Source: Saccharofermentans sp.
GTDB lineage: Bacteria > Bacillota > Clostridia > Saccharofermentanales > Saccharofermentanaceae
Assembly (NCBI GenBank): GCA_024684815.1
Contig: JAIKWL010000080.1
Span: 1-33,068 of the forward strand
DNA: 33,068 bases
Direction of reading: 5' to 3'
Both the position numbers and the translations under genes were made by a program. The notes beneath the pieces are model-generated. The model was given only the letters and a program-made list of their open reading frames with translations, had not been told where the DNA came from and made no database searches. Below, one piece after another: positions 1 to 33,068 of this stretch. Within the stretch, counting starts at the first letter, position 1, and the number at the start of each line of letters is the position of its first letter.

Positions 1-1621
1 GATGATGAAGACATTCAAGGCTATTACAAAGGAGTCAACGATCAACGTTGAGGGTACCGTCAGGGAGAGAAGCTCCAAGAACGATAAGCAGGCAACAGGT
101 GATATTGAAGTAGTACCCGAGAAGGTTACCGTTCTCGGACGCTGCCGTTATAACGAACTTCCTTTCGAAATAAATCACAGCAGGGAAGCTGATGAAGCCG
201 CAAGACTTAAGTACAGATATCTCGATATCCGTAACCCTGAGGTCAAAAAGAATCTCATTTTGAGAAGCAACGTTATTTCTGCTTTAAGAAATGCCATGAT
301 CGACCATGACTTCATGGAGATCACGACACCTATCCTTACGGTATCTTCGCCGGAAGGCGCAAGAGACTATCTTGTTCCTGCAAGAAAGCACCCCGGCAAG
401 TTCTATGCACTCCCGCAGGCACCCCAGCAGTTCAAGCAGCTCCTTATGGTCTCGGGCATCGACAGATATTTCCAGATCGCACCCTGCTTCAGAGATGAGG
501 ACGCAAGAGGCGACAGGTGCCCGGGTGAGTTCTACCAGCTCGATATGGAGATGGCTTTTGCCAGCCAGGATGATGTTTTCGAGATCATCGAAGATGTGTT
601 GCCTCCTGTTTTCGCTAAGTATGGCAAATACAACAGAGCTTCAGGTTCACCGTTCATGCGCATTCCTTATCTTGAGGCAATGGAGAAGTACGGTACGGAT
701 AAGCCTGACCTCCGTATCGACCTGACAGTTACTGATGCTACGGATCTTTTAAGGACCGAAGAGTTCGCTCCTTTTGCAGAAGGCGAGATCAAGGCGGTGG
801 TCATCTCTGATTTCCACGAGAGCCGCAAGTTCATCGACAAGACTATGGCAGACTGTGAAATCCAGTCCGGAAGCAAGGGATACTGGTTCAGGGTGGACGA
901 GAGTGGAGAGATCGTCGGAGGTGTTTCAAAGTTTGTTGCACCCAGGAAGGATGAAGTAATCTCCAAGCTCGGCCTTAAGCCTGATACACTTGTTGTTCTT
1001 TCTGCAGGCACAAAGGGTCAGGCTCAGAAGATGGCAGGTGTACTCGTAAAGACATTCGGTGCCGCAGTTCCGGGCCACATGGACAAGGAACAGTATGCAT
1101 TCTGCTGGATAGTTGATTTCCCCATGTATGAGATCGGTGAGGAGTCCGGCGAATTAGAGTTCTGCCACAATCCTTTCTCAATGCCTTCCGGCGGACTTGA
1201 TGTTCTTCTCAAGGCTGAAAAAGGCGAGATCGATCCTTTGACGATCATGGCTGACCAGTATGACCTCGTAGTAAACGGAATCGAGCTCTCATCCGGCGCC
1301 GTGCGTAACCATGATCCTGAGATCATGATCAAGGCATTTGAGCTTGTAAGACTCGGCGAGGAGGACGTTAAAAAGAAGTTCCCCGCTATGTATAACGCAT
1401 TCTGCTACGGCGCTCCGCCGCATGCAGGAATCGCTCCCGGTGTTGACCGTATGGTTATGCTCCTGTCAGGTGAGGAGACGATCCGTGAGGTCATCCCTTT
1501 CCCTATGAACAAGAATGCTCAGGACATCATGATGGATGCGCCCGGATATGTTACAGACAAGCAGCTTGAAGAGCTGCATATCAGCATAAATACAGCAGAT
1601 GAGAATAAGGGAGAAGAATAA
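1..1621 (+). CDS. aspS: Aspartyl-tRNA synthetase, 5' end cut by window edge
   Basis: This class II synthetase charges tRNA-Asp with aspartate in the cytoplasm. The window opens inside the gene: about 540 codons are present against roughly 590 usual for bacterial AspRS, and most of the N-terminal OB-fold (anticodon-binding) is missing, so the ATG at 2 is an internal Met. Visible landmarks are the flipping-loop/active-site segment LTVSSPEGARDYLVP, motif 2 beginning CFRDEDARGDR, the bacterial GAD-type insertion in the middle, and motif 3 around GIAPGVDRMVMLL near the C-terminus. Motif 2 reads DRCPGEFYQLD where E. coli has DRQPEFTQID, one residue longer. The stop TAA overlaps the next ATG by one base (TAATG), so lepB is probably translationally coupled. 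The identity is secure. Whether it is discriminating (Asp only) or also charges tRNA-Asn cannot be decided without the N-terminus and gatCAB content. Confidence 0.95.
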   Translation, partial: MMKTFKAITKESTINVEGTVRERSSKNDKQATGDIEVVPEKVTVLGRCRYNELPFEINHSREADEAARLKYRYLDIRNPEVKKNLILRSNVISALRNAMIDHDFMEITTPILTVSSPEGARDYLVPARKHPGKFYALPQAPQQFKQLLMVSGIDRYFQIAPCFRDEDARGDRCPGEFYQLDMEMAFASQDDVFEIIEDVLPPVFAKYGKYNRASGSPFMRIPYLEAMEKYGTDKPDLRIDLTVTDATDLLRTEEFAPFAEGEIKAVVISDFHESRKFIDKTMADCEIQSGSKGYWFRVDESGEIVGGVSKFVAPRKDEVISKLGLKPDTLVVLSAGTKGQAQKMAGVLVKTFGAAVPGHMDKEQYAFCWIVDFPMYEIGEESGELEFCHNPFSMPSGGLDVLLKAEKGEIDPLTIMADQYDLVVNGIELSSGAVRNHDPEIMIKAFELVRLGEEDVKKKFPAMYNAFCYGAPPHAGIAPGVDRMVMLLSGEETIREVIPFPMNKNAQDIMMDAPGYVTDKQLEELHISINTADENKGEE

Positions 1622-2331
1622 TGAAAAAGCACAGTGACATGACGAACGGTACTTTAGAAAATGAATCCGAAAATACTCCGGATATCACAGCTGAGGAGAT
1701 GGAGAAAGAGACCGGATCATCTGATAAGAAACCATTCGCACGTCTTAAGAAGATCGAAAAGGGGTCTACGGCATATGAAATCCTGGACTGGCTCAGAACG
1801 ATCTGCATCGGTGTTCTTGCCGGTATCTTTATCGTTGTATTTCTTGTTCAGAGAGATAACGTTTACGGCGATTCCATGGTGCCGACCTTATCTTCTGGAG
1901 ACGTGATCTTCACACAGAAACTTTCCAAGTATTTTAAGAGCTTTAAGAGAGGCGATATCGTTATCCTCGACGGCCATGATATGGAAGGTTATAACAAGAA
2001 AGAATATCTGGTCAAGAGAGTAATAGGCCTTCCCGGAGAGACGATAAGGATCCAGGACGGTTGTGTCTATATCAAGCCCGCAGACGGTGATGAGTTCTAC
2101 CTTTTACAGGAGAATTATCTTCCTGAAGGAACGACGACATACGTCATGGATTCAGGAATGAAGAAGGGTTATGACGAGATAACCCTGGCAGAAGATGAGT
2201 ATTACTGTATGGGAGATAACAGGCCTGTAAGTAACGATTCGCGCAACCTCGGACCTTTTTCCATAAACAGGATAAAAGCTGTTGCCGTTATAAGGTTATA
2301 CCCGTTCAATGAGATAAAAGTGCTCGGATAA
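1621..2331 (+). CDS. lepB: Signal peptidase I
   Basis: This membrane-bound serine/lysine protease removes signal peptides from secreted proteins. The 236-residue product has a charged N-terminal tail of about 58 residues, one membrane segment at about 60-77, then the catalytic domain outside. The nucleophile lies in GDSMVPTL (Ser85), the general-base Lys in [12 protein letters not shown] (Lys132), and the conserved C-terminal box is [16 protein letters not shown] (about 198-212). The cytoplasmic tail is longer than in Bacillus SipS and very acidic before a basic stretch next to the membrane. The start at 1621 is supported by AAGGGAG about 8 bases upstream and by the one-base overlap with aspS; a second Met at codon 7 is less well placed. 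It sits between aspS and lepA in one operon. Confidence 0.95.
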
Positions 2332-2344
2332 AGGATATGACTTC

Positions 2345-4159
2345 ATGAGTGAGAACTACCGCGAGTATATAAGGAATTTCTGCATAATCGCACATATCGA
2401 TCACGGAAAGTCTACTCTGGCTGACCGTCTTATCGAGCACACCCATGTCAGGGAAAAGCGTGAGATGACAGACCAGATACTTGATAATATGGATATCGAG
2501 CGTGAGCGCGGAATAACCATAAAGTCACAGGCCGTAAGACTGCCTTATGAGGCAAAGGACGGCAATACGTATCTTTTGAATCTCATTGACACTCCCGGTC
2601 ATGTGGACTTCAACTATGAGGTATCAAGGTCACTTGCTGCCTGCGATGGCGCTATACTTGTCGTTGACGCATCACAGGGCGTTGAAGCCCAGACTTTGGC
2701 AAACGTATATCTTGCAGTTGATGCAGACCTTGAAGTCCTTCCGGTAATAAACAAGATCGATCTTCCTTCTGCAAGACCTGAAGAGGTGCGTCAGGAGATA
2801 GAGGACGATATAGGTATCGATGCTTCTTATGCACCCTGCATTTCCGCTAAGAGCGATATAAATATCGATGAGGTCCTCGAAAAGGTTGTCGAATACCTTC
2901 CCTCGCCCGAAGGAGATGAGACCAAGCCTTTGGCGGCTCTTGTTTTCGATTCCAAATACGATTCATACAAGGGCGTTATCGTCAGTGTCAGAGTCAAGAA
3001 CGGCACTGTAAAGACATGTGACCGCATAAAGATGATGCACTCCGGAAAGGAATTCACCGTGACCGAACTCGGCATGTTCCATCCGGGCGAACTGGTTCCC
3101 ACCGAATCTTTAAGAGCAGGCGAGGTAGGTTATATCTGCGCTTCCATAAAGAATGTAAGGGATACGGCTCCGGGCGACACTGTAACGCTTGCCGATGATC
3201 CTGCCGATGAACCTCTTATCGGATACAAGGGCATTCAGCAGATGGTATTCTGCGGAATGTATCCGGTTGACGGAGCAAGATACGGTGATCTGAAGGATGC
3301 TCTCGAAAAGTTAAGACTTAACGATGCCGCGCTCTCATTTGATGCGGAGACATCTGCAGCTCTGGGCTTCGGATTCAGATGCGGATTCTTAGGTCTTCTT
3401 CACTATGAAGTAATACAGGAGAGACTTGAGAGGGAATTCAATCTCGATCTTATAAGCACCGCGCCTTCAGTTATCTACAAGATCCATCTTATGGACGGCA
3501 GTGTGGTAGATTGTTCCAATCCTACCAATATGCCGGATCCCACTACGATTGATTATATGGAAGAACCTATCGTTAAGGCGACGATAATGCTTCCTAAAGA
3601 ATATGTCGGAAACATAATGGAACTCTGTCAGGAGCGCCGCGGTGAATATACCGACATGAAGTATCTTGATGAGAAGCGTGTAATGCTTCACTATATGATG
3701 CCTCTTAACGAGATCATCTATGACTTTTTCGATGCATTAAAATCACGCACAAGAGGCTATGCCTCACTTGACTACGAACCGGCAGGATACATGAGATCAA
3801 AGCTTGTTAAGCTTGATATCCTTCTGAACGGCGATCCGGTCGATGCGCTGTCTTTCATAGTTCATGCAGACAAGGCATACGGCAGGGGAAGAAGGATGTG
3901 CGAGAAGCTCAAAGAGAATATCCCGAGGCAGCAGTTCGAAGTTCCCGTACAGGCTGCAATAGGCGGCAAGATCATTGCAAGAGAGACTATCAAGGCATAC
4001 AGAAAAGACGTTACTTCAAAGTGTTACGGCGGTGATATCTCACGTAAGAAGAAGCTCCTTGAGAAGCAGAAGGAAGGTAAGAAGAGGATGAGACAGGTAG
4101 GCTCTGTCGAAGTGCCTCAGGAAGCCTTCATGAGCGTCTTAAAACTTGATGATGAATAA
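2345..4159 (+). CDS. lepA: Elongation factor 4 (LepA), ribosome-associated GTPase
   Basis: LepA/EF4 is a translational GTPase that acts on the ribosome and has been implicated in back-translocation and 30S assembly. The 604-residue length is typical. The P-loop is AHIDHGKST (16-24), switch I holds [11 protein letters not shown]3 is DTPGH, and G4 is NKID. The C-terminal half carries the LepA-specific domain with the conserved [14 protein letters not shown] and [22 protein letters not shown]-like segment and the basic tail ([19 protein letters not shown]) that reaches the A site. An AAAGGA lies about 9 bases before the ATG, and the gap after lepB is only 13 bases. It is the best-conserved gene in this operon and shows nothing unusual. 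Confidence 0.97.
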
Positions 4160-4180
4160 GCATGACAGATATGGGGTGGA

Positions 4181-4672
4181 ATGAAAATGCTTGTCAGGGA
4201 TAAAAAGGGAAATGAATTATTGGAGCTTTATAAGACCGGAGAAGATAAAGCCGATGGATCTTATTCTCCGATAACGCATTGCCTTGCATCAGTTAAAGTC
4301 GGTGATGATTATCTTCTCGGATGGAACAAATACCGTCAGGAATGGGAGATCTTCGGAGGCTGCAGGGAAGACGGTGAATCTGTTAGAGAGTGCATCGTCA
4401 GGGAATGCGAGGAAGAACTCGGCATCAAAGACGGCGAGTTCACTTTCCTCGGAATAATGTATTTACATCTGGCTCCGGGATACTTCAATCCCGAATGGCA
4501 TTATGAATACGGCGGATTTTACGGCATATCTCTTCCTTCTGATGCTTTGAAAGATATCGAAGCATTCAGAACGGATAAGGAAGAGGTGGAGCGTCTGGCA
4601 TTTTACAGCGAGGTTAAAGGTAAAGAGCTGATAGCACCGATCGATGAATATCTGCTCGGCTGCTGGAGCTGA
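4181..4672 (+). CDS. Nudix hydrolase
   Basis: This 163-residue protein contains a complete Nudix box: a Gly, five residues, Glu, seven residues, then RECEEELGI (about 69-91), preceded by the usual GWNKYRQEWEIFGG strand. Nudix enzymes hydrolyse nucleoside diphosphates linked to another moiety using Mg bound by the REXXEE glutamates. The substrate cannot be read from the sequence. The C-terminal part (HYEYGGFYGI...) has several aromatic residues that could line a base or alcohol pocket. The start at 4181 follows GGGGTGGA by a few bases, and a Met two codons later is also possible. It is the last gene after lepA, 21 bases downstream and probably co-transcribed, with a candidate terminator at 4681-4706. 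It is convergent with the next gene. Confidence 0.85.
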   Translation: MKMLVRDKKGNELLELYKTGEDKADGSYSPITHCLASVKVGDDYLLGWNKYRQEWEIFGGCREDGESVRECIVRECEEELGIKDGEFTFLGIMYLHLAPGYFNPEWHYEYGGFYGISLPSDALKDIEAFRTDKEEVERLAFYSEVKGKELIAPIDEYLLGCWS

Positions 4673-4680
4673 TCAGTCTT

Positions 4681-4706
4681 TCTCAAGATCTCTGAGACAG
4701 TTTTTT
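4681..4706 (+). terminator. Weak rho-independent terminator after the lepA operon
   Basis: TCTCA and TGAGA arms (4681-4685 and 4693-4697) enclose a 7-base loop and are followed by CAG and six Ts (4701-4706). The stem is only 5 bp, so this is a modest call. The position between convergent genes fits. Confidence 0.45.
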
Positions 4707-4728
4707 GATTTCGCGGGCAGTTTAATGA

Positions 4729-6312
4729 TCACTGCATCATCTTCCTGTTATAACCCTGCTTCTCGAAGTCGGTTGCATTCTCGTCGAGTTCTTCTTCCTC
4801 GAGTTCGGGTGCGGCACTCCTGAAGTCGAACTTCTTCTGCTCACCGTATTTCCAGCCTGACTCGATGGATACGAAGTCTTTTGTTGTCTCATAAGCGTCG
4901 ATACCGAATGCGGAATCGTAATAAGCTTCAACACCCTGTTCCGGTGCTATATCGTGACTGTTGGCTTTTGAGAGGGACTCGATATCATGCTGCGCTTTGC
5001 CGTGAAGTATTTTCGGAAGGATCTCCGCGAAAAAATAAAGCAGCACACAGAAGAGGATGATTATCAGGAGCGTTTCCACGGGCTTGTTGAATATAAATCC
5101 CATAACCGCGAATCCGTCGGTCAATCCCGAGAAAAGACGAAGGAGCAGAAATGCCAGGATAGGAAGCAGATACAGACATGTGCGGATACCGGCATTTAAT
5201 CCTATCGCATTCATCTTTGCGCGTCTTCCGGTCCTCTCTATAGTCTCCCATCCCTTGGCATAAGGGAACTCTCCGGATACTTTGCCTGTCTGACCGTTGA
5301 TTATGTACTGATAATTCTTTCCGTCGTATTCGATGTTCAGAAACCAGCAGGGAAGGAGGGCATACTTGATATCCTGGTTATGGTATCTCGTTACACTTCC
5401 TGACGATTCCGGAACGAAATCGTCAAACCCGAATGTAAGTTCATCGCAGAGCTGCAGAGTGTATTTATCAAGACGGGTATAGATCCTGTCAGTCATATCA
5501 AGAGGCATCTCATCGTATTTCTCGGCGAAGAAGCCCTGCAGGTATTCCGGCCTGAATCTTACAAGTTCGGAATAGTCGAAAGGCTCTGCAGCTGACATAA
5601 GGCGGTTCGGGATCTTGACCTCTCCGTCAAAGGGGACATTCTTCAGTCTGAATTTGACTTTGCCGTATGTGAGTTTGGAATAATCGCCGTTATCGGATTT
5701 ATGCATTTCCGCATACGAATCATCGACCATTCTTCCCATGTTGCCTTTGCCGACGACATTTACATCAACCTCAGTTGATATTATCCATGTCGGAACGTAA
5801 AGCCCTGACATCTTCGCTAAGACTTTTTGGGATTTGAAATCCTTTGGAAGATGGGGAATGCCGGCGCAATGCTCTTCAAACAGTGATATGGCCTTATCTT
5901 TATCGAATTTGAACGGAATTATATAGTCGGGTTTAAATTCTCTGGTAAGTCTTCTGGTAACTATTGCGGGAGAACCGCAGAAGGCACAGTATGTCGATGA
6001 GGTGTTCTTGTCAGTTACGATCTGTGCGCCGCAGGAGTTACATACTATTTCCTGACGGCTTTCGTCTTCCTTGCTGATCTCGATCGTTCCGTCGTAATCC
6101 TTCTCGGGATTTGCAAGACCGAATGAACCGACTTTGTCCAGAGTCTCAGGATCGAAGAGTCCGCCGCAGTTCCTGCATATCATGGCTCCGTGCTCTAATT
6201 CGTATACCAGGCTCGATGCGCAGTTCGGACACTTATATGAGTCTGCGGAATATGTCTTAACATCTGAAGAATCGAAACCGTCCGCACCGGCAGGTCTGTC
6301 CCAAATAGCCAT
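4729..6312 (-). CDS. Membrane protein with two N-terminal zinc ribbons, function unknown
   Basis: I do not know a function for this 527-residue protein. Two CxxC...CxxC zinc ribbons are clear: Cys28/31/46/49 and Cys91/94/109/112. A soluble domain of about 250 residues follows, with motifs recurring in clostridial zinc-ribbon proteins (FKPDYIIPFKFDKDKAI, SGLYVPTWI, LLPCWFLNIEYDGKNYQYIINGQTGKV). Two hydrophobic segments (about 374-395 and 415-437) come next, then an acidic tail with a Tyr/Asp-rich patch. Without a signal peptide and with a two-helix hairpin, both ends should face the cytoplasm. AGGGG lies about 10 bases before the ATG, and a consensus promoter sits at 6349-6378, so it can be transcribed apart from the GNAT gene upstream. 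The double ribbon could serve protein or nucleic-acid recognition; no catalytic motif is visible. Confidence 0.8.
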   Translation of the reverse strand: MAIWDRPAGADGFDSSDVKTYSADSYKCPNCASSLVYELEHGAMICRNCGGLFDPETLDKVGSFGLANPEKDYDGTIEISKEDESRQEIVCNSCGAQIVTDKNTSSTYCAFCGSPAIVTRRLTREFKPDYIIPFKFDKDKAISLFEEHCAGIPHLPKDFKSQKVLAKMSGLYVPTWIISTEVDVNVVGKGNMGRMVDDSYAEMHKSDNGDYSKLTYGKVKFRLKNVPFDGEVKIPNRLMSAAEPFDYSELVRFRPEYLQGFFAEKYDEMPLDMTDRIYTRLDKYTLQLCDELTFGFDDFVPESSGSVTRYHNQDIKYALLPCWFLNIEYDGKNYQYIINGQTGKVSGEFPYAKGWETIERTGRRAKMNAIGLNAGIRTCLYLLPILAFLLLRLFSGLTDGFAVMGFIFNKPVETLLIIILFCVLLYFFAEILPKILHGKAQHDIESLSKANSHDIAPEQGVEAYYDSAFGIDAYETTKDFVSIESGWKYGEQKKFDFRSAAPELEEEELDENATDFEKQGYNRKMMQ

Positions 6313-6348
6313 AAAATTCTACCCCTTTTTATGGATTTATCCGATTCA

Positions 6349-6378
6349 AATATACATTAGTTCGCGAAATAATGTCAA
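6349..6378 (-). promoter_or_regulatory. Sigma-A type promoter for the double-zinc-ribbon gene
   Basis: On the minus strand, a perfect -35 TTGACA (6378-6373) is followed after 18 bases by TATATT (6354-6349). The predicted start is near 6342, giving a leader of about 30 bases to the ATG at 6312. Confidence 0.7.
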
Positions 6379-6403
6379 CGATAATTGATTTTATGCTGAC
6401 CTG

Positions 6404-6874
6404 TCAGAGAATCATCTCCATGCCTGTCTTCTGAGGAAGCATACCGAGTGATTCATAGAATCTCATGGCTCCGGGATTACAGGTCCAGACATTCAAGGTT
6501 ATATTGTAAAAACCGTTCTTCTTCGCAAATTCTCTTACATGATCAAAAAGCATTTTCCCGATGTGCTTTCCGCGCATCTTCTCATCAACACAAATGTCAT
6601 CGATGTAAAGAGTTTTTATTTCCGTAAGAACAGAATCGTTCAGGACCTGTTTAAAGATGCAGAATGCATGTCCTGCAACATTTCCTTCATCATCAATGCA
6701 TACAAAGACCGGTGAGGTCTCACATCCGATTATCTGCTTAAGTTCTTCAGCATTATATTTGGTCGCAGGACCTTTGAAAAGATCCGGACGGCCTTTATGG
6801 TGCACCATATCGACCTGGACCAGAAGTTCGAGTATTCCGGGAATATCTTTTATCTCAGCATGTCTTACAAGCAT
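6404..6874 (-). CDS. GNAT-family N-acetyltransferase
   Basis: This 156-residue protein (from the start chosen here) transfers an acetyl group from acetyl-CoA to an unknown amine. It has the GNAT order: N-terminal strand MLVRHAEIKDIPGILELL, central strands ending in TLYIDDICVDEKMRGKHIGKML (motif A, acetyl-CoA pyrophosphate loop RGKHIG), and motif B with VWTCNPGAMRFYESLGM. A longer frame would begin at 6910 (MRIPETIKEQRK...). The start at 6874 is preferred because AAGGAG lies 9 bases before it, because it gives the canonical GNAT N-terminus, and because it avoids overlapping the upstream gene (stop at 6889). The 14-base gap indicates co-transcription with that gene. The substrate could be a small molecule, a peptide N-terminus or an aminoglycoside-like compound; the sequence does not decide. 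Confidence 0.88.
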   Translation of the reverse strand: MLVRHAEIKDIPGILELLVQVDMVHHKGRPDLFKGPATKYNAEELKQIIGCETSPVFVCIDDEGNVAGHAFCIFKQVLNDSVLTEIKTLYIDDICVDEKMRGKHIGKMLFDHVREFAKKNGFYNITLNVWTCNPGAMRFYESLGMLPQKTGMEMIL

Positions 6875-6888
6875 TTTTCGCTGCTCCT

Positions 6889-8031
6889 TTATTGTCTCGG
6901 GTATCCGCACTCGGAACAGTATTTGGTTGTAAGGCCGGTTTTACCGCATTCCTTACATGTCCATGTTCCGCTTTCATCTGAGGCAGATGCGGATATGCTT
7001 CCTGAGGGTCCGGGTTTGCCAAAGATGGACAGCATTCCCATAAATCCATTAGGAACTGCCGTTGCGGAAATATCTGCAGATTCCGGACGCATGTTTGGTG
7101 TCGGCATTGCTATATCAATCCCGGACAGATCCACACATTCATCTACCATTCCGGTAATTGTACTGCTGACTTCTTCGCCGCCCATACTGCATGCTTTCTC
7201 GCCTATGGTCCGCTTAACAGACGGGCAGCCGGTTATGAGTGAGTCATCGTAGAAAACGTTCACATTAAAGCTTCTCGAACAATCTGTCGGCATCATCGAT
7301 GTGTCGACCGGGATAGAAGGATCCGTGCATGCGTAATTCCAGACAGGGATATTCTCTTTGTCGGACAATTCCTGAAGTCTTGCGAAAATATCTGAGTTGA
7401 TCTCCTTGCTGTCTGATACTGAGGGAAGGTTTCCTGCCTGCTTTTCGACAGTGACAAGAACCGTATTCTCTTTTTCCGGTATTTTCTTTATGTTTTTCTT
7501 TACAGTCTGATTGCTTCCGTACATCATTCCCGAAGAAAAACTAACGGTTTCAACGGCTGATACCGGACCATGCTCTTCTTTGAACTTGATGCATTCCTTC
7601 AGTGTCGGATACAGTACTTCACCTGATATCTTCCGTTCATCTGAAGATGAAGCGAAAAACAGTTTTCTGAATTCTTCCGAAGCACTGTTTCCTATATCTT
7701 CAGGTACTTCTCTGAATGTGATCCTGCTGTCTGTTCCGTCATCGAAAAGAAGTGTTATCTCAGATAAGGTGCCTGTTCCTTCACCGATAATCTTCGGCGG
7801 GGCAGGGGGCTTTCCGATCCAATCCGTGATATTGTATTTTTCTATCAAAGCAAGAAAATTATTTATGATCTCATCAGTCAGCTCATAACGTGTTATCTCT
7901 GTATCAGAAGATGACCTTTTGCAGCTGGTCATTACGCGGTCATCACCTGTAAAAGGAATTTGGGCTGTTGTCTCAAAATCAGAAAAAGGACTGATTATCA
8001 GAAACCTGTATTTGATCCCTGTAATAGGCAT
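6889..8031 (-). CDS. Uncharacterised protein with C-terminal zinc ribbon
   Basis: I do not recognise the main body of this 380-residue protein. The last 25 residues form a compact zinc ribbon (WTCKECGKTGLTTKYCSECG). The N-terminal 150 residues read like a soluble alpha/beta domain (ITGIKYRFLIISPFSDFETT...), and a later stretch (SRSFNVNVFYDDSLITG) looks like a beta strand pair. No signal peptide or membrane helix is seen, so it is probably cytosolic. The reading frame is open from 8049, but the ATG at 8031 is preferred: AAAGGA lies 9 bases before it, whereas the 8049 ATG has no ribosome binding site. It lies downstream of the Lgt-like gene (44 bases) and just upstream of the GNAT gene. Function unknown. 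Confidence 0.75.
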   Translation of the reverse strand: MPITGIKYRFLIISPFSDFETTAQIPFTGDDRVMTSCKRSSSDTEITRYELTDEIINNFLALIEKYNITDWIGKPPAPPKIIGEGTGTLSEITLLFDDGTDSRITFREVPEDIGNSASEEFRKLFFASSSDERKISGEVLYPTLKECIKFKEEHGPVSAVETVSFSSGMMYGSNQTVKKNIKKIPEKENTVLVTVEKQAGNLPSVSDSKEINSDIFARLQELSDKENIPVWNYACTDPSIPVDTSMMPTDCSRSFNVNVFYDDSLITGCPSVKRTIGEKACSMGGEEVSSTITGMVDECVDLSGIDIAMPTPNMRPESADISATAVPNGFMGMLSIFGKPGPSGSISASASDESGTWTCKECGKTGLTTKYCSECGYPRQ

Positions 8032-8075
8032 ATTTTTCCGTCCTTTCATTTGAATGAAGTGTTTTTATGCTGTTG

Positions 8076-8786
8076 TTAGATTATAGCAGAAAGACATTTT
8101 TTCCAGATAACGATCAGTATCACGGCTAAGCCTCCGGCGATGAGAACCTTGATCTGACCTGAAGCTATGATGCTGCCGTCATGGTAATACTTCAGATATT
8201 CAAGCAGGAACCTTACAGGTATCGTCACAGCAAGGATAGTAAATATTGCTTTTATTTTGTCTTTCATTTTAAGTACAAGGATCAAAGACAATATATGTAT
8301 CAGGATAAAAGCAGTCATATCAACGAGCTGTGCGGGAAAATAAGAGCCTTCATTTGCACCGTGATATATTATCGCCAAAGGCCCTGTATAATCCTTTCCG
8401 TGACAGCATCCCGCAAAAAGGCATCCTGTCTTAGCCAGTCCGTACATAAGAGGTGCGGCGGCAACAAATGATGCCATTACACTATCGGGTTTATCTTTTA
8501 GGATCAGACCCGAAAGAAAAACACCGCCTATCATTCCTATGACTCCGGCCAGGCCCGAAAACCCGAATACAGGACCTCTTTCAGTGAACTCTAACGAGAA
8601 AGTCAGAGAAGTTACCAGCGTGCATATGAATGTGAGAAGACATGTGTACAATATGGTCTGTTTTCCGACCTTGAATCTTCGCATCAATAAAACGGCAACA
8701 ATAAAACCCAGGATCACTGACAGTATGACCAGCAGCCCATACGGCGACCAGCTTAATTCAGGTATAGAGATCTTCATACAGATCAT
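8076..8786 (-). CDS. Lgt-like (prolipoprotein diacylglyceryl transferase family) membrane protein
   Basis: This is a polytopic membrane protein of 236 residues with about seven hydrophobic segments, ordered as in Lgt: SWSPYGLLVILSVILGF at the N-terminus, GVIGMIGGVFLSG in the middle, then GLAKTGCLFAGCCHG (about 117-130) and a C-terminal FLLEYLKYY segment. Lgt attaches diacylglycerol to the lipobox Cys of lipoproteins. The GCLFAGCCHG block is the divergent form seen in Lgt-related proteins rather than the housekeeping GRxGNFxNxE form, so a different acceptor or lipid is possible. The frame is open from 8909, but the ATG at 8786 overlaps the upstream stop as ATGA, which suggests coupling and gives an Lgt-like N-terminus; ATG 8777 is an alternative. 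It is in a minus-strand operon with the Gln/Tyr-rich gene. Confidence 0.75.
   Translation of the reverse strand: MICMKISIPELSWSPYGLLVILSVILGFIVAVLLMRRFKVGKQTILYTCLLTFICTLVTSLTFSLEFTERGPVFGFSGLAGVIGMIGGVFLSGLILKDKPDSVMASFVAAAPLMYGLAKTGCLFAGCCHGKDYTGPLAIIYHGANEGSYFPAQLVDMTAFILIHILSLILVLKMKDKIKAIFTILAVTIPVRFLLEYLKYYHDGSIIASGQIKVLIAGGLAVILIVIWKKCLSAII
8080..8085 (-). promoter_or_regulatory. Possible internal -10 element (TATAAT)
   Basis: A perfect minus-strand TATAAT lies just inside the end of the Lgt-like gene, about 50 bases before the ATG at 8031. No good -35 is found at 16-18 bases, so it may be a weak internal promoter or chance. Confidence 0.35.
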
Positions 8787-9427
8787 CCGGGTATTCCGCT
8801 GCAGGACTTTGCCAATAATGCACAGGCTGCAATGGCAACGATTAACATGACGATCGTTGCTATCAGCATGCCGATGTATATCCATAAAAGGACTTTGGAG
8901 AATGTGCACTTATATTTTATCCTTGCGATTATCACGAGCACCCAGGATGCAATATATGTGCCGCCGGTTGCTCCGGTCAGAACATAGGTCAGCATCTCTG
9001 CCATTCCGTGATTGTCAGAGGCAAGGTTGGATATGCTGTTTGTGACACCTGACAGAAAACTGCTCAATACATAAGGAACAATGTATAAAGCGAGGGATAT
9101 GAAGCAGAGAAGATTGCCTTTTTTCCTGATTTTTGCAGCTTCCTCATCAACTGACGGTACCACATAATCATTCTGACCTGCAGCCATATAAGGCTGAACA
9201 GGATACTGGGCATACTGCGGATATTGTTGTTGATATTGAGCAGGTTGGGGCTGATACTGAGCATCAGCCTGATATGCCTGCTGATACTGCGGCGGCTGAT
9301 ACTGTGCATCGGGCTGATAAGGCTGCTGATATATCGAATCTCCCTGTACAGGCTGATATACAGGTTGAGCCTGAGGCTGATATTGAATGCCCTGCTGATC
9401 AGGATTGATGTTATTGTTATTCTCCAT
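8783..9427 (-). CDS. Gln/Tyr/Pro-rich N-terminus with C-terminal membrane helices
   Basis: This 214-residue protein has a disordered first 82 residues built from irregular YQ/QP/YQPDAQ repeats. A charged patch (EEAAKIRKKG) follows, then three hydrophobic segments (about 105-125, 145-170, 178-206). That layout matches small membrane proteins of Firmicutes with a low-complexity cytoplasmic tail (DUF4190-like arrangements), but I cannot name a function. The start at 9427 is chosen because AAAGGGG lies about 6 bases upstream; the frame extends to 9481 without a ribosome binding site. The repetitive DNA produces long open frames on the opposite strand that are not genes. It is first in the minus-strand series leading to the Lgt-like gene. 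Confidence 0.75.
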   Translation of the reverse strand: MENNNNINPDQQGIQYQPQAQPVYQPVQGDSIYQQPYQPDAQYQPPQYQQAYQADAQYQPQPAQYQQQYPQYAQYPVQPYMAAGQNDYVVPSVDEEAAKIRKKGNLLCFISLALYIVPYVLSSFLSGVTNSISNLASDNHGMAEMLTYVLTGATGGTYIASWVLVIIARIKYKCTFSKVLLWIYIGMLIATIVMLIVAIAACALLAKSCSGIPG

Positions 9428-9550
9428 TGCTACCCCTTTCACTAAAAAGCGATTATTCATTCCGTTGGTATTGTAACACAAATGATCAATTACACGGAAA
9501 TGATGAGCAGTAAGGTTGATAGTAAAATGTGAAGAGTATTAGAAGTTATG

Positions 9551-9583
9551 AAAAAGGCTTTCCATGAATCAACACGGAAAGCC
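9551..9583 (-). terminator. Rho-independent terminator of tRNA-Leu
   Basis: On the minus strand a perfect 8-bp stem, GGCTTTCC (9583-9576) with GGAAAGCC (9563-9556), encloses a 12-base loop and runs directly into five Ts (9555-9551). It starts 8 bases after the tRNA 3' end. Confidence 0.88.
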
Positions 9584-9591
9584 ATGATAAT

Positions 9592-9674
<83 letters not shown>

Positions 9675-9686
9675 TTTTCGGCGAAC

Positions 9687-9715
9687 ATTATAGCAAAAAA
9701 TCAAAGCTGTGATAA
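9687..9715 (-). promoter_or_regulatory. Promoter of tRNA-Leu
   Basis: On the minus strand, TTATCA (9715-9710) and TATAAT (9692-9687) are separated by 17 bases. The predicted start near 9680 would leave a 5' leader of only about six bases. Confidence 0.6.
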
Positions 9716-9767
9716 GATTGTCGGGGAAGTTGGCCTTCGTGAGTAATGAGTAAGGGAGTTATTGCCG

Positions 9768-10775
9768 GTGACAGACAAAAGAAAACGCAAAGAGAATCTG
9801 ATTACAGCGCTTCTTATAGCCGGAATGTGTATTGTTATCGGTGGAACGATAATATTCGTTGTTAAGTTTTCGGGAGATAAAACGGATGAACCTTTGCTGT
9901 TATCCGCCGGTATGACTGAAGCTACAGGACTTTCAGTTGAAAAGACTTCTTACAGTGAGGAAACTCCTTCAGACACTTCTGCTCCGACACCTGTTCCGAC
10001 GGATACACCGGTGCCTACTCCAACCCCGGTTCCGGAGCCAACTGAGACACCTGCTCCCACACCGGAACCTACGGCTACGCCCACGCCTAAGCCTGAGAAA
10101 CTGACGACTCTTTCCGGCTACAGTGCGGGAGATGTTATAAGCAAGGATAAGATCGACAGGGAGAATCTTTCACAGTATTTCACTTCGTGGGAGATCGAAG
10201 AAGGCGATAACCTTTATGCGAGGATCAACGGGAAATCTTATGTAAGCAATGATGATATTGCCTTAAGTGATCTGAGATATCTCAAGCTCCTTCATGTTAA
10301 CTTTGACGGCAATTATCAGGTAGGCGAACTGGTCGTCAATAAGAGCGTTGCAGGAGAAGTGCTGGAGATCTTCGAGATACTCTGTGCTGAAGGTTATCAG
10401 ATCCATTCGATGTATCTGATCGATAATTACTGGGCAGGGGACGGCGATTCCTCCGACTGGTATTCTATAGATGATAACAACACATCGGCATTCTGTTATC
10501 GTAAGGCTACAGGTTCAGGCAAGCTGTCGAAGCATGCTCTGGGCAAAGCGATAGATATCAACCCTCAGCAGAATCCCTATGTTACATATGATTCTGACGG
10601 CAATCCCAAATACTCACATGATAATGCTTCAAATTATGTAAGCGGCAGATCATCAGACACGGCGCATGTTATTACCACATCAGACCGTGCGTATGAACTG
10701 TTTACCTCATACGGCTGGACATGGGGCGGAAGCTGGTCGAGTCCCAAGGATTACCAGCATTTTCAGAAGTCATGA
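9768..10775 (+). CDS. Membrane-anchored M15-family D-alanyl-D-alanine carboxypeptidase/L,D-peptidase
   Basis: The predicted product of 335 residues has an uncleaved-type signal anchor at about 12-33, a Thr/Pro-rich linker (about 70-110, repeated PTPTPEP) suited to crossing the wall, and a C-terminal zinc peptidase domain. The zinc ligands are visible: His256 and Asp263 in SKHALGKAIDINP and His331 in DYQHF. This pattern is that of the M15 (VanY/endolysin-like) family, which trims the peptide stems of peptidoglycan. The closing Trp/Gly-rich strand (YGWTWGGSW) is typical of the M15C group. An in-frame TTG at 9762 lies only 3 bases after GGGAG, whereas the GTG at 9768 lies 9 bases after it, so GTG is preferred. 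It is probably monocistronic; a separate promoter for the next gene lies in the 49-base gap. Confidence 0.87.
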   Translation: MTDKRKRKENLITALLIAGMCIVIGGTIIFVVKFSGDKTDEPLLLSAGMTEATGLSVEKTSYSEETPSDTSAPTPVPTDTPVPTPTPVPEPTETPAPTPEPTATPTPKPEKLTTLSGYSAGDVISKDKIDRENLSQYFTSWEIEEGDNLYARINGKSYVSNDDIALSDLRYLKLLHVNFDGNYQVGELVVNKSVAGEVLEIFEILCAEGYQIHSMYLIDNYWAGDGDSSDWYSIDDNNTSAFCYRKATGSGKLSKHALGKAIDINPQQNPYVTYDSDGNPKYSHDNASNYVSGRSSDTAHVITTSDRAYELFTSYGWTWGGSWSSPKDYQHFQKS

Positions 10776-10789
10776 GAAATGAAAGATAA

Positions 10790-10818
10790 TTGACTATCTG
10801 ATTTTCACTTGATAATAT
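10790..10818 (+). promoter_or_regulatory. Promoter predicting a leaderless regulator mRNA
   Basis: TTGACT (10790-10795) is followed after 17 bases by TAATAT (10813-10818). The expected start, 7 bases after the -10, falls on the A of the ATG at 10825. No ribosome binding site is present in the few bases between. Confidence 0.68.
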
Positions 10819-10824
10819 TTGTGC

Positions 10825-11601
10825 ATGAATAATCCTGACAGAAGAAAACAGATCCTGGATATACTTGCGGAAGAGGGCGAGATCAATACGACCGTCCTGT
10901 CTACAAGACTCGGTGTTACCGGCGCGACGATCAGGACCGATATAAGGGCCCTTGAAAGAGAAGGCGCGATCATAAGATTCCACGGCGGGATCAAGCTTCC
11001 TCATAAGATGTCTTCCTACAGCGGCGAGAACTATATGGTCAGAGCCGTAACGCATGTTGATCTTAAGAATGCCATCGGCGCAAAAGCGGCAAGCCTTGTC
11101 GGAAGCGGTAATACCATTTTCATGGATGCAAGCTCGACAACTTTTCATATGATCCCGTATCTGAAGAAAGTCAAGGATGTGACTGTTATTACTAACGGTA
11201 TCCATACAGCAATGGAACTCCAGAGGAACAGTAACTTTAAGTCGATCATCATTCTCGGCGGAATGTTAAGACCCCACTCGGGAGCGATCGAAGGTCTTTC
11301 CTCCAAAGAAATGATAGGCAGGCTTTCAGCTGAATTCTATTTTGTTTCAGGCAACGGTTTTTCTGCCGAAGCAGGATTATCAGGTGATAATTTCTTTGAA
11401 CTTGAACTGAAAAGACTCTGCGCGGACCGCGCCAAGAAGATCGTTGCCCTGATCGATTCCACAAAACTCGGAGCCGATTCGGCATCTTCGTTCATTCCCG
11501 CTGACAGGATCGATTATCTTGTTACCGATTCCGGCGCTTCGGCTGAGGCTGTTGAGCATATCCGTGCGAAAGGCATAGAAGTGCTTATCGGAGAAGTCTG
11601 A
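10825..11601 (+). CDS. DeoR/GlpR-family transcriptional regulator
   Basis: The 258-residue product has a DeoR-type winged helix (about 5-57: RRKQILDILAEEGEINT, then VTGATIRTDIRALEREG, then IIRFHGG) and the C-terminal sugar-phosphate sensor domain of the family, with the conserved FMDASSTTFHMIPYL and VITNGIH segments. Such proteins usually repress sugar or nucleoside catabolic genes and respond to a phosphorylated intermediate. The target cannot be inferred: no sugar catabolic operon is adjacent, and the next genes are a pseudo-esterase, an AraC regulator and folate genes. An in-frame TTG at 10819 lies within the promoter region, so ATG 10825 is chosen; it has no Shine-Dalgarno sequence and may be leaderless. 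Confidence 0.88.
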   Translation: MNNPDRRKQILDILAEEGEINTTVLSTRLGVTGATIRTDIRALEREGAIIRFHGGIKLPHKMSSYSGENYMVRAVTHVDLKNAIGAKAASLVGSGNTIFMDASSTTFHMIPYLKKVKDVTVITNGIHTAMELQRNSNFKSIIILGGMLRPHSGAIEGLSSKEMIGRLSAEFYFVSGNGFSAEAGLSGDNFFELELKRLCADRAKKIVALIDSTKLGADSASSFIPADRIDYLVTDSGASAEAVEHIRAKGIEVLIGEV

Positions 11602-11652
11602 TCTTCGTCAGTGCGAAAAGATTAAAAATTCTTTCTTTTTTTCTTTTAATGT

Positions 11653-11658
11653 TATAAT
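11653..11658 (+). promoter_or_regulatory. -10 element for the pseudo-esterase/AraC/folate series
   Basis: A perfect TATAAT lies 40 bases before the ATG at 11699. The -35 region (TTCTTT at 11629-11634, 18 bases away) is poor, so an activator may be needed; the AraC protein encoded downstream is an obvious candidate. The AT-rich tract just before may include the end of the DeoR transcript, but no clean terminator stem is seen. Confidence 0.55.
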
Positions 11659-11698
11659 ACTCGGATGAAGTCATTTTCGCTTTTATGAGGTTAGGAAG

Positions 11699-13957
11699 AT
11701 GCAGATTAATCCGATAATTTTACCCAGCTGGCTTACGAGCAAGTGTGTTTTCCAGCAGGGTGTCGAACTAAAGATCGAAGGTGTAGCCGCACCTTCCGCT
11801 ACAGTAACGCTCGAGATAGTCAAGGATCCTACTGACGGAAGAAAGGTCAGTAAGCTCGATACCGATTACGGTGTTATCCTGAGCCGTGAGACGACGACTA
11901 CATCAAAGGGCAAATTCAGTTTTACTATCCCGCCTTATAAAGCATCAGGCGATGCTTACACATTTACTTTCAAATGTCTGACTGACCAGACCGTGCTGTC
12001 TGATATCAGATGCGGTGACGTATGGGTATTCCTGGGATCTGATTTCCTCTCGATCCCGATGAAGGAAGCTAACGCGACCAAGGCACCCCTGAAGCGTAAG
12101 GTCATGAATTACCTAAGATTCTTTTCGCCTTCCAGATCAGGACTTGAGGAGGGTGAGGAAGAGTATCCGAAAGATGACAAGACTCACTATAAGAATGCCG
12201 AGTGGATCAAGGTCACCGAGACAGGCAAACTTGCTGAAGTCTCATCTTCGGCATTTGCTTTTGCATACCGCTTAAGTGACCAGATATCGTATCCTGTCGG
12301 TGTTGTGGATCTTTCATATAACGATTCCACGATCCTCAACTGGATCGCGCCTTTTGCGATGGACCGGGTCGAAGCATTAAAGGATGTAGTCGATTCGATG
12401 GGGCTTTACCTTGATGACGAAGGTTATGAGAGACTCCTGTGGATCGACAAGAGGAGAAAGAAGATCGTTGAACTCAAGGAAGAGTTCAAGAAAACGACTG
12501 AATCAGGCGATATTGATATCGAAATGCAGGATAAGCTCAAGCAGCTGCAGGGTGTGGATCCTGACGATATCAAGCCTCTTGATATCGATTTCCCGACGGC
12601 TGAGGACAGTACTCTTAATGATTCAAAGGGACATAAGGAGAATATCTCTTTTTCCTCTGCAAGCCAGCTTGATTTCAATATGATCCCGGAGAAAAAAGAG
12701 GATCCGGGCAAACTCAGTGAAGAGGATGAGAAGAAGTTCATCAAGCTTAAGTTCAGGATGTCTATTCTTTACAGGACCAAGCTGGTTCCTTTGAAGAACC
12801 TTGCGGTCAGAGGGTTCTGCTTCTCACCCGACAAGGGAGAACTGCTCTTTGACAGATATGACCTGTTCCTTATGGGACTTCTCACGACTCTTGCCGAAGT
12901 CTTCGAACCAAAGGAGGTTTTCGATGATTCGGTAATGCCTTCTATTCTTTTTGTTACGATGCATCCTAATGATGTTGACTTCGAGAATCCGTACAGCGTT
13001 CTTGAGTTCAACGAGAATTTCACTGCATTTACGAAGATGCTCAGCATGCCTTCGGGGATCGTCAGCATGCATGATATGCTTCTGCCTGATAAGACTATCA
13101 GCTTTATCCTGGGTTTGAGACTTGCGACTGTTGCTCTGGGAACCCACTTCTCGCCGAAGATGAGCAAATCGTCACCGGAGCCTAATGACATTGAGATTGC
13201 AGGAAACAAGAGGATCATAAGGTTCAGTAATCTGAACTCCGGATTAAATGCCCAGGATGCTTCCGGTGAGATCACGGGATTTGCCGTAGCAGGAGAAGAC
13301 AGGATCTTCTATCCTGCACATGCCAAGAGTCTTTACGGAATGTGTGTGATGGTATGGAGAGATGATATTGAAGAACCCGTGTCTATCACATACGGCTTTA
13401 CGCCTTTTCCGCATGATGCCACATTAAAGAACGGTGAAGATCTTCCGATCCTTCCTTTCAGATTCGACAGGGAGCCTGCTTATTTCGCTCCCGACCTGAG
13501 CTTTACGCACTGTGACTGTCTGGAATTTGTCGGAAAGAGAACACCGGATTCGGAGTTCGAGACGCTTGAGATCTACCGCACGTTCAAGGGCAAGGGGATC
13601 ATCTCACAGGATAAGATCCATAAGCTCACAGGCAGTGCGTCACTCAGGATCAGATATGAGACCGACAAATCCCTGTACGGATTTGAGCCCTGTCTTGAGT
13701 ATGCGTCTTTGTTTGCTCCTATTGAGATATACGGCAGGTCAAAGATCCAGTTGTCGATCTTCAATCCCGATCAGAAGAAGAAAAAACTTATCGTTGAAGA
13801 TTTCGGTGAAGCAGAGATCCGTCAGCAGCTGACATGGCAGACGATCACGCTGGATTATTCCGAGGACGGACCTATAAGACTCGACAGTCTGAGGATCTAT
13901 ATTGAAGACAAAGAACGTAATGGAGAGATCTATATCGACGCGATCAATTTTATTTAG
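11699..13957 (+). CDS. Sialate O-acetylesterase-like protein lacking catalytic residues (pseudoenzyme)
   Basis: Across its 752 residues this protein follows the block order of sialate O-acetylesterases (SGNH hydrolases). There is an N-terminal beta domain (LPSWLTSKCVFQQGVELKIEG), then GDVWVFLGSDFLSIPM (106-121) where the family has GEVWxxSGQSNMxxPM, then the PVGVVDLSYNDSTILNWIAP block (199-218). Next come LYRTKLVPLKNLAVRGFCFSP (358-377), matching the block before the WYQGESN oxyanion loop, then LLPDKTISFILGLRLA (461-476), and the end region GFAVAGEDRIFYPAHA...LPILPFRFD. The Ser nucleophile aligns with Asp115, the WYQGES loop reads CFSPDK, and the His before Pro463 is Leu462, so esterase activity is unlikely. 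A charged segment (about 245-350) and a C-terminal beta-rich domain (about 610-752) follow. There is no signal peptide, so it is probably cytoplasmic. GAGG lies 8 bases before the ATG. Confidence 0.78.
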   Translation: MQINPIILPSWLTSKCVFQQGVELKIEGVAAPSATVTLEIVKDPTDGRKVSKLDTDYGVILSRETTTTSKGKFSFTIPPYKASGDAYTFTFKCLTDQTVLSDIRCGDVWVFLGSDFLSIPMKEANATKAPLKRKVMNYLRFFSPSRSGLEEGEEEYPKDDKTHYKNAEWIKVTETGKLAEVSSSAFAFAYRLSDQISYPVGVVDLSYNDSTILNWIAPFAMDRVEALKDVVDSMGLYLDDEGYERLLWIDKRRKKIVELKEEFKKTTESGDIDIEMQDKLKQLQGVDPDDIKPLDIDFPTAEDSTLNDSKGHKENISFSSASQLDFNMIPEKKEDPGKLSEEDEKKFIKLKFRMSILYRTKLVPLKNLAVRGFCFSPDKGELLFDRYDLFLMGLLTTLAEVFEPKEVFDDSVMPSILFVTMHPNDVDFENPYSVLEFNENFTAFTKMLSMPSGIVSMHDMLLPDKTISFILGLRLATVALGTHFSPKMSKSSPEPNDIEIAGNKRIIRFSNLNSGLNAQDASGEITGFAVAGEDRIFYPAHAKSLYGMCVMVWRDDIEEPVSITYGFTPFPHDATLKNGEDLPILPFRFDREPAYFAPDLSFTHCDCLEFVGKRTPDSEFETLEIYRTFKGKGIISQDKIHKLTGSASLRIRYETDKSLYGFEPCLEYASLFAPIEIYGRSKIQLSIFNPDQKKKKLIVEDFGEAEIRQQLTWQTITLDYSEDGPIRLDSLRIYIEDKERNGEIYIDAINFI

Positions 13958-13974
13958 AAAGAAGGAGCACAAAT

Positions 13975-14970
13975 ATGGCCAACAAGCTTCTGTCTGCAAT
14001 TGAGGATGACGTCTTTTTATCCGAAGGCTCGGTGCCTATTGTGATCGAGGGCCTGGAGCACTCCTATGACAAGGAGGATTTTCTGCCTGATGAGAGCATG
14101 CATAATTCACATGAACTGCTCTGTGTCCGCGAAGGCAAGATCGAGGCTGTAATAGGAGGCGAGACCATACAGCTCACAAAGGGCTCTGTTGTTGTTATCA
14201 GACCGCTTGTAAGACACAAGCTCATTATAAAGAGCGAGAAGGCTGACATGCTCAATCTGTATTTCGGATTTGTGCATGATACGTCAGATCTCAAGCTCAC
14301 AAAGGAATCCGGAAAGAATTCCAGAAACAAGGAAGCAAAGAACAACAGTGCGGGCCCCAGTGTATTCATTCCCGGATCACTTGCCAAGATAACACTCGAG
14401 AGTTTTCTTAAGTTTGCGGATCTCGGTATAACAGAAGATAACGAGATGATCAGACTGCCTTTTTTCGTTATCAAGGGAAACGAGAAAAAGGAGATCAACC
14501 AGCTCGCCGAGCGCATCATAGATGAGAATGAAGAGAACCGCTATGCAAAAGATCTTATGGTCCACACTCTTACGGTCGAACTCATGATCATCTTATCGAG
14601 AGCATTGAGGAGCGAATGGGAGGAGAGTTTAAGCGTTAAGAACGGCAAGGCCAAAGAACTTGTTGCTATTGCAAGACAATATATGGATGCAAACTTCGAT
14701 CAGGGCATTACCGTATCGGAAGCTGCTGCTTACGTATATCTGAGCCAGGGATATTTCACACGCGCTTTCAGAGATGAATTAGGGATAAGCCCGATGAATT
14801 ATCTTATGAAGAAGAGGATAGAGAAAGCCTGCAAACTCCTGCAGAATAACGAGATAAAAGTATCTGCCATCTCCCTGCAGTCAGGATTCTCGTCTCCTCA
14901 AAGATTCAATGTCGCATTCAGAAAACAGATGGGCATGACCCCGATGGAATACAGGAAAAAATATCTTTGA
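13975..14970 (+). CDS. AraC-family transcriptional regulator
   Basis: The 331-residue product has an N-terminal cupin-like sensing domain (HNSHELLCVREGKIEAVIGGETIQLTKGSVVVIRP, with His/Glu and Gly-rich turns) and a central helical region. A C-terminal pair of AraC helix-turn-helix motifs follows: ITVSEAAAYVYLSQGYFTRAFRDELG (about 245-270) and IKVSAISLQSGFSSPQRFNVAFRKQMGMTP (about 294-323). These regulators usually sense a sugar or related small molecule and activate a nearby operon. AAGGAG sits about 9 bases before the ATG, and the gap after the pseudo-esterase is 17 bases, so both are one transcript. Residues 108-128 form an unusual Lys/Asn/Ser-rich linker in the sensing domain. Its ligand may be what the pseudo-esterase also recognises; this is inference. 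Confidence 0.9.
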   Translation: MANKLLSAIEDDVFLSEGSVPIVIEGLEHSYDKEDFLPDESMHNSHELLCVREGKIEAVIGGETIQLTKGSVVVIRPLVRHKLIIKSEKADMLNLYFGFVHDTSDLKLTKESGKNSRNKEAKNNSAGPSVFIPGSLAKITLESFLKFADLGITEDNEMIRLPFFVIKGNEKKEINQLAERIIDENEENRYAKDLMVHTLTVELMIILSRALRSEWEESLSVKNGKAKELVAIARQYMDANFDQGITVSEAAAYVYLSQGYFTRAFRDELGISPMNYLMKKRIEKACKLLQNNEIKVSAISLQSGFSSPQRFNVAFRKQMGMTPMEYRKKYL

Positions 14971-14993
14971 CAGGCAAGGGACAGGAGAGATAA

Positions 14994-15617
14994 ATGTACG
15001 ATTACGAACATGACAATTCAATCCCTGAGGAGAGCCGTGCAAATATGGATCTTCCCAGGATCGAAAATGCAGTAAGAGAGATCCTTGAAGCAATTGGCGA
15101 AGATCCTGAGAGGGAAGGACTTCAGGAGACTCCTCAGAGAGTTGCGAGAATGTATGCCGAAGTCTTTGCCGGACTTCACAGGGACATCAATAAGGACATC
15201 AAGGTCTTCCATGGTGAAGGCAACGACGAGATGATCCTCATCGGTGATATTCCTTTCTATTCAATGTGTGAACATCATCTTCTTCCTTTTCACGGGAAAG
15301 CACATGTTGTCTATATTCCGAGAGACGGAAAGATCTTCGGCCTTTCCAAGGTGGCAAGGATAGTCGATACATTATCGAGAAAACCCCAGCTTCAGGAAAA
15401 GCTCACATCCGAGATCGCTGATGCTATCGAAAAGGCTGTTGATGCAAGATCAGTCTGTGTCGTTCTTGAAGCAGAGCATCTCTGCATGACGATGAGAGGC
15501 ATCAGAAAGCCGGGTTCAAAGACTGTCACTTCCGCAATGCGCGGAGGTTGCAGATCCGATATCAGGACCAGAAATGAGGCGCTTGCTCTCATAAACAGAC
15601 AGCGCTCAGGCGTATAA
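14994..15617 (+). CDS. folE: GTP cyclohydrolase I
   Basis: FolE converts GTP to 7,8-dihydroneopterin triphosphate, the first step of tetrahydrofolate synthesis. The 207-residue length is normal. Zinc ligands are Cys92 and His95 in [10 protein letters not shown] and Cys164 in EHLCMTMRG, with the catalytic His162 between them; [11 protein letters not shown] is the conserved mid-protein segment, and [11 protein letters not shown] closes the active site. An AGGAG lies about 8 bases before the ATG and the gap after araC is 23 bases. The N-terminal 15 residues before the core helix are acidic and poorly conserved in appearance. It heads the folE-folP-folBK order common in Firmicutes. Confidence 0.96.
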
Positions 15618-15632
15618 GGGAGATTTAGCACA

Positions 15633-16511
15633 ATGAATGCAACCGACGGAAGATTCAGCGGAATCTACAAATGCGGAAACCGCACACTTGAAATGGGCAG
15701 GAAAACGCTCATAATGGGCATCCTTAATCTGACGCCTGATTCTTTTTCCGATGGCGGAAGATATAACAGTAAGGAAGCTGCTGTTGACAGAGTTGCCGTT
15801 ATGATCAAAGAAGGCGCTGACTGTATCGATCTCGGTGCAGAAGCAACAGGCCCCAATTCGGTTCAGATATCTGCCGAAGAAGAGATGGAAAGGCTTTTGC
15901 CTGTGCTCTCTGCTGTAAGAAGCCGCTTCGATATCCCTCTTTCTGTTGATACCTTTAAGTCAGAGACGGCAAAGGAAGCTATTACTGCCGGATGCGATAT
16001 CATCAATGACATCACCGGTTTTCTCGGCGATCCTGATATGGCTAAGACTGTGGCGGATTCAGGCGTCGGAGCGATACTGATGTTTAACAGAAGGACCAGG
16101 GGAGATGATTTCCCGGCATTTGAGCCTATCAGCAGACGCGCAGTAAGAGAACTTACCGAGAGCATAGAGATCGCTAAAAAGGCCGGAATGACAGACGACA
16201 TGATCATGACAGATCCCGGAATCGGTTTCGGCACAACAAGGATCGAGGATGCAGAACTTACGGGTTCAATATTGTCTCTCGGTATGCAGGGAAAGCACCC
16301 TGTTCTTTATGCAGCTTCAAGAAAGCGCTACGCAAGGGTCTTTGCAGGCGGTGATATGGCCACTGAGATGCAGCTTGATTATGCGACTGCAGGACTTTCA
16401 TTTACTGCTGCTTCATTGGGTGCATGTATGGTAAGAGTTCATAACGTTGCTGCTTCAAGGGCGGCTCTTGATACATTTGACAGTACATTCTACGCTTTTG
16501 CAAATATGTGA
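15633..16511 (+). CDS. folP: Dihydropteroate synthase with altered loop 2
   Basis: FolP condenses p-aminobenzoate with dihydropterin pyrophosphate and is the sulfonamide target. The 292-residue TIM barrel keeps most ligands: MGILNLTPDSFSDGG (28-42), Asp106 in SVDTF, Asn125 in INDITG, Asp194 in TDPGIGFG, Lys231 in SRK, and Arg268/His270 in VRVHN. The normally near-invariant DIGGESTRPG loop reads DLGAEATGPN (66-75), replacing the loop Arg with Gly73. The usual LMH strand end reads LMFN (149-152), and GFGK reads GFGT. These changes cluster around the p-aminobenzoate site. The gene sits between folE and folBK with 15- and 22-base gaps, so a folate role is still the best call. Sulfonamide insensitivity is possible but untested. 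Confidence 0.88.
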   Translation: MNATDGRFSGIYKCGNRTLEMGRKTLIMGILNLTPDSFSDGGRYNSKEAAVDRVAVMIKEGADCIDLGAEATGPNSVQISAEEEMERLLPVLSAVRSRFDIPLSVDTFKSETAKEAITAGCDIINDITGFLGDPDMAKTVADSGVGAILMFNRRTRGDDFPAFEPISRRAVRELTESIEIAKKAGMTDDMIMTDPGIGFGTTRIEDAELTGSILSLGMQGKHPVLYAASRKRYARVFAGGDMATEMQLDYATAGLSFTAASLGACMVRVHNVAASRAALDTFDSTFYAFANM

Positions 16512-16533
16512 TCTTTGAAAGGATAACGGGAAT

Positions 16534-17343
16534 TTGGATAAGATAACACTTTCGAAAATGGAATTTGAAGGACATACCGGCTGTCTTGATTTCGAGAAGG
16601 CAGAGGGACAGAGATTTATCGTTTCTATAGATATCTTTTCGGAAAGGATAAAGGGATGCTACACTGATGAGCTTTCCGACACCATAGACTATGCGGCGGT
16701 TTTCGATGTCGTAAAGCAGACTGTGACATCAGATCACGGAAATCTCATCGAACACCTTGCTCAGCTTATAGCAGATAACGTTCTTGCATCAGATAAAAGG
16801 ATTGCAAAGATAAATGTGACGGTATCCAAGCCGGAAGCACCTGTGAAAGGCATTTTCGAGACTATGGAAGTCACCATAGAAAGAGCCCGCAAGGAATTTG
16901 TCATTCTTTCTCTCGGAAGCAATCTGGGAGACCGTGAAGCGAATATCCATGCCGCAGAGGAAGCTTTAATGGCGCTGGACGGCACGGAAGAATTTAAATT
17001 CGCATCGATATATGAGACAGAACCCGTAGGACTTGAGGATCAGCCGTATTTCCTGAATACCTGTGTCGGGTTTTATACCGATATCGATCCTTTTGACCTG
17101 CTGGATAAGATACATGTCATAGAGAATGATCTTTTAAGAACCAGGGAAGTTCACTGGGGTCCGAGGACTATCGATATCGATATCATATTCTACGGTGACC
17201 GCGTGATAATGAAGCCGGAACTGACACTGCCGCATCCCAGGTGGAATGTCAGGTCGTTTGTTACGGTACCCTTAAGAGAGATCCGGGAAATAGGACAGGA
17301 TCACCCTGACGACAAGGAAGTGTCCTTATACCGGAAGCGCTGA
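16534..17343 (+). CDS. folBK: Bifunctional dihydroneopterin aldolase / HPPK (FolB-FolK fusion)
   Basis: Residues 1-118 are dihydroneopterin aldolase: KMEFEGHTGCLDFEKAEGQ near the N-terminus, Tyr53 in DYAAVF, and the catalytic-type Lys99 in SKPEAPVKG. Residues 121-269 are 6-hydroxymethyl-dihydropterin pyrophosphokinase: LSLGSNLGDR (125-134), ETEPVG, and the signature HWGPRTIDIDIIFYG (207-221), then LPHPRW. Together they make dihydropterin pyrophosphate for FolP. Such fusions are known, for example SulD of Streptococcus pneumoniae. The start is a TTG at 16534 with GAAAGGAT about 10 bases before it; an ATG eight codons later would cut off the first aldolase strand, so TTG is preferred. An inverted repeat (CTGATAA/TTATCAG, 17340-17358) overlaps the stop codon. 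Confidence 0.94.
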   Translation: MDKITLSKMEFEGHTGCLDFEKAEGQRFIVSIDIFSERIKGCYTDELSDTIDYAAVFDVVKQTVTSDHGNLIEHLAQLIADNVLASDKRIAKINVTVSKPEAPVKGIFETMEVTIERARKEFVILSLGSNLGDREANIHAAEEALMALDGTEEFKFASIYETEPVGLEDQPYFLNTCVGFYTDIDPFDLLDKIHVIENDLLRTREVHWGPRTIDIDIIFYGDRVIMKPELTLPHPRWNVRSFVTVPLREIREIGQDHPDDKEVSLYRKR

Positions 17344-17346
17344 TAA

Positions 17347-17375
17347 TTGAGTTATCAGGGTTCAAAGTTTATAAT
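17347..17375 (+). promoter_or_regulatory. Promoter of the low-complexity/tmk/holB/ricT operon
   Basis: TTGAGT (17347-17352), 17 bases, then a perfect TATAAT (17370-17375). Predicted start near 17382, which excludes the in-frame GTG at 17379 as a start and supports ATG 17409. The -35 lies in the loop of the CTGATAA/TTATCAG inverted repeat, which could serve as an operator. Confidence 0.75.
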
Positions 17376-17408
17376 GTAGTGCCATACATAGGAAGGATGG
17401 AAAGATTT

Positions 17409-17894
17409 ATGTCAGAGAATAATTCAGGCGCACCGGTACAACAGCCGGATAACCGCAATAACGAGCAGAATAAAGAAAAGCGCCAGAAGTTCGATCCCGC
17501 AAAGCAGGACGGTAACCGCAGAAACAATAACCGTAATAATCACAGAAGAAGAAATAACGGCCAGCGTCAGGGCGGTAATGATAACAGAAAGCGCGATAAT
17601 GCAGAGGGACAGCCCGAAGCTAAGAACCGCGAGCGTAGTTTTGACAAGCAGAATAACCGCGAGAAGAATAATAAGTTCAATAAGCGTGAAGGCGGTCAGG
17701 GCGGTGAGAAGAGAAACCAGCAGTCCGGCTTTGAGCGCAAGCCCAAGAATAAGCGTCCCAGAGAGATCGATGCAGAAGTTGCAAAGAATGTCAAAAAGGT
17801 TGAGACCATTGATGATATCAGAAGCGACAGCGCAAGGATAACAAAGGAAATATATCTTGAGATCGCATCTCTCAAGAATATCAATCTAAACTGA
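17409..17894 (+). CDS. Low-complexity Asn/Arg/Lys/Gln/Gly-rich protein
   Basis: I do not recognise this 161-residue protein. About residues 10-115 are almost free of hydrophobic residues and consist of N, R, K, Q, G, D and E, with RNN/NRNN runs, RQGG and GGQGGEKRN segments. The last 45 residues are more ordered (AEVAKNVKKVETIDDIRSDSARITKEIYLEIASLKNI) and could form a helix. The composition resembles RNA-binding or condensate-forming disordered regions; that is inference. The codon phase is consistent and there is a good promoter and GGAAGGA upstream, so it is a real gene. It ends 2 bases before tmk. The pairing with tmk, holB and ricT suggests a conserved accessory role, possibly in RNA metabolism alongside RicT. 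Confidence 0.78.
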   Translation: MSENNSGAPVQQPDNRNNEQNKEKRQKFDPAKQDGNRRNNNRNNHRRRNNGQRQGGNDNRKRDNAEGQPEAKNRERSFDKQNNREKNNKFNKREGGQGGEKRNQQSGFERKPKNKRPREIDAEVAKNVKKVETIDDIRSDSARITKEIYLEIASLKNINLN

Positions 17895-17896
17895 TC

Positions 17897-18517
17897 ATGA
17901 AGGGCTTATTTATCACTTTTGAAGGCATTGACGGGTGCGGCAAGAGCACGCAATGCGAGCTTCTCAGGAATTATCTTGAAAGTCTCGGCAGGGATTTCAT
18001 CTTTGTGAGAGAACCAGGCGGGACTGTGATCGGCGAACATATCAGAGAGATACTTCTTGATAAGAAGAATTCCGGAATGACTCCCAGAACAGAGCTGCTT
18101 CTTTTCGAGGCTGCAAGAGCACAGATCACCGACGAAGTGATCAAGCCTGCTCTGGAATCAGGAAAGACGGTCATTTGTGACAGATTTTTTGATTCTTCAT
18201 CAGCTTATCAGGGAATGGCAAGAGGCATGGGCATGGATTTTGTTGCTTCTCTCAATATGGCTGCAACAGGAGGCCTTAAGCCTGATGTCACATTCTTTTT
18301 CGATATAAGCGCTGAAGAGGCACTTGCCCGCCGCGGCAAAAGAGGAGAAGCTTCTGACAGGATTGAACTTGCCGGACTTAAGTTTCAGGAGGATGTGAGG
18401 GAAGGATATCTTGAACTTGCAAAGAACTCTGACGGCCGTATCGTGACTTTGGATGCAACACTCGGAATAGAAGAGATCTTCGAACAGATAAAGCAAACAC
18501 TGGAAGGAAGGATCTGA
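17897..18517 (+). CDS. tmk: Thymidylate kinase
   Basis: Tmk phosphorylates dTMP to dTDP for DNA synthesis. The 206-residue product has the P-loop FEGIDGCGKST (8-18), the EPGGT motif, the DRF-containing segment CDRFFDSSSAYQG, and the LID with RRGKRGEASDRIE. Arg residues in the LID rather than in the P-loop mark it as the type II (Gram-positive/E. coli-like) arrangement. It starts 2 bases after the low-complexity gene and ends in a TGATG overlap with holB. The tmk-holB-ricT order is typical of Firmicutes. Confidence 0.97.
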   Translation: MKGLFITFEGIDGCGKSTQCELLRNYLESLGRDFIFVREPGGTVIGEHIREILLDKKNSGMTPRTELLLFEAARAQITDEVIKPALESGKTVICDRFFDSSSAYQGMARGMGMDFVASLNMAATGGLKPDVTFFFDISAEEALARRGKRGEASDRIELAGLKFQEDVREGYLELAKNSDGRIVTLDATLGIEEIFEQIKQTLEGRI

Positions 18518-19527
18518 TGGCTTTTTCATCGATCATAGGACAAAAGCAGATCAAACTCAGATTATCTGCCGAAGCCCAAAGGCGCGGCAGCGGTGCATAC
18601 ATGCTTTCCGGTCCTGAAGGATCCGGCAAAAGACTGATAGCAGAAGAGTTTGCCAAGGCCCTTATGTGTCCTGATTGCGGACCTGACGGCGCCTGCGGTG
18701 TGTGCTCCAACTGCAAGTATTTTGATAACTGTACGACGCCTGATGTTACGAGAGTCTATGAACCTTCCGAGACAAAGAAAGTCAGGGTAGATTTCATAAA
18801 AGACAGTGTTGTTGCCGAATCGTACCTGAAACCTCAGTTTGCAAGGACAAAGACGTTTATCATTGATTTTGATTATCTCGGAGAGGAAAGCCAGAACGCT
18901 CTTCTTAAGTCTCTGGAAGAACCTAAGAAGGATGTTGTCTTTATCCTTACGAGTTCAAATACAGATACGGTCCTTGATACGGTAATGTCAAGAGTTACCG
19001 AGATCAAGCTTGATCAATACAGTGATGAGGAATTGGAAGAGATAGTCAGGATCAATTGTCCCGGTCTTGAAGATGCGAAGATAAAGTCGGCAGTATATAA
19101 CAGCGGAAGGATCCCGGGCAAGGCAATAAGTCTTGCAAAGGAGGATTCCGGCGTAAGCATAAGACATGAGATCAACAGCATAATGATCGCTATGCCTGAA
19201 AGTTCATATATTGATGTTCTTGAAGATCATTTGGATGTTCTTACAGGCTTTAAGGATGATTCGAAGATAATAGCTTCTTCGATATTAATGTTCCTTGATG
19301 ATGTATCAAGACTCATTAACTATCCTGATTGCCGTAAGATCAATAACGGGATGGACAGAGAGGCGATAGAGAATTTCGTTGCCGTTAACAAACATATAAA
19401 CACACTTAAACTCGGAAGATGCTCTGAAGCGGTGAATACTTTCCTGAGAGCTCTGGAAGTAAATGCCAATTTTGATTCCGCTGCTTCTGCAATGCTTCTC
19501 CGAATCCATGAGGAGCTGAAGAAATGA
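18517..19527 (+). CDS. holB: DNA polymerase III subunit delta' (clamp loader)
   Basis: The 336-residue product is an AAA+ clamp-loader subunit: N-terminal IIGQKQIKLRLSAEA, Walker A-like GPEGSGKR (32-39), a zinc module CPDCGPDGACGVCSNC (51-66), Walker B/sensor region TFIIDFDYLGEESQNALLKSLEEP, and sensor 1 FILTSSNTDTVLDTVMSR. The last Walker A residue is Arg instead of Ser/Thr, and the usual SRC reads SRV. Both fit a delta'-type subunit that does not hydrolyse ATP itself. The C-terminal collar domain is divergent, as usual. It overlaps tmk by one base and ricT by four (ATGA). Confidence 0.93.
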   Translation: MAFSSIIGQKQIKLRLSAEAQRRGSGAYMLSGPEGSGKRLIAEEFAKALMCPDCGPDGACGVCSNCKYFDNCTTPDVTRVYEPSETKKVRVDFIKDSVVAESYLKPQFARTKTFIIDFDYLGEESQNALLKSLEEPKKDVVFILTSSNTDTVLDTVMSRVTEIKLDQYSDEELEEIVRINCPGLEDAKIKSAVYNSGRIPGKAISLAKEDSGVSIRHEINSIMIAMPESSYIDVLEDHLDVLTGFKDDSKIIASSILMFLDDVSRLINYPDCRKINNGMDREAIENFVAVNKHINTLKLGRCSEAVNTFLRALEVNANFDSAASAMLLRIHEELKK

Positions 19528-20417
19528 AGATAGTTAACTTAAGAACAAGAGATGCCGGTGTAACTTTAAGATACAGCTGTGACGGGCTGTCGCTTAAGCT
19601 CGGAGATGCAGTCATGATCGATACCGAGACGGGCGAAGAGATAGCTTTTGTTGCACAGGAACCTTACGTTGAAGAAACCGGCGGGGAACTCCCTGCGGTA
19701 AAACGTATCGCCGGTGAGAAGGAGCTCGACAAGTACTTTGATATATGCGCAAAAGAGAAGGAAGCATTCTTCAAATGCAAGGAACTCATTGCCGCACGCA
19801 ATATCGTGATGAACCTTGTTGACTGTGAATATACATTTGACCTTAAGAAACTGACATTCTTCTTCACTGCAGACGGAAGAGTCGATTTCAGGGAACTGGT
19901 CAAGGATCTGGCATATGCTTTCCGCACAAGGATCGAATTGAGGCAGATCGGCTCGAGAGACCAGGCAAAGCTTGTCGGCGGAATCGGAATGTGCGGAAGA
20001 GAATTATGCTGCTGTTCCTTCCTTAACCGTTTTGCTCCGGTCAATTTAAAACTCGCAAGATCACAGGGATTATCTCTGAATCCCGGCAAGCTCAACGGTG
20101 CATGCGGAAGACTCATGTGCTGCCTTCAGTTCGAGAAGGAGGCCTATGATGATGCGCACAGAAGACTTCCTGATCCCGGTCAGCGCATCAGGACTACAAA
20201 CGGTATGGGAATAGTAACTGACGTTAATTACATCGATGAGACTTTGAGCGTTAAGTTCGTTTCCGAGAATGAGACAGAGATCAACAAATATGCATGGGCA
20301 GATATCGAGGATCTTAATCAGGATATGACCAAACACAATTCTTCAAATGCTTCCGCATTCAAGGATTATCCTGATATGAACGGAGCTTTTGATGATTCTG
20401 ACGGCGAAGACGGGTAA
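19524..20417 (+). CDS. ricT: RicT/YaaT, PSP1-domain protein of the Y-complex
   Basis: In Bacillus subtilis RicT (YaaT) joins RicA and RicF in a complex that promotes RNase Y-dependent mRNA maturation and affects sporulation and competence; it binds Fe-S clusters through Cys residues. This 297-residue protein has the PSP1 core with GMCGRELCCCSFL (156-167) and LNGACGRLMCCLQFE (190-204), including the Cys positions expected for cluster binding. The C-terminus is acidic and probably flexible. It overlaps holB as ATGA and is followed by a strong terminator, so it is the last gene of the operon. Confidence 0.93.
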   Translation: MKIVNLRTRDAGVTLRYSCDGLSLKLGDAVMIDTETGEEIAFVAQEPYVEETGGELPAVKRIAGEKELDKYFDICAKEKEAFFKCKELIAARNIVMNLVDCEYTFDLKKLTFFFTADGRVDFRELVKDLAYAFRTRIELRQIGSRDQAKLVGGIGMCGRELCCCSFLNRFAPVNLKLARSQGLSLNPGKLNGACGRLMCCLQFEKEAYDDAHRRLPDPGQRIRTTNGMGIVTDVNYIDETLSVKFVSENETEINKYAWADIEDLNQDMTKHNSSNASAFKDYPDMNGAFDDSDGEDG

Positions 20418-20458
20418 GTTTCCGACCGATGTCGCTTTGAGATAATGAATTAGGGCAT

Positions 20459-20491
20459 AACGGGTGTTTTTTGTTAAACACCCGTTGTTTT
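20459..20491 (+). terminator. Rho-independent terminator after ricT
   Basis: A perfect 10-bp stem, AACGGGTGTT (20459-20468) with AACACCCGTT (20477-20486), encloses an 8-base loop, then G and four Ts. It clearly separates the ricT operon from the ferredoxin gene. Confidence 0.9.
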
Positions 20492-20512
20492 ACTCTATGT
20501 CTTTGATATAAT
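20485..20512 (+). promoter_or_regulatory. Promoter of the ferredoxin gene
   Basis: TTGTTT (20485-20490), 16 bases, then TATAAT (20507-20512). The -35 overlaps the last bases of the upstream terminator. The predicted leader is about 28 bases and ends in AGGAGG. Confidence 0.65.
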
Positions 20513-20546
20513 GAACTCGTCTAAAAATGAATAGGAGGATATTTTT

Positions 20547-20717
20547 ATGGCATATGTAATTTCTGACGCTTGCGTTTCATGCGGCACATGCGCTGACGGC
20601 TGCCCCGTTGGAGCTATCTCCCAGGGTGATACACAGTACATTATCGATGCTGATGTTTGTGTTTCCTGCGGTGCTTGCGAAGCTTCCTGCCCTACAGGCG
20701 CTATCACTGAAGGCTGA
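20547..20717 (+). CDS. 2[4Fe-4S] ferredoxin, clostridial type
   Basis: This 56-residue electron carrier has two classic cluster motifs: CVSCGTCADGCPVG (9-22) and CVSCGACEASCPTG (38-51). Each supplies three Cys to one cluster, and the final Cys before Pro serves the other. In Clostridia this protein moves electrons between pyruvate:ferredoxin oxidoreductase, hydrogenase and related enzymes. The AGGAGG at 20533-20538 lies 8 bases before the ATG, an ideal distance. The gene is monocistronic, with its own promoter and terminators on both sides, as expected for a highly expressed protein. Codons are the common ones of the region. Confidence 0.97.
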   Translation: MAYVISDACVSCGTCADGCPVGAISQGDTQYIIDADVCVSCGACEASCPTGAITEG

Positions 20718-20748
20718 TAACGTACTCGTTATTTTATTAGCATTACAA

Positions 20749-20784
20749 AAGAGGTTGTCCTTTGGACAGCCTCTTATTTATTAG
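20749..20784 (+). terminator. Rho-independent terminator after ferredoxin
   Basis: A 12-bp stem (one G-T pair), AAGAGGTTGTCC (20749-20760) with GGACAGCCTCTT (20764-20775), has a 3-base loop and is followed by a T/A-rich tail. The A-rich left flank could also let it act on the minus strand. Confidence 0.87.
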
Positions 20785-20793
20785 GTTCGTACA

Positions 20794-20822
20794 TTGATTA
20801 GATCTTTTCTTTAAGTTAGTAT
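20794..20822 (+). promoter_or_regulatory. Possible promoter of the sensor kinase
   Basis: TTGATT (20794-20799), 17 bases, then TAGTAT (20817-20822). The match is moderate; the surrounding sequence is very AT-rich and other -10-like hexamers overlap. Confidence 0.45.
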
Positions 20823-20864
20823 TAATTATTATTTATTGAGCGTATATGTTGAGGGGGTTGTTTC

Positions 20865-23273
20865 GTGTCGTCAAGAAATAATCTGTCCACCAAGATAATA
20901 ATGATGGTAGAGGGTATTCTGCTAGTCTCCGGTATCCTGTTCTGTTCAGTATCGGTTTACAGGTCCAGAGTCGGAATCCGCAAAGCCATCCAGCAGCGTA
21001 TGCTCGATATCGCAAACTGTGCTTCAGGTTCCGTGAACGGTGATGTCATGAAAGGGCTTACCGAAGATAAGATCGGCAGCACGGAATATAATGAAGTCTA
21101 TAACACTCTTGCTGTTTTCAGAGATAACGTTGAACTCGAATATGTATATACCATCAAGCAGGCCGGCGAGAAGGATTTTATCTTTACCATGGACTTGGAC
21201 CTTGTCAGCCCTGCAAGTTACGGAGACAGTGTCAAATATACCGAAGCTCTTGCCAGTGCAGGAAGAGGTGTTGCAGCTGTCGACGAAGTGCCTTATTCGG
21301 ATCAGTGGGGTGAATTTTACAGTGCCTACAGCCCCGTGCTCGATTCAAACGGAAAAGTTGCCGGCATCGTTGCCGTTGATTTCTCCGTTGATTGGTTCGA
21401 AGGTCAGTTATCTGCACAGACACGTTCAACTGTTATAGGTTCTCTGATAATACTTCTCATATCTCTTGTTTTTGCAGCTGTTCTTTCTCTGCTTATCGTA
21501 AGACCGTTTGTAAGAGCTCAGGGCGAGCTTCTGGAAGAGAAGGTCCGTGCAGAGAGCGCAAGCCATGCAAAGAGCGATTTCCTTGCAAACATGTCTCACG
21601 AGATCAGGACTCCCATCAATGCCGTACTCGGTATGAATGAGATGATCATCAGAGAAGAGCACAAAGCCAAAGATCTTGCCGAGAGCGATCCTAAGCTTGT
21701 CCAGGAAGCTCTGGAGAATATCGGTGTCTATGCCGGAGATGTTAAGAAAGCCGGTCATAACCTTTTGGCTATCGTCAACGATATCCTTGACTTCTCGAAA
21801 ATAGAATCCGGCAAGCTCGATATCATGGAAGCTCCGTATCAGCTGAGTTCACTCCTGAATGATGTAAATAACATGATCATCTTCAAAGCCCAGGACAAAG
21901 GTCTGAAATTTTCGATGGAAGTTGATCCTTCGATCCCGGATGAACTGTCAGGCGATGAAGTCCGTGTCCGCCAGATACTTACCAACCTCCTTAACAATGC
22001 CGTCAAGTATACGGAGAAGGGTTCTGTAACCCTTATGATCCGCGGCAAGAGGATTGAGGATGGAATGCTTAATCTGTCCATGATCGTTTGGGATACTGGA
22101 ATCGGTATCAAGCCCGAAGATAAAGAGAAACTTTTCAATAAATTCCATCGCCTTGAGATGGAACAGAACAGTACGGTTGAAGGCACCGGTCTGGGTCTTG
22201 CCATAACACATCACCTTGTTAACATCATGGGCGGTAAGATCGATGTCGAGAGTGAATACGGAAAGGGTTCCGTCTTTACCGTTACCATTCCGCAGAAGAT
22301 CATATCTGAAAATACCATTGGAGACTTCCAGACAAGACTGGAAGACAATGCACCGGGTGATAAACCTTACAGGGAATCATTCCGCGCTCCTGATGCCAGC
22401 ATCCTTATTGTTGATGATACCAGGATCAATCTTACGGTTGCCGTTAATCTTCTCAAGAACACTAAGATGAAGATAGACACAGCGACTTCAGGCGCCGAAG
22501 CGATAGTGAAGGCGGAGAATAACAAGTACGATGTGATCTTTATGGATCAGCGTATGCCCAAGATGAACGGAACAGAAGCTCTGCACCGTATCCGCGAGAC
22601 CGAGAAGGGCGCGAGCAGGGACGTTCCCGTTGTATGTCTTACTGCCGATGCTGTAATAGGCGCCAAGGAACGCTACCTGTCTGATGGTTTCTCGGATTAT
22701 CTGACTAAGCCTATCGACAATTTCGCTCTTGAGAATATGCTCTTAAAATATCTGCCCGGAGAAAAAGTCGAGCGCGTTATCGAAGAGACCGTAACGGTTT
22801 TCGGAGATAAGGAAGCCACAGAGAATGACTTTGATATCCTCCGTTCTGTAGGGATCGAGCCCAGAACGGGTCTTAGATACTGTCAGGAAGACATATCGCT
22901 TTACCATTCGCTCCTTGCCGAATACGCATACGGCGAACTCGAGAAGTCTGAGAATCTCCAGAAGAGCTATGAAGCTGAGAACTGGCATGATTATTCTATC
23001 TATGTTCATGCTCTTAAGAGTTCTTCCAAGATGATAGGCGCTCTGTCATTATCCAAGATAGCAGCTAAGCTCGAGGCAGCTGCAAATGCAGTCGATTCGG
23101 GAACTATAAAGGCTGAACATGATTCCATGATGGAGGAATACGGTGTGGTAACTGCTGTCATCCGTTCACTTATCCCGAAAGAAGCTCTAGGGAATGAAAA
23201 AGATGACGTAACGGAATTCTCGCCGAATGATGAAGTTATCGAATTCCTTCCTAACGAAAATCATGAACAGTGA
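20865..23273 (+). CDS. Hybrid sensor histidine kinase with receiver and HPt domains
   Basis: The 802-residue product has TM1 (about 11-31), an extracellular Cache-like sensor (about 35-185, ending GKVAGIVAVDFSVDWF) and TM2 (about 189-212). HisKA follows with the H-box HAKSDFLANMSHEIRTPIN (phospho-His245), then an ATPase domain with N-box QILTNLLNNAVKYTE, WDTGIGI and GTGLGL. A receiver follows (LIVDD; phospho-Asp561 in FMDQRMPKMNG; Lys615), then a C-terminal HPt with His715 in HALKSSSKMIGA. A full His-Asp-His relay is present in one chain, so the output regulator must lie elsewhere. No HAMP domain is seen; only about 20 helical residues join TM2 to HisKA. The start is a GTG, 7 bases after GAGGGGG. 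Confidence 0.93.
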   Translation: MSSRNNLSTKIIMMVEGILLVSGILFCSVSVYRSRVGIRKAIQQRMLDIANCASGSVNGDVMKGLTEDKIGSTEYNEVYNTLAVFRDNVELEYVYTIKQAGEKDFIFTMDLDLVSPASYGDSVKYTEALASAGRGVAAVDEVPYSDQWGEFYSAYSPVLDSNGKVAGIVAVDFSVDWFEGQLSAQTRSTVIGSLIILLISLVFAAVLSLLIVRPFVRAQGELLEEKVRAESASHAKSDFLANMSHEIRTPINAVLGMNEMIIREEHKAKDLAESDPKLVQEALENIGVYAGDVKKAGHNLLAIVNDILDFSKIESGKLDIMEAPYQLSSLLNDVNNMIIFKAQDKGLKFSMEVDPSIPDELSGDEVRVRQILTNLLNNAVKYTEKGSVTLMIRGKRIEDGMLNLSMIVWDTGIGIKPEDKEKLFNKFHRLEMEQNSTVEGTGLGLAITHHLVNIMGGKIDVESEYGKGSVFTVTIPQKIISENTIGDFQTRLEDNAPGDKPYRESFRAPDASILIVDDTRINLTVAVNLLKNTKMKIDTATSGAEAIVKAENNKYDVIFMDQRMPKMNGTEALHRIRETEKGASRDVPVVCLTADAVIGAKERYLSDGFSDYLTKPIDNFALENMLLKYLPGEKVERVIEETVTVFGDKEATENDFDILRSVGIEPRTGLRYCQEDISLYHSLLAEYAYGELEKSENLQKSYEAENWHDYSIYVHALKSSSKMIGALSLSKIAAKLEAAANAVDSGTIKAEHDSMMEEYGVVTAVIRSLIPKEALGNEKDDVTEFSPNDEVIEFLPNENHEQ

Positions 23274-23288
23274 CAGGAGGCAATCTTA

Positions 23289-23462
23289 ATGCCCGGTTGT
23301 GAAACATGCCAATATGCATTTATAGATGAAAATACCGGTGAGGCGGTGTGTGATCTTGATCTTGACGAGGATGAGGTCATAAGGCTTTCGCAACGTTCAT
23401 ATAAGGAATGTCCTTTCTACAAAGACGGTGACGAGTATAAGACCGTCAGGCATCAGATGTAA
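23289..23462 (+). CDS. Small four-cysteine protein (DUF6472-like)
   Basis: This 57-residue protein begins MPGCETCQYAF and has Cys4, Cys7, Cys21 and Cys41 separated by an acidic run (DLDLDEDE), ending DEYKTVRHQM. From memory it resembles a short clostridial family named DUF6472; this was not checked. The four Cys could bind one zinc or an Fe-S cluster. AGGAGG at 23275-23280 lies 8 bases before the ATG and only 15 bases separate it from the kinase stop, so it is almost certainly expressed with the kinase. Function unknown. Confidence 0.82.
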   Translation: MPGCETCQYAFIDENTGEAVCDLDLDEDEVIRLSQRSYKECPFYKDGDEYKTVRHQM

Positions 23463-23494
23463 GGAAAAACGCTTTTTCTCTGATAAAAACTCTG

Positions 23495-23500
23495 TATAAT
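23495..23500 (+). promoter_or_regulatory. -10 element before the zinc-ribbon/TPR pair
   Basis: A perfect TATAAT 62 bases before the ATG at 23563, in an AT-rich gap of 100 bases. No convincing -35 at 16-18 bases. Confidence 0.5.
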
Positions 23501-23562
23501 ATTAAATATGGTGTTGGATAGCCGGTATATCCCGGGGTTAATGGAATCAGGGTTGATCAAAA

Positions 23563-25101
23563 ATGGCATTTCTTAAAAGTTATTCCTGCGTTAAATGCGG
23601 TGGTGTCCTGAACTTTGATGAGGATCAGGAAGTTTTCGGTTGTCCTTTTTGCGGCGGTGAATTTGCATTTACAGATTTCCACAGAGGGGATCTGATCAAG
23701 CAGGGAAAGATGGCTCTGAACAGGGAAAATTTTTTTACTGCAAAAGATAAGTTTCAGGCGATCCTTAAGAGAAATCCAAGAGACTTTGAAGCGCTGCAGG
23801 GCCTGATACTGGCTGAAGGAAATATTCCTGCTGTAAACAGGCTTTGCAGGATCGAGTATCTGGAAGATGCCAAATTAAAAGAAGCTATAGAGGCAACAAA
23901 GAAAGCTAAAGAGGCACTGAATGAAGAATCCGAGTATTTCGGAATCCTTATCAGCATGTTCGAGCTTGCTTATAAATACCACAAGAGCAGCGATGAAACT
24001 GATATAGCAACAAAAGCAAAAAATAAGCATTTCAGAGCTATGAGTTATGAACTGATCGGTATCGAAGAACGCGAGGAAGTTGCTTTTGACGGTTTTAAGA
24101 AGGTGCTCGTTTTTTTAGCTTCAAGAGTCTTACCTGTTTTCCTGGCTGTTTCGATTGTTTCAGGACTCTGGTGGATAACCGCCGGTTTTGTCGGTCTTGT
24201 TGCTCTTACAGGCGGAATAATAAAACTCTATTATTTCTCACAGAAAAAGCGGATAGACAGTCGTCTTAGCAGCGAGATGAGACAACAGTTTGATGAAGAA
24301 GATACTGAATTTGATAAGTTGAAGAATATCAGGAATGAGTACATTAAAACCTATATCAAGCTTAAGAAGATCGTTCCTGATCCCAAAGCTTACGAAAAAC
24401 CCCTGCCGCCTGAAAAGAAGGATACTTCGGTAACTGACGATCCTTTCATGAATATCGAGAAAAACGTCATCTGTAACAAGTGCGGCGGCCAGTTGGTCCT
24501 TGATAAAGAGAAAAACCTTTACGAGTGCAGATCCTGCGGAGTTGCATACGGCACGACCTTGTTCTTCGGTGATCCTTTCAAAAAAGCTGCAAAAGCTCTG
24601 AAGGAAAATGATTTTGAAGAAGCAGAACAGAGATTCTCTTATATCCTGATGATGGATCCTCATGTTTTCGAGGCCCTTCTCGGAAGGATTCTTTGCGCCG
24701 GCCAGTGGAAGAGCATTAATGATATTGCTTTGACTGAAGAGGCTGTGCCTGAAATACGTCTGGATAATATTAAAGGACGTGCAGACGAAGCGGTTATGCA
24801 TGTTGCAGAAGAAGACATGTCCTTTATGGAAGATATCCGGAAGCTTATTTATCTTTACTGTGATTATGAGCAGGCAGCGCAGGCGGCTGATATATTTAAC
24901 GGTCTGCTTGAGAATATATCCAGGAACAGACTGGCTCTCCTGGCAGATAAGGATAATGAGGATTCTCCTCTTAAAAATGAAAACGATTATGTGATAAAGA
25001 GAAGAGCTGAGCTTGCAAAAAAGCATGATTCGAAGGATAAATTCGATGAATTGAAAGCTAAGCTCTTACTTGAGAATACTAAAAGGCTATCCAAGGTATG
25101 A
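23563..25101 (+). CDS. Zinc-ribbon/TPR-like membrane protein, copy 1 of tandem pair
   Basis: I do not recognise a named family for this 512-residue protein. It holds one module twice. Module 1 has a zinc ribbon (Cys9/12/27/30) followed by a TPR-like helix pair (about 46-83: ALNRENFFTAKDKFQAILKR, then PRDFEALQG). Module 2 has a ribbon (Cys304/307/322/325) followed by a matching helix pair (about 339-378: ALKENDFEEAEQRFSYILMM, then PHVFEALLGRIL). Two membrane helices (about 181-200 and 203-223) and a charged coil (about 225-290) lie between them, so both modules should be on the cytoplasmic side. The gene is 11 bases upstream of a paralogue of 511 residues with the same layout. A role in scaffolding or sensing at the membrane is only a guess. 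Confidence 0.82.
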   Translation: MAFLKSYSCVKCGGVLNFDEDQEVFGCPFCGGEFAFTDFHRGDLIKQGKMALNRENFFTAKDKFQAILKRNPRDFEALQGLILAEGNIPAVNRLCRIEYLEDAKLKEAIEATKKAKEALNEESEYFGILISMFELAYKYHKSSDETDIATKAKNKHFRAMSYELIGIEEREEVAFDGFKKVLVFLASRVLPVFLAVSIVSGLWWITAGFVGLVALTGGIIKLYYFSQKKRIDSRLSSEMRQQFDEEDTEFDKLKNIRNEYIKTYIKLKKIVPDPKAYEKPLPPEKKDTSVTDDPFMNIEKNVICNKCGGQLVLDKEKNLYECRSCGVAYGTTLFFGDPFKKAAKALKENDFEEAEQRFSYILMMDPHVFEALLGRILCAGQWKSINDIALTEEAVPEIRLDNIKGRADEAVMHVAEEDMSFMEDIRKLIYLYCDYEQAAQAADIFNGLLENISRNRLALLADKDNEDSPLKNENDYVIKRRAELAKKHDSKDKFDELKAKLLLENTKRLSKV

Positions 25102-25112
25102 GAGGATAGATA

Positions 25113-26648
25113 ATGGCCGGATTAAAGAGTTACACATGTTCAAAATGTTCAGGAGTCCTTGTTTTCGACAACGGCAGGGATAATTATGCCTGTCCCTTCT
25201 GCGGAACAAGTTTTCAAAGCGGTGCTTTCTATAGTGAAGAGCTTTTTGCTCAGGCAAATTCGGGCCTTGAGCAAAAGGCTTTTGAACTGGCCAAAGAAAA
25301 GTACAATCTCATATTGGAAGAGGATCCTCATAACTTTAATGCGTTATTAGGTTCTGTGCTTTGTGAGACAGGAATCTCATCTGTTTCTGAACTTGAAGAT
25401 CACGGGATTATCAAGGATGCCGATCCGTCGAAAATAAGGATTGCAGTCAAAAAAGCAAAGGATAATGCCACTATAGCGGAAGCTTTGTTTTTTGACGGGT
25501 TTATGGAACTGATTGATCTTGCCGCGGAGATCAGGAAGACCGGCGATGTAAAAAAGGAAGTCACTTCTGGAGAGACTAAAGAAAGATTTGAGAGATCGGC
25601 AGAGTTGGTTTCAGGTTACGATGAGTTAAAAGGACTGTGTATTATGATAACAGCTTTCCTTTTGGGCGGGACAATCATATTCCTGGTATTGGGAGGGTTG
25701 ACTGAATTCGCTCTGTTTACCATGATAGGCGTTTATTTGGCAGCAGCGTTGATATTTGCTTTAATCTGTCTGGGTCACCTGATGCTCGGTGCCGGATCCA
25801 AAGCGGATGCCTACCGGCAAGTCAATAATGTTGCATCATCCGCAAAGGCAGTCGCTTCAAGAAAAGAAGAAGCTGAGATCGAAGAATATAAAGAGAAATT
25901 TTCACAGATGATGAAGTCTTTTACAGAACTGAAAGAATCTGCCCTGTCTTCTCCTGAGATCGAAAGAACAGAAGAGGACAGCAATAATACTGCAACCAGT
26001 ACAGGAAAGAACGTAATCTGCGACAAGTGCGGTGCGGAGTTATCTCTTGATGATTCAGGACGCTTTTACAGCTGCAAACACTGCGGCGTTGCATACGGAG
26101 TCTCCCTTTTCTTCGGGCATTCTCTCGAGAAAGCCCTGAATGTTTTAAATGCCGGCTATTTCGAAGAAGCTGACAGCAGACTTTCATATTTTCTGATGCA
26201 TGCTCCTTCCGATTTTGATGCACGCCTCGGGAGGATCCTTTGCTGCGGAAGATGGACAAAGATAAGCGATGTCGATTACTCAAACGATACTTCGCTCGAT
26301 CTTATCAGGAAACTTGAAAACCTGACTAAAGAAGCTACAGAGAATGTAGCTGAACCTGATAAGGAATTCTTTGTTGAAGTAAGAGAACTTACAAATATTC
26401 TTACCAAGATCATGCTCAACAGAAACAAGCAGAATAAGCTTATTTCAGCTCTTGAAAAGCTGGAGGCAGCCAAGATCGCATATTCATATTCGTACGATTA
26501 TGTTAAATCTGATCCTGAAAAGGAGAAGCGAAAACTTGACTACGATCTCAGGACTCTTCGGATCGAAGAAGAATATATACGAAAGCGCTTTGAAGATGAA
26601 AAGAACAAACTGATCGGAATGAGAAGTGACAGCGTATTCTGCAAATAA
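25113..26648 (+). CDS. Zinc-ribbon/TPR-like membrane protein, copy 2 of tandem pair
   Basis: This paralogue of the preceding gene (511 against 512 residues) keeps the same architecture: ribbon Cys9/12/27/30, TPR-like pair (about 46-84), membrane helices (about 174-195 and 198-225), charged coil (about 228-290), second ribbon Cys303/306/321/324, second TPR-like pair (about 339-378). The segments after the second ribbon (CGVAYG..LFFG and the GRILC.G.W motif) are nearly the same in both proteins, while membrane helices and C-terminal helices differ. The C-terminus is longer and more coiled here, with a run of K/E/R from about 450. The ATG follows AGAGGATAGATA in an 11-base gap. Retention of both copies suggests a heteromeric complex rather than redundancy; this is inference. 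Confidence 0.82.
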   Translation: MAGLKSYTCSKCSGVLVFDNGRDNYACPFCGTSFQSGAFYSEELFAQANSGLEQKAFELAKEKYNLILEEDPHNFNALLGSVLCETGISSVSELEDHGIIKDADPSKIRIAVKKAKDNATIAEALFFDGFMELIDLAAEIRKTGDVKKEVTSGETKERFERSAELVSGYDELKGLCIMITAFLLGGTIIFLVLGGLTEFALFTMIGVYLAAALIFALICLGHLMLGAGSKADAYRQVNNVASSAKAVASRKEEAEIEEYKEKFSQMMKSFTELKESALSSPEIERTEEDSNNTATSTGKNVICDKCGAELSLDDSGRFYSCKHCGVAYGVSLFFGHSLEKALNVLNAGYFEEADSRLSYFLMHAPSDFDARLGRILCCGRWTKISDVDYSNDTSLDLIRKLENLTKEATENVAEPDKEFFVEVRELTNILTKIMLNRNKQNKLISALEKLEAAKIAYSYSYDYVKSDPEKEKRKLDYDLRTLRIEEEYIRKRFEDEKNKLIGMRSDSVFCK

Positions 26649-26651
26649 TTG

Positions 26652-26657
26652 TATAAT
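26652..26657 (+). promoter_or_regulatory. -10 element before the TrmN6-like gene
   Basis: A perfect TATAAT directly after the preceding stop codon and 36 bases before the TTG at 26693. The -35 region lies inside the upstream gene and is weak. Confidence 0.42.
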
Positions 26658-26692
26658 ATCTTGTAATTCTTAATGAACGGCGGTAAGAACGG

Positions 26693-27499
26693 TTGCCTGA
26701 TCCTTTAGTTGTCAATGTCGAAGGCGAGAACATCATGCCTGAATCACTCGGGCGCGGCGGTCTTATGCTTTTGCAGCACAAGGACTGCTATAAGCTTGAT
26801 ACTGCAAGCGTTTTGCTTGCATGGTTTGCCGCATCCTTTGTCCGAATGGGAAAACACAGTGAAATGCTTGAATTAGGCAGCGGCACGGGAGGCGTATCTT
26901 TGCTGGTTTCTGCCCGCTGCAGGCATGCGCATGTGGACGGTGTGGAGCTTGTTGAACTGCCCTATAAAGTATTCTGTGAGAATATAAAGCTAAATAATCT
27001 GTCCGACCGCATCAACGCATTTAATTGTGATCTTCGTGAGCTTCCTTCTGAGATTAAGAACAAAGCTTATGATGTAGTCTTTATGAATCCGCCTTTTTAC
27101 GACGGTACTAAAGGATCGGTCACTGATGCAATGGTCAAGTCTGAACATGAGAAAACTGCCCGTTTTGCTGATTGCGGTGTGCTGGAGGATTTTGTTCGCG
27201 TGCAGTCTTTGCGCACCCGAACGAGCGGCGGATATGCGGTTATGTGCATAAGCCCGGACAGGGTGCCGGAAGTGTTTTCGATGTATTCAAAATATAAGAT
27301 CACTCCTGTCAGACTGCTGACAGTTCATGCAAATGCAGGTAAAGATGCCTTCCTTGCACTGATTACGGGAAAGAAAGGCGCACCAAACGCAGAGTTTAAG
27401 GTGCTGCCGCCTTTATTCTTAAATGAAGAAGGTTCATCAGCTCTTACAAAGAGAGCAACACACATATATGAGGAGGAACACTCGGATTGCTTTATCTAG
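26693..27499 (+). CDS. TrmN6/YabB-like SAM-dependent methyltransferase
   Basis: The family methylates N6 of adenine 37 in tRNA1(Val). The 268-residue product has the family's N-terminal RGGLMLLQHKDCYKLDTASVLLAWF (21-45), SAM motif I LELGSGTGG (59-67), the acidic motif II GVELVE, and the catalytic NPPF at 132-135. The start is a TTG at 26693; a later ATG would remove the conserved GENIMPESLGRGG lead-in, so TTG is kept although its ribosome binding site is poor. It overlaps rsmI by 13 bases; the yabB-rsmI neighbourhood is common in Firmicutes and supports the call. RNA specificity is by family only. Confidence 0.85.
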   Translation: MPDPLVVNVEGENIMPESLGRGGLMLLQHKDCYKLDTASVLLAWFAASFVRMGKHSEMLELGSGTGGVSLLVSARCRHAHVDGVELVELPYKVFCENIKLNNLSDRINAFNCDLRELPSEIKNKAYDVVFMNPPFYDGTKGSVTDAMVKSEHEKTARFADCGVLEDFVRVQSLRTRTSGGYAVMCISPDRVPEVFSMYSKYKITPVRLLTVHANAGKDAFLALITGKKGAPNAEFKVLPPLFLNEEGSSALTKRATHIYEEEHSDCFI

Positions 27500-28305
27500 T
27501 CGGAACACCCATTGGAAATATTGATGATATGTCGCCCAGAGCATGCGAAGTTCTTAAAAACGTTGATGTAATAGCATGCGAAGATACGAGAGTTACGGGA
27601 ATCCTGTTGTCACAGCTCGGTATCACCGGCAAGCGTTTGATCTCTTACCACGAGCACAATAAAGCCGCAAGCGGAAACGGGATCCTTGATATGCTTAAGT
27701 CAGGCCTTAATGTTGCTGAAGTATCAGATGCAGGAATGCCCGCAATCAGTGATCCGGGTGCGGACCTTGCATCACTTGCAGCTTCAAACGGCATTGATGT
27801 GAGCGTTATTCCCGGACCTTCCGCAGTAACTGCTGCACTGAGCATCTCAGGCCTTGATACCAGGTATTTCCACTTTGAGGGTTTCCTTCCTTCAGAGGGA
27901 TCCAAAAGACGTGAACGGCTAAAAGCATTGACTCTGATCGGGGAGACAATAGTTCTCTATGAGGCGCCTCACCGCTTGAAAAAGCTCCTGGATGAGCTTA
28001 ACAATGCCGGTTTTGGTGATAAAAAGATCGCACTTTGCCGCGAGCTCACAAAGAAATACGAAGAAGTTCTCCGCATGACAGTATCTGAAGCCATCGAGTA
28101 CTATAAGATCACTGAGCCAAGGGGTGAATTCTGCATATGCCTTGAACCGCTGGAGCAGAAGGCTATGACTGAAGCAGGGGACGGAACGGCACTTATTGCG
28201 CTTCTTAAAGAGAAGGGTATGTCTTCAAAGGATATAGCTTCCGTTGTATCCGAATATACGGGGATGAACAAAAAGGAAGCCTACAAGATCGCTTCAGAAA
28301 GCTGA
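27487..28305 (+). CDS. rsmI: 16S rRNA 2'-O-methyltransferase RsmI
   Basis: RsmI methylates the ribose of C1402 in 16S rRNA. The 272-residue protein begins LYLVGTPIGNIDDMSPRACEVL and has ACEDTR, SYHEHN, VSDAGMPAISDPG, IPGPSAVTAALSISG, EGFLPSEGSKRRERL and YEAPHRL, all signature blocks of the family. The start is a TTG at 27487, 10 bases after a perfect AGGAGG that lies inside the upstream gene. No clear terminator follows; the next 200 bases hold structured repeats. Confidence 0.96.
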   Translation: MLYLVGTPIGNIDDMSPRACEVLKNVDVIACEDTRVTGILLSQLGITGKRLISYHEHNKAASGNGILDMLKSGLNVAEVSDAGMPAISDPGADLASLAASNGIDVSVIPGPSAVTAALSISGLDTRYFHFEGFLPSEGSKRRERLKALTLIGETIVLYEAPHRLKKLLDELNNAGFGDKKIALCRELTKKYEEVLRMTVSEAIEYYKITEPRGEFCICLEPLEQKAMTEAGDGTALIALLKEKGMSSKDIASVVSEYTGMNKKEAYKIASES

Positions 28306-28353
28306 TAGAGTGAATTATTGATCTCACGTTTGTAGCACCTGCTTCGATTACCC

Positions 28354-28396
28354 GTCAAGGGTTCAGGCTCCGCCTCGCTTTTCAAGCGCCCTTGAC
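28354..28396. repeat. Nested inverted repeat in the rsmI-nuclease gap
   Basis: An outer pair, GTCAAGGG (28354-28361) with CCCTTGAC (28389-28396), encloses a perfect inner hairpin, CGCTT (28376-28380) with AAGCG (28384-28388). It is GC-rich against its surroundings and has no T run on either strand, so a simple terminator is unlikely. It may be a small RNA, a REP-like palindrome or a processing site. Confidence 0.6.
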
Positions 28397-28426
28397 CGGC
28401 ATCTCGCAGCTGCTTGTTGAGTGCTT

Positions 28427-28452
28427 AAGGGATGCAAGGCATCCCTTGCATC
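28427..28452. repeat. Two overlapping, mutually exclusive hairpins
   Basis: AAGGGATGC (28427-28435) pairs perfectly with GCATCCCTT (28439-28447), while GATGCAAGG (28431-28439) pairs equally well with CCTTGCATC (28444-28452). Both stems are 9 bp with loops of 3 and 4 bases. The rest of 28306-28515 shows no gene. Confidence 0.6.
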
Positions 28453-28515
28453 AAAGATGTCGGGATGTTAAAGAAGTTGTTTGAGTGAAGGCATCGAGCC
28501 AATTTATAGCTGGCT

Positions 28516-29313
28516 TTATCTGTAATTCTTTTCGATGAAATCATTAAACCAGCTTATGTCCAGAGGATGATCAGCAGATTCAAAGGTATAAAACAATCTG
28601 TCACCCTGAAATATCTGAGCCTTCGCATATTTGTTTGCTCTGTCAATCATATCCTCAACATATCCGGAGTCGCCCATTTTTCCGCAGTGTTCGTGGTAGA
28701 GTATTTTTCTGTCACTAAGTCTCAGGATAGTGAAGTCGGGGTGAAATACCACACCTCCGATAAGGACCGGGCATTCATACTTATACGGAATACCCTTGAT
28801 ATAAAGCCTGTCCGCGATTATTACTTCTGACTTGGATCTTACACGTTCACCTTTCATCGTATAGTATTCAGGAGCATCCTTACTGAAAGGTTTTGGCACA
28901 AAAGGAATTGCCAGCCATTCTTTGGCATAATCTTCGTCGCTGAATATAAGAGGTGAAGCATACTTGATATATCTATCATCAAGTGCTAAATAGGCTTTCT
29001 CAAAAGTGGTTTTTGGGTACTCGAGAATATCTTTCTTAAGTACTTTAGCTTCGAGTTCTGCTGCTTCGAGTGCTTGCTTTATCTGCTCCTTTTGAACTAA
29101 TTGGCGAATTAATACAAAGTCTTTTTTGCCCAAATAATTTTCGCCTGAACTTGAGTATGTGTAGAAATATGAATAACCCTTATGAATCCGGATATAAATA
29201 CTGCATCCCGGGAGTCCCTCGTTTGCTTTTTCGAGTGACGATATGGTTCTAATCAGTGTTCTATATCTGGCACGCATTACATCCAATACTGAATTCTTCA
29301 TATAGAGTGCCAT
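28516..29313 (-). CDS. Predicted PD-(D/E)XK-like nuclease of a clostridial family
   Basis: The 265-residue protein has an N-terminal part rich in Lys and Tyr (IYIRIHKGYSYFYTYSSSGENYLGKKD, about 39-65) and a helical middle. Its C-terminal domain shows a PD-(D/E)XK-like signature: RSKSEVIIADRL (Glu163), then YKYECP, then HPDFTI (Asp193), then YHEHCGKMGDSGYVEDM (Glu208, with His209 where Lys is usual). From memory this family is widespread, often in several copies per genome, in gut Clostridia and has no established function; this was not checked. Two starts are possible (29313 and 29301). AAAGG abuts the first and lies 12 bases before the second. No methylase or toxin partner is adjacent. Palindromic repeats flank it on both sides. 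Confidence 0.72.
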   Translation of the reverse strand: MALYMKNSVLDVMRARYRTLIRTISSLEKANEGLPGCSIYIRIHKGYSYFYTYSSSGENYLGKKDFVLIRQLVQKEQIKQALEAAELEAKVLKKDILEYPKTTFEKAYLALDDRYIKYASPLIFSDEDYAKEWLAIPFVPKPFSKDAPEYYTMKGERVRSKSEVIIADRLYIKGIPYKYECPVLIGGVVFHPDFTILRLSDRKILYHEHCGKMGDSGYVEDMIDRANKYAKAQIFQGDRLFYTFESADHPLDISWFNDFIEKNYR

Positions 29314-29332
29314 CCTTTAGGGTTTTTCCTTG

Positions 29333-29338
29333 ATTATA
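29333..29338 (-). promoter_or_regulatory. -10 element of the nuclease gene
   Basis: A minus-strand TATAAT lies 20 bases before the ATG at 29313, so the leader would be short. The -35 at 17 bases (CTGTTT) is weak. Confidence 0.5.
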
Positions 29339-29375
29339 GAGTCTGTGATTTAATAAAACAGGTTTTTAAAGCAAG

Positions 29376-29410
29376 TTGAGACTATTTTCAAGAAATTGAG
29401 ACTAGTCTCA
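29376..29410. repeat. TTGAGACTA direct repeat and perfect 14-bp palindrome
   Basis: TTGAGACTA occurs at 29376-29384 and again 20 bases on at 29396-29404. The second copy is the left part of the perfect palindrome TGAGACTAGTCTCA (29397-29410). The form is that of a regulator binding site between divergent genes. Confidence 0.62.
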
Positions 29411-29430
29411 TCTTTGTTGTTTCGGTAGAG

Positions 29431-29524
29431 TTCCACGGAAATACTATTTTAAATATGCCTTTCCGTGGAAAAACAGATGATTTTTCCACGGAAACGCATC
29501 TGCAAAACCTGTTTTCCGTGGAAA
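29431..29524. repeat. Four alternating TTCCACGGAAA / TTCCGTGGAAA palindromes
   Basis: The 11-base motif occurs at 29431, 29461 (inverted), 29484 and 29514 (inverted). Each copy is itself a near-palindrome (TTCC-AC/GT-GGAA). Copies 1/2 and 3/4 form two units of equal geometry: 11-bp arms around exactly 18 bases of unrelated sequence, repeated with a 53-bp period. The array lies between the divergent nuclease gene and the metG promoter. Together with the TTGAGACTA element and flanking AT-rich sequence it fills most of the 326-base gap at 29314-29639, which holds no gene. Confidence 0.85.
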
Positions 29525-29560
29525 TGCAATTGCATAATAATCACCTTCAGTGGCCTCTTC

Positions 29561-29589
29561 TTGAAAACTAATGCGCAAATAACTATAAT
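29561..29589 (+). promoter_or_regulatory. Promoter of metG
   Basis: TTGAAA (29561-29566), 17 bases, then TATAAT (29584-29589). The predicted leader of about 44 bases is too short for a T-box and ends in GGGGAGG 6 bases before the ATG. Confidence 0.78.
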
Positions 29590-29639
29590 CATTTAATTAC
29601 GCGCTGACTTTATTATATTTACGCGCGGGGAGGAACATC

Positions 29640-31580
29640 ATGGCTGAAAAGAAAACATTCTACATCACTACACCGATCTATTATCCGTCGGGCAATCCGC
29701 ATATCGGACACTGCTATTCGACTCTTGCATGCGATGCTATCGCAAGAATGAAGCGAATGCAGGGCTATGATGTAATGTTCTCCACAGGTACAGACGAGCA
29801 CGGTCAGAAGATCGAGAAGAAGGCTATTGAGATGGGCGTTACTCCTAAGGCTTATGTTGACGATATTGTTGCCAACTTCAAGAGACTCTGGGCAACACTT
29901 GGTATCAAGTATGACAGATACGTCAGGACTACTGACGATTACCATATCAAGACAGTTCAGAACATGTTCGAGAAGCTCTATAAGGATGGCTACATCTATA
30001 AGAGCGAATATAAGGGTAAGTACTGCACACCTTGTGAATCTTTCTGGACAGAGAGCCAGCTCGTTGACGGCAAGTGCCCTGACTGCGGAAGAGAAGTAAC
30101 AGAGGCTTCAGAGGAGGCTTACTTCTTCAAGCTTTCAGAGTTCGGTCCCAAGCTCAAAGAGCTCCTCCTGGATCCCGAGAAGAATTTCCTTGAGCCTAAG
30201 TCCAGAGTTAATGAGATGATCAACAATTTCATCGAGCCCGGTCTGCAGGATCTTTGCGTTTCCAGAACGAGCGTTAAGTGGGGAATCCCCGTTACATTTG
30301 ACGAGGGCCACTACGTTTACGTTTGGATGGACGCTCTCACAAACTATATCTCGCTCCTGGGATTCATGAACGATACTTACAACGATTACGAGAAGTACTG
30401 GCCTGCTGATATGCACGTAATGGCAAAGGAGATCGTAAGATTCCACTCGCTCATATGGCCTGCATTCCTCATGGCATTGGGGGAGCCCCTTCCTAAGAAG
30501 GTGTACGGCCACGGCTGGATCACTTTTGACGGCGGAAAGATGAGTAAGTCAAAGGGCAATGTTATCGATCCGTTCGTACTTTGCGAGAGATACGGCGTTG
30601 ATGCTTTGAGATATCACCTTTTAAGAGAGATGGTATTCGGATCTGACTGCCCTTATTCAAATGAGCAGATGTTCGCAAGGATCAACTCCGACCTGGCTAA
30701 CGATCTGGGCAACCTCGTTTCGAGAACGACGGCAATGGTCATTAAGTATTTTGACGGTACGCTTCCTGAGGATAAGGAGTTTACAGATGCTGATAATGAC
30801 TTGCTTGAGCAGCTTGACGCTCTGCCGGATTTTGTTTCCGAGACATTTGAGACAATGCGTTTCTCTGAAGGCCTTGCAAAGATATTCAGCGTAATCGCAA
30901 GAGCAAACAAGTATATTGATGAGAATGAGCCCTGGAAGCTCGCTAAGGATGAGACGGCAAAGCCGAGACTTGCAGCAGTTCTTTACAATCTGCTCGATGC
31001 AATCAGACGCGTTGCTATCCTCTTAGAGCCCGTAATGCCTCATACATCGCCCAAGATCTTTGAGCAGATCGGTGCTGATGAGTCCAGTACAACATGGGAA
31101 GCTTCCAAGGCAAGACATGCTCTTTCTGCAACAGTAACAGTTACTAAGGGTGAAGTCCTTTTCCCCAGGATCGACATCGACAAGGAGATCGATGAACTCA
31201 ACAAGATGTTCCCTTCAGCAGAAGAGGAGAAGGGCAAGGATCTTGAGCCTTTGAAGCCCCTCACGAAGTTCGATAACTTTGCAGCTTTGGATCTCAGAGC
31301 AGTTAAGGTCCTTTCATGCGAGAAGGTCGAAAAGTCCGATAAGCTTCTGAAGTTCAAGGTCGACGACGGTTTCGGTGAGAGACAGGTTCTTTCGGGCATT
31401 GCTAAGTACTATAAGCCGGAAGATCTCATCGGCAAGACTCTTGCTATGATAGTAAACCTTGAGCCCCGTAAGATGATGGGACTTGAGAGCAACGGCATGA
31501 TCCTTTCAGTCAAATACGGTGACGGTTACCGTGTTGTCGAGTTCGATGATTCGGTACTGCCGGGTTCTGATATTTCGTAA
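29640..31580 (+). CDS. metG: Methionyl-tRNA synthetase
   Basis: MetRS charges initiator and elongator tRNA-Met. The 646-residue protein has the class I HIGH motif at 21-24, a single zinc knuckle (Cys129/132/146/149), KMSKS at 300-304, the anticodon-binding helical domain, and a C-terminal EMAP-like tRNA-binding domain (about 540-646: DLRAVKVLSCEKVEKSDKLLKFKVDDG, then GIAKYYKPEDLIGK). This matches the MetG type of Bacillus. The ATG follows GGGGAGG. It is first in an operon with tatD, 6 bases downstream. Codon use is more biased to C- and G-ending codons than its neighbours, fitting high expression. Confidence 0.97.
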   Translation: MAEKKTFYITTPIYYPSGNPHIGHCYSTLACDAIARMKRMQGYDVMFSTGTDEHGQKIEKKAIEMGVTPKAYVDDIVANFKRLWATLGIKYDRYVRTTDDYHIKTVQNMFEKLYKDGYIYKSEYKGKYCTPCESFWTESQLVDGKCPDCGREVTEASEEAYFFKLSEFGPKLKELLLDPEKNFLEPKSRVNEMINNFIEPGLQDLCVSRTSVKWGIPVTFDEGHYVYVWMDALTNYISLLGFMNDTYNDYEKYWPADMHVMAKEIVRFHSLIWPAFLMALGEPLPKKVYGHGWITFDGGKMSKSKGNVIDPFVLCERYGVDALRYHLLREMVFGSDCPYSNEQMFARINSDLANDLGNLVSRTTAMVIKYFDGTLPEDKEFTDADNDLLEQLDALPDFVSETFETMRFSEGLAKIFSVIARANKYIDENEPWKLAKDETAKPRLAAVLYNLLDAIRRVAILLEPVMPHTSPKIFEQIGADESSTTWEASKARHALSATVTVTKGEVLFPRIDIDKEIDELNKMFPSAEEEKGKDLEPLKPLTKFDNFAALDLRAVKVLSCEKVEKSDKLLKFKVDDGFGERQVLSGIAKYYKPEDLIGKTLAMIVNLEPRKMMGLESNGMILSVKYGDGYRVVEFDDSVLPGSDIS

Positions 31581-31586
31581 CTGGCC

Positions 31587-32432
31587 GTGAGAGAGCCCGT
31601 TTATTACAGCGGAAGCGCCAGGTTCTTTGATACTCACGCGCATATCTACGACAGGAAATTTGACGCTGAAAACGTAACAACGGAAGATATTTTGCTGCGA
31701 TGCAAAGCTTCCGGTGTTACGAGTGTGCTCATTCCTGCTGATAATGAATCTACAAGCAGGACTGCTGTTGAGATGGCAAACCGGTATAACGGCTTTGAAG
31801 GTGTAACTTTATATGCTTCCTGCGGTGTGCATCCGCATGAAGCGAAAACATATACTGAAGATACTGAGAAGTATCTGAGAAGCTGTCTGGAGACCCGTGA
31901 AGAGCTCAGGATAGTAGCTTTGGGCGAGATAGGTCTTGATTACTATTACGACCTGTCGGAAAGATCCGTTCAGAGAGATGTTTTCGAGAAACAGCTGATA
32001 CTTGCTTATGAATATAATGTTCCGATCATCCTTCACGAGCGCGATGCCACAGGTGACTGCCTTGATATCCTCAGACGCTTTTACAAAGATGGAAGACTCA
32101 GGAGCCTGCCCGGAGTGTGTCACTGCTGTTCGTGCTCAAAGGAAGCGGCATCAGAACTCGTTAAGATGGGTTTTTATATCGGCTTTGACGGACCTCTTAC
32201 ATTCAAGAACAATAAGAAGACACCTGAGGTGGCATTAAATACGCCGTGGGACAGGATAGTAATTGAGACTGACAGCCCCTACCTTACTCCTGAACCTAAC
32301 CGGGGACTGATAAATGAGCCGTGCCATGTACCTTATGTGTGTAAGAAACTTGCCGAGATCAAGGGAGTGACTATTGATGAAGCCGCTCAAATAACCTATG
32401 ATAACGGCAGAAGATTATATGGAGTGAACTGA
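31587..32432 (+). CDS. tatD: TatD-family metal-dependent hydrolase (DNase)
   Basis: The 281-residue TIM-barrel protein has the family's metal ligands: His17 and His19 in DTHAHIYD, Glu115 in LGEIGLDYYY, His151 in IILHERDA, His180 in PGVCHCC, and Asp230 in ETDSPYLTPEP. TatD proteins act as Mg-dependent 3'-5' exonucleases in DNA repair and quality control, and in Firmicutes the gene commonly follows metG. The start is a GTG at 31587, 6 bases after metG, with no strong ribosome binding site, so translation may be coupled to metG. CHCCSCS at 180-186 is more Cys-rich than usual. Confidence 0.93.
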   Translation: MREPVYYSGSARFFDTHAHIYDRKFDAENVTTEDILLRCKASGVTSVLIPADNESTSRTAVEMANRYNGFEGVTLYASCGVHPHEAKTYTEDTEKYLRSCLETREELRIVALGEIGLDYYYDLSERSVQRDVFEKQLILAYEYNVPIILHERDATGDCLDILRRFYKDGRLRSLPGVCHCCSCSKEAASELVKMGFYIGFDGPLTFKNNKKTPEVALNTPWDRIVIETDSPYLTPEPNRGLINEPCHVPYVCKKLAEIKGVTIDEAAQITYDNGRRLYGVN

Positions 32433-32433
32433 T

Positions 32434-32910
32434 ATGCAGAAAAAGTCCGATATTATTCTGATAATCGTTACCGTGATCCTTGTAGGTGTCCTTATCGGAG
32501 GTTTCATCTATGACCGGAATGATGCTCTGATCGACAGATCCAATCCTGTTGCACTGATGGGCGATGACAACCTTGAGATCGTAAAGGTGAATAAGAAAGG
32601 ATTTTTATATTACCGTACAGCATATGAAGCCAAGATAAAGATCAAGGACGGTTCATGGAGCCGGTATATTATCCGTATTTCCGAGACATATGGCGGCGAA
32701 GGCGCAATGCTTGATTATAATCAGTATAAGGAATATGAGGCTGATGCCCTTGATCTGGTAACCGTAAAACCGAATCCGAGAACTGATTCCTTTATTTGGG
32801 TTCTTGGCGTTCCTCTTAAGGAGAATTCCACCGAAAATATCGTTTATATAGTCACTATGGAAGGCGATAACCACGACGCATATATTTATTTATATTATTC
32901 GCGGAAATAA
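32434..32910 (+). CDS. Membrane-anchored protein of unknown function
   Basis: This 158-residue protein has an N-terminal membrane anchor (about 7-25, DIILIIVTVILVGVLIGGFIY) and an outer or periplasm-like domain of beta character with many Tyr and acidic residues. No known motif is recognised, and there is no lipobox Cys. GGAG lies 9 bases before the ATG, and only one base separates it from the tatD stop, so it is co-transcribed with metG-tatD. It may be a species-restricted gene. Confidence 0.72.
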   Translation: MQKKSDIILIIVTVILVGVLIGGFIYDRNDALIDRSNPVALMGDDNLEIVKVNKKGFLYYRTAYEAKIKIKDGSWSRYIIRISETYGGEGAMLDYNQYKEYEADALDLVTVKPNPRTDSFIWVLGVPLKENSTENIVYIVTMEGDNHDAYIYLYYSRK

Positions 32911-32937
32911 TATTCATGCGAAATTGCAAATTCGTTG

Positions 32938-32967
32938 TTGACATATCTTCGGTATTTGTTTTATAAT
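32938..32967 (+). promoter_or_regulatory. Consensus promoter of tRNA-Val
   Basis: Perfect TTGACA (32938-32943), 18 bases, perfect TATAAT (32962-32967). The predicted start near 32974 gives a leader of about 26 bases. A near-palindrome (CGAAATTGCAAATTCG, 32919-32934) lies just upstream. Confidence 0.87.
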
Positions 32968-32999
32968 TCATTCGCGCTTTGAATAAAGGTGTGGCTAAC

Positions 33000-33068
33000 G
33001 GAAGCTTAGCTCAGCTGGGAGAGCATCTGCCTTACAAGCAGAGGGTCACAGGTTCGAGCCCTGTAGTT
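33000..33068 (+). tRNA. tRNA-Val (anticodon UAC), 3' end cut by window edge
   Basis: It starts GGAAGCT, has the D arm TAGCTCAGCTGGGAGAGCA, the anticodon arm TCTGC-CTTACAA-GCAGA with anticodon TAC, and an intact T arm CACAGGTTCGAGCCCTGT. The last bases of the acceptor stem and the CCA lie beyond the window. It may be the first of a tRNA cluster. Confidence 0.94.

Follow-up and report, generated by a model that had tools for sequence, protein, structure and literature searches.

YdjG is a membrane protein of Bacillus subtilis that carries a cytosolic ribbon. It is encoded with YdjH in the pspA-ydjGHI operon. YdjI and PspA are reported to depend on YdjG and YdjH for reaching the membrane (PMC8581546), which makes these two proteins membrane anchors of a cytosolic complex. 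The two proteins reported here would resemble them in this way of working only. They are encoded by genes A and B of the window, which is the whole stretch of 33,068 nucleotides that was analysed (Table 1). Both open reading frames were confirmed with the ends and lengths given in the first-pass annotation. The stop of A is followed after 11 bp by the start of B, and a ribosome-binding-like GAGAGGA, seen by eye, overlaps this stop and precedes B. The ribbon cysteines are exactly where they had been placed, at 9/12/27/30 in both proteins, 304/307/322/325 in A and 303/306/321/324 in B, and the eight CxxC pairs across A and B are real. Hydropathy analysis gives one two-helix hydrophobic hairpin in each protein. 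Neither A nor B matched any Pfam or NCBIfam model above its curated cut-off, and the family could not be assigned to a named one. No account of such a family was found in the open-licence literature searched.

Table 1. Features of genes A and B, with positions in the window.
Feature	Position	Strand	Basis
Possible -10 element (TATAAT) of A's own promoter, weak	23495..23500	+	by eye; not returned by the consensus scan
Gene A, 512 aa: T1 module, TM hairpin, coil, T2 module, tail	23563..25101	+	
T1 module of A, residues 4-139: four-Cys ribbon, TPR-like helix pair, post-TPR region	23572..23979	+	HMM match, T1 group in tree, census
Membrane hairpin of A, residues ~181-220	24103..24222	+	hydropathy, K/R distribution
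T2 module of A, residues 300-435	24460..24867	+	HMM match; T2 clade 99/99
Gene B, 511 aa, architecture as in A	25113..26648	+	
T1 module of B, residues 4-139	25122..25529	+	HMM match, tree, census
Membrane hairpin of B, residues ~175-220	25635..25772	+	hydropathy
T2 module of B, residues 299-432	26007..26408	+	HMM match, tree, census

The fourfold ribbon-TPR repeat proposed for A and B was confirmed. All module pairs align well above shuffled sequences (500 shuffles per pair), with z values of 22 for A1-A2, 40 for A1-B1, 17 for A1-B2, 29 for A2-B1, 54 for A2-B2, and 19 for B1-B2. When the ribbon (the first 36 residues) is cut off, z is still 7 to 34. The second modules had been considered closer to each other across proteins than the two modules within one protein, and the identities agree: 59/131 for A2-B2 against 45/149 for A1-A2 and 35/136 for B1-B2. 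The identity of A1-B1 (54/145) also exceeds both within-protein values. A tree of 139 modules separates a clade of second modules (99/99) from the group of first modules (92/83). The division between A and B falls within each of the two groups, which supports the proposal that an internal duplication took place before the gene duplication. The sequence pattern proposed for all four modules stood only in part. A Gly-x-(I/V)-Leu segment is visible by eye in 4/4 window modules, but the literal AL-x4-F-x2-A start is found in 2/4, with GL in B1 and VL in B2 (by eye). Family-wide, this literal start is present in 6/46, 8/45, and 5/39 modules of the three types.

A and B are members of a paralogous family restricted to a clade, comprising two genera of one bacterial family. 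A genome can contain up to 22 full modules. The layout of A and B is not unique to these genes but is one of several architectures in a large family, which includes one unit (ribbon-TPR-TM hairpin), one and a half units (A and B), two units with four TM segments, and TM-less forms. Besides T1 and T2, the first and second modules of A and B, there is a third type, T3. T3 accounts for 27 one-module and 6 two-unit proteins out of the 83 that are complete, and none of these has a T2. The membrane segment is dispensable, as it is absent in five two-module proteins. The four cysteines are kept in 46/46 T1, 45/45 T2, and 39/39 T3 modules (130/130), a count drawn from proteins that were themselves identified through similarity to modules of this kind. 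Outside this count, nine profile matches in the 12-genome set start after model position 25 and are without most or all of the ribbon; the ribbon is therefore not universal among the relatives. Copy number is strongly variable, tandem arrays occur (four copies at locus L044), and many paralogues sit away from the trmN site described below.

The obligate pair is formed by the two modules within each protein, not by genes A and B. In a census of the same similarity-selected proteins, with one T1 and two T2 at locus edges set aside, T2 lies downstream of T1 in 55/55 context-resolved cases (48 in the same ORF, 7 in the next gene, and none alone). T1-TM and T2 are separate adjacent genes at all four loci fetched from the sister genus, among them the gene pairs 3599-4525 and 4512-5201 at L200 and 4450-5418 and 5433-6197 at L193. 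Split, adjacent genes also occur in three species of the A/B genus, and the two modules are fused elsewhere. The T1 and T2 distances are correlated across 43 proteins (r=0.868, with 0/2000 permutations as high), which is what joint inheritance predicts. T1 ribbons have a mean charge of -1.67 and T2 ribbons one of +2.2; in a set of 43 proteins, T1 ribbons are acidic in 40 and T2 ribbons are basic in 36. These opposite charges are compatible with contact between T1 and T2. Protein B is an exception to the pattern, with ribbon charges of +1 and 0. Together, the constant pairing and the fused and split forms lead to the prediction that split T1-TM and T2 proteins would form a complex.

Genes A and B had also been viewed as a tandem system. 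This view was dropped, as B types are found in the absence of A and the number of copies directly upstream of trmN ranges from zero to four. Family genes are directly upstream of trmN at 10/43 trmN-anchored loci. Four of the ten have A and B types, five have the B type only, and one has B with an A-like fragment at a contig end, where typing was by best match and not by tree in every case. The trmN site is a variable insertion site and does not reflect fixed operon membership. No partner gene was established from the neighbourhoods of family genes. The hybrid histidine kinase at 20865-23273 of the window has a 70%-identical homologue that adjoins a family pair in genome G922, but this homologue is also found next to flotillin where no family gene is present (L219, L221, and L228), and it is absent at the family-bearing trmN loci L130, L135, and L137. 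The kinase was not counted as a partner. An ECF sigma factor, a LytTR-like protein, and an ABC transporter, named by eye, are recurrent neighbours at loci chosen around the family, partly via the orthologous trmN site.

The trmN-rsmI-metG neighbourhood bears on one alternative, in which A and B would be membrane-bound nucleic-acid or translation factors whose ribbons bind DNA or RNA in a TFIIB/TFIIS-like manner, and the neighbourhood reflects that role. The basic T2 ribbons and weak ribbon matches to TFIIB-, TFIIS-, and L37ae-type models are in line with this. However, none of these matches reaches its curated cut-off, T1 ribbons are acidic, the net charge of whole modules is negative (-5.3, -2.7, and -6.7 for the three types), and the variable insertion at trmN, with many paralogues elsewhere, speaks against a meaning of the neighbourhood. 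Such a function is highly improbable.

Purifying selection acts on the modules; the hairpin and coils change rapidly and have in some cases been lost. Column entropy ranges from 0.85 to 1.57 across ribbons and TPRs, is 2.3-2.4 for the post-TPR region, and reaches 2.75-2.81 in the hairpin and the coil after it. The dN/dS of the hairpin and coil is higher than that of both modules in 7/7 pairs, and the modules have values of 0.04-0.33. In 37 A-like proteins, K/R residues average 3.27 ahead of TM1, 3.38 behind TM2, and 0.76 in the loop between them, whose median length is 8 aa. This positive-inside pattern agrees with the earlier suggestion that four ribbons are placed on the cytosolic side of the membrane. 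One-module forms have no clear positive-inside pattern (2.21 before, 2.45 in the loop, and 3.83 after in 29 proteins), and their loop is longer than 30 residues in 5/29.

The best explanation, given a probability of about 0.5, is that A and B are clade-specific, membrane-tethered, two-site cytosolic adaptor or sensor proteins. Two related but non-equivalent ribbon-TPR modules, T1 and T2, would face the cytosol, with a membrane hairpin (N-in/C-in) linking them, and would form a single working unit whether fused or encoded by adjacent genes. The modules would most likely bind proteins by means of the TPR groove and a zinc-stabilised ribbon, and the only role of the hairpin would be to place the device at the membrane. 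The many paralogues, with their fast-evolving linkers and tails, may serve different partners, sites, or signals. Counted against the adaptor or sensor function are the lack of an established partner gene, the T3 forms without T2, the deviation of B from the charge pattern, the one-module forms without a clear positive-inside pattern, and the ribbon that is not universal.

By analogy with YdjG/YdjH, the family could instead be an envelope-stress anchor, a ribbon membrane protein that would recruit an SPFH/PspA-type complex. The general layout of a cytosolic ribbon with membrane helices is shared, and in one genome (G922, L200/L229) a flotillin gene is followed by T1-TM and T2 genes. Of 137 matches to other ribbon-membrane proteins, 7 are within 5 kb of a module, where about 3.4 would be expected (rough Poisson P 0.06; 12 genomes, by eye); for Band_7_1 the count is 2/29, both in G109, where 0.7 would be expected (P 0.17). 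Neither excess is convincing, and neither linkage was established. The ribbon-membrane (TFIIB-type) linkage appeared recurrent at first (6 loci), but proved a weak excess at most in the 12 genomes, with cases that are not all independent. Two of the seven (G005 and G020) stand beside sister family genes (L113 and L118) and are thus probably one event. In addition, the module profile covers only the ribbon of the ribbon-membrane proteins. A family gene is adjacent at 1/32 loci where flotillin was recognised (34 fetched), and, unlike in the pspA-ydjGHI operon, linkage to an SPFH gene is not established here. An anchor of this kind is quite unlikely. Flotillin similarity in same-genus genomes is only about 30%.

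Over 132 columns, the module shows homology to the N-terminal part of TIR-domain proteins from the same class (hhalign 99.2%, E=1.6e-19). PF13676 directly follows the module in 6/10 relatives scanned, and W-x3-E is kept in 6/6. This homology is in line with an immune-type receptor in which the ribbon-TPR part would be the sensing half and the output would be TIR elsewhere in the class and the membrane hairpin here. The membrane effectors of some anti-phage systems disturb the membrane, and a ligand could make the hairpin do the same. The copy-number variation and tandem arrays fit this function, as do two weak matches, one between the second hairpin of L055 and a '2TM effector' model (17.2 bits, E=9e-4) and one between the TIR protein L092 and Thoeris ThcB4 (28.9 bits, cut-off 220). 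However, the hairpin ranks among the regions with the lowest conservation, and five proteins that retain both modules lack it, which is unlike an effector. PADLOC gave nothing for A or B beyond one ribbon-level Cas12f match, and PADLOC and PHROGs gave nothing informative for them. Matches to both libraries were weak and at the level of ribbon, coil, hairpin, or TIR. P0001 had no match in plasmids or phages, and 26 viral-contig pattern matches yielded no confirmed relative; a mobile-element or phage origin was rejected on the same grounds. TIR-linked profile matches and TM family matches occur together in 17 sister-genus genomes, so the two forms are not simple substitutes. An immune-type receptor is unlikely. 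It is very doubtful that the ribbon-TPR part is a recognition module with interchangeable outputs, that the 512-aa proteins are fused T1+T2 receptor pairs, and that the repertoire is a lineage-specific immune-receptor-like or envelope-surveillance array.

Compared with known superfamilies, each module appears to contain one helix pair like that of the TPR profiles (PF13432, PF14559, and the consensus TPR designs in the PDB). The difference is that here a single TPR per module is fixed behind a ribbon and stays below threshold; A scores 20.3 bits against 32.7 for PF13432 and 15.5 against 25 for PF14559. The family profile reaches at best E=1.4e-15 with PDB TPR proteins, a value summed over their many repeats. 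The ribbon shares CxxC-x14-CxxC and sub-threshold matches with TFIIB/TFIIS/A2L-type zinc ribbons, and differs from them in the acidic T1 ribbons, the membrane context, and the lack of any match to transcription domains in Pfam or NCBIfam. The ribbon-TPR-TIR proteins, whose full-length family was not found in Pfam or NCBIfam, likewise begin with a homologous four-Cys ribbon, a TPR, and a post-TPR region, and form tandem paralogues in some genomes (L089 and L102). They carry the TIR domain at about 158-285, whereas A and B have a coil-hairpin-coil in that place and no PF13676 in a Pfam scan. No T1/T2 pair was seen among them, and they range over several families of the class. Their homology provides a handle on what the wider ribbon-TPR module senses or binds.

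Genes A and B of the window encode proteins that each consist of a ribbon–TPR module, a linker, a two-helix hydrophobic hairpin, a coil, a second ribbon–TPR module, and a tail. The first-pass annotation had described this layout from the sequence alone and was right as a whole: its cysteine positions agree exactly, and the homology of the four modules is beyond chance (z of 17 to 54 for whole modules, 7 to 34 without the ribbon). No Pfam or NCBIfam model reached its cut-off in scans of A and B, and sub-threshold ribbon and TPR models were among the top matches. The two genes are separated by 11 bp and flanked by a hybrid histidine kinase and a methyltransferase–rsmI pair, in the order tmk–holB–ricT–…–trmN–rsmI–metG (tmk named by eye; the methyltransferase is called trmN after its top NCBIfam model, TrmN, which scored under the cut-off).

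Coordinates of genes A and B and of other features of the window
Feature	Position	Strand	Description
Ribbon-membrane protein	4729-6312	-	527 aa; two N-terminal ribbons (PF08271 above cut-off), two C-terminal TM segments
Hybrid histidine kinase	20865-23273		
Small ORF	23289-23462	+	57 aa, immediately 5' of gene A; clear DUF6472 protein (PF20076, 1.2e-21)
Gene A	23563-25101	+	ORF, 512 aa
Gene B	25113-26648	+	ORF, 511 aa
ORF between rsmI and metG	28516-29313	-	265 aa; no Pfam/NCBIfam match

In each of 12 genomes, a query related to the 527-aa protein found between 5 and 14 matches; this is another large ribbon-membrane family in this lineage. ORFs related to the 265-aa protein form one cluster, near the ribbon–TPR family in 6 loci.

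The adjacency of A and B, proposed earlier as a tandem scaffold or sensor, is not conserved. The ricT–trmN gap, surveyed in 43 loci (the window, L044, L045, and L129-L168, with trmN unrecognised in L152 and L168), is a variable insertion site in the window's genus. It holds no ORF of at least 110 aa in 12 loci, and elsewhere a hybrid kinase, ABC/LytTR-like genes, or ribbon–TPR family genes. Family genes lie immediately 5' of trmN in 10 of the 43 loci: five have the B type without A, L131 has a B type and, where the contig ends, an A-like fragment, and just four have both types, L044 with three B-type copies, so the pair was rejected as a conserved unit. The greater interest lies within the single proteins, not in the pairing of the genes.

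A and B belong to a family, not just a pair. The window's own genome carries more homologues on five further contigs. The family query P0001 matched 25 of 59 genomes (own included), all within the 35 of the same genus, and none of the 24 from other genera in the order. Across the order, module profile A1, a family profile built from 18 modules, was scored against no more than 21 candidates from each of 188 genomes and reached E<=1e-10 in 86. The window's genus accounts for 62 of these and a sister genus within the same bacterial family for 23; the remaining genome comes from a different family (E=9.7e-13, a profile score only). Among the 62, five (G011, G022, G031, G898, G904) matched A1 at just 1e-11 to 1e-13, and these five have TIR-linked modules. 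At class level, with at most 10 candidates scored per genome, 56 of 392 genomes matched at E<=1e-6, 11 of them of the window's genus, beyond which the top score was 58 bits. In a phylum sample, 2 of 398 genomes were positive at E<=1e-8, namely the own genome and G135. The sole relative in a named record is locus L009, on a contig of a Saccharofermentans MAG, a genus placed in Clostridia.

Twelve genomes scored in full contained 7 to 23 module matches each at E<=1e-5, the maximum being G005 with 22 full modules and one ribbon-only match. Nine matches in these genomes lacked most of the ribbon. They start past model position 25 (G001, G008, G020, G027, G109, G133) and are helix-pair copies without most or all of the ribbon, some occurring as an extra, third copy where a protein already has two modules.

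A tree of 139 modules, which has few columns and many weak forks, places the second modules of A-like proteins (T2) in one clade (support 99/99), with the first modules (T1) grouping apart from them (92/83) and the remaining one-module and two-unit forms (T3) grouping separately (90/70). The two-unit proteins are the product of a separate duplication inside T3. Freestanding modules of G334 and G005 sit within the T2 clade, and the hairpin genes immediately preceding them group with T1. At each of the four sister-genus loci fetched (L190, L193, L198, L200), two adjoining genes encode T1-hairpin and T2. Pairing was counted with HMMs for the three types, those four loci being outside the training sets; in this pool of fetched loci, themselves found through similarity to these proteins or modules, T1 had T2 next downstream in every readable context (48 within one ORF, 7 in the gene that follows, none alone), with one T1 at a locus edge. 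T2 was likewise found in the same ORF (48) or an adjacent gene (7), never alone, and twice at locus edges. T1 and T2 distances are correlated (r=0.868, 43 proteins; 0 of 2000 permutations). Because the two types are either fused or adjoining, either two adjacent genes fused to give the 512-aa protein or fission of the latter gave the split form; whichever way, T1 and T2 travel together. Synonymous divergence varies along single genes in L132/L135, L129/L131, and L010/L011 (for L132/L135, 0.54 in module 1 versus 0.13-0.15 in the hairpin and module 2), a hint that paralogues have recombined or undergone gene conversion.

Among 83 complete, non-identical family proteins, with TM segments called by a simple hydropathy threshold, 37 have the module–hairpin–module layout of A and B, 29 one module and a hairpin, 6 two full units with four TM segments, 5 two modules without TM, and 4 one module without TM (that of L061 probably cut by the locus end); 2 are borderline, with one or three predicted segments. 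Some sister-genus one-module proteins (L189, L191, L192, L203 and similar) have a long loop between two TM segments; their genes adjoin a gene of about 1000 aa (GH115 in L189, the one scanned) and also lie beside two-component-system-like genes, judged by eye.

Column entropy in 31 sequences is lowest in ribbons and TPRs (0.85 to 1.57), higher in post-TPR parts (2.3 to 2.4), and highest in the hairpin and following coil (2.75 to 2.81). The dN/dS of hairpin plus coil (0.19 to 0.65) exceeded that of both modules (0.04 to 0.33) in 7 of 7 orthologue pairs, single values being rough where pairs are near-identical or dS is high. The fast-evolving hairpin, together with the five hairpin-less proteins that keep both modules, points to the hairpin as a tether and the modules as the functional part. 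In 37 A-like proteins, mean K/R is 3.27 before TM1, 0.76 in the loop (median 8 residues), and 3.38 after TM2, so both modules are probably cytosolic; the 29 one-module proteins (2.21, 2.45, 3.83; five long loops) have no clear pattern. Each of the 130 typed modules retains all four cysteines. Of 43 proteins, 40 have an acidic T1 ribbon and 36 a basic T2 ribbon, protein B of the window being an exception (+1, 0); whole modules have an acidic net charge.

No partner gene was established by neighbour clustering or by ribbon-membrane, Band_7_1, or flotillin linkage. Besides the orthologous trmN site, clustering brought up ABC and LytTR-like genes, an ECF-like sigma factor, and membrane proteins with a TFIIB ribbon (named by eye). 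Of 137 matches for these ribbon-membrane proteins, 7 were judged by eye to lie no more than 5 kb from a module, against an expectation of about 3.4 (P about 0.06); for Band_7_1 genes the count, also by eye, was 2 of 29. An operon-like flotillin–ribbon/2TM protein–T1-hairpin–T2 cluster occurs in G922 (L229), the only one among 32 loci with a recognised flotillin. It adjoins a gene homologous, at 70%, to the histidine kinase gene of the window.

The weaker class-level matches fall into two kinds: ribbon-only ones, in proteins mostly about 350-500 aa long, and those in which ribbon–TPR forms the N-terminus of a longer protein. A Pfam scan placed a TIR domain (PF13676) directly after the module in 6 of 10 relatives, including L101 from the window's own genus, and W-x3-E is kept in all six domains; of the four others, those of L090 and L093 matched over the ribbon only and those of L099 and L106 over ribbon and TPR. 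A TIR-linked profile of 16 N-termini aligned with the family profile over 132 columns (99.2%, E=1.6e-19), reaching past the TPR. Within this bacterial family the TIR-linked profile had matches, counted at profile level, in 28 of 115 genomes, of which 17 belong to the sister genus and 11 to that of the window. In L090 and L093, ribbon–TPR genes (TIR confirmed for the L090 one scanned) adjoin genes encoding ribbon proteins whose start is TIR-like (YISYIETDDSGRRTKDS in L093). The two may form a further heterotypic ribbon pair; L090 729-2774, the only gene of the second kind scanned, had no Pfam TIR match.

The TM family is present in all 17 sister-genus genomes with TIR-linked matches, and a simple swap of TIR for TM output was rejected on this co-occurrence; the module is common to both and has different outputs. 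A and B are most likely membrane-tethered two-site adaptors or sensors, and their family is clade-specific, strongly expanded, and built on a ribbon–TPR module that it has in common with TIR proteins.
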